Positions 1 to 37,456 of a stretch of 37,456 nucleotides of DNA are shown in pieces. How positions within the stretch are numbered: position 1 is the stretch's first letter; every line of letters starts with the position of its first letter. Made by a program: the position numbers and the translations under genes. The stretch covers positions 1-37,456 of the forward strand of contig JAQWLZ010000069.1 of NCBI GenBank assembly GCA_029247025.1. Reading direction: 5' to 3'. Under the pieces are notes generated by a model. It searched no databases, was not told where the DNA came from, and worked only from the letters and a program-made list of their open reading frames with translations. Origin of the DNA: Alphaproteobacteria bacterium (lineage in GTDB: Bacteria > Pseudomonadota > Alphaproteobacteria > TMED109).

Positions 1-366
1 AGGTACTGGTATTTCTTTTAGTCTCCAAACCTTATCTTTAAGGTTTATGTAATATAAATTATCTCCTTCTAATGCAGTAATATATGCTTTAGTTAAGTCT
101 TGATTATAAAAAATATGATGTAGAACTAAGCTTGGGTCTATAGGAATATTAGATAATATTTTTCCATAGTCTTCACTATTTTTATCGAGCTCTATAATTG
201 CTATACCTTCTTCTCTTCCTTTAACTTTAGATAGAGATAAACTATCAAGAGATTCTGGTGCCTTAGTTTCCCAATTTAAAATTGCAAGACGTTCTGCATT
301 AGCTAATTTTTGTAATAAAATTATCAATAATAAGTTAAAAATAAATATCTTTATTATAATTTTCAT
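1..366 (-). CDS. Secreted beta-propeller-like protein, N-terminal part (runs off the window)
   Basis: The first 122 residues are visible and the gene continues beyond base 1. The start is the ATG at 364-366. A hydrophobic stretch at about residues 2-20 ends in LANA, which looks like a signal peptide, so the product is probably periplasmic or secreted. The mature part contains REEGIAIIELDKNSEDYGK, then LHHIFYNQDLTKAYIT and LYYINLKDK. This alternation of short beta strands resembles the first blade of a seven-bladed propeller of the YncE/lactonase or SBP56 (selenium-binding / methanethiol oxidase) type. That assignment rests on general resemblance only. No strong Shine-Dalgarno sequence precedes the ATG. 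Confidence 0.5.
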   Translation of the reverse strand, partial: MKIIIKIFIFNLLLIILLQKLANAERLAILNWETKAPESLDSLSLSKVKGREEGIAIIELDKNSEDYGKILSNIPIDPSLVLHHIFYNQDLTKAYITALEGDNLYYINLKDKVWRLKEIPVP

Positions 367-445
367 TAGGATGCCTATTACATACTTTGCTAGTCTCTAT
401 TAAATGTGAATAAATAGCAACATTCTTCGGCAGTAATTGTAAAAT

Positions 446-555
446 TTATTTATGTTTTAATTTGATACCTTTTTCAATATCTTCATGGTCGTCAAATAAA
501 ATATGGTTCTTGCTTAATAACCCATTTTTCTAAAAGAAGAATTATTAAAAAAAGT
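446..555 (-). pseudogene. Decayed 3' fragment of a paralogue of the small membrane protein at 1347-1721
   Basis: Read on the minus strand, this segment gives LFLIILLLEKWVIK and, after a one-base frame change, DDHEDIEKGIKLKHK followed by TAA. The intact protein at 1347-1721 ends in PLLFIPILEKLVTK and GDHEDIKKDINLKHK. The two loci share the exact 15-mer AATATCTTCATGGTC at 476-490 and 1377-1391. An in-frame TGA, the frameshift and another stop just upstream make the fragment non-coding. The N-terminal two thirds cannot be recognised in the bases up to 672. The remnant and the intact copy lie in the same orientation on either side of ibpA. Confidence 0.75.
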
Positions 556-590
556 TATATTTAACCAAGTTTACAAAAGGAATGCTAAAT

Positions 591-613
591 AAATAAGCAT
601 TATGTGCTTATTT
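591..613. repeat. Short inverted repeat (9-bp stem, 5-nt loop)
   Basis: AAATAAGCA at 591-599 is the exact reverse complement of TGCTTATTT at 605-613. No clear run of T follows on either strand, so it may be a weak terminator, a processing hairpin or a chance feature of AT-rich DNA. Apart from this repeat and the decayed gene fragment, I see nothing coding in the 367-672 gap. Confidence 0.4.
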
Positions 614-672
614 TATATTTTAATATGATATTTAAACTGATTCGATCTAAACTATAAAAGCTATAGTAATTA

Positions 673-696
673 AGGGAGGTAAGTAATTACCTCCCT
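673..696 (-). terminator. Probable terminator hairpin behind ibpA
   Basis: AGGGAGGTAA at 673-682 is exactly complementary to TTACCTCCCT at 687-696 with the loop GTAA, a perfect 10-bp GC-containing stem in very AT-rich DNA. It lies about 10 bases beyond the ibpA stop codon. The T-tract on the minus strand is poor (TTAATTACTATAG), so it may act as an RNA 3'-end protector as well as a terminator. Confidence 0.55.
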
Positions 697-706
697 CTAA
701 ATTATT

Positions 707-1186
707 TTACTTAGAAATATGCCCATCAATAGTCTTTGAGGCACTATCAAGAAATTTCTTGAATGTATTTCCTGTTTTAATTTCTATATTTTTAGGCTTA
801 AGTTCCTCTGGAAGTTTGCGTTCTAAATGTACTTGCAATATTCCATTTTGCATTCCTGCTCCTGTTACTTCCACATATTCCGCAAGCCTGAAGGTTCTTC
901 TAAATGGGCGATTTGCAATACCACGATGAACATATTGGGAATTTTTCTCGTCTTTATTTCCTGTTATAGTTAAGATTCCATTTTCTAGACTTATTGAAAG
1001 GTTTTTTTCATCAAAACCTGCAACAGCCAATTCAATAGTATAATTATCTTTACCATTTGAGTGAATATTATATGGTGGGTAGTTATCAGTAACTTCATTC
1101 ATTTTCACCATACTATCAAAAATATTTTCTAAATGGTCAAATCCTATAGAATGACGGTAAAAAGGTGTTAAATCAAATGTATTCAT
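707..1186 (-). CDS. ibpA: Small heat-shock protein, Hsp20 / IbpA type
   Basis: This is a cytoplasmic ATP-independent holdase that binds unfolding proteins and passes them to the DnaK/ClpB machinery. The chosen start gives a 159-residue protein beginning MNTFDLTPFYRHSIGFDH, the typical IbpA opening. A longer reading from 1237 adds 17 residues that do not fit the family. GGAGGG at 1195-1200 lies 8 bases upstream of this ATG and decides the start. The alpha-crystallin domain spans roughly residues 36-130. It includes the ELAVAGFDEKNLSISLENG strand pair and the terminal NGILQVHLERKLPEE segment typical of this class. A heat-shock promoter and a structured leader precede the gene, and a strong hairpin follows it. 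Confidence 0.93.
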   Translation of the reverse strand: MNTFDLTPFYRHSIGFDHLENIFDSMVKMNEVTDNYPPYNIHSNGKDNYTIELAVAGFDEKNLSISLENGILTITGNKDEKNSQYVHRGIANRPFRRTFRLAEYVEVTGAGMQNGILQVHLERKLPEELKPKNIEIKTGNTFKKFLDSASKTIDGHISK

Positions 1187-1300
1187 TTTATTTGCCCTCC
1201 TTTGAGCGACTAATATTGAAAGCCCTAATATTGGCACTTTCTATTAATAAATATCTAATATAAATTAGATTGCTGAAGATGATCCAATAGGCATCATCTA
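1187..1300 (-). promoter_or_regulatory. Candidate ROSE-like RNA thermometer in the ibpA leader
   Basis: The predicted leader of about 114 nt can fold into successive hairpins. The first is at 1277-1299, a 9-bp stem with one bulge and a UAUU loop. The second is at 1253-1270, a 7-bp stem AUCUAAU/AUUAGAU with a 4-nt loop. A weaker element contains two AAUAUU copies. The last is a short hairpin in which CGCUC (minus strand, 1204-1208) faces GAGGG of the Shine-Dalgarno sequence across an AAAG loop. The motif UCGCU at 1205-1209 fits the U(U/C)GCU signature of ROSE elements, and the G opposite G in the stem is also a ROSE trait. ROSE elements are known to control small heat-shock genes in alphaproteobacteria. 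The folding was done by eye. Confidence 0.5.
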
Positions 1301-1306
1301 TCAAAT

Positions 1307-1335
1307 ATATGGTGATTATTATTAGTTTTTACAAG
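1307..1335 (-). promoter_or_regulatory. Sigma-32 (RpoH)-type promoter of ibpA
   Basis: On the minus strand CTTGTAA (1329-1335) is followed after 14 bases by CACCATAT (1307-1314). The RpoH consensus is CTTGAAA, a spacer of about 11-16 bases, then CCCCATNT, so each box differs by one base. The predicted transcript would start near 1300, right before the first hairpin of the leader. Confidence 0.7.
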
Positions 1336-1346
1336 AGTAGAAAATA

Positions 1347-1721
1347 CTATTTATGTTTTAGATTTATATCTTTTTTAATATCTTCATGGTCACCAGTAAC
1401 TATATGATGTTGACTTTTTGTAACTAGTTTTTCTAAAATTGGAATAAAGAGTAGGGGTATAATGCCTCCTAAAGCAATCCCAAAAACTGCTGATCGCAGG
1501 TGAGGGTCTACTAATGATGCTATTATATCTGCAATAATATGAGATAGTGCTGCACCAATAATTCCAGCTATGTAGCCATTAGAAATTATTTTGAAAAATC
1601 TATTTATACTCCATCCAGTATAGTAACCAATAAGCATAATAGAGGAGTGAACAAAGCCGAAGGCAAGTCCTTTTAAATGAGCATTTTCATTATAAAGCCA
1701 AACTTCTAATAAATGTTCCAA
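1347..1721 (-). CDS. Small membrane protein of unknown function
   Basis: A 124-residue protein with about three hydrophobic segments (roughly residues 18-36, 48-70 and 76-96) and a charged, His/Asp/Lys-rich tail. The start is a TTG at 1719-1721, preceded by an AAGG element. The first internal ATG (residue 29) would cut into the first membrane segment. Conserved-looking features are HSSIMLIGYYTGW, GYIAGIIGAALSHIIAD and the Gly-rich third helix. I do not recognise the family. A frameshifted copy of its C-terminus lies at 446-555 on the other side of ibpA. It has its own start region, so it need not be co-transcribed with ibpA, whose promoter lies in the gap between them. Confidence 0.7.
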   Translation of the reverse strand: MEHLLEVWLYNENAHLKGLAFGFVHSSIMLIGYYTGWSINRFFKIISNGYIAGIIGAALSHIIADIIASLVDPHLRSAVFGIALGGIIPLLFIPILEKLVTKSQHHIVTGDHEDIKKDINLKHK

Positions 1722-1751
1722 ATTAATTTACCTTATAACTTATAGATATAG

Positions 1752-1757
1752 TATAAT
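1752..1757 (+). promoter_or_regulatory. Putative -10 box for the CoA-transferase operon
   Basis: A perfect TATAAT lies 34 bases before the ATG at 1792. The -35 region is weak (TTACCT near 1728-1733, about 18 bases upstream). In DNA this AT-rich, the match is only suggestive. Confidence 0.35.
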
Positions 1758-1791
1758 ATTGAAATTAATATTTTAAGGTATTTATATAGGT

Positions 1792-2970
1792 ATGAATGAA
1801 GCATTACAAGGACTTAAGTTAATAGATCTTACTAGGGTGAGGTCTGGACCTTCAGCTGTTAGGCAATTTGCTGATTGGGGAGCAGATGTTATAAAAGTTG
1901 AAACACCAGATAGTGTTGATGGAAGTGAAGATTTAGGAGGAAGAAGAGATGGGTCTGATTTTCAAAATTTACATAGAAATAAACGAAGTATTACTCTTAA
2001 TTTAAAGAATAAAGGTGGACTAAACATATTTAAAGAATTGATTAAGAATGCTGATATTTTAGTTGAAAATTTTAGACCAAATGTAAAAAAAAGACTTGGT
2101 ATAGACTATGAAACTTTAGAAGAACTAAACCCTCGTCTTATTTATGCTAGTATTTCTGGTTTTGGGCAGAGTGGTCCATATTCTAACCTTCCAGGTTTTG
2201 ATCAGGTAGCTCAGGGAATGGGTGGTTTAATGTCAGTTACTGGCCATCATGGTAAAGGTCCTCTAAGAGTAGGGATTCCTGTTGCTGATTTGAGTGCAGG
2301 TTTGCATTGTGCTTTGGGGATATTAACTGCTCTTTATGAAAGAGAAAAATCTGGCCATGGTCAATGTGTTAGCGCTTCATTATTAGAATCACAAATAGCA
2401 ATGCTAGATTTTCAGGCTTCAAGATTTTTAGTTTCAAATGAAATTGCAGGACAGACAGGAAATGATCATCCTACTATGTCACCCATGGGCACGTATCAAA
2501 CTTCTAATGGGTATATTAATATTGCTTCAACTGGAGAAGCAATGTGGAGAAGATTATGTAAAACGTTAAATATTAAAGATGCTCTTGATGATAAAGATTT
2601 TGAAGATGATTCTGCTCGTACTAAAAATAGAATTAAATTAACTTCTGTTATAACAAAAGCACTATCTCAAGATACTAAAGAAATATGGATTAAAAAGCTT
2701 AATGAAGCGAGTATACCATGTGGTCCAATTAATAATATAGAAGAAGTCTTTAATGATCCTCAAGTTATACACTCTAACATTGCTGAATCTGTTGAACATC
2801 CAATTTTAGGTAAAATAAAATTAGTAGGACAAGCTATTAAATTAAGTAGGACTCCTAGTAAATTAAAAAAAGCAGCACCTCAAAAAGGTGAACATACTAA
2901 AGAAGTTTTAATTGAACTTGGATATAGTGAAGATGATATAAAAAATTTAAAAATGGAGAATATTATATGA
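1792..2970 (+). CDS. Class III CoA-transferase (CaiB/BaiF family)
   Basis: Moves CoA between carboxylic acids in the cytoplasm; the substrate is unknown. At 392 residues it has normal family length. The N-terminal LTRVRSGPSAVRQFADWGAD and VENFRPNVKKRLGIDYETL segments are classic for the family. The likely nucleophile is Asp166 in GIPVADLSAG, the position that forms an aspartyl-CoA thioester in formyl-CoA transferase. PGFDQVAQGMGGLMSVTG is the other conserved core motif. The stop overlaps the next start by 4 bp (ATGA), so the two genes are translationally coupled. With the hydratase-like and hydrolase genes that follow, it suggests breakdown of a specific organic acid as its CoA ester. Confidence 0.88.
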   Translation: MNEALQGLKLIDLTRVRSGPSAVRQFADWGADVIKVETPDSVDGSEDLGGRRDGSDFQNLHRNKRSITLNLKNKGGLNIFKELIKNADILVENFRPNVKKRLGIDYETLEELNPRLIYASISGFGQSGPYSNLPGFDQVAQGMGGLMSVTGHHGKGPLRVGIPVADLSAGLHCALGILTALYEREKSGHGQCVSASLLESQIAMLDFQASRFLVSNEIAGQTGNDHPTMSPMGTYQTSNGYINIASTGEAMWRRLCKTLNIKDALDDKDFEDDSARTKNRIKLTSVITKALSQDTKEIWIKKLNEASIPCGPINNIEEVFNDPQVIHSNIAESVEHPILGKIKLVGQAIKLSRTPSKLKKAAPQKGEHTKEVLIELGYSEDDIKNLKMENII

Positions 2971-3761
2971 GTAATAGTGTTATATTAGGTGATATAAATT
3001 CTTATATAGAAGATAATATTGGATATATCATTTTAGATAATCCCAATAAATTAAATGCAATATCATTATCTATGTGGGAAAAAATAGGAACTTCCCTTAT
3101 TAAATTTGAAGACGATAAAAATTTAAGATGTATAGTGCTGCGAGGTAAAGGAAATAAATCTTTCTCTGCAGGAGCAGATATTTCTGAATTTAATGATAAT
3201 AGATCTAGGGAAAAAGCTGTATTAAAATACGATAATGTTTCAAAAAATACACTTGATAGGATTCAAAAATTTTCTAAACCTACAATCGCTCTTATAGATG
3301 GTTATTGTATAGGGGGAGGGTTAGCAACTGCATTATCTTGCGATTTAAGGCTTGCTTCTGAAAAAAGCACTTTTGCAATTCCTGCTGCAAAATTAGGCCT
3401 AGCTTATGACTATTTAGGTATTAAAAGGTTGAGAGAAATTGTTGGCCCAGCACGAGCTAAATATATATTTTATACAGCAAGACAATTCTCATCTAATGAA
3501 GCACTACAAATTGGAATTATAGAGGAAGTATTTAAAAATGACAGTTTTAGTTTAGATGTTATGTCCGTTTTGAATTCAATTAATAATAATGCTCCATTAA
3601 CTATTTCTTCAGCAAAATTAGCAATAGATGCAGATCCATTGGATGATGAAATGTTAAAAAAGTGTAAAGAGTTAGAGCGTATTTGTTTTTCAAGTAAAGA
3701 CTATGAAGAGGGACGTTTAGCTTTTTCTGAAAAAAGAAAGCCTATATTTAAAGGTCATTAA
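2967..3761 (+). CDS. Enoyl-CoA hydratase/isomerase-family protein lacking the usual catalytic glutamates
   Basis: A 264-residue crotonase-fold protein. The CoA-binding oxyanion-hole segments are intact: SFSAGADISEF at about 65-75 and IDGYCIGGGLATALSCDLRLA at about 110-130. The two acid/base glutamates of classical enoyl-CoA hydratase are absent. The segment is FAIPAAKLGLAYDYLG instead of PEI..G, and GPARAKYIFYTARQFS stands where the second Glu would be. It is therefore unlikely to be a standard beta-oxidation hydratase and may be an isomerase, hydrolase or decarboxylase of the superfamily. It starts inside the CoA-transferase stop and probably acts on that enzyme's product. Confidence 0.82.
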   Translation: MSNSVILGDINSYIEDNIGYIILDNPNKLNAISLSMWEKIGTSLIKFEDDKNLRCIVLRGKGNKSFSAGADISEFNDNRSREKAVLKYDNVSKNTLDRIQKFSKPTIALIDGYCIGGGLATALSCDLRLASEKSTFAIPAAKLGLAYDYLGIKRLREIVGPARAKYIFYTARQFSSNEALQIGIIEEVFKNDSFSLDVMSVLNSINNNAPLTISSAKLAIDADPLDDEMLKKCKELERICFSSKDYEEGRLAFSEKRKPIFKGH

Positions 3762-3779
3762 TAATTTAGAGATGTATAA

Positions 3780-4646
3780 ATGCCATATATAAAGTCAAAT
3801 AAAGTCAAATTGTATTATGAAGAAACTGGAGAAGGTTATCCAATAATATTTGTACATGAATTTGGTTCAGATCTAAGGGAATGGGAACAACAAGTCCGAT
3901 ACTTTTCTAGAGAGTATAAATGTATAACCTTTAATGCACGAGGTTATCCACCTTCTGAAGTGCCAAGAGACTTTAAGCAATATGGATATAAATATTCAGT
4001 TGATGATATAGCTAATTTAATGAATAAATTAAATATCAATAAGGCTCATATTATTGGTTTAAGTATGGGGGCGTATGCTGCATTACTATTTGGGTTAAAA
4101 TATAAAAAAATGGCAAAGTCATTAATAATAGCTGGAGTTGGTTCAGGAGCAATGCCTCAACATAGAAAAAGTTTTTACTCTATGGCTAATGAATTAGCGG
4201 ATAACTTTATAAAGAAAGGTTCAAAAAAAACAGCAAGTATTATAAGTAATACAGGCTCTAGAATACAATTAAAAAATAAAGACATAAGGGGATGGCTTGA
4301 ATTTAGAAAGCATCTTGAAGAGCATTCTAATATAGGAAGTGCTTTAACTATGCAACAATATCAGGCATTAAGACCTTCATTAATGGATTTTGAAGGTGAA
4401 TTTAAGAAAATGAATATTCCAGTACTATTAGCAGTTGGAGATGAAGATGAGTTATGTTTAGAGATAAATATATACTTAAAAAGACAAATAAAAACCTCGG
4501 GATTATGGATATGTCCTAGGACTGGTCATGCAATAAATTTAGAAGAACCAGCAGCATTTAATAGAGAAGTTCAAAATTTTCTTTCTACGGTTGAAAGAGG
4601 TAATTGGCTTAAAAGGGATAAAGTAAGTATAAAAGATATAAATTGA
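3780..4646 (+). CDS. Alpha/beta hydrolase
   Basis: A 288-residue soluble hydrolase. The nucleophile elbow GLSMG at 93-97 gives Ser95. The acid is probably Asp221 or Asp223 in VGDEDELC, and the base is His250 in RTGHAINLEEPAAF. The oxyanion segment is HEFGSDLREWEQQ at about 26-38. The enzyme resembles 3-oxoadipate enol-lactonase and similar hydrolases, but the substrate cannot be read from the sequence. It follows the hydratase-like gene by 18 bases and very likely belongs to the same operon. The 10-base unit AAAGTCAAAT occurs twice in tandem near codons 5-10, a small in-frame duplication or coincidence. Confidence 0.85.
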   Translation: MPYIKSNKVKLYYEETGEGYPIIFVHEFGSDLREWEQQVRYFSREYKCITFNARGYPPSEVPRDFKQYGYKYSVDDIANLMNKLNINKAHIIGLSMGAYAALLFGLKYKKMAKSLIIAGVGSGAMPQHRKSFYSMANELADNFIKKGSKKTASIISNTGSRIQLKNKDIRGWLEFRKHLEEHSNIGSALTMQQYQALRPSLMDFEGEFKKMNIPVLLAVGDEDELCLEINIYLKRQIKTSGLWICPRTGHAINLEEPAAFNREVQNFLSTVERGNWLKRDKVSIKDIN

Positions 4647-4705
4647 TAATGATAAATACGTCATTAGGTTGCTTTTTAAATTAAGTATAATAATTGGAAT
4701 AAGAT

Positions 4706-5428
4706 ATGAGTGAATTAATTTTGGTGCGTCATGGACAAAGTATATGGAATCTTCAAAATCGTTTTACTGGATGGTATGATGTAGAACTATCTGAAAATGG
4801 TTTATTAGAGGCTAAAAAAGCAGGGGAATTATTAGTAAAAAATAATATTAGAATTGATTTTGCTTATACTTCTTATTTAAAAAGAGCTAATAGCACTTTA
4901 GAAATTCTCTTAGAGAATATGAATTTAGAAAATATGGATTATACAAGGTCTTGGGAGCTTAATGAGAGGCATTACGGGAGTTTAACAGGATTAAATAAAT
5001 CTGAAATGAAAGAAAAGTTGGGTGAAGAACAGATTAAAATTTATAGAAGGTCATGGGATATTGCTCCACCAGAATTAAATGAAGATAGTGAATTTAATCC
5101 TAGAAATGATTTAATATATAAAGACATTAGTTTTAACAATATTCCAAATACTGAATCATTAAAAGATACGTATGAAAGAGTGATCCCTTATTTTAACAAA
5201 AGTATTAAACCTAAAATATTAGATAGAAAAAATATAATTATAGCTGCTCATGGAAATTCATTACGGGCATTATGTAAATTATTATTTAATATCTCTAACG
5301 ATAAAATTAATGCATTAGAAATCCCTACAGGAAACCCTTTGCTAGTAGAGCTAGATTCTGATTTAAATTTTGTTGACGCTAATTATTTAGATATAACAAG
5401 AGCGCAAAATATTATAATAAATCAATAA
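4706..5428 (+). CDS. gpmA: 2,3-bisphosphoglycerate-dependent phosphoglycerate mutase
   Basis: Interconverts 3- and 2-phosphoglycerate in glycolysis and gluconeogenesis in the cytoplasm. The family signature LVRHGQSIWN carries the phosphohistidine His9, followed by the typical NRFTGWYDVELSENG segment. Glu87 in ELNERHYG and His182 in AAHGNSLRAL complete the active site. The length, 240 residues, fits the dimeric/tetrameric dPGM family, and the insert with YRRSWDIAPPEL is also characteristic. It lies 59 bases downstream of the hydrolase with a TATAAT at 4686-4691, so it may have its own promoter. It converges with acuI, with only 5 bases between the stop codons. Confidence 0.93.
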   Translation: MSELILVRHGQSIWNLQNRFTGWYDVELSENGLLEAKKAGELLVKNNIRIDFAYTSYLKRANSTLEILLENMNLENMDYTRSWELNERHYGSLTGLNKSEMKEKLGEEQIKIYRRSWDIAPPELNEDSEFNPRNDLIYKDISFNNIPNTESLKDTYERVIPYFNKSIKPKILDRKNIIIAAHGNSLRALCKLLFNISNDKINALEIPTGNPLLVELDSDLNFVDANYLDITRAQNIIINQ

Positions 5429-5433
5429 AAGTA

Positions 5434-6420
5434 TTAGCTATTAACATCAACAATAATTCTACCGTGCGTTTTTCCTGATAGCATATTATGAGTTGAATCT
5501 ACTACTTCTGATAATGGAATAGTGCTAATCATTTCATTCAATTGATCCATATTTAAATCACTAGCTAATCTATCCCAAGCAGTTATTCTATCCTTTAAAG
5601 GACAATAGACACTATCAACGCCCGCAAGAGTAACTCCTCGCAAAATAAAAGGCATAACAGTTGATGGCAAATCAAATCCTTGCGCTAAACCGCATGCAGC
5701 AACTGTACCTCCATATTTTAGAGAAGCGCAAATATTTGCAAGAGTATGACTACCTACAGAATCGATAGCACCAGCCCATCGTTCTTTATTTAAAGGTCTC
5801 CCTTTTTCAGAGAGTTCATTACGGTTAATAATATTGCTTGCTCCAAGTGATTTTAAGTATTCTGAGTGTTCTTCTCTTCCAGATGATGCGCAAATATTAT
5901 ATCCTAGTTTTGATAATAAGGATATTGCAACACTTCCTACACCGCCAGTAGCTCCAGTTACTAATATTTCTCCTTTATCAGGGGTAATACCGTTGTTTTC
6001 AAGAGCCATTATACATAACATAGCAGTATAACCAGCTGTACCAATAGCCATTGCTTGCTTTGAGGTAAATTCTTTTGGCATATGTACTAACCAATCACCG
6101 TTTACGCGTGCTTTTTGGGATAAACCTCCCCAATACTTTTCTCCGACTCCGAAACCATTTAGGATTACCTTATCACCAGTTTTAAAATTATTATTTGAGC
6201 TTTCTTCTACTGTTCCAGCAAAGTCTATTCCTGGAACCATTGGAAAGCTTTTAATTATAGGAGAAGAAGAAGTTATTGCTAATGAGTCTTTATAATTTAT
6301 AGTTGAATAATCAACTTTAACAAGAACATCACCTTCTGGTAGTTGCGAAATATCTATTTCTTGTATTTCACCAGTAGCTTTTTGATCCTCTTCTTTATTT
6401 AAAACGAGAGCATTGAACAT
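5434..6420 (-). CDS. acuI: Acryloyl-CoA reductase (NADPH), YhdH/AcuI type
   Basis: A medium-chain dehydrogenase/reductase of 328 residues. AcuI-type enzymes reduce acryloyl-CoA to propionyl-CoA with NADPH, detoxifying acrylate formed from DMSP or 3-hydroxypropionate. Supporting segments are the MFNALVLNKEE start, VDYSTINYKDSLAIT, PGIDFAGTVE, the nucleotide-binding TGATGGVGSVAIS at about 155-167, ERWAGAIDSVGSHTLA and CGLAQGFDLPSTVMPFILRGVTLAGVDS in short overlapping stretches. The catalytic-zinc ligands of alcohol dehydrogenases are absent, as expected. It is monocistronic by appearance. The generic name YhdH/YhfP-family quinone oxidoreductase is the alternative annotation. Confidence 0.87.
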   Translation of the reverse strand: MFNALVLNKEEDQKATGEIQEIDISQLPEGDVLVKVDYSTINYKDSLAITSSSPIIKSFPMVPGIDFAGTVEESSNNNFKTGDKVILNGFGVGEKYWGGLSQKARVNGDWLVHMPKEFTSKQAMAIGTAGYTAMLCIMALENNGITPDKGEILVTGATGGVGSVAISLLSKLGYNICASSGREEHSEYLKSLGASNIINRNELSEKGRPLNKERWAGAIDSVGSHTLANICASLKYGGTVAACGLAQGFDLPSTVMPFILRGVTLAGVDSVYCPLKDRITAWDRLASDLNMDQLNEMISTIPLSEVVDSTHNMLSGKTHGRIIVDVNS

Positions 6421-6476
6421 TATAATTCCTTCATGGTAAATAATTTATTAAACTATTTTATATTTATTAAATAGAA

Positions 6477-6508
6477 TCACAAGGAATAAAATTAATTACT
6501 CCTCGTGA
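6477..6508 (-). terminator. Possible terminator hairpin behind aceA
   Basis: TCACAAGGA (6477-6485) pairs with TCCTCGTGA (6500-6508) with one A-C mismatch around a 14-nt AT-rich loop. On the minus strand it lies about 45 bases after the aceA stop and is followed by TTCTATTT. The stem is interrupted and the loop is large, so this is tentative. Confidence 0.35.
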
Positions 6509-6551
6509 TATTTGGGGAAATAAATTTATATTTAAAGTAAATTTAAATTTT

Positions 6552-7916
6552 TTAAAATTGATCTGATTCAGTTGAATCATCCATTGCTGTAGTAGCAGAC
6601 TGACCTCTTGTAACTGCATTAGATACAGCGTCAAAATAAGATACTCCTACTTCTCTCTGGTGTTTAGTTGCTGAATAACCATCTTTTTCAGCACCAAATT
6701 CTTTTTGTTGAAGTTCAGAATAGGCAGCCATACCATTTTCTTTATAAGCTTCTGCAAGTTTAAATGTTGAATAGTTTAGGTTATGAAATCCTGCTAAAGT
6801 TATAAATTGGAATTTATAACCCATTGCAGCTATTTCTTTTTGGAAGACTTTCATTTGAGCCTCATCTAAATGCTTTTTCCAGTTAAAAGATGGAGAACAA
6901 TTATATGCTAGCATTTGATCCGGATGTTCTTTTTTAAGAGCTTCTGCAAATTTTCTCGCTTCTGATAAATCTGGAGTAGCAGTCTCACACCATACTAAAT
7001 CAGCATAAGGAGCGTAAGCTATACCTCTTGCTATAGCACAGTCAATACCACCAGTCATTCTATAGAAACCTTCAGTAGTTCTCTCTCCAGTTAAAAACTT
7101 TTGATCTCTTTCATCTATGTCACTAGTAATTAATCTAGCTGCCTCAGCATCCGTTCTAGCCATTATTAATGTTGGTACACCCATTACATCTGCAGCTAGC
7201 CTAGCAGAATTAAGAGTTCTTTCAAAAGTTGCAGTAGGCACCAAAACTTTTCCACCTAAATGACCACATTTTTTCTCTGAAGCTAATTGATCTTCAAAAT
7301 GTACTGCTGCTGCCCCTGCTTCAATCATGGATTTCATTAGTTCAAAACAATTTAGTGGTCCGCCGAAACCAGCCTCCGCATCAGCAATAATTGGAAGATA
7401 AAAGTCAATATCAGTAGTATCTATATTTTCAAGTTTTTCCATATGCTGCACTTGATCTGCTCTCTGGAAAGCTAAATTAATTCTTTTAACTATATCGGGA
7501 ACGCTATTTACTGGATATAAACTTTGATCAGGATACATTTGGCCAGAACTATTAGCGTCAGCTGCTACTTGCCAACCTGATAAATATATAGCTTTTAATC
7601 CAGCTCTAGCTTGCTGAACAGCCATATTACCAGTATATGTTCCTAATGTTGCAACATAATCTTCTTTGTGCAGTAATTCCCATAATTTCTTTGAACCATT
7701 TTCTGCTAAAGTGTGTTTAATTTTGACAGAACCTTGAAGTTTTTTTACATCATCTAGAGTATAGTCTCTTTTTATAGTCGCCCAGCGATCATGTGCCCAT
7801 GATGGAACTTCCCACTCATTATTATCACTTGTCTTTGCAGTAACATTATCATTGTTGTGAGGATCATAAGTTGTATTTGTACTGGGAGATAGTCCTTCTA
7901 AGATTGTGTCGTCCAT
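6552..7916 (-). CDS. aceA: Isocitrate lyase
   Basis: Splits isocitrate into glyoxylate and succinate, the first committed step of the glyoxylate shunt. The 454-residue protein has the signature KKCGHLGGK with catalytic Cys217. [31 protein letters not shown] and [12 protein letters not shown] are the substrate and metal-binding segments (described in parts; roughly residues 90-120 and 175-186). About 35 residues at the N-terminus, rich in Asn, Thr and Asp, are poorly conserved. The C-terminal half contains [12 protein letters not shown] and the lid region. It is transcribed away from the ScfR-like regulator. No malate synthase is visible in this window. Confidence 0.96.
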
Positions 7917-7951
7917 TAATTTTATCCACTTATTTAATAGTTAATGTAATA

Positions 7952-7974
7952 ATTTTGTAAACTATTTACTAAAT
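7952..7974. promoter_or_regulatory. Imperfect operator-like palindrome near the aceA start
   Basis: ATTTTGTAAAC, one base, then ATTTACTAAAT form an inverted repeat with one internal mismatch and a spacer one base longer than in the perfect copy at 8048-8069. It lies 36-58 bases upstream of the aceA start codon, close to where its promoter must be. RamB/ScfR-type regulators are known to use TTTGCAAA-like cores, and here the core is TTTGTAAA. Confidence 0.45.
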
Positions 7975-8000
7975 AAAACATAATAAATCCAACATTTTTA

Positions 8001-8030
8001 TTGATATTGCTTGTAAACGTGTTATTTATA
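8001..8030 (+). promoter_or_regulatory. Putative promoter of the ScfR-like gene
   Basis: TTGATA at 8001-8006 and TTTATA at 8025-8030 are separated by 18 bases, a fair sigma-70 arrangement. A CTTGTAAAC half-site lies in the spacer, and the perfect palindrome sits just downstream of the expected start. This layout fits autoregulation. Confidence 0.35.
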
Positions 8031-8047
8031 TTATGTAAATTTTAATT

Positions 8048-8069
8048 ATTTTGTAAATATTTACAAAAT
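8048..8069. promoter_or_regulatory. Perfect 22-bp palindromic operator candidate upstream of the ScfR-like gene
   Basis: ATTTTGTAAAT is followed directly by its exact reverse complement ATTTACAAAAT. The palindrome is 16 bases before the start codon at 8086. Related half-sites occur at 7952-7962 (TTTGTAAAC), 8010-8019 (CTTGTAAACG) and 8033-8039 (ATGTAAA). The likely binder is the divergent ScfR-like regulator itself, by analogy with RamB/ScfR control of glyoxylate and propionate genes. Confidence 0.55.
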
Positions 8070-8085
8070 TATAGGTGATAGGTGT

Positions 8086-9531
8086 ATGATGAAAAATAAT
8101 AATAATCAAGATATAAGATTAGGTGCAAGTATTAGAAGATTAAGGAGAGAAAGACAGCTAAGTCAGCAGGCTTTAGCTAATATACTTGGAATTTCTACTC
8201 CTTATTTAAATTTGATAGAAAATAATAGACGAAATGTAACTGGAAAAATATTAATTACTTTAGCAAAAGAATTTAATATAGAATTATCTGAGATAGGTAA
8301 TGAAAATGATTCGGGATTATTATCAGATTTAATGGAAGTTTTTAGCGATACAGTATTTGATGATAACTATTTAAAAAACCATGATATTCAGGATTTGGTA
8401 TCCAGTCAGCCAGAAATTGCAAGAGCAGTTATCCGTCTTTATGACATCCATAAAACCAGTCAGATTAGGTTAAGGGATATTTCAGATGTAGAAGGAGATC
8501 AATATACTGGTGAAGGTATGTCAAATAATATTTCTGCTGAGATAATATCAGATTTAATACAAAAAAAATCTAATTATTTTCCTAGTTTGGAGGAAGCGGC
8601 TAATAAAATAATTCTTAAATTGAATAAGCCTAAAAATATAAATTTATTTGTTCCTTTATCTGAATATTTGTCATCCGAACATAATATAAGGGTAGCAACA
8701 ATTCCTCCTGAAATTAAACATGATACAATTAGATATTATGATCCTGTGGCAAAAACACTTGTAATAAGCGATAGGCTGCCTCAAGCAAGCAGAACATTTT
8801 TAGTAGCACAGCAAATGGGACTATTATTAGCTGATGATGAAATAAATGAAATTTTAGATGAGAGTAATATTGAAGATGGAGAAGTTCGAAAACTTGGAAG
8901 ATTAGCTTTATCTAATTATTTTGCAGGAGCCATAATATTACCGTATGATAACTTTTTTGAACAGGCACAATTTACTAAGTATGATATAGAAGTATTAGAA
9001 AATAGATTTCAAGTAAGCTTTGAGCAAGTATGTCATAGACTTACCACACTAAATAAACCTGGTTCAAGAGCAATTCCATTTCATATGATGAGAGTAGATA
9101 TTGCAGGTAATATTTCAAAACGTTATTCAGCCTCAGGTATATCTATTTCAAGATATAGTGGAGCATGTCCTAGATTAAATATATATTCTGCATTCACAAC
9201 TCCGGATAGAATAAAAGTTCAAGTATCTGTGATGCCTAATGGAGAGAAATATTTCTGTATAGCTAGAGCTTTTCAAAAACGGAGTGGTGGGTTTGATTCT
9301 CCCGAAAGTTTTTACTCAATAGGTTTAGGATGTAGATTAAATGATGCAAGTAAAATGATTTATGGTGAAAGGGTATTATTAGATTCTTCTGAAAATATTG
9401 TACCAGTAGGAGTTTCATGTAGAAGTTGTCCAAGAATTGATTGCAGACAAAGGGCATTTCCTCCAAGCAGTAGACAGTTATCTTATAATGAAAACGTTAA
9501 AGGTTTATCAGCTTACGTAACACCAAATTAA
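8086..9531 (+). CDS. ScfR/RamB-like short-chain fatty-acyl transcriptional regulator
   Basis: A 481-residue DNA-binding regulator. An XRE-type helix-turn-helix covers about residues 10-67 (IRRLRRERQLSQQALANILG and STPYLNLIENNRRNVTG). A central IrrE/peptidase-M78-like region runs about 170-300 (RYYDPVAKTLVISDRLPQ, then FLVAQQMGLLLAD). The C-terminal domain ends in CRSCPRIDCRQRAFPP with Cys445, Cys448 and Cys453, a hallmark of this family. Members control glyoxylate, methylcitrate or fatty-acyl genes in response to acyl-CoA levels. The position divergent from aceA across palindromic sites strongly suggests it controls isocitrate lyase and itself. ATG at 8086 and the next codon ATG are both possible starts; AGGTGATAGG lies just upstream. 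Confidence 0.88.
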   Translation: MMKNNNNQDIRLGASIRRLRRERQLSQQALANILGISTPYLNLIENNRRNVTGKILITLAKEFNIELSEIGNENDSGLLSDLMEVFSDTVFDDNYLKNHDIQDLVSSQPEIARAVIRLYDIHKTSQIRLRDISDVEGDQYTGEGMSNNISAEIISDLIQKKSNYFPSLEEAANKIILKLNKPKNINLFVPLSEYLSSEHNIRVATIPPEIKHDTIRYYDPVAKTLVISDRLPQASRTFLVAQQMGLLLADDEINEILDESNIEDGEVRKLGRLALSNYFAGAIILPYDNFFEQAQFTKYDIEVLENRFQVSFEQVCHRLTTLNKPGSRAIPFHMMRVDIAGNISKRYSASGISISRYSGACPRLNIYSAFTTPDRIKVQVSVMPNGEKYFCIARAFQKRSGGFDSPESFYSIGLGCRLNDASKMIYGERVLLDSSENIVPVGVSCRSCPRIDCRQRAFPPSSRQLSYNENVKGLSAYVTPN

Positions 9532-9549
9532 ATATTTACTAAATAAAAT

Positions 9550-10758
9550 TTATTTTTCTTTTTTTATAATCAATAAAGGAAGCAACATTATAAACATTAT
9601 TATTGAATATATAGTTAAGGCAATATTAAAATTATTATATAAATCATATACTAACCCCATAAAGAAAGGCCCTAATACTCCACCAATTTGTATTATTGAA
9701 AAGAATATTCCTCCTGCAATACCTAAATTATTATAGCTTATATTTTTAGATTCTGACATATGATTTAAAATAATTACAATAATTGTTCCTGTAGAGAGCC
9801 CAAGAAATAAAAGCCCTATAATGATAATTACTAGACTAGAAGATTGAATAAAAAATAGAGATAACCCTGCATTCATAAATAAAAAAGTAAGTATATTAAT
9901 ACGTGTTGTCTTATTAGCAAATCTAGTAATAGTTAATGCAGAGAATATTCCAACTATTATTGGAATAGTAGCTAATGTACTCGATAAACTTAAATCTAAA
10001 CCTTTTGTATGTATAATTTTAGGAAGCCAACCAGTAATACTATGAACTAAAAACATACCTCCAGTCCCTAGAATTAAGATATTAATAAACTTTTTTTTTA
10101 TAATGATTAATTTAAATATAGAAATACTATGTGATATATTTAATACGGTGGACTCTTTTTTATTTAATACTGTTTTATTTTTTGTAATGAAAAGCCATAT
10201 CAACCCAGCTAAAAATGGCGCTAAACTATATAAAAAATAAACTAATTTCCAATTATTATTAAATAGAGGCATTATTAAAGAATTCATAGTGAATAATGAA
10301 AATATTCCACCAAACATTGGTCCAGTAAATAAAATACCCATAGATATAGCCCTACTTTTTTCGTCTTTCCATAAACTTGATACTTTAGGAACACCTACTG
10401 ATATTAGAGGACCGCCAATTCCAAATAATGCAACTGCTAACCACATATGATAAAAATTATTAGATAGTCCTCTTGATATAAGGGATAAAGTAATTATTAA
10501 TGCTGCTAAGAAAATTGACACTTTTAATCCATATCTATCTAAAATAAAACCTGCAGGTAATGCAAAAAACATATAGGTAAATTGCCATGCACCAAGAATT
10601 AACCCCATCTGTTTATAAGATATATTTAAATCATGTGTAATGTATGGAACTATAGGTGCAATAGAGGAAACAGAATAACCAAAACAAAAGTAGATTAACC
10701 AGAGTCCAAATATAATAGACCAGCTTTGGTTTTTATTATTTATATTTTTTGTTAGCAT
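9550..10758 (-). CDS. Major facilitator superfamily transporter
   Basis: A 402-residue protein with about twelve hydrophobic helices. The first loop after helix 2 carries GFILDRYGLKVSI, the MFS loop 2-3 motif in its G-x-L-x-D-R-x-G form. The middle has a Lys-rich cytoplasmic loop (about 190-220). The second half has GLSTGTIIVIILNHMSES and GGIFFSIIQIGGVLGPFFMG. It resembles anion/organic acid symporters such as the NarK, CynX and OFA groups, but the substrate cannot be assigned. It converges with the ScfR-like gene, separated by 18 bases. No partner enzyme is attached, so context does not name the cargo. Confidence 0.85.
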   Translation of the reverse strand: MLTKNINNKNQSWSIIFGLWLIYFCFGYSVSSIAPIVPYITHDLNISYKQMGLILGAWQFTYMFFALPAGFILDRYGLKVSIFLAALIITLSLISRGLSNNFYHMWLAVALFGIGGPLISVGVPKVSSLWKDEKSRAISMGILFTGPMFGGIFSLFTMNSLIMPLFNNNWKLVYFLYSLAPFLAGLIWLFITKNKTVLNKKESTVLNISHSISIFKLIIIKKKFINILILGTGGMFLVHSITGWLPKIIHTKGLDLSLSSTLATIPIIVGIFSALTITRFANKTTRINILTFLFMNAGLSLFFIQSSSLVIIIIGLLFLGLSTGTIIVIILNHMSESKNISYNNLGIAGGIFFSIIQIGGVLGPFFMGLVYDLYNNFNIALTIYSIIMFIMLLPLLIIKKEK

Positions 10759-10846
10759 AAAAATTTTTCTATTAATAAAGCAAAAGTTTAATATATACTT
10801 TTAAGAGTTATAAGTGGCAAACTGATATTATAAAAAGTAGGTTAAT

Positions 10847-11497
10847 ATGTATTATTATTGTGAGAGAACTGCAGCTGATATTTTTTCAGAACCTCTGAAT
10901 AGCATTACTAACTTTGCTTTCATATTAATTTCTTATTTGATTTTCAAAAAATATAAAAACTATGATTATGGTATAATTTTTTCAGGTTTAATTTTCTGTA
11001 TTGGTATAGGTAGTTTTCTTTTACATACTATTCCTTCCAAGATTACAGCTCTAGTGGACGTAATGTTTATTTTGTTTTTTATTATATTCTTTTTATATAT
11101 TCTTTACAGAGAAGTATTAAAATTAACAGTAATGTATGCTTTATTTTTATCTTTGGCTTCGCCTATATTATATTATTACTTAGGAAGCTCATTAAAAGAA
11201 AACATATCAGTAGTTGGAGATTCAAGTTTTTATATAGTCATTTTGTTACATTTAAATTTGATATATTTTTACCTTTTAGTTAAAAAAGAAAATTTTAATA
11301 ATTATATTTTATTTGCTGGTATTATTTTTTTGATATCAATATTTTTTAGAATTATTGACAAAGTTTACTGTGATATAAATTTATATGGGACTCATTTTTT
11401 ATGGCATATTTTAAATAGTTTGGTTTTATTTTATTTAGTTAAATTTATCATTAGTAATTTAAGCTTCCACCCCAAAAATACCAACCAAGTCCTATGA
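10847..11497 (+). CDS. Ceramidase-like CREST-family membrane hydrolase
   Basis: A 216-residue protein with about seven membrane segments. It opens with YYYCERTAADIFSEPLNSITN, matching in shorter blocks the CE(R)...EP.N..TN opening of alkaline ceramidase / PAQR-like CREST proteins. The predicted zinc site is present: Ser56 and His60 in GSFLLH, Asp71 in ALVDVMF, and His183/His187 in GTHFLWH. CREST enzymes are metal-dependent amide or lipid hydrolases in membranes. Whether this one cuts a sphingolipid or another amide-linked lipid is unknown. Its 3' end overlaps the convergent CPBP-like gene by 47 bp, so the last 15 codons are shared antisense. Confidence 0.75.
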   Translation: MYYYCERTAADIFSEPLNSITNFAFILISYLIFKKYKNYDYGIIFSGLIFCIGIGSFLLHTIPSKITALVDVMFILFFIIFFLYILYREVLKLTVMYALFLSLASPILYYYLGSSLKENISVVGDSSFYIVILLHLNLIYFYLLVKKENFNNYILFAGIIFLISIFFRIIDKVYCDINLYGTHFLWHILNSLVLFYLVKFIISNLSFHPKNTNQVL

Positions 11498-12113
11498 AGA
11501 AGAGTGTATTTCCATATAAACCATGCTCTATCGACACTAATAGTAATGATCTATGTTTATTGTAAGTGTTTGCAAATAATAAACCTCCAATAAAGCTTAA
11601 AATGGGAGCTATAAAATTTAAAAATAGTATATGTGTAATAGAGAAAAATAGAGCACTAGAAATAACTAGATTGTTATCACTTTTAAAAATACTTTTATAT
11701 CTATAAAAGAAAAATTTACAAAATATGAATTCTTGAGGTAGTGCAGAAAAAATTGGATATAAAATCATTATTTTCCATAAAATTTCTGGTCTATTATTTT
11801 GAATCATGAAAAATTTATCATTAAAGAAATAGAAAGTTATAAGAAATAATAAAAAGCTAGCAAACGTCCAACGTAATATAATTTTTACAAGTATCTTTAT
11901 ATCTATATTAAATATTTTTTTAAATTCATAAATGATATTTTTATGTTCTAGAACATAAATAATTATACAATAAGAACATACCAAAAGTAGAACAGGAATT
12001 ATTAAGTTAAATAATTTCATAACTAAAACAATATAAGGAACTATAGAACTAAGTATTATCAGTTCAAAAATTTTATAAATATTATGGTTTAATATAGTGT
12101 AAAAAAAATTCAT
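11451..12113 (-). CDS. CPBP-family (CAAX-type) intramembrane protease-like protein
   Basis: A 220-residue protein with about seven hydrophobic helices. The CPBP motifs are recognisable: motif 1 as PQEFIFCKFFFYRY (about residues 125-138), motif 2 as FSITH and motif 3 as HGLYGN near the C-terminus. Motif 1 has Gln-Glu instead of Glu-Glu, a variant common in the family, but the usual Arg of E-x-x-x-R is Cys here, so catalysis is uncertain. Family members cleave prenylated proteins or bacteriocin-type substrates in the membrane, and many bacterial ones have no known target. The stop lies within the convergent ceramidase-like gene. Confidence 0.72.
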   Translation of the reverse strand: MNFFYTILNHNIYKIFELIILSSIVPYIVLVMKLFNLIIPVLLLVCSYCIIIYVLEHKNIIYEFKKIFNIDIKILVKIILRWTFASFLLFLITFYFFNDKFFMIQNNRPEILWKIMILYPIFSALPQEFIFCKFFFYRYKSIFKSDNNLVISSALFFSITHILFLNFIAPILSFIGGLLFANTYNKHRSLLLVSIEHGLYGNTLFFIGLGWYFWGGSLNY

Positions 12114-12197
12114 ATCATTTTTCTTTTTATTATCTTACAGTATTTTATTATTTAAACTTATTTAACGCTTTTATATATATTTAAAAGGAATATTAAA

Positions 12198-13181
12198 ATG
12201 AAAATTGCTCAATTCTCTTCTTTCGGTAAACCAGATGAAGTTATAGATTGTATAGACGTGAATGATTTAGGAGATCCAAATGACAATGAAGTTTTAATAG
12301 ACGTTTTAGCATGTCCTATAAATCCAGCAGATGTTTTAAATATTGAAGGAAGATATGGAGTTAAAGCTAAACTTCCGGCAAGATTAGGAGCTGAGTGTGT
12401 AGGAAAAGTTAAAAAAGTTGGAGCTTCAGTTAAAGGATTTAAAGAGGGTGATATTGTTTTACCTTTAGACAGAGAAAATTGGGTGCAACAAAAAATAGTA
12501 GATGAAAAAAATCTTATTTTACTTCCGGATGATATAGATCCTATTCAATTATCTATGTTGAAGGTTAATCCAGCAACGGCATATTTAATGTTAAAAAAAT
12601 ATGTAAAATTGCAACCAGGTGATTGGATAATCCAAGATGCTGCAAATTCAGCTGTTGGACAGTATATAATTAGACTTGCCAAGATAGAAGGCATTAAAAC
12701 AATTAATATTGTAAGGAGAAAAGAGTTAGCTAATGATCTTAAAGAAATAGGAGCTGATTTTGTCATTCAGGATTCTCCAAATATGGCCTCTGAAGTAAAA
12801 GAGTTAACTAATGACAGTGATATAAAATTAGCTATTGATGCTGTAGGAGGTGATATTATTCTTAGAATTGGAGATTGCTTAGCAGAAGAAGCTACAATTT
12901 TAAATTATGGTTTATTATCTGGTAAAAATATCGAGATGACATCCTATCAAACTGTATTTAAAAGATTAGTTCTGACAGGTTTTTGGTTAATGCCTTGGTT
13001 ACAAAAAATGGAAAGGCAAGAAATTTTTGAAATGTATAATCATCTTGCAAGTTTAATAGCATCTCAAAAATTACATGTATCAATAGAAAAAACTTATCCT
13101 TTAGACGAAATTAAAAAGGCAGTTAAACATGCAGCAACTTATAATCGTTCAGGGAAAATAATTATAACGCCAAATAGATAA
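12198..13181 (+). CDS. 2-enoyl thioester reductase (MECR/ETR group of the MDR superfamily)
   Basis: A 327-residue NADPH-dependent oxidoreductase. The signature NPADVLNIEGRYG has the catalytic Tyr53 expected in trans-2-enoyl-CoA/ACP reductases. LKVNPATAYLMLKKYV, GDWIIQDAANSAVGQYIIR and INIVRRKEL are also typical of this group, the last two being the nucleotide-binding region. It would reduce the trans-2 double bond of enoyl thioesters in the cytoplasm. The start ATG is preceded by AAAAGGAATATTAAA. It is convergent with the ThDP enzyme and does not appear to be in an operon. A general quinone reductase role is the less likely alternative. Confidence 0.85.
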   Translation: MKIAQFSSFGKPDEVIDCIDVNDLGDPNDNEVLIDVLACPINPADVLNIEGRYGVKAKLPARLGAECVGKVKKVGASVKGFKEGDIVLPLDRENWVQQKIVDEKNLILLPDDIDPIQLSMLKVNPATAYLMLKKYVKLQPGDWIIQDAANSAVGQYIIRLAKIEGIKTINIVRRKELANDLKEIGADFVIQDSPNMASEVKELTNDSDIKLAIDAVGGDIILRIGDCLAEEATILNYGLLSGKNIEMTSYQTVFKRLVLTGFWLMPWLQKMERQEIFEMYNHLASLIASQKLHVSIEKTYPLDEIKKAVKHAATYNRSGKIIITPNR

Positions 13182-13185
13182 TGTA

Positions 13186-14844
13186 TTAATAGCCTTTATC
13201 AACCATCATATTAAGTAGGTATGGTTTTTTATATTTAAATGCCTTTTTGAATATACCATCTAAATTTTTTGGGTTGTTAATAGTTTCAGATTGAATACCT
13301 AAGGAATTAGCAAGTTTTGAAAAATCTATTTTTGGTTTATTAAAATCCATTCCTACAAAATTTGTATTTTTATGAAAAGCCTCTAGCCTTTCTTTAATTA
13401 TTCTATAACTTTGATTATTAGCTATGATATAGACTATAGGAAGTTTGTAATGTGCTGCAGACCATAGTGATTGAATTCCATACATAGAACTTCCATCTCC
13501 AATAATTGCTATAATAGTTTTACTTGGGTTAGCTAATGCAATACCTATTGCTCCAGATACAGCCCATCCAATACCTCCGCTTGCTAAGCCATAGAAGTCT
13601 TTATTATTTTTATAAGGTAAATAATTTAGAAGAGCTCTTGTAGATACAAGTCCTTCCTCCACTACAATATTATTTTTTGTAATATTATTAGCTATATTCA
13701 TCATCAACCAATTAGGAGTAATAGGTTTTTTTAATTTATCATCCAAAGTTTTAGAAATGAGTTTTTTCTTTTTTACTGTCCAATTGTTATTAGCTATATG
13801 CTCTAAATTTTTTTTTGCTTTCACACTTTCTTTTAATGTTAGTGTATTTTTTAAATATTGATTAATATCATGCAAAGTGTTTTTAACATTTCCAATTATG
13901 GCTAGTTCTGTGTAATAATTTTTTCCTATTTCCCATTCATTTATACCTATATGAATTATTGGCATTTTTGATGGAAGAGGTTCGGTATCGTTCCAAACGG
14001 ACATCCTTAAACCATCACATCCTACACAAATGAGAAGATCATAGTTTTCTAATATCTTCTTAGTAGGATTTTGTAATCTTGGAAGTGCGCCCATAAATGT
14101 AATATGTTCAGATGGGAAGTGTGAGCCATGGGGAACAGTTTGTTGATATACGGCAGAACCTGAGAGTTCTGCAAACATAGCCACCTCTTTAAAAGCATTG
14201 TAACTAGCTACTTCATGACCGACTACAATTATAGGTTTATTAAATTTAGTAATTTTTTTTACTATCAATTCAATTGAGTTATGACTTGGTCTATAAGAAT
14301 CTATTATCCTAGTAGGGCTACCTAAATCTATTTTTGCTTCAGTGTTAAGAATGTCTCCTGGTAAAGATATAAAGACAGGACCAGTAGGAGGAGAAAGAGC
14401 AATTTTAGCAGCCCTTCTCATAATCCTAGGTAAATCTTCTAGTCTAGTGACTTCTGTAGCCCATTTTACTAGTGGTTCAGCCATTCTGACTAATGGTCCG
14501 TAAAGCATTGGTTCCATTAAACCATGGCCTTGCTCTTGTTGTCCTGCTGTTATAATTATAGGACTTCCTACGAATTTAGCATTATAAATAGCTCCCATAG
14601 CATTTCCTAATCCAGGTGCTACATGAACATTGCAAGCAGATAATTTTCCAGTAGCTCTAGAATAGCCATCTGCCATAGCAACTACTATTGATTCTTGAAG
14701 CCCTAATATATATTTTATATCAGGATAATCTTTTAAAGCATGCATAATTGGGAGTTCAGTTGTTCCTGGGTTGCCAAAAAGATGGGTCACTCCTTCACTT
14801 TTTAGAATAGATAAGAAGGCAGAACGTCCTGTTATTTTTTTCAT
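13186..14844 (-). CDS. ThDP-dependent enzyme, benzoylformate-decarboxylase-like
   Basis: A 552-residue thiamine diphosphate enzyme of the acetolactate synthase / decarboxylase family. The cofactor-activating Glu51 lies in LGLQESIVVAMADGY and His74 in NVHVAPGLGNAMGA. The ThDP/Mg motif begins at IIGDGSSMYGIQSLW and ends at IIANNQSYRIIKERL. FGNPGTTELPIMHAL and ITAGQQEQGHG resemble benzoylformate decarboxylase more than acetolactate synthase. It probably decarboxylates or couples a 2-oxo acid, but the second active-site His of benzoylformate decarboxylase was not located. It could therefore equally be an oxalyl-CoA-like or carboligase relative. No regulatory subunit gene is adjacent. Confidence 0.82.
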   Translation of the reverse strand: MKKITGRSAFLSILKSEGVTHLFGNPGTTELPIMHALKDYPDIKYILGLQESIVVAMADGYSRATGKLSACNVHVAPGLGNAMGAIYNAKFVGSPIIITAGQQEQGHGLMEPMLYGPLVRMAEPLVKWATEVTRLEDLPRIMRRAAKIALSPPTGPVFISLPGDILNTEAKIDLGSPTRIIDSYRPSHNSIELIVKKITKFNKPIIVVGHEVASYNAFKEVAMFAELSGSAVYQQTVPHGSHFPSEHITFMGALPRLQNPTKKILENYDLLICVGCDGLRMSVWNDTEPLPSKMPIIHIGINEWEIGKNYYTELAIIGNVKNTLHDINQYLKNTLTLKESVKAKKNLEHIANNNWTVKKKKLISKTLDDKLKKPITPNWLMMNIANNITKNNIVVEEGLVSTRALLNYLPYKNNKDFYGLASGGIGWAVSGAIGIALANPSKTIIAIIGDGSSMYGIQSLWSAAHYKLPIVYIIANNQSYRIIKERLEAFHKNTNFVGMDFNKPKIDFSKLANSLGIQSETINNPKNLDGIFKKAFKYKKPYLLNMMVDKGY

Positions 14845-14923
14845 TTATATTTCCTTTTAGCTTCTAATTATTATTTATATGATTTATAATTTATGCAATA
14901 ATTATTTTAATTTTAGGAGCAAA

Positions 14924-15049
14924 ATGTTTATTACAAGAATAATTGGAAAGACTATTATTTCTGCTGCTTTATTGGGTGGAGGATATATCTTATTTAAAAG
15001 AATTAAAAAGAAGAAAACTTTACTAGATAAGGATAAATTTAAGAAATAA
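14924..15049 (+). CDS. Small single-span membrane protein (41 aa)
   Basis: A 41-residue reading frame with a strong ribosome site: TTTTAGGAGC ends 3 bases before the ATG at 14924. The protein has one hydrophobic Gly/Ala-rich segment (IIGKTIISAALLGGGYILF in residues 6-24) followed by a highly basic tail (KRIKKKK) and LLDKDKFKK. A possible -10 box TATAAT is at 14885-14890. It would sit in the inner membrane with the basic end in the cytoplasm. I do not recognise it. The good ribosome site and amphipathic layout make it a likely real gene, free of the divergent ThDP enzyme's start at 14844. Confidence 0.6.
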   Translation: MFITRIIGKTIISAALLGGGYILFKRIKKKKTLLDKDKFKK

Positions 15050-15129
15050 ATTTTAATTAAAGAATAGGAACATAATCAATTTTTTCATTAAAATATAAAT
15101 TACCTGTATTTATTTCTGCTTGGTTGTTC

Positions 15130-15486
15130 ATGATTGCTTCATGGACTGTCTTTATAAAATTTATTTTTCCTATTATCTATGCATTTCATTATGGCGAAAG
15201 TTTTTCTATATTTATAATGTGGGATTTTTGGTGGGTAGCCCATATATGGTTAGGCTGGAGCTTGTTAAATATATCAAACAAAACTTATTATTTAGGTTTA
15301 TTAATATGTTTTTCAGAACTAATAATTATTTTATATAAACTATATAATTTTTTTGAATCACCTAATTGGACTATATGGGATACTAATTGGATGATAAATA
15401 AAATTTTAGTTTTAATATTGTTTCTATTTATTTCTTTAATTCTTTTTAAGAATAAATATTATATATTAGAACTAAATAAGAAATAA
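15130..15486 (+). CDS. Small Trp-rich polytopic membrane protein of unknown function
   Basis: Starting at ATG 15130 gives 118 residues; a TTG two codons upstream is an alternative, and the frame is open back to about 15076 without another ATG. No clear Shine-Dalgarno sequence is visible, so the start is uncertain. The protein has about three to four hydrophobic helices, many aromatic residues (WDFWWVAHIWLGWSLL, then WTIWDTNW) and a short basic tail. I do not recognise the family. It lies 16 bases upstream of the Tat-signal aldo/keto reductase on the same strand and may be co-transcribed with it, possibly as a membrane partner. Confidence 0.55.
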   Translation: MIASWTVFIKFIFPIIYAFHYGESFSIFIMWDFWWVAHIWLGWSLLNISNKTYYLGLLICFSELIIILYKLYNFFESPNWTIWDTNWMINKILVLILFLFISLILFKNKYYILELNKK

Positions 15487-15502
15487 TATTTAGGTACATA
15501 TT

Positions 15503-16687
15503 ATGCTATTAAATCGCAGATCCTTTCTTTTAAGTTCGCTATTATCAAGTAATTTTAAAATTGCTAATGCAGACAGAAATACCATAAAACCAGAATTAGT
15601 AAGATTAGGCAATACAGACTTAATTGTTCCAAATATTGGATATGGCTCATCTAGTACAGCTGATGAAAATATTGTTAAGCATGCTTTCAATAATGGAATA
15701 AGATATTTTGATACCGCAGAATCTTATGTAGGTGGAGATTCTGAGAGTTCTATTGGTAATGCTTTAAAAGACGTTAGACATGAAATAGTTATAGGCACCA
15801 AAACAAAAGCACGCACATATAATAACCAAATGGATTATATGAACTCTCTTGAAGATTCTTTAAAAAGACTAAGAACCGATTATATAGATATATATTATAA
15901 CCATGCAGTAAACTCTATTTCTAGATTAGAAAATACTGATTGGTGGGAGTTTATAGATAAAGCTAAATCTCAAGGTAAAGTCAGATATAGTGGGGTTTCA
16001 GGACATGGTAGTAATTTAGCAGATTGTATAGAATATTGTATAGATAGAAATTTAGTTGATGTAATATTATCTGCTTTTAGTTTTGCTCAAGACCCAAAGT
16101 TCTTTGAAAAATTAAGACATACTTTTCATTTTGTTGCAATTAATCCAAGATTACCAGAAGTTTTACTAAAAGCTAAAAATAAAGGTATTGGAATAATTGC
16201 TATGAAAACTTTAGCTGGAGCAAGACTTAATGATATGCGACCTTATGAAAATGAAGATTTTACATACGCTCAAGCTGCTATTAAGTGGGCACTTAATACT
16301 GATTATGCTGATGCAGCAATTATTTCTATGACTTCAAATTCACTTATTGATGAATTAACAAGTATATCAAATAATAAATTTGTAGATAATAAATCTTTTT
16401 CTTTATTGAAGCATTATTATAAATTAAATCATAAAAGTATATGTCCGCCAGGATGTGGAGCATGCAAAAATTCTTGTCCAAATGATGTTCAAATATCTGA
16501 TGTTATGAGGTCTAAGATGTATGCTCTAGATTATAAAGACCCTACTAAAGCATTAATATCATACGCAGCAATAGAAAAGAATGCCTCTGCTTGCTTATCA
16601 TGTTCAGGAAAGCCATGTTTAAGCAGTTGTGATTATAATTTAGATATTAAAAAATTAAATACTTCATCACACAAACTATTATCATAA
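15503..16687 (+). CDS. Tat-signal aldo/keto reductase with two C-terminal Cys-rich 4Fe-4S motifs
   Basis: A 394-residue protein. NRRSFLLSS at residues 4-12 is a twin-arginine export motif, followed by a short hydrophobic stretch and ANA near 21-23, a possible cleavage site. The aldo/keto reductase tetrad is present: Asp70 and Tyr75 (YFDTAESY), Lys100 (IGTK) and His134 (YNHAV). The C-terminus carries CPPGCGACKNSCP (Cys314, 318, 321, 325) and CLSCSGKPCLSSC (Cys364, 367, 372, 376), typical ligands for two iron-sulfur clusters. This architecture suggests an exported redox enzyme that takes electrons from a quinol or cytochrome instead of a soluble pyridine nucleotide. That role is inferred. Confidence 0.82.
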   Translation: MLLNRRSFLLSSLLSSNFKIANADRNTIKPELVRLGNTDLIVPNIGYGSSSTADENIVKHAFNNGIRYFDTAESYVGGDSESSIGNALKDVRHEIVIGTKTKARTYNNQMDYMNSLEDSLKRLRTDYIDIYYNHAVNSISRLENTDWWEFIDKAKSQGKVRYSGVSGHGSNLADCIEYCIDRNLVDVILSAFSFAQDPKFFEKLRHTFHFVAINPRLPEVLLKAKNKGIGIIAMKTLAGARLNDMRPYENEDFTYAQAAIKWALNTDYADAAIISMTSNSLIDELTSISNNKFVDNKSFSLLKHYYKLNHKSICPPGCGACKNSCPNDVQISDVMRSKMYALDYKDPTKALISYAAIEKNASACLSCSGKPCLSSCDYNLDIKKLNTSSHKLLS

Positions 16688-16782
16688 TTTACTGTAATAT
16701 ATTTGTAATAATAAATGGTTGATTTCTATTTAGATTCATGTTTCTAATTAATTTTTATTGCTAATAGGGAAAGTTTCAATTC

Positions 16783-18585
16783 ATGATAATTAATAATTTA
16801 TTTTTAAAAGAATGGGTGGAAGAAATTGAAAAGCTTTGCACGCCTAAAAATGTTTATTTATGTGATGGTTCTCAAGCAGAATATGATAAACTTTGTGAAG
16901 AGATGGTTGAAGCTGGAACCTTTATTAGGCTAAACAGTGAAAAAAGACCTAATAGTTTTTTAGCACGTTCTCACCCAAGTGACGTAGCAAGAGTTGAAGA
17001 TAGAACATTTATTTGTACTTCTCAGGAACAAGATGTAGGCCCCACCAATAATTGGTCAGACATCGGATCAATGAAAAATAAATTAGATAATTTATTTAAA
17101 GGTTGTATGGCTGGAAGAACTATGTATGTCATTCCATTTTCAATGGGTCCTTTAAATTCTCCAATTTCTCATATTGGAATTCAAATTTCAGACAGTCCTT
17201 ATGTAGTTGTAAATCAAAGAATAATGACAAGAATGGGAAAAGAAGTTTTAGATATATTAGGAGAAAAGAATAATTTTATTAAATGTATGCACTCAGTGGG
17301 TATGCCACTTGAAGTTAATCAGCCGGATATAAGTTGGCCATGCGCTCCAAACCCTGAAGATAAGTATATAGTTCATTTTCCTGAAGATAGATCGATATGG
17401 TCTTATGGTTCAGGTTATGGAGGTAATGCGCTTTTAGGTAAAAAATGTTTTGCTTTAAGAATTGCATCTAAAATGGCAAATGAAGAAGGTTGGTTAGCTG
17501 AACACATGCTTATACTAGGTTTAGAGAGTCCTCAAGGTGAAACTACATATGTAGGAGCAGCATTTCCTAGTGCTTGTGGAAAAACAAATTTAGCTATGAT
17601 GATGCCCCCTGAAGGTTTTGAAGGTTGGAAGGTTAAAACAGTTGGAGATGATATTGCATGGATAAAACCTAACCAAGATGGAAAATTTAGGGCTATTAAT
17701 CCTGAAGCAGGTTTTTTTGGAGTAGCTCCAGGTACATCATATAGTACTAATCCTAATGCTATGGAGATGCTAAAAAATAATTGTATATTTACAAATGTTG
17801 CCTTAACTGATGATGGAGATGTTTGGTGGGAAGGAATGGACGGTGATCCTCCTATTCACGCAATAGATTGGCAAGGAAATGATTGGTCTCCCGATAGTGA
17901 TGTTAAAGCAGCTCATCCTAATGCACGTTTTACTGTTCCATCTTCACAATGTCCTTCACTAGATAAGGATTGGGAAAACCCTGCTGGGGTAACAATTGAA
18001 GCTTTTATATTTGGTGGACGTTTATCAAAAACTTTTCCTTTAGTATATGAATCCTTTAATTGGGATCACGGAATTTTTATGGCTTCTACAATGGGTTCTG
18101 AGGCTACAGCTGCTGCTATTAACCAAGCTTCAATAAGAAGAGATCCTTTTGCAATGCTTCCTTTTTGTGGGTATAACATGGCTAAACATTGGAGACATTG
18201 GCTGGATCTAGGTCATAAGTATACTGAAAATTCTCCAAAAATATTTAGAGTAAATTGGTTCAGAAAAGATAGTAATGGTAATTTTATATGGCCTGGCTTT
18301 GGTGAAAATATGAGAGTATTAAAATGGATTGTAGATAGGGTTAAAGGAAAAGTATCTGCAAAAAGTAATAGTTTTGGTTTAGTTCCTTATTTTGATGATA
18401 TTATATGGAGCGGTCTAGAATTTGACAGCGAAAAGTTTTCATCTTTAATTGAGGTTCCAAAAAATGAAGGACTTAAAGAAATTGACGAAGTAAAGGAGCA
18501 TTTTGATAGATTTGGTGAATTCATGCCTAATGAATTAGAATCACAAAGAATAGAATTAGAACAAAGATTACATAAAGAAGGTTAA
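16783..18585 (+). CDS. pckG: Phosphoenolpyruvate carboxykinase (GTP)
   Basis: Converts oxaloacetate and GTP into phosphoenolpyruvate, CO2 and GDP, the entry step of gluconeogenesis. At 600 residues it matches the GTP-dependent class. The P-loop lies in [15 protein letters not shown] (about 259-273), containing the reactive Cys of this class. [20 protein letters not shown] is the metal-binding segment. [26 protein letters not shown] and FRVNWFRKD are further family motifs. A GGGAAAG element precedes the ATG. Together with aceA it implies growth on acetate-, fatty-acid- or organic-acid-type carbon. It is flanked by non-coding gaps and looks monocistronic. Confidence 0.96.
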
Positions 18586-18663
18586 ATTTATAATTTTTAA
18601 CTGCTTTGTAAGTTTTAATCTATTGGGAATGTTATTTTATCGTTTAAATACAGATATATAAGA

Positions 18664-19806
18664 TTACTTAATAATAACCTTAATTTTTTTAGCTGCCTCT
18701 TTAGCTTCATCAAGTGATGGAGATAAAACAACTGCCATCCTTCTATGTTTTCTGGTGGTTAGCTTTCCAAATATTCTAATATCTATATTTTCATTCATTA
18801 GAGCTTCTTCTATTCCTTCATAGGAATGAACATTACCCTCTGCCTCTGCAAGTATAACGTGACTTGCTCCCTCAGAAAAATTATCATCAATCATATTTTG
18901 TGTAATTGGTAGTTCTAAAAAAGCTCTAACATGCAAATCAAATTCACTTAATCTCTGTGTTTTCATTGTAACCATGCCAGTATCATGAGGGCGAGGACTT
19001 AATTCACTAAAAATAACATTATTATCTTTAATAAAAAACTCTACTCCAAAAATCCCCTTTCCTCCCAATTCATTTGTAATTTTTTTTGCTATCTTTTGTG
19101 CCTGTATAATTGCATCTTTATCCATCTCCTGAGGTTGCCAACTGTATTGATAATCTCCTCTTTCTTGATAATGTCCTATAGGCGGACAAAATACGGTGGG
19201 ACCATTTTTTTGTTTTACAGTTAAAAGTGTAATTTCATAATCAAAACTTATAAATTCTTCAATAATTACTCTTGCTCTATCTCCTCTAGCGCCTTCTATA
19301 GCATAATTCCAGGCTTCTTCTATTTCTGAAGCTGAATTAACAGTACTTTGTCCTTTACCTGAACTACTCATTACTGGTTTAACAACACAGGGGATTCCAA
19401 TTTCTTCAATTGCCTTTGTAAAATCAGTAATATTTTCTGCATATTGATATTTAGCTGTGGGTAATCCAATTGATTTTGCAAGATCTCGGATTCTATCTCT
19501 ATTCATAGTAAGGTTCGCAGCTCTCGCAGTAGGAATAACTGTTTGTCCTTCTTCCTCTACTTCTAATAGAACTTCTGTACGAATTGCTTCTATTTCTGGA
19601 ACTATTAAGTCTGGTTTGTGCTTGTTTATACAGTTTTTTAATTCTTGATGGTCAAGCATATTGATGACTTCATATTTATCTGCAACTTGCATGCCAGGAG
19701 CATTATCATATCTATCGACAGCAATTACCTCACATCCCAGTCTTTGAGCACTTATAATAACTTCTTTTCCAAGTTCTCCAGACCCTAACAACATAATTTT
19801 TTTCAT
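18664..19806 (-). CDS. purT: Formate-dependent phosphoribosylglycinamide formyltransferase
   Basis: An ATP-grasp enzyme that makes formyl-GAR from GAR, formate and ATP in purine synthesis. The 380-residue protein starts KKIMLLGSGELGKEVIISAQ and continues AVDRYDNAPGMQVADKYEVINM, both characteristic of PurT (given here in short blocks). CVVKPVMSSSGKGQS is the ATP-binding loop at about 141-155. EFFIKDNNVIFSELSPRPHDTGMVT contains the metal ligands. It does not need 10-formyl-tetrahydrofolate, unlike PurN, which links purine synthesis directly to formate. It converges with pckG and shows no operon partner in the window. Confidence 0.95.
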   Translation of the reverse strand: MKKIMLLGSGELGKEVIISAQRLGCEVIAVDRYDNAPGMQVADKYEVINMLDHQELKNCINKHKPDLIVPEIEAIRTEVLLEVEEEGQTVIPTARAANLTMNRDRIRDLAKSIGLPTAKYQYAENITDFTKAIEEIGIPCVVKPVMSSSGKGQSTVNSASEIEEAWNYAIEGARGDRARVIIEEFISFDYEITLLTVKQKNGPTVFCPPIGHYQERGDYQYSWQPQEMDKDAIIQAQKIAKKITNELGGKGIFGVEFFIKDNNVIFSELSPRPHDTGMVTMKTQRLSEFDLHVRAFLELPITQNMIDDNFSEGASHVILAEAEGNVHSYEGIEEALMNENIDIRIFGKLTTRKHRRMAVVLSPSLDEAKEAAKKIKVIIK

Positions 19807-19899
19807 ATTTCATTTACCACGTAGTTATAAAATAATATTTTTTATGATTATCTTATTTGATATAAACATAGTTAAAATATATTATAATAAAATATATTA

Positions 19900-19908
19900 T
19901 GCTATAAT
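19900..19908 (+). promoter_or_regulatory. Extended -10 promoter of the nicotinamidase operon
   Basis: TGCTATAAT is a perfect extended -10 element (TG, one base, TATAAT) 36 bases before the ATG. No good -35 box is seen, which is normal for extended -10 promoters. Confidence 0.5.
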
Positions 19909-19944
19909 GTTTTTTTTATTTTTGAATTTTTTAGGAAGGTTATT

Positions 19945-20679
19945 ATGGTTTTAAATCGAAGAAATTTTATTAAATATTCTATCATTTCATCGTTAGTTAC
20001 TTATACAGGAGGGGGTATTTCAAGTGCATATGCCTCAGATACTAATATATCATTAAGTAGTTTAAATGTAGGTTTAGAAAGCGATATTCTTCTTATAATA
20101 GATGTACAAAATGACTTTTGTCCTGGAGGAAGCTTGGGAGTAAAGGATGGAGATAAGATTATAAAAAATATTAATATCATCCAAGAAAGTTTTAATAATG
20201 TTGCTTTAACTCAGGATTGGCATCCTAAAAATCATAGTTCTTTTGTAACTGAATATACTAATAAAGAAGTTTTTTCTTCAATAGATATGCCTTATGGAAA
20301 GCAAACTTTATGGCCAGCTCATTGTATACAAGGAACAAATGGTGCTGACTTTCATAAGGACTTAAATACTATAAAAGCAAATACAATTATTAGAAAAGGT
20401 TTTAGAAAAGATATAGATTCCTATTCTGCTTTCTGGGAAAATGATAGGGTTACGCCTACAGGATTAGAAGGTACATTAAAGACTATGGGAGTAAAAAGAG
20501 TTTTTGTATGTGGACTTGCATTAGATTTCTGTGTAGCCTATAGCGCTATTGATTCGGCAATTGCTGGTTTTGATACGTATGTTATTATGAATGCAACAAA
20601 GCCAGTAGATCTGCCAGGATCTGTCGAGGCTACATTTAAAGCTTTTAATGAATATAATATAAATAAAGTTGAGCTATAA
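19945..20679 (+). CDS. Tat-signal nicotinamidase (isochorismatase family)
   Basis: Nicotinamidase hydrolyses nicotinamide to nicotinate and ammonia. The 244-residue protein begins NRRNFIKYS, a twin-arginine motif, followed by a hydrophobic segment and a likely cleavage site after AYA at residue 30. The mature enzyme has all expected residues: Asp53 (LLIIDVQNDF), Lys151 (IIRKGF) and Cys196 (LALDFCV) as the catalytic triad, and Asp91, His93, His97 (DWHPKNH) as metal ligands. PncA is normally cytoplasmic, so a predicted exported form is unusual and suggests use of external nicotinamide or a related amide. AGGAAGG precedes the start, and its stop overlaps the next gene (TAATG). Confidence 0.85.
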   Translation: MVLNRRNFIKYSIISSLVTYTGGGISSAYASDTNISLSSLNVGLESDILLIIDVQNDFCPGGSLGVKDGDKIIKNINIIQESFNNVALTQDWHPKNHSSFVTEYTNKEVFSSIDMPYGKQTLWPAHCIQGTNGADFHKDLNTIKANTIIRKGFRKDIDSYSAFWENDRVTPTGLEGTLKTMGVKRVFVCGLALDFCVAYSAIDSAIAGFDTYVIMNATKPVDLPGSVEATFKAFNEYNINKVEL

Positions 20680-21899
20680 TGACTTACAAACTAGAAAACT
20701 TTTTTGCAAAAGACTTACCTGATGCAACTGGAGCTTATAGTGGTTTTCCTGAGTATAATTTTGTTGGAGGACATAACTCTGAGATAAATATACCTATAAA
20801 GAAATTAGTTAAGTCAGCAGAAAGTGTGCTTTTAAAAGAAGGAAAAAATTTAGCACTGTATGGGCATAATAGTGGTCCACAAGGTAATTTAGCGTTAAGA
20901 GAATTTTTAGTTTCTTATTTAGATGAACATACTGGAATGAAAATTGATAGTGGTAATATTTTACTTACTTCTGGTTCTCTTCAAGCACTTGATTTAGTAA
21001 ATAAACTACTTCTGAAAAAAGACGATACTGTTTTAGTAGAAGAAGCTACCTATGGAGGAGCAATTTCAAGAATAGAAAGTTTGGGAGTAAAACATTTAGG
21101 TATTAAACTTGATAATGAAGGTATTTGTCCTCAACATTTAATACAAATATTAGAAATGTTAAAGGCAAAAGATATTTCTCCAAAATATTTATACACAATC
21201 CCAACAGTGCAAAATCCAACTGCTACAGTTATGCCTGAAAAAAGAAGAAGAGAGATTCTTGAAATAGCAAAAAAATATAACTTTCTTATTTTTGAAGATG
21301 ATTGCTATGCTGATTTAACATGGGATAGAAAAAGGCCTAAATCTATATATTCTTTATGTGATGAAGATAGAGTTATTTATTGTGGCTCATTTTCTAAGTC
21401 TATAGCACCTGCTTTAAGGGTAGGTTATATAATTGCTTCTTGGAAAGCTATAAGTAAAATATTAGCGTATAAAAATGATGGAGGATCAGGTGCAATTGAA
21501 CAGATGATTCTAGCAGATTTTTGTAAAAATAATTATAAAAAACATGCGGATGAACTTGTCATAGAGTTAGAAAGAAAATGTGATTTAATGATGCAATGTC
21601 TGGATATGGAGTTTGGTTCTATTGCAGAATTTACTAAACCTAAAGGTGGAATTTTTATCTGGATTACTTTTCCAGCTTCTATAAATACTAATCGATTATT
21701 TAAAGTTGCATCTGAAAAAGGGGTAGCACTTAATCCTGGCTCAGAGTGGGTTAGTAAATCAGAAGAAGGTATAAATAAAATCAGATTATGTTTTGCTAAT
21801 CCAAAAGATGAAACTATTAAAGACGGCATAAGCCATTTAGCTCAAATTTGCTATGATGAATTTGGTATACCAATTACGGGAGCTAATGTAAAAAGATAA
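20679..21899 (+). CDS. PLP-dependent aminotransferase (fold type I, class I/II)
   Basis: A 406-residue cytoplasmic enzyme that transfers amino groups from an amino acid to a 2-oxo acid. The Schiff-base lysine lies in YCGSFSKSIAPALRVGY (near residue 248). YTIPTVQNPTATVMP and IFEDDCYADLTW, with the Asp that holds the pyridine nitrogen, are conserved. SGSLQALDLVNKLLL and GHNSGPQGNLALREFL are further family segments. It resembles the 2-aminoadipate / LysN and MocR-enzyme-domain group, without the DNA-binding domain. It starts within the nicotinamidase stop codon, so the two are translationally coupled. The shared substrate, if any, is not evident. Confidence 0.85.
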   Translation: MTYKLENFFAKDLPDATGAYSGFPEYNFVGGHNSEINIPIKKLVKSAESVLLKEGKNLALYGHNSGPQGNLALREFLVSYLDEHTGMKIDSGNILLTSGSLQALDLVNKLLLKKDDTVLVEEATYGGAISRIESLGVKHLGIKLDNEGICPQHLIQILEMLKAKDISPKYLYTIPTVQNPTATVMPEKRRREILEIAKKYNFLIFEDDCYADLTWDRKRPKSIYSLCDEDRVIYCGSFSKSIAPALRVGYIIASWKAISKILAYKNDGGSGAIEQMILADFCKNNYKKHADELVIELERKCDLMMQCLDMEFGSIAEFTKPKGGIFIWITFPASINTNRLFKVASEKGVALNPGSEWVSKSEEGINKIRLCFANPKDETIKDGISHLAQICYDEFGIPITGANVKR

Positions 21900-23492
21900 C
21901 TAATTACTGTGCTCTTTAACTTTTAAGAATTTAATTGTTGGCCATTCTTCTATTGCATGATCTAAATGCCAATTATTTCTTGCTAAAAAAACAGGGTTTC
22001 CTTTGTGATCGTCACAAGTAGCATCGGTATGTTTCTTCAGAAAATTATTTAGGGCATTATTATCATCACAACTAATCCATCTAGCCGTAACTAAATTGAT
22101 GTTTTCAAATATAACAGGTACTTCATATTCTGTTCTTATTCTATCTGCTAGAACTTCAAATTGTAATTGTCCAATTACTCCGACAATCCAATCACCACCT
22201 AGGTGCCTTTTAAAAGTGGATACTGCTCCTTCTTCTGCAAGTTGTTGAAGAGCTTTTCCTAAATGTTTAGTAAGCAAAGGGTCTTCAGGTCTCACTTTTT
22301 GGAGAAACTCCGGAGCAAAGCTAGGTAATCCAGTAAAATTTAAACTTTCTCCTTCTGTTATAGTATCTCCAATATGTAAATTACCATGGTTAGGAAGACC
22401 TATTATGTCGCCAGCAAATGCTTCTTCTGCTAGCTCTCTATCTTGTGCTAAAAAGAGTATAGCATTATGGAGAGTTATACTTTTTTCTGTTCTAATTTGT
22501 TTAAGTTTCATACCTCTTTTAAAGTGCCCAGAACATAAACGCATAAAAGCAATTCTATCTCTATGCTTAGGATCCATATTAGCTTGAATTTTAAATATAA
22601 AACCAGATACTTTATTTTCTTCTGGTACTACACCTCTTTCAATAGAAGGTTGTATTCGAGGCGAAGGAGTTATATCAGCAAGGCCATTTAATAATTCTTG
22701 AACTCCAAAAGTATTTATAGCACTTCCAAAATAAATAGGAGTTAAATTTCCATCTAAGTAGGCCTGTTTATCAAAAGGTTTACATAATCCTTTCACCATT
22801 TCTATTTGTTCACGAAGTTCGTTTAGTGCTCCTAAAGGAATTCTCTTTTCTAATTCTGGGTCTTCTAAACCTTTTAAAGTATCTATAATCTCAGGCTTTT
22901 TATTTTTATCTGATTTATTAATTAAAATGAGTTGATCTTTAATAAGGTCATAGCATCCTAAAAACCTATTACCCATTCCTATTGGCCAACTAACGGGACA
23001 AACATCAATTTGTAATGTTTGTTCAATTTCATCTATTAAATCAAATGGATCTTTTGACTCTCTATCCATTTTATTTATAAATGTTGCAATTGGCATGTCT
23101 CTTAATCGACAAACTTCAAATAATTTTTTTGTTTGTGTTTCAATTCCTTGAGCACCGTCTAAAACCATTACTGCTGAATCAACAGCTGTTAAAACTCTAT
23201 ACGTATCTTCAGAAAAATCTTGGTGACCAGGAGTATCGAGTAAATTAAATATTTTTTCTTTATAAGAAAAAGTCATAACGGAAGATGAAACAGAAATACC
23301 TCTTTCTCTTTCAACTTTCATCCAATCAGAGGTAGCTCTTCTTTGATTACCTCTTGCTTTTACTGCTCCAGCAAGTTGAATAGCACCTCCAAAAAGTAAT
23401 AATTTTTCTGTTAGTGTAGTTTTGCCTGCATCTGGATGAGCAATTATAGCAAAGGTTCTTCTTTTATTTATATTTTCTGTTAACTGACTCAT
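21900..23492 (-). CDS. prfC: Peptide chain release factor 3
   Basis: A GTPase that removes RF1/RF2 from the ribosome after termination. The ATG at 23490-23492 is preferred (MSQLTEN, 530 residues); a TTG two codons upstream is also open. G1 is AHPDAGKTT, the switch regions include RRATSDWMKVERERGISVSSS (in parts) and G3 is DTPGHQDFSEDTYR. G4 is NKMDRES. FAGDIIGLPNHGNLHIGD and LAEEGAVSTFKR are typical of RF3 and distinguish it from EF-G, as does the shorter length. Its stop codon directly abuts that of the convergent aminotransferase, leaving no spacer for a terminator. Confidence 0.96.
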   Translation of the reverse strand: MSQLTENINKRRTFAIIAHPDAGKTTLTEKLLLFGGAIQLAGAVKARGNQRRATSDWMKVERERGISVSSSVMTFSYKEKIFNLLDTPGHQDFSEDTYRVLTAVDSAVMVLDGAQGIETQTKKLFEVCRLRDMPIATFINKMDRESKDPFDLIDEIEQTLQIDVCPVSWPIGMGNRFLGCYDLIKDQLILINKSDKNKKPEIIDTLKGLEDPELEKRIPLGALNELREQIEMVKGLCKPFDKQAYLDGNLTPIYFGSAINTFGVQELLNGLADITPSPRIQPSIERGVVPEENKVSGFIFKIQANMDPKHRDRIAFMRLCSGHFKRGMKLKQIRTEKSITLHNAILFLAQDRELAEEAFAGDIIGLPNHGNLHIGDTITEGESLNFTGLPSFAPEFLQKVRPEDPLLTKHLGKALQQLAEEGAVSTFKRHLGGDWIVGVIGQLQFEVLADRIRTEYEVPVIFENINLVTARWISCDDNNALNNFLKKHTDATCDDHKGNPVFLARNNWHLDHAIEEWPTIKFLKVKEHSN

Positions 23493-23577
23493 TAGCAATA
23501 TTTCTTATAATAATATTGTTACGTCAAGTTAAATTAATTACTATATTAAATAATAATTTAATTTAACAGGGTGATAT

Positions 23578-23952
23578 ATGGTCTTAGAAAGATGGCATAA
23601 TTTTGTTAAAACAAAAGATGCAAGTATTCTCGATAGTTTAATATCAGAAGATGCAGTTTTTTATTCACCAGTAGTGCACACTCCTCAAAGAGGAAATAAA
23701 ATAACTAAAATTTATTTAAAAGCAGCAGCAGAAGTACTATTTAGTAATTCTTTTAAATATATAAATGAAATCCACAAAGATAATCATGCAATATGCGAAT
23801 TTGAGTGTAAACTTGATGATATATATATTAATGGTATTGATATTATTTCATGGGATAATAATAAAATAATTACTTTTAAAGTAATGGTAAGACCTTTAAA
23901 AGGCATTTTATTATTAAAAGATAAAATGGCATCTATTTTAGTAAATAAATAA
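23578..23952 (+). CDS. NTF2-like / SnoaL-type protein
   Basis: A 124-residue protein with a helix-rich start (ERWHNFVKTKDASILDSLI) and a beta-sheet-rich remainder. The segment SEDAVFYSPVVHTPQRG, with FECKLDDIYINGIDIISWD and KIITFKVMVRPLKGI, is typical of the NTF2-like cone fold. Such proteins are often small isomerases, hydrolases or binding proteins, and no catalytic residue set is clear here. AGGGTGATAT precedes the ATG at 23578. It is divergent from prfC and converges with the nitronate monooxygenase gene with one base between stop codons. The function is open. Confidence 0.7.
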   Translation: MVLERWHNFVKTKDASILDSLISEDAVFYSPVVHTPQRGNKITKIYLKAAAEVLFSNSFKYINEIHKDNHAICEFECKLDDIYINGIDIISWDNNKIITFKVMVRPLKGILLLKDKMASILVNK

Positions 23953-23953
23953 T

Positions 23954-25033
23954 TTAAGTTTTATAAAAATTATTTAAAGCAGTTGATGTTTCTTCTACTA
24001 ATAATTCTATTAGTTCTTTAGAAGTAATATTCCTATTCATAGGAGCTGATTGGCCTGCCCAGAGTGATAGAAAATCATCATCTCCATGATCTGCAGCAAT
24101 ATTAGCTAAAGGTTTAATAATTGAACCTACCGTTGGAAAGTCTGGAATTATATCATTTTTATTTTCCATATCTTTTATTAGCCTATTTACTATTCCCCTA
24201 GCTGGCCTGCCTGTGAATGCAGATGTTATTCTTGTTTCTCTACTAGATGAATCACTTAAAGCTTTTTGCCACAGTGGATGAACTGAGGCTTCGGGACAAG
24301 ATAAAAATGCGGTACCAAGTTGAACTCCTTCTGCACCTAACATCATTGCTGCCGCTATTCCTTTACCATTAGCTATTCCTCCTGCAGCAATGATAGGAAG
24401 TGATGTTGCATCTACAATTTGAGGTAATAAGGAAAATAATCCTATTTCTCCTTCTTTATAAGTTGATGCAAAAGTTCCTCTATGTCCTCCTGCTTCATAG
24501 CCTTGAGCAATAATTGCATCAGCTCCAGAACTTTCTAATATCTTTGCCTCCTCTACAGTAGTTGCAGAACTAATAATATATATATTTTGATTTTTAATAG
24601 ATTTAATATAATTTTCATCAGGTAAACCAAAATGAAAACTAACAACCTTAGGGTTCATTTTTAATAATAGATCAAGGTGTTCTTTATTAAAAGTCTCGGT
24701 TGTATTTACTAATTTTGGTATTTCAGTAATATTATATTCTTCAAAATATTTTTTAACTTCATCCATATATTTTTTAGCTTTGATATCATTTTTATTAGGC
24801 TCTTTATGTGTCATAAAATTTAGGTTTATACTATGATTAGTTTTGGCTAATATTTTATGATAATCAGGTAATATATTTTCGATTTTATGATAACCTAATC
24901 CAAGTGAACCTAATGCACCAGCATTAGAAACTGCTGCTGCAAGTTCTATACTTGCTGCACTGGCCATAGGCGCTTGAATAATAGGATATTTAATATTTAG
25001 AGCTTTTGTGAAATTATTTTCAAACCATACCAT
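23954..25033 (-). CDS. Nitronate monooxygenase (NMO / 2-nitropropane dioxygenase family)
   Basis: A 359-residue FMN-dependent TIM-barrel enzyme. PIIQAPMASAASIELAAAVSNAG at the N-terminus (two short blocks), AQGYEAGGHRG with His184 and AAGGIANGKGIAAAMMLGAEGVQLG (the phosphate-binding part) are family hallmarks. GTAFLSCPEASVHPLWQ matches class I NMOs. It would oxidise alkyl nitronates, though related proteins act as FabK-like enoyl reductases and many annotated NMOs have other substrates. Its ATG directly follows the stop of the enoyl-CoA hydratase gene (TAA then ATG), so translation is coupled. That pairing hints at a role on an unsaturated acyl thioester. Confidence 0.85.
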   Translation of the reverse strand: MVWFENNFTKALNIKYPIIQAPMASAASIELAAAVSNAGALGSLGLGYHKIENILPDYHKILAKTNHSINLNFMTHKEPNKNDIKAKKYMDEVKKYFEEYNITEIPKLVNTTETFNKEHLDLLLKMNPKVVSFHFGLPDENYIKSIKNQNIYIISSATTVEEAKILESSGADAIIAQGYEAGGHRGTFASTYKEGEIGLFSLLPQIVDATSLPIIAAGGIANGKGIAAAMMLGAEGVQLGTAFLSCPEASVHPLWQKALSDSSSRETRITSAFTGRPARGIVNRLIKDMENKNDIIPDFPTVGSIIKPLANIAADHGDDDFLSLWAGQSAPMNRNITSKELIELLVEETSTALNNFYKT

Positions 25034-25873
25034 TTAATTTCCAGTAAATTGGGGTTTTCTTTTTTCTACAAATGCCCTTATTCCTTCTTTATGATCATTA
25101 GATTTAGAAATTCTAATTAGTTCAACAGCCTCTTGATTTAATGATTCTTCTAGATTTAGATGGTAAGAGCTTTGAATATTATTTTTCATAACCTTAAGAG
25201 CCATTGGTGAGAAGTTACTCAAAATATTGGCATATTCTAGACAATACTTTAATAATTTATCACTTTCTATTACTTTATCGAATAATCCAATATTAAAGGC
25301 TTCTTTAGATAATACTCTGCAATTACTCAGCATCATATCTTTGGACTTAGAAACTCCTACTAATCTTGGTAATAGCCATGACATACCATAATCACCAGTT
25401 AAAGCTATTTTTCCATAACCTGCTATAGCAAAAGCATTTTCACTAGCATATCTAAAATCGCACGCTAGTGCTATTGATAGTCCTGCTCCTGCAGCCGCAC
25501 CTGGGAGAGCTGCAATTGTAGGCTTGCTAAAATTATAAAGGCTATGTGTTAATGTCATTTGTTTTTTTTGTAAATTTTTAATAACATGTTCCTCAGATTC
25601 CTCTTCGCTCCAACCACCTTTTTTGGATTTTGATGTATTCATAGATTTTACATCTCCCCCAGCACAAAAAGCATCTCCTGCGCCAGTAATTATAAGAACA
25701 TTTACTCTATCATCTATATTAAAGTTTGAAATTTGTTTTCTTAATGCAGGAGTTAGTTCATCGGATAAGGCATTTTTTGCCTCTGGTCTATTTAAGGTTA
25801 TAATTCCTACATTTCCATGTATATGAGATAATAATTGTCTAGTTCCAGTATCTAATTCTATAATATTTTTCAT
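25034..25873 (-). CDS. Enoyl-CoA hydratase/isomerase-family protein
   Basis: A 279-residue crotonase-fold enzyme. NRPEAKNALSDEL, the oxyanion-hole AFCAGGDVKSM at about 68-78 and PGAAAGAGLSIALACDFRYA at about 124-143 bind the acyl-CoA. An extra Lys/Ser/Glu-rich segment (about 80-105) follows the first loop. FAIAGYGKIALTGDYGMSWLLP contains the second active-site region. Its Asp161 (TGDYG) may replace the usual Glu, as in several superfamily subgroups, so the reaction may not be plain hydration. It is first in a two-gene unit with the nitronate monooxygenase and is divergent from the LarA-like gene. Confidence 0.85.
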   Translation of the reverse strand: MKNIIELDTGTRQLLSHIHGNVGIITLNRPEAKNALSDELTPALRKQISNFNIDDRVNVLIITGAGDAFCAGGDVKSMNTSKSKKGGWSEEESEEHVIKNLQKKQMTLTHSLYNFSKPTIAALPGAAAGAGLSIALACDFRYASENAFAIAGYGKIALTGDYGMSWLLPRLVGVSKSKDMMLSNCRVLSKEAFNIGLFDKVIESDKLLKYCLEYANILSNFSPMALKVMKNNIQSSYHLNLEESLNQEAVELIRISKSNDHKEGIRAFVEKRKPQFTGN

Positions 25874-25962
25874 AATAATTCCGTATCTATTTTAAATATG
25901 GATGGATATGATCATTCTTTCTCATAAATTATGCAAGAATAAATTTAAATTATATTTATTTA

Positions 25963-25971
25963 TGATATAAT
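25963..25971 (+). promoter_or_regulatory. Extended -10 promoter of the LarA-like operon
   Basis: TGATATAAT is a perfect extended -10 element 40 bases before the start codon at 26012. The -35 region is AT-only. AGGAG at 26001-26005 serves as ribosome site. Confidence 0.5.
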
Positions 25972-26011
25972 TATTTTTACTTATAAAATTTTTATAAAAT
26001 AGGAGTGATGA

Positions 26012-27286
26012 ATGTTTGATAATGTACAAATAAATATTCCTGGTGGATTAGATTTTGACGTTCCAAAAATGATTAAAGTAAAGCAAAATTTTGAAGATCA
26101 TAAAATAGAGGATGTAGCTTTAGCAGTAAAAAATGAAATTTTAAAACCTGAAATAACTCAAACTATCAAAGCAGGCGCTTCAATAGCAATAGGAGTTGGA
26201 AGTAGAGGGGTAGCTAATATAGATATTGCTGTGAAGTCATTAGTCTCTTCACTTAAGCAATTAGGCGCAGTTCCATTTATTTTTCCTGCAATGGGAAGCC
26301 ATGGCGGAGGGACAGTAGAAAATCAAACAGCACTTTTAGCGGGTTATGGCGTAACGGAAGATAAAGTTGGAGCAGAGATAAGAGCAACAATGGAAACTGT
26401 TGTACCTGTTGTTTTAGATGATGGTACAAAAGTACATATGGATAAATTTGCATATGAAGCTGATGGGGTTATTTTAATTAATAGAGTTAAACCGCATACA
26501 AATTTTAGAGGAGCAATAGAAAGCGGAATAGTCAAAATGATGACTATTGGTATGGGAAAAATTAACGGAGCTAGTGAACTTCATGGTTCATACCCTATGA
26601 GTAATTTTGGTACAGCTTTACCCAATGCTGCTAATCATTTACTTGAAAAAATTAATTTTTTATTTGGAGTTGGTCTAGTAGAAGATGCTTATGATCATAC
26701 AGCAATTGTTGAAGCTATTCCATCTGATCAATTATTTGATAAAGAAGCTAATTTGCAGTCTATGGCTAAAAAATTAATGGGCAAGATATGCTTTGATCAA
26801 ATTGATGTATTAGTGATTGATGAAATTGGAAAAGAAATTAGTGGGGGAGGCTGTGACCCAAATATTACTGGTAATAAAAATGAGCCAGGTTTTGAAAACC
26901 CTAATGTATCTAAAATAGTTTTATTAGATCTGACCGATAAAACAAAAGGTAATGCAACGGGATTTGCTGCTGCAGATGTTATAACTAAAAAATTATTTGA
27001 TAAAATTGATTTTCCTACTACCTATGCAAATGTTGTTGCAAGTTCTAAATTAGAAGGAGGAAAAATTCCTATTCCGATGAAAGATGGAGATGAAGCAGTT
27101 AGGTTGGCACTTAAAACGTTAAATGGTATAGACCCAATTAATGCTCGTGTAGTTCGAATTAAAAACACCTTAAAGCTGGCAGAGATATATGTTTCCGAAT
27201 CAATGCTAAATGAGGTTAATAGTAATTCTATGTTAGAAGCTATAACTTCTCCAGTAGAGATGTCTTTTAATTCTTCACAGTTTTAA
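26012..27286 (+). CDS. LarA-like protein (nickel-pincer lactate racemase superfamily)
   Basis: A 424-residue protein related to the LarA / DUF2088 family, whose founding member racemises lactate with a nickel-pincer nucleotide. PAMGSHGGGT (about residue 92-101) occupies the position of the LarA GTHRP region. NRVKPHTNFRGAIESGIVK carries a His and Lys in the arrangement of the LarA active site, and IGMGKINGASELHG follows. The DDxTRP motif of true lactate racemase is absent, so another hydroxy acid or a different reaction is likely. LarB, LarC and LarE, needed to make the cofactor, are not in this window. It leads a pair with the thioesterase 14 bases downstream. Confidence 0.75.
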   Translation: MFDNVQINIPGGLDFDVPKMIKVKQNFEDHKIEDVALAVKNEILKPEITQTIKAGASIAIGVGSRGVANIDIAVKSLVSSLKQLGAVPFIFPAMGSHGGGTVENQTALLAGYGVTEDKVGAEIRATMETVVPVVLDDGTKVHMDKFAYEADGVILINRVKPHTNFRGAIESGIVKMMTIGMGKINGASELHGSYPMSNFGTALPNAANHLLEKINFLFGVGLVEDAYDHTAIVEAIPSDQLFDKEANLQSMAKKLMGKICFDQIDVLVIDEIGKEISGGGCDPNITGNKNEPGFENPNVSKIVLLDLTDKTKGNATGFAAADVITKKLFDKIDFPTTYANVVASSKLEGGKIPIPMKDGDEAVRLALKTLNGIDPINARVVRIKNTLKLAEIYVSESMLNEVNSNSMLEAITSPVEMSFNSSQF

Positions 27287-27300
27287 TCATAAAAATAGAA

Positions 27301-27732
27301 ATGAGTAGAGAACAATTTAACTTTCATTATTCTTTTAGAATAAGATATTCAGAAGTAGATGCTCAGGGTATAGTATTTAATGCTCACTACTTAACTTTTT
27401 TTGATACAGCAATGACAGAGTATTTGCGACATATTAATTATGATTATGTAAAAGAAGTAAAGGATAGAAACGAAGATTTTCACACTGTAAAAACTTTGGT
27501 AGAATATAAATCTCCAATTTATTTTGATCAAATTATTGATGTTTGTTTGAGAGTTAAAAAAATAGGTAATTCGAGTTTAACATTTTACATAGAGATTCAT
27601 CCGAAAGACGAAGATAATTGTTTAGCAACTGGTGAAGTAATCTGGGTTAATTCTGACCAGAAAAGCCATAAGTCATGTCCATTATCAGAAACAATAAAAG
27701 ATAAAATTAATTTACTAGAAAAAATTTATTAA
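27301..27732 (+). CDS. Acyl-CoA thioesterase, hotdog fold (4HBT/YbgC type)
   Basis: A 143-residue thioesterase that hydrolyses acyl-CoA to acid and CoA. RIRYSEVDAQGIVFNAHYLTFFD contains Asp20, the catalytic position of 4-hydroxybenzoyl-CoA thioesterase, in the usual Y-x-E-x-D-x-x-G-x-V pattern (in short blocks). VEYKSPIYFDQIIDV and the final GEVIWVNSDQ strand fit the fold. It follows the LarA-like gene in the same direction and probably in one transcript, which suggests the pair acts on a hydroxyacyl or related CoA ester. Its stop overlaps the convergent acyl-CoA dehydrogenase stop by 4 bp. Confidence 0.87.
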   Translation: MSREQFNFHYSFRIRYSEVDAQGIVFNAHYLTFFDTAMTEYLRHINYDYVKEVKDRNEDFHTVKTLVEYKSPIYFDQIIDVCLRVKKIGNSSLTFYIEIHPKDEDNCLATGEVIWVNSDQKSHKSCPLSETIKDKINLLEKIY

Positions 27733-28880
27733 GCTTTAAATCTTTTTATAGTCTCTCTTGCAATAATTAGCTGCTGTATTTGACTAGTTCCTTCATATAT
27801 TCTAAACAATCTAGCATCACGATATAATCTTTCCACTGCATATTCTGACATATAACCAGCCCCTCCATGAATTTGGACAGCACGGTCTGCTATTTTTCCT
27901 AATATTTCTGAACAAAATAATTTTGCACATGAAGACTCTAAAGTTACATTTTGTCCTTTATCTCTCATTTTTGCTGTATGAAGTATTAATCCTTTTGCTG
28001 CTAAAATTTCAGACTTACTATCTGCAATCATTGCTTGTATTAATTGAAAATTTGAAATTTCTTCACCGAATTGTTTCCTAGTAGTAGCAAATTTAAGTGC
28101 TTCTTTTAATAATCTTTCAGATAAACCTACACATATACCAGAGATATGTAACCTACCCTTATCAAGAACCTTCATAGCTGTAGTAAAGCCTATACCTTCT
28201 TTATCTCCTAATAGAGCATCCTCATTTACGATACAATTATCAAATATTATATCAGCGGTTAAAGCTCCACTTTGTCCCATTTTTTTGTCAGGTTTACCAA
28301 TGGTAATTCCTGGTAAGGATGAATCTACTAAAAAACAGGAAATGGATGATGAAGACTTCTCTTTTTTAGTTCTCGCCATAACCGAAAAGACTCCTGCAAT
28401 AGGAGCATTAGTAATATATCTTTTAGTGCCATTAATTATATATTTATTACCATTTTTTTTAGCTGTGGTCTTAATTGACATTGCATCAGAACCAGAGTCA
28501 GGTTCTGTAAGAGCAAATGAGCCTATTATTTCACCTGTAGAAAATTTTGGAAGATATTTATTTTTTTGTTCATCTGTTCCTGACATAACAATTGTTTGTG
28601 AACCTATGCCTATATTCGTTCCAGCCATAGATCTAAAAGCAGGAGAAGCTCTACCTAATTCAAATGTTAATTCAACTTCTTGTTCCATAGAGAGATTGGA
28701 ACCTCCATATTCAGTCGGAATAGATATTCCAAATAACCCAATATTTTTCATTTCTTCTACTATATCATTAGGTATATTATTAGTGTCGGCTACCTCGTCT
28801 TCTCGCGGTATAAGTTTATTATCAACAAACCTTTTAATGGTATCTAGAAATATAGAAAATGAATTATTATCAAGTGCCAT
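27729..28880 (-). CDS. Acyl-CoA dehydrogenase
   Basis: An FAD flavoprotein of 383 residues that introduces the 2,3 double bond into acyl-CoA, passing electrons to ETF. GSFALTEPDSGSDAMSIKTTA is the FAD/substrate-binding core (about 116-136, in parts). RKQFGEEISNFQLIQAMIAD and QIHGGAGYMSEY are conserved C-domain motifs. The catalytic base is Glu363 in RIYEGTSQIQ, the short- and medium-chain position. The length is that of short/medium-chain enzymes, clearly shorter than the roughly 590-residue DmdC. It lies 14 bases downstream of the ferredoxin-NADP reductase gene on the same strand, so the two are probably one operon. Confidence 0.92.
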   Translation of the reverse strand: MALDNNSFSIFLDTIKRFVDNKLIPREDEVADTNNIPNDIVEEMKNIGLFGISIPTEYGGSNLSMEQEVELTFELGRASPAFRSMAGTNIGIGSQTIVMSGTDEQKNKYLPKFSTGEIIGSFALTEPDSGSDAMSIKTTAKKNGNKYIINGTKRYITNAPIAGVFSVMARTKKEKSSSSISCFLVDSSLPGITIGKPDKKMGQSGALTADIIFDNCIVNEDALLGDKEGIGFTTAMKVLDKGRLHISGICVGLSERLLKEALKFATTRKQFGEEISNFQLIQAMIADSKSEILAAKGLILHTAKMRDKGQNVTLESSCAKLFCSEILGKIADRAVQIHGGAGYMSEYAVERLYRDARLFRIYEGTSQIQQLIIARETIKRFKA

Positions 28881-28894
28881 TAATATCTCCTCTG

Positions 28895-30175
28895 CTAAAT
28901 AGAATCTATGAAATTAAAAACTTCATTATGCGAAGTAAATTTTATTCTTGGAGAACTTTTATTAGCTCGTTTTACTTCTTCTTGGTCAATTTTAAACCAT
29001 TGTTCTTTAGAAATATATTTTTTATTCTTTAAGTTTAATAACTTTTTTAAACCTTCTCTCCCAGAACTATTCTTACTTTTAACATTATTTTCTATATGTT
29101 CTGCAACTCTAGCTCCGTCATGTTTATTAGTTCCAATAACTCCACTTGGCCCTCTAGAAACCCATCCAGCTGCATATAATCTATTTTCTATAATATTATT
29201 TTTATGAACTATCATACCTAATTCATCAGATTTTAATCCTACTATTTCATCACCTTGGTATCCGATTGCACTGATTACTAAACCAGCATTAATAGTTATA
29301 TAGTCTTCGTTAGAAGGAAGATTTTTTTTAAACTTTAAGCCAGTTATTTTATTTTGTCCTATAAATTCAATAGGACTTAGATGAAATTTAAATTCTACAG
29401 TTTTAGATTTATTTGAATTTTTAGGCTTGGCTTCATCAAATGATGTTAATATTCTATATTGCTTTGCCAAATCATTACCTAGTAATTTTGTATCAATATT
29501 ATTTTTAGTGCCAGGTGATAATATAGTATCGCAATCTAATAATTCTCCCATTTCTCTAATCTCTACCGTAGTAAATTTTGCATCTAATGGACCACGTCTT
29601 CCAATTATGTATATATTTTTTATTGAAGAATTTTTTAGTGTATCTATTGCATACTGAGTAATGTCTGTGCTTTCTAATTCTTTAATAGTCTTAACTAGTA
29701 TTCTAGCGCAATCAATAGCAACATTTCCATTACCTATGATTATAGCTGTATCTGTATTTAGGTTAGGGTTTAAGTTTTTATATTCAGGGTGCCCATTATA
29801 CCAGTTTACAAATTGTGTAGCACCAAAGTATCCAGTTTTGTTATTTTCATTTATATTTAATACTCTATCTTTTGCCATACCAGTAGCTATGACTACTGAA
29901 TCATAAATTTCTAGAATTTCATTAATAGATAGAGAATCATTTATTTCAACCCCTCCAAAAAATTCTACATTTGGATTATTTAAAACCCTTTCAAATACTC
30001 TAGAGACATTTTTAGTGCTTTGATGGTCAGGAGCCACTCCAAACCTTATTAATCCATAAGGACAAAATAATTTCTCAATTATATCTATTTCACAATTTAT
30101 ATTTTTCTTAATAAGTGACTGAGCAGTGTAAAATGCTGAAGGACCAGAACCAATTATTGCAATTTTTAAATTCAT
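28895..30175 (-). CDS. Ferredoxin-NADP reductase, adrenodoxin-reductase / FprA type
   Basis: A 426-residue FAD enzyme that passes electrons between NADPH and a ferredoxin. The FAD motif is IIGSGPSAFYTAQSL at about 7-21, and YGLIRFGVAPDHQSTKNV is diagnostic of the adrenodoxin-reductase group. The NADP motif is IIGNGNVAIDCARIL at about 145-159. RGPLDAKFTTVEIREMGEL and GWVSRGPSGVIGTNKHDGARV (in parts) complete the family set. It may support iron-sulfur or P450-type redox chemistry. No ferredoxin gene is adjacent. It shares a divergent control region with the acyl-CoA ligase gene. Confidence 0.9.
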   Translation of the reverse strand: MNLKIAIIGSGPSAFYTAQSLIKKNINCEIDIIEKLFCPYGLIRFGVAPDHQSTKNVSRVFERVLNNPNVEFFGGVEINDSLSINEILEIYDSVVIATGMAKDRVLNINENNKTGYFGATQFVNWYNGHPEYKNLNPNLNTDTAIIIGNGNVAIDCARILVKTIKELESTDITQYAIDTLKNSSIKNIYIIGRRGPLDAKFTTVEIREMGELLDCDTILSPGTKNNIDTKLLGNDLAKQYRILTSFDEAKPKNSNKSKTVEFKFHLSPIEFIGQNKITGLKFKKNLPSNEDYITINAGLVISAIGYQGDEIVGLKSDELGMIVHKNNIIENRLYAAGWVSRGPSGVIGTNKHDGARVAEHIENNVKSKNSSGREGLKKLLNLKNKKYISKEQWFKIDQEEVKRANKSSPRIKFTSHNEVFNFIDSI

Positions 30176-30214
30176 ATCATACTCTTAATTTTTATATAGA
30201 TTATATTCAAGGTA

Positions 30215-30243
30215 AATAATTAAAAAAGTTATTTTTAATTATT
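30215..30243. repeat. AT-only inverted repeat in a divergent control region
   Basis: AATAATTAAAAA (30215-30226) and TTTTTAATTATT (30232-30243) are exact reverse complements around the 5-nt loop AGTTA. The repeat sits between the divergent ferredoxin-NADP reductase and acyl-CoA ligase genes, 26 bases from the ligase start. It could be an operator, or chance in AT-rich DNA. Confidence 0.35.
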
Positions 30244-30268
30244 ATTTTTACGGTAAAGGTTAGTTATT

Positions 30269-31891
30269 ATGCATGGATTAATATCAGATAGACCACTATT
30301 AATTTCTTCTTTATTAGAGCACGCAGCGAGGTATCATGGAAATACAGAAATTATTAGTGTAGACAGTCAAGATAAAACCATAAGATCAAACTATGAAAAT
30401 GTTAATATAAGATCAAAAAAACTTGCGCAGGCTTTAATTAAACTAGGTGCAAAAAAAGGTGATACTATAGCTACAATGGCTTGGAGTAATCTGAGACATT
30501 ATGAATTATATTTTGGAGTATCAGGAATAGGTTCTATTTGTCACACTATAAATCCTAGATTATTTCCTGAACAATTAGTTTTCATCATAAATGATGCTAA
30601 AGATAAGTTTTTATTTATTGATATAGATTTTATACCATTAATTGAAAAACTAATGGATAAAATAACAAAAATAGAAAAAATTATTGTTTTATGTGACAAA
30701 ATAGATATGCCAAATTCTTCTATTATTAAAAACTTAATAAGCTACGAAGACTTAATAAATGGTGAAAATGGTGATTTTGATTGGCCATTGTTTGATGAAA
30801 AAACTGCCTCTTCATTATGCTATACGTCTGGAACTACAGGTAACCCAAAAGGTGTTTTATATGCTCACAGATCAACTGTTATTCATGCATTTGCTGCTGC
30901 TGCTCCTGATGCTATGAATTTATCGGCTAGAGATGTAATAATGCCAATTGCTCCAATGTTTCATGCTAATGCATGGGCTATTCCTTATGTGACTACTATG
31001 GTAGGTGCAAAATTAGTTTTACCTGGAAGAAATTTGGATGGAGAAAGTGTTCAAAACCTAATTGAAAATGAGCAAGTTACTTTTACAGCTGCAGTTCCTA
31101 CTATATGGTTAATGCTTTTTGAATATTTAGAGCAATCTGGTAAAAAATTAGATTCATTAAAAAGTTGTGTTGTAGGTGGATCAGCTTGTCCAAGATTTAT
31201 GATGGAGAAATTTTATGAAAAATATGGCGTAGAAGTTTTACATTGTTGGGGAATGACTGAAACTTCACCTATAGGAACTATAAATAGACCCTTAGCCAAG
31301 CACTACGGACAGAGCTTTTCAGAAAGATTAGATGTAGCTGTAAAACAAGGAAGGCCAGTATACGGTGTAGAAATAAAAATAACGGATGAGAATGATATTA
31401 CACTTCCAAATAACGGTAAAGATTTTGGTAATCTTTGGATTAGAGGGCCATGGATATGTTCTGGATATCTCAATATAGAAAAAAGTGAAACTCATGGCGA
31501 AGATGACTGGTTTATGACTGGTGATGTAGCCACTATTGATGAAGATGGGTTCATGCAAATAACTGATAGAACAAAAGATGTAATAAAATCTGGAGGAGAA
31601 TGGATAAGTTCTATTGAAATAGAAAATTTTGCTGTTGGACATCCCTCAGTTATGGAAGCAGGCGTAATTGGAGTTTTTCATCCAAAATGGGACGAGAGAC
31701 CTTTACTAATAATTGTTAAGAATGAAAATGCTAAAGTATCTAAAGAAGAAATATTAGATTTTTTAAAAGATAAAATAGTTTCTTGGTGGATGCCTGATGA
31801 TGTAGTTTTTGTTGAATCTTTACCTCATACTGCAACAGGAAAAATTCAAAAATTAGCTTTAAGGGAACAATTTAAAGATTATAAATTTTAG
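30269..31891 (+). CDS. Acyl-CoA ligase, DmdB-like (3-methylthiopropionyl-CoA / medium-chain acyl-CoA ligase)
   Basis: A 540-residue AMP-forming ligase that activates a carboxylic acid with ATP and CoA. The P-loop motif is [14 protein letters not shown] near residues 183-196. The Ala/Glu core is [13 protein letters not shown], and the adenylate hinge is [21 protein letters not shown]. The catalytic Lys lies in [11 protein letters not shown]. The beginning, [21 protein letters not shown] (two short blocks), and [13 protein letters not shown] resemble DmdB of the DMSP demethylation pathway, and the length agrees. DmdB enzymes accept several short- and medium-chain acids, so the physiological substrate is not settled. 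No dmdA, dmdC or dmdD of standard form was recognised here. Confidence 0.88.
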
Positions 31892-31944
31892 ATTTATGAT
31901 TTAATAACATTAACATATTTCAACAGTCGCTGGGAGGATTGTAG

Positions 31945-34038
31945 GTGAAATTAATCATAAATGTTTTTGTTTATATTCTATTAATTATACATTCTTTATC
32001 ATTTGCAAATAATGAACTTATTACATTAGATGAGTTGCAATCATTAGATTCTAATATAGAAAAATTAGAAAAGTTAGAAAATAATAATATTTATAAAGTA
32101 TATTCTTTAAATGAAATAAAGGGCTATGCTTTTTTAACATCAAGTTTCTCTGACGCTTTAGGTTTTTCTTCAGCAGAATTTAGTATTTTAATCTATATAT
32201 CTACTAAAGGTATAATTTTATCAGCCAAGTTACTTTCGCATTCAGAGCCATTATTTTTATACGACAAAGGGGAGGTAAGATATGAAGGTAAAGGTATTGA
32301 TGAAAGTATTTTATACAAGTTTATTTTGCAGTATAATAATAGGAATATTTCAAAATTAACTATTAATTCAAAAAACAAAGACTCTAGTATTGATGGAGTT
32401 TCTTCTGCAACTATAACATCTATATTAATGCATCAATCTATAATAGTATCTACTAATAAGGTGCTCAATATTATAGGTGTTAATAATAATCAAAAAGCTA
32501 CTTTAGATCATAATAATTTTATTCCTTTAAAATGGACTGAATTGTTATCTGATGGTTCCATCTCAAATAATAAAATTTATTATTCTTCTCAAAAAAATAG
32601 TTTGAGCCAAAATTCAAACAATCAATTATTATTAGATGTTTATTTTTCTTATGCTAATCCTATTGGTATAGGCCAAAATATATTTGGTAAAACTGAATAT
32701 TTAAAAAAATTCTTAAGAAGTGGGCAAGATATAAATGATAGAGGATTCTTTTTGGCAACGAACGGTTTTTTTTCATTATTAGCTCCAAGAAAATGTTTAA
32801 AATATCAAACATCTATTAATATCAAAAATTGTGAGAATAAAGGTTTAGCCAAGACTTATTTTGATAGATTTTATTTACAGCAAGGCAAAAATAAATTTAA
32901 TTTTAGGACTAGTGATAGAAAGAATTTTATGTTTACTAGAAATATAGAAGATTCTACACCTAGGTTTTTTAATGAAATTTCTTTACTATTTATTGATAAT
33001 CCAGATAAATTTGATCCAGCTAAAAAAAGCACATTAGTATTAAATTTTAATCCTCCAGATGATAATATACATGATCTTTTTTTTGTACCTTATATTCCAC
33101 CATCTAGATTAATCATAGAACCTGCAAATATAAATTTAGCAAATACTGAGGGTTTAAACTGGATAGATGTATGGAAGCCACAAATATTAAATATTATTAT
33201 TTTGGGGGTATTTATTTTATTATGCAGCTTAGTTTTATATTACAAAGATTACCTCACAAAAAAACGTAAACTATTTTCTTTTATAAGGGTTGCATGTTTA
33301 TTATTTTGTTTGGTATGGGTTGGTTTAATTACTGGTGCACAGTTGACAATAGTAAATATTTTTAATTATTTACAACTTATATTTTTTTCAAACTTTAATT
33401 ATTCTGTAATTATATTTGATCCATTAATTGTAGTAATATCTATTGCTACCACTATTTCATTTATAATTCTTGGCCGAGGTTTTTTTTGTGGATGGTTATG
33501 TCCATTTGGAGCATTGCAGGAAATAATAAATATCATATCGCGTAGTTTAGGTGTTATCCAATTTAAAATTAAAGAAGTGTTTCATAGAAAATTAATTTAT
33601 ATAAAATATATAATTTTATCTATAATAACTATATTTTTATTTATAGATTTAGACACTGCATTAATAATGACTGAAGTAGAACCCTTTAAAACTTCAATTA
33701 CTTTGAAATTTATTAGAGAACTTCATTATGTTATTTACGCATTTATTTTATTATTTTTATCTATTTTTATTAGTAGATTCTATTGTAGATATATTTGTCC
33801 ATTAGGTGCGGCATTAGCAATAGGGGGGAAATTTAGGTTGATTAGTATTTTGTTAAGGAGGAAAGAATGTGGTAGTCCTTGTCATTTATGTGAAAAATCT
33901 TGTCCTACTCAGGCTATTAAAAATAATGGAAAAATAGATATGAATGAGTGTTTTTATTGTTTAGATTGTCAGGAAGAGTACTATGATGTCCATAGGTGTC
34001 CACCGTTAGTATTTAAACAAAAGAAATTAGTTAGGTGA
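31945..34038 (+). CDS. NosR/NirI-family FMN and iron-sulfur membrane protein
   Basis: A 697-residue protein with full NosR architecture. The start is GTG, with GGGAGG at 31932-31937. A signal peptide (1-21) precedes a periplasmic FMN domain; DGVSSATITS places the covalent-FMN Thr near residue 156. A NosR-type middle domain follows (YFDRFYLQQGKNKFNFR, 305-321; FVPYIPPSRL). After 410 come about six membrane helices with CGWLCP (Cys515/519), CRYICP (Cys614/618), a ferredoxin motif at Cys642/646/649/653 and a second Cys set at 669/672/675/685. NosR feeds electrons to nitrous oxide reductase; no nosZ or nos genes are here, so the partner is unknown. Confidence 0.85.
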   Translation: MKLIINVFVYILLIIHSLSFANNELITLDELQSLDSNIEKLEKLENNNIYKVYSLNEIKGYAFLTSSFSDALGFSSAEFSILIYISTKGIILSAKLLSHSEPLFLYDKGEVRYEGKGIDESILYKFILQYNNRNISKLTINSKNKDSSIDGVSSATITSILMHQSIIVSTNKVLNIIGVNNNQKATLDHNNFIPLKWTELLSDGSISNNKIYYSSQKNSLSQNSNNQLLLDVYFSYANPIGIGQNIFGKTEYLKKFLRSGQDINDRGFFLATNGFFSLLAPRKCLKYQTSINIKNCENKGLAKTYFDRFYLQQGKNKFNFRTSDRKNFMFTRNIEDSTPRFFNEISLLFIDNPDKFDPAKKSTLVLNFNPPDDNIHDLFFVPYIPPSRLIIEPANINLANTEGLNWIDVWKPQILNIIILGVFILLCSLVLYYKDYLTKKRKLFSFIRVACLLFCLVWVGLITGAQLTIVNIFNYLQLIFFSNFNYSVIIFDPLIVVISIATTISFIILGRGFFCGWLCPFGALQEIINIISRSLGVIQFKIKEVFHRKLIYIKYIILSIITIFLFIDLDTALIMTEVEPFKTSITLKFIRELHYVIYAFILLFLSIFISRFYCRYICPLGAALAIGGKFRLISILLRRKECGSPCHLCEKSCPTQAIKNNGKIDMNECFYCLDCQEEYYDVHRCPPLVFKQKKLVR

Positions 34039-34042
34039 TATT

Positions 34043-34705
34043 ATGATAGTAAAAGCTCTGCAAAAATTAAAATCTTTTGGTTTTCAACCTAAAAAAATTC
34101 TTGATATAGGCGCAAATAAAGGCAAATGGACTCTAGAAATTAAGAAAAAAGTATTTCCTGACTCAGACTTCACATTAATTGAGGCAATAGAGTATAAAGA
34201 GTTAGAAAAATTATCAATTAAATATCATAATATTAATTTTAAAAATATATTATTGGACGAAAAAGAACATGAAGTTACTTGGTATGAAAAAAGAAATACA
34301 GGAGACTCTTTATTTAGAGAAAACACAGGATATTTTGATGATTGCAAAGAACTAGTCAAAAACACTTCTACTTTAGATTTAGCATTTAATGATAGTAATT
34401 TTTTCGAATTAATAAAAATTGATTGCCAAGGAGCTGAAATTCCTATTCTTAAGGGCGGTAAAAATCTAGTTCAAAATGCAACTGTAATTATATTGGAAGT
34501 TCCATTTATGGGAGAATATAATATTGGTGCTCCAAATTTTTATGAACATATACAGTATATGGAAAATATAGGATATAGAGTTTTTGATATTGTAGAGTTA
34601 CATAGAGTAGATAATATATTAATTCAAATAGATATTATTTTTATAAAAAAAGGTCATTATTTTGAAAAAAAAGTAGATTTAATTATTAAAAAGCAAGGAA
34701 GATAA
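34043..34705 (+). CDS. FkbM-family SAM-dependent methyltransferase
   Basis: A 220-residue methyltransferase. The SAM-binding motif is ILDIGANKGKWTLEI at about 20-34, with the acidic end of strand 2 in LIEAIEYKEL. The FkbM signature LIKIDCQGAEIPILKGG lies near residues 128-144. Such enzymes mostly O-methylate sugars, lipids or small metabolites. It begins 4 bases after the NosR-like stop and is almost certainly in the same transcript, although no known NosR function involves methylation. The protein ends with a Lys-rich tail. Confidence 0.82.
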   Translation: MIVKALQKLKSFGFQPKKILDIGANKGKWTLEIKKKVFPDSDFTLIEAIEYKELEKLSIKYHNINFKNILLDEKEHEVTWYEKRNTGDSLFRENTGYFDDCKELVKNTSTLDLAFNDSNFFELIKIDCQGAEIPILKGGKNLVQNATVIILEVPFMGEYNIGAPNFYEHIQYMENIGYRVFDIVELHRVDNILIQIDIIFIKKGHYFEKKVDLIIKKQGR

Positions 34706-34762
34706 TTATTTATAAAAGGACTTAGATAATTCAGAAGTAATTGCGGAAGGAAAATTTTAATT

Positions 34763-35536
34763 ATGTTTAATTTAAATTTAAAAGATAAAGTTATTCTTAT
34801 TACTGGTGGTAGTGATGGATTAGGTTTTGCTTCTGCAAAGCTATTATCCGAACAAGGAGCTAAAGTTGTTATCTGTGGAAGAAGAGAAGATTATCTAAAA
34901 GAAAAAGCTAATTTAATTAGAGAAAAAACAAATAATGAGGTTTTGGATATTCAATGTGATGTAACCAATCCTAATCAATGTAAAAATTTAGTTGAAAAAA
35001 CTATTTCAAAATTTAATAACATTGATGTTTTAGTCAATAATGCAGGTTCTTCAGCAGCTTTTAGCTTTGAAGGTGTCTCAGATCAAGATTGGGAAGAAGA
35101 TATCAATTTAAAACTTATGTCAGCAATAAGAATGTGTAGATTGGTATTACCTCATATGAAATCTAAAAAGTCTGGTTCAATCATTAATGCATCAATTGCT
35201 GGAGGAAAAGCACCAAATGCAGCACAGCTTCCAACATCTGTAACTAGAGCTGCAGGTTTAAATCTAACTAAATCTTTATCTAATGAATATGCAGCATTAA
35301 ATATTAGGGTGAATGCTATTTGTATTGGTTTAATAAAAAGTTCTCAATGGGAAAGAAAAGCCCATAATTCCGATGTTTATACTTTATATCAAGAATTATC
35401 AAAGAAAGTGCCAATGGGTAAAGTTGGTGAAGAAATAGATTATGCAAACTTAGTTGCCTTTTTATCATCAGATAGAAGTGCATATATTACAGGAACTGCA
35501 ATTAATGTTGATGGAGGAATGTGCCCAGTATTATAA
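34763..35536 (+). CDS. Short-chain dehydrogenase/reductase lacking the canonical Tyr and Lys
   Basis: A 257-residue Rossmann-fold protein. The cofactor motif TGGSDGLGFA (14-23), CDVTNPNQ, and NNAG (92-95) are intact, and Arg41 in ICGRRED suggests NADP(H). The catalytic Ser144 (INASIAG) is present. Where YxxxK should occur, the sequence is LPTSVTRAAGLNLTKSL, so Tyr is replaced by Thr158 and Lys by Arg162. The C-terminal TGTAINVDGGM motif is normal. The same kind of substitution occurs in one SDR subgroup, so this may be a real but atypical enzyme. It follows the FkbM gene by 57 bases and has a GGAAGG ribosome site. Confidence 0.85.
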   Translation: MFNLNLKDKVILITGGSDGLGFASAKLLSEQGAKVVICGRREDYLKEKANLIREKTNNEVLDIQCDVTNPNQCKNLVEKTISKFNNIDVLVNNAGSSAAFSFEGVSDQDWEEDINLKLMSAIRMCRLVLPHMKSKKSGSIINASIAGGKAPNAAQLPTSVTRAAGLNLTKSLSNEYAALNIRVNAICIGLIKSSQWERKAHNSDVYTLYQELSKKVPMGKVGEEIDYANLVAFLSSDRSAYITGTAINVDGGMCPVL

Positions 35537-35579
35537 TTAATGTTAATATCTAAGTTAGAATGTGTTATATTATATATTA

Positions 35580-36032
35580 TTACAAATAATCATTATTTGA
35601 GTTAAACTTTTTATTTTTGCCAAGTAGACCTTCTCCAGGTACGAAATTTACTTCTAAACGAATACCGTCTGGATCTTCAAATAAAATATAATAGTAGCCT
35701 GGAGCCCATGCTCCTTTTATTGGGCCACGTACTATATTAGTTTTCATTGATAATAATTTTTGAGCAAGCTTATCTATATCTTCTTTCGAACGAGCTCTGA
35801 AACAAAGATGATGTAATCCAATATTATTTTGACTAAAATCACTTGAGCTATCTTCATTATTAATTTGCTGAATTAAAACACCTGTTCTCGACCCAACATG
35901 ATAACATGATTCTTCACCATCATGTATTAATTTAAGACCTAAAAATGGAAGTAGTTCTTTGTAGAATGGTTTTGATTTTTTTACATTTTTTACTGATAAC
36001 GCTATATGGGCTATTCCATTAATATCTAACAT
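35580..36032 (-). CDS. VOC-family protein (glyoxalase / dioxygenase-like)
   Basis: A 150-residue vicinal oxygen chelate protein with two beta-alpha-beta-beta-beta units. The metal ligands are likely His9 (GIAHIALSV), His74 or His75 (IGLHHLCFRA) and Glu127 (IRLEVNF). AWAPGYYYILFEDPDG is the conserved turn before the last strand. Family members include glyoxalase I, methylmalonyl-CoA epimerase, dioxygenases and antibiotic-binding proteins; none is decided by this sequence. It is divergent from the mandelate-racemase-family gene, with 59 bases between the start codons, and both could be under common control. Confidence 0.82.
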   Translation of the reverse strand: MLDINGIAHIALSVKNVKKSKPFYKELLPFLGLKLIHDGEESCYHVGSRTGVLIQQINNEDSSSDFSQNNIGLHHLCFRARSKEDIDKLAQKLLSMKTNIVRGPIKGAWAPGYYYILFEDPDGIRLEVNFVPGEGLLGKNKKFNSNNDYL

Positions 36033-36091
36033 TATTTATAATTCCCTGTTATTATTGAAAAATATTACCATATAATATAGGAAAGTTTAAA

Positions 36092-37285
36092 ATGAAAGTT
36101 TCATGTATAGATACAATTAGAGTTGAAGAATTTCCTAACTTACTTTTAGTAGAGTTAAAAACAGATGAGGGATTAGTTGGATTAGGTGAAACTTTTTATG
36201 GTCCTGCTTCTGCAGAGGCACATATTCATGAAATAATTGCTCCATACCTCTTGGGAAAAGACCCTTTAAATATTGAATTACACCAAAAAAACCTTATTGG
36301 ATATACTGGTTTTATTGGAGCATCAGCAGAAAGAAGAGGGTCTTCAGCTATAGATATTGCTTTATGGGATTTATGGGGACAAGAAACTTCTCAGCCTATT
36401 TATAATTTATTAGGAGGAAAGGTTAGAGATAAAATTAGAGTATATAATACATGCGCTGGTTCACATTATATTAGAAAGTTACCAACACAAGGCACAAGTA
36501 ATTTTGGTTTAGACAGTAAAGATAAATTTGAGGATTTAGATGCTTTTTTGAATAACCCTGTCGATTTAGCTTATTCTCTTCTAGATTCGGGAATAGATGC
36601 TATGAAAATTTGGCCCTTTGACTTTGCCGCTGAGAAATCAAAAGGCCACTATATTTCTGCTGAAGATATGAAAATAGCTCTTACACCATTTGATAAAATA
36701 AGAGAGAAACTAGGAGATAAAATCGATATTATGGCAGAATTACATTCTATGTGGAATAAACCTCAAGCCATTAATATATGCAGGGAATTAGAAAATTATA
36801 ATCCTTTATGGATAGAGGATCCAGTTTTTATGGATCATTTATCCAGTCTAGAAGAAGTTTGCAATAATACTTCAGCTCCTATCGCTGTTGGAGAGACAAG
36901 GGGAGGTAGAGCAGACTATAGATCTTTATTAGAGCTTAATACTCTTTCTCAATTAATTATGGATATTTCATGGGGGGGAGGGCTTTCAGAAGCTAATAAA
37001 GTTTCTTCAATGGCAGAAATATGGCACTTACCTATTGCATTTCATGATTGCACAGGACCAATTACTTTGACCGCAAGTACGCACTTAGCATTAGCAAATA
37101 CAAATTGTTATATTCAAGAAATGGTAAGATCTTTTTATTATGGTTGGTATGGGGATTTAGTAACTAATTTACCGCCTGTAGAAAAAGGGTTTATTACTGT
37201 TCCTAAAGGAAATGGTTTAGGTTTGTCATTAAATAAAGATATATATAAAAGAAAAGATACTCATATTAAAACGAGTAAAAATTAA
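36092..37285 (+). CDS. Mandelate racemase / muconate-lactonizing enzyme family protein (enolase superfamily)
   Basis: A 397-residue Mg-dependent enzyme that abstracts a proton next to a carboxylate. The likely metal ligands are Glu216 (MAELHSMW), Glu242 (WIEDPV) and Glu268 (AVGETRGG), all in the expected barrel strands. His318 and Asp291 (FHDCTG; MDISWGG) form the His-Asp dyad, and Lys172 is in DAMKIWPFD. GKDPLNIELHQKNL and the ALWDLWGQ segment belong to the capping domain and first strand. Most relatives dehydrate sugar acids such as galactonate or gluconate, but the substrate is not readable. GGAAAG precedes the ATG. Its stop overlaps that of the next, convergent gene by 4 bp. Confidence 0.87.
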   Translation: MKVSCIDTIRVEEFPNLLLVELKTDEGLVGLGETFYGPASAEAHIHEIIAPYLLGKDPLNIELHQKNLIGYTGFIGASAERRGSSAIDIALWDLWGQETSQPIYNLLGGKVRDKIRVYNTCAGSHYIRKLPTQGTSNFGLDSKDKFEDLDAFLNNPVDLAYSLLDSGIDAMKIWPFDFAAEKSKGHYISAEDMKIALTPFDKIREKLGDKIDIMAELHSMWNKPQAINICRELENYNPLWIEDPVFMDHLSSLEEVCNNTSAPIAVGETRGGRADYRSLLELNTLSQLIMDISWGGGLSEANKVSSMAEIWHLPIAFHDCTGPITLTASTHLALANTNCYIQEMVRSFYYGWYGDLVTNLPPVEKGFITVPKGNGLGLSLNKDIYKRKDTHIKTSKN

Positions 37286-37456
37286 TTCATTAAAATTTTA
37301 TGATGTACTTCAGAAATAATTTTATGATGTTTAATAGCATCTGGGTCTAGATCAAATTTAGGAGGAACTTCATGTATAAAATTTTTATGTTCATCTATTC
37401 CTCTCACTAAAAGTGCTGAATCTTTATAATCTAATGCTTTAGTTTGTTTTACAGGC
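37282..37456 (-). CDS. Unidentified protein, C-terminal 56-57 residues (runs off the window)
   Basis: Only the C-terminus is inside the window. The frame is open from 37455 down to TAA at 37282-37284. The tail contains ALDYKDSALLVRGIDEHKN and FIHEVPPKFDLDPDAIKHH, then ISEVHHKILMN. It is hydrophilic and has no membrane segment. The stop overlaps that of the convergent enolase-superfamily gene. The family is not recognised from this fragment. Confidence 0.55.
   Translation of the reverse strand, partial: PVKQTKALDYKDSALLVRGIDEHKNFIHEVPPKFDLDPDAIKHHKIISEVHHKILMN

Follow-up and report, generated by a model that had tools for sequence, protein, structure and literature searches.

ROSE elements and the leader of hsp20

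ROSE-type RNA thermometers are defined by a U(U/C)GCU sequence that pairs imperfectly with the Shine-Dalgarno sequence in the 3′-most hairpin and leaves a bulged G (PMC11342760, PMC3669281). ROSE elements are found 5′ of small heat-shock genes and comprise two to four hairpins with conserved pairing. The hairpins upstream of the Shine-Dalgarno hairpin are said to have a role that is incompletely understood (PMC3669281). Alphaproteobacterial ROSE elements are represented in Rfam by RF00435, with ROSE1 of Bradyrhizobium japonicum hspA as the type member, and the Escherichia coli ibpA thermometer by RF01832 (ROSE_2). The short ROSE-like thermometers of Pseudomonas ibpA consist of two hairpins and combine a U(U/C)GCU thermometer with sigma-32 transcription (PMC3669281). 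In the ROSE-G thermometers of ABC transporter genes, the imperfect Shine-Dalgarno hairpin contains two opposing bulged G and no wobble pair (PMC12857270).

We analysed a stretch of 37,456 nucleotides (the window) from an alphaproteobacterial draft genome, in which all features described below lie on the minus strand. The leader in front of its hsp20 gene almost certainly belongs to the ROSE family as a divergent member, which the standard RNA-family search misses. The region as a whole very probably consists of a sigma-32 promoter and, downstream of it, a ROSE-type RNA thermometer with four hairpins, which would control the translation of Hsp20/IbpA in response to temperature.

Like the RF00435 elements, which have three to four hairpins, the leader is located directly before an Hsp20 gene. 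It shares with them a first hairpin topped by CC/GG and containing a bulged G, a last hairpin holding UYGCU, a bulged G and the Shine-Dalgarno sequence, and full-length sub-threshold matches to the model in leaders of the same family. It differs from them in being very AT-rich (about 31 % GC) and itself below detection, in the short outer stem of hairpin IV (three pairs) and in the nearly fixed sequence of hairpin III. The E. coli ibpA thermometer has a bulged-G Shine-Dalgarno hairpin of comparable predicted stability and a bulged-G hairpin upstream, but the other upstream hairpins and the spacing are different and RF01832 has no match in the window. The control by sigma-32 together with a U(U/C)GCU thermometer is shared with the Pseudomonas elements, whereas the number of hairpins (four) is not. 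An imperfect Shine-Dalgarno hairpin is also common to ROSE-G, but a classification of the leader as ROSE-G was rejected, since only one bulged G is present and a U-G pair occurs.

The hsp20 gene and its promoter

The gene downstream of the leader (1186-707) starts with AUG and encodes an hsp20/ibpA-type small heat-shock protein of 159 aa, which hits Pfam PF00011 (HSP20) with an E-value of 8.7e-18. At an E-value of 1e-3, hsp20 is a single-copy gene in the 1.5-Mb draft genome. Among named relatives, the closest are draft genomes of marine alphaproteobacteria, e.g. TMED109, with a 97 % identical protein, and MarineAlpha9_Bin3. In one draft genome (G001), hsp20 and an identical leader are present on two contigs (G001:C7 and G001:C27, leaders L008 and L007); either the gene was duplicated recently or the assembly is at fault. 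Downstream of hsp20 at the L007 locus of the SP94 genome (2705-2870), we noticed two tandem glutamine riboswitch aptamers scoring 64.1 and 55.6 bits.

A sigma-32-type promoter (1335-1307) is situated about 120 nt upstream of hsp20 and leaves a leader of about 114 nt. The −35 element CTTGTAA (1335-1329), read directly from the sequence, is separated by a 14-nt spacer from the −10 element CACCATAT (1314-1307), which agrees in 7 of 8 positions with the consensus CTTGAA-N13-18-CNCCATAT (PMC3669281). The preliminary description of this DNA had called the promoter near-consensus, which is confirmed. The promoter is present in all nine aligned leaders (see below) with a similar −10 element and a spacer of 14 or 16 nt, and the −35 element is ATTGAAA in SZUA-1021 and CTTG(T/A)AA in the eight others. 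The conserved −10 element ends just 5′ of hairpin I; transcription would start near 1300, with hairpin I beginning at or beside the start.

Both features expected of a member of the sigma-32 (RpoH) regulon are present, as the genome contains, besides the promoter consensus, an rpoH gene (356.6 bits against a curated cut-off of 323.1). A second, weaker sigma-32-like gene was also found. The loose pattern CTTGNAA-N13-16-CCATNT occurs at 10 sites in 1.5 Mb, compared with 5 for the reversed pattern, and with such rarity a chance match at the position of the leader is unlikely. In a crude test, none of the other sites in the genome could be shown to lie upstream of a known heat-shock gene, so the pattern alone is weak and the promoter call is carried by its conservation. 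Control of transcription and translation at the same gene had been considered notable in the preliminary description. However, control by sigma-32 and ROSE is already documented for ibpA of Pseudomonas putida (PMC3669281), and the combination is ordinary here.

Four hairpins in the leader

The 142-nt stretch folds better than its shuffled versions (z −2.74), of which 3 out of 200 were as good. Hairpin I (AGAUGAU(G)CC-UAUU-GGAUCAUCU, 1299-1277, with the bulged G at 1292) and hairpin II (AUCUAAU-UUAU-AUUAGAU, 1270-1253) were recovered in the minimum-energy fold and by covariation, with exactly the coordinates given in the preliminary description. The layout of hairpin I is that of hairpin 1 in RF00435. 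Hairpin III (GAAAGU(G)CC-AAUAUUA-GGGCUUUC, 1241-1218, with the bulged G at 1235) comes from the consensus fold of the nine leaders. It had previously been taken for a weaker AAUAUU element, but it is in fact better conserved than either hairpin I or hairpin II.

Hairpin IV (GUC(G)CUC-AAAG-GAGGGC, 1210-1194) was obtained from the RNAalifold consensus and is the presumed thermosensor. Its six pairs are formed between GUC(G)CUC (1210-1204) and GAGGGC (1199-1194), with G1207 bulged. The leader alignment identifies UCGCU (1209-1205) as the UYGCU motif, i.e. the anti-Shine-Dalgarno sequence. The Shine-Dalgarno sequence GGAGG (1200-1196), 9 nt 5′ of the AUG, is invariant among the relatives. The motif reads UCGCU in seven of the nine leaders and UUGCU in the other two, and in the consensus fold it is paired with the Shine-Dalgarno sequence in all nine. 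The earlier proposal that UCGCU can pair with GGAGGG (1200-1195) thus stands, but not its placing of a G opposite a G, since that drawing loses the outer pairs and G1207 is better drawn as bulged.

Conservation and covariation

The alignment comprises nine leaders from one family of marine alphaproteobacteria, namely the window leader, five from the same genus and three from other genera of the family, and all of them precede small heat-shock genes. The four-hairpin structure includes 28 pairs, and 96.4 % of the cells are paired. Changes on both sides affect 10 pairs (20 cells), and the covariation is 0.340 against 0.190 in shuffles. None of 500 shuffles reached the observed values for percent paired, double changes or covariation. 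When the partners were slid by 1 to 3 bases, pairing fell to 36-56 % and covariation was at most 0.102. These many compensatory changes support the ROSE-like thermometer reading put forward in the preliminary description.

The covariation is carried by hairpins I and II, with both-side changes in six pairs of the former and four of the six pairs of the latter, while hairpin III hardly varies. In hairpin IV all cells are paired and only one-sided changes occur (U-G to U-A, C-G to U-G). We also extended the set to 14 leaders by adding five distant ones found with the model described below; here 19 pairs show double changes, although this alignment was fitted to the model and leans towards it. 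In the same model-fitted alignment the outermost pair of hairpin IV appears as G-C, C-G and A-U, and the hairpin III fold is retained with compensatory changes in the more distant leaders.

The leader might instead be conserved as coding sequence, as an N-terminal extension of Hsp20 that begins with an in-frame GTG (1237). In the window no stop codon interrupts this frame between the GTG and the AUG, and the GTG is retained in eight of the nine leaders. However, it is absent from the remaining one, and in four of the nine a frameshift or a stop codon breaks the extension ahead of the AUG. Moreover, the changes in the leaders preserve base pairs instead of the extension frame, and the Shine-Dalgarno sequence and the AUG are correctly spaced for the shorter protein. 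We rejected the coding extension, which is extremely improbable given the broken frames in relatives, and we retain the reading as a structured leader.

Only one of the seven pairs of hairpin III varies, compared with 13 of the 15 pairs that make up hairpins I and II (Fisher p 0.002, with pairs that are not independent of each other). The counterparts considered were those in the window, L002-L008, L018 and L019. The near-invariance of its sequence exceeds what pairing alone requires. The distant leaders L059 and L060 carry hairpins resembling hairpin III (AAGUGCC...GGGCUU).

The near-invariant hairpin III would be compatible with the leader being a site of protein-bound repression, instead of or besides a thermometer, at which Hsp20 or another protein blocks translation until misfolded clients titrate it away. 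In line with this, E. coli IbpA binds the leader of its own mRNA and represses translation (PMC10474464). However, such self-repression by IbpA is reported for gamma-proteobacteria, and protein binding would add to the UYGCU/Shine-Dalgarno hairpin and not replace it. We consider this explanation rather improbable and prefer the ROSE-type thermometer.

Searches with RNA family models

As anticipated in the preliminary description, sequence searches miss the leader: comparison of the window with Rfam returned no ROSE match, neither at the gathering score (45 bits for RF00435) nor at permissive thresholds up to an E-value of 10. The comparison with the ROSE models was more favourable in relatives. 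In the L018 and L019 leaders of the same family, RF00435 scored 26.9 and 26.2 bits against the cut-off of 45, with genome-wide E-values of 0.019 and 0.045. Both of these sub-threshold matches cover the model end to end (positions 1-94) and run into the Hsp20 start codon.

We built a model from the nine leaders (R1) and ran it over 385 alphaproteobacterial genomes. At an E-value of 0.1 it produced six matches, not counting two genomes that belong to the same genus as the window. The five best distant matches (E 6e-4 to 0.024) all end at an Hsp20 start codon, and two of these five leaders are also sub-threshold RF00435 matches. The sixth and weakest match (E 0.09) is not at an Hsp20 start. At an E-value of 1, R1 revealed no second ROSE element in the window's genome.

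RF00435 itself, run over the same 385 genomes, found matches in 58 of them at an E-value of 0.1, but only three were above the cut-off. Among its best 30 places, 28 precede open frames, nearly all of them with an Hsp20 N-terminus resembling that of the window. As only 3 of 385 genomes exceed the cut-off despite this association with Hsp20-type genes, the cut-off reflects the detection limit of one model and does not define ROSE. The gathering score of RF00435 is too strict for alphaproteobacteria and hides most of their ROSE elements. The membership of the window leader, itself without a match to the Rfam ROSE models, is based on the matches of its relatives and on R1. On this comparison, the leader appears to be an orthologous ROSE element that has drifted, and the failure of Rfam a limit of sensitivity.

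Occlusion of the ribosome site and predicted folding energies

Hairpin IV in isolation folds in the bulged-G form described above. Its predicted energy at 37 °C is −5.3 kcal/mol, while that of the E. coli ibpA hairpin is −4.6; other alphaproteobacterial ROSE hairpins range from −3.7 to −11.4 kcal/mol. In ViennaRNA calculations run from 5 to 60 °C, warming from 25 to 42 °C had little effect on the pairing of the Shine-Dalgarno sequence in these leaders. The positive control, the validated leader of E. coli ibpA, opened equally little in the same calculation, and the folding energies are thus uninformative on melting. Composition shuffles hide the Shine-Dalgarno sequence about as often as the real leaders do, so its occlusion is by itself no evidence.

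The pairing of the ribosome site proposed in the preliminary description was found in the nine-leader consensus, where the partner is UYGCU, and, with part of UYGCU as the partner, in the minimum-energy fold predicted for the window leader when no coding sequence was attached. When the minus-strand fold included 30 nt of coding sequence, the Shine-Dalgarno sequence of the window was predicted to pair for the most part with ACCUUUU, which lies within the gene, in place of UCGCU, and this pairing is also found in the minimum-energy fold of the 142-nt stretch.

The Shine-Dalgarno sequence might therefore be hidden mainly by the first codons, making the leader a thermometer with a switch unlike that of ROSE. 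The energy model assigns 76 % of the window's Shine-Dalgarno pairing at 37 °C to ACCUUUU. However, only in the three closest genomes does this pairing predominate (0.76, 0.64 and 0.41 at 37 °C), and in the five others examined it does not exceed 0.06, whereas the pairing with UYGCU is kept in all nine leaders. A similar artefact is seen for the E. coli leader at low temperature. Such a switch is quite improbable, more so than protein-bound repression, and the pairing with UYGCU is the preferred reading.

A recurring bulged-G hairpin

Alphaproteobacterial Hsp20 leaders contain up to three copies of one hairpin module, which consists of a stem, a bulged G, C-C/G-G or C-U/A-G, and a loop. We surveyed 29 leaders (L108-L137) chosen by protein similarity alone, which avoids selection by an RNA model. 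With a stem of at least 5 pairs, at least one copy is present in 28 of the 29 leaders, at least two in 19 and three in five. On average a leader holds 1.79 copies, compared with 0.032 in a control window taken from these loci, and nearly all of the bulged bases are G. The module is represented in the window's family by hairpins I, III and IV, the last of these with a shorter stem. The Rfam consensus displays the module in hairpin I and in the last hairpin, so the repeat is partly implicit in known models. We found no statement of the bulged-G hairpin as a repeated module in the part of the ROSE literature that was consulted.

The repetition itself is apparent from the leader sequences. On a more speculative note, ROSE leaders may be serial arrays of this one module, with the Shine-Dalgarno thermosensor as the last copy and the upstream copies sharing a function, which might be the binding of a protein such as Hsp20 or additional, cooperative temperature sensing, and for which the sequence of hairpin III would be fixed. 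This proposal is unlikely to be correct as it stands, but the recurring hairpin provides a testable lead on the purpose of the upstream ROSE hairpins.

Other Hsp20 leaders of the family show further variants. About 100 nt in front of a different Hsp20 gene, L029 and L032 contain an apparent short two-hairpin ROSE (AGGAU(G)CC..GGGUCCU followed by ACUUU(G)CUU..AAGGAGGU) without an Rfam match. L032 is predicted to fold into these two hairpins, but the minimum-energy structure of L029 does not contain them. The Hsp20 leaders of a GC-rich genus in this family (L020-L026, upstream of 1501) keep a bulged-G hairpin but lack a UYGCU facing the Shine-Dalgarno sequence, as if the thermosensor had been lost.

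Proposed mechanism and significance

Upon heat, transcription of hsp20 would first increase via RpoH, as suggested by the rpoH gene and the match to the promoter consensus. In the resulting mRNA, hairpins I to III would serve as a stable scaffold, and in hairpin IV the UCGCU pairs with the GGAGGG ribosome site, as shown by the comparison of leaders, in a helix weakened by the bulged G and the U-G pair. By analogy with validated ROSE elements, hairpin IV would open first on warming and free the ribosome site. The element very probably shares a common ancestor with other alphaproteobacterial ROSE elements and has drifted in an AT-rich lineage until it was no longer reported by the Rfam ROSE model.

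The analysis yields a model and a covarying alignment that can be used to find further ROSE elements. The range of ROSE thermometers now includes a very AT-rich, uncultured family of marine alphaproteobacteria.
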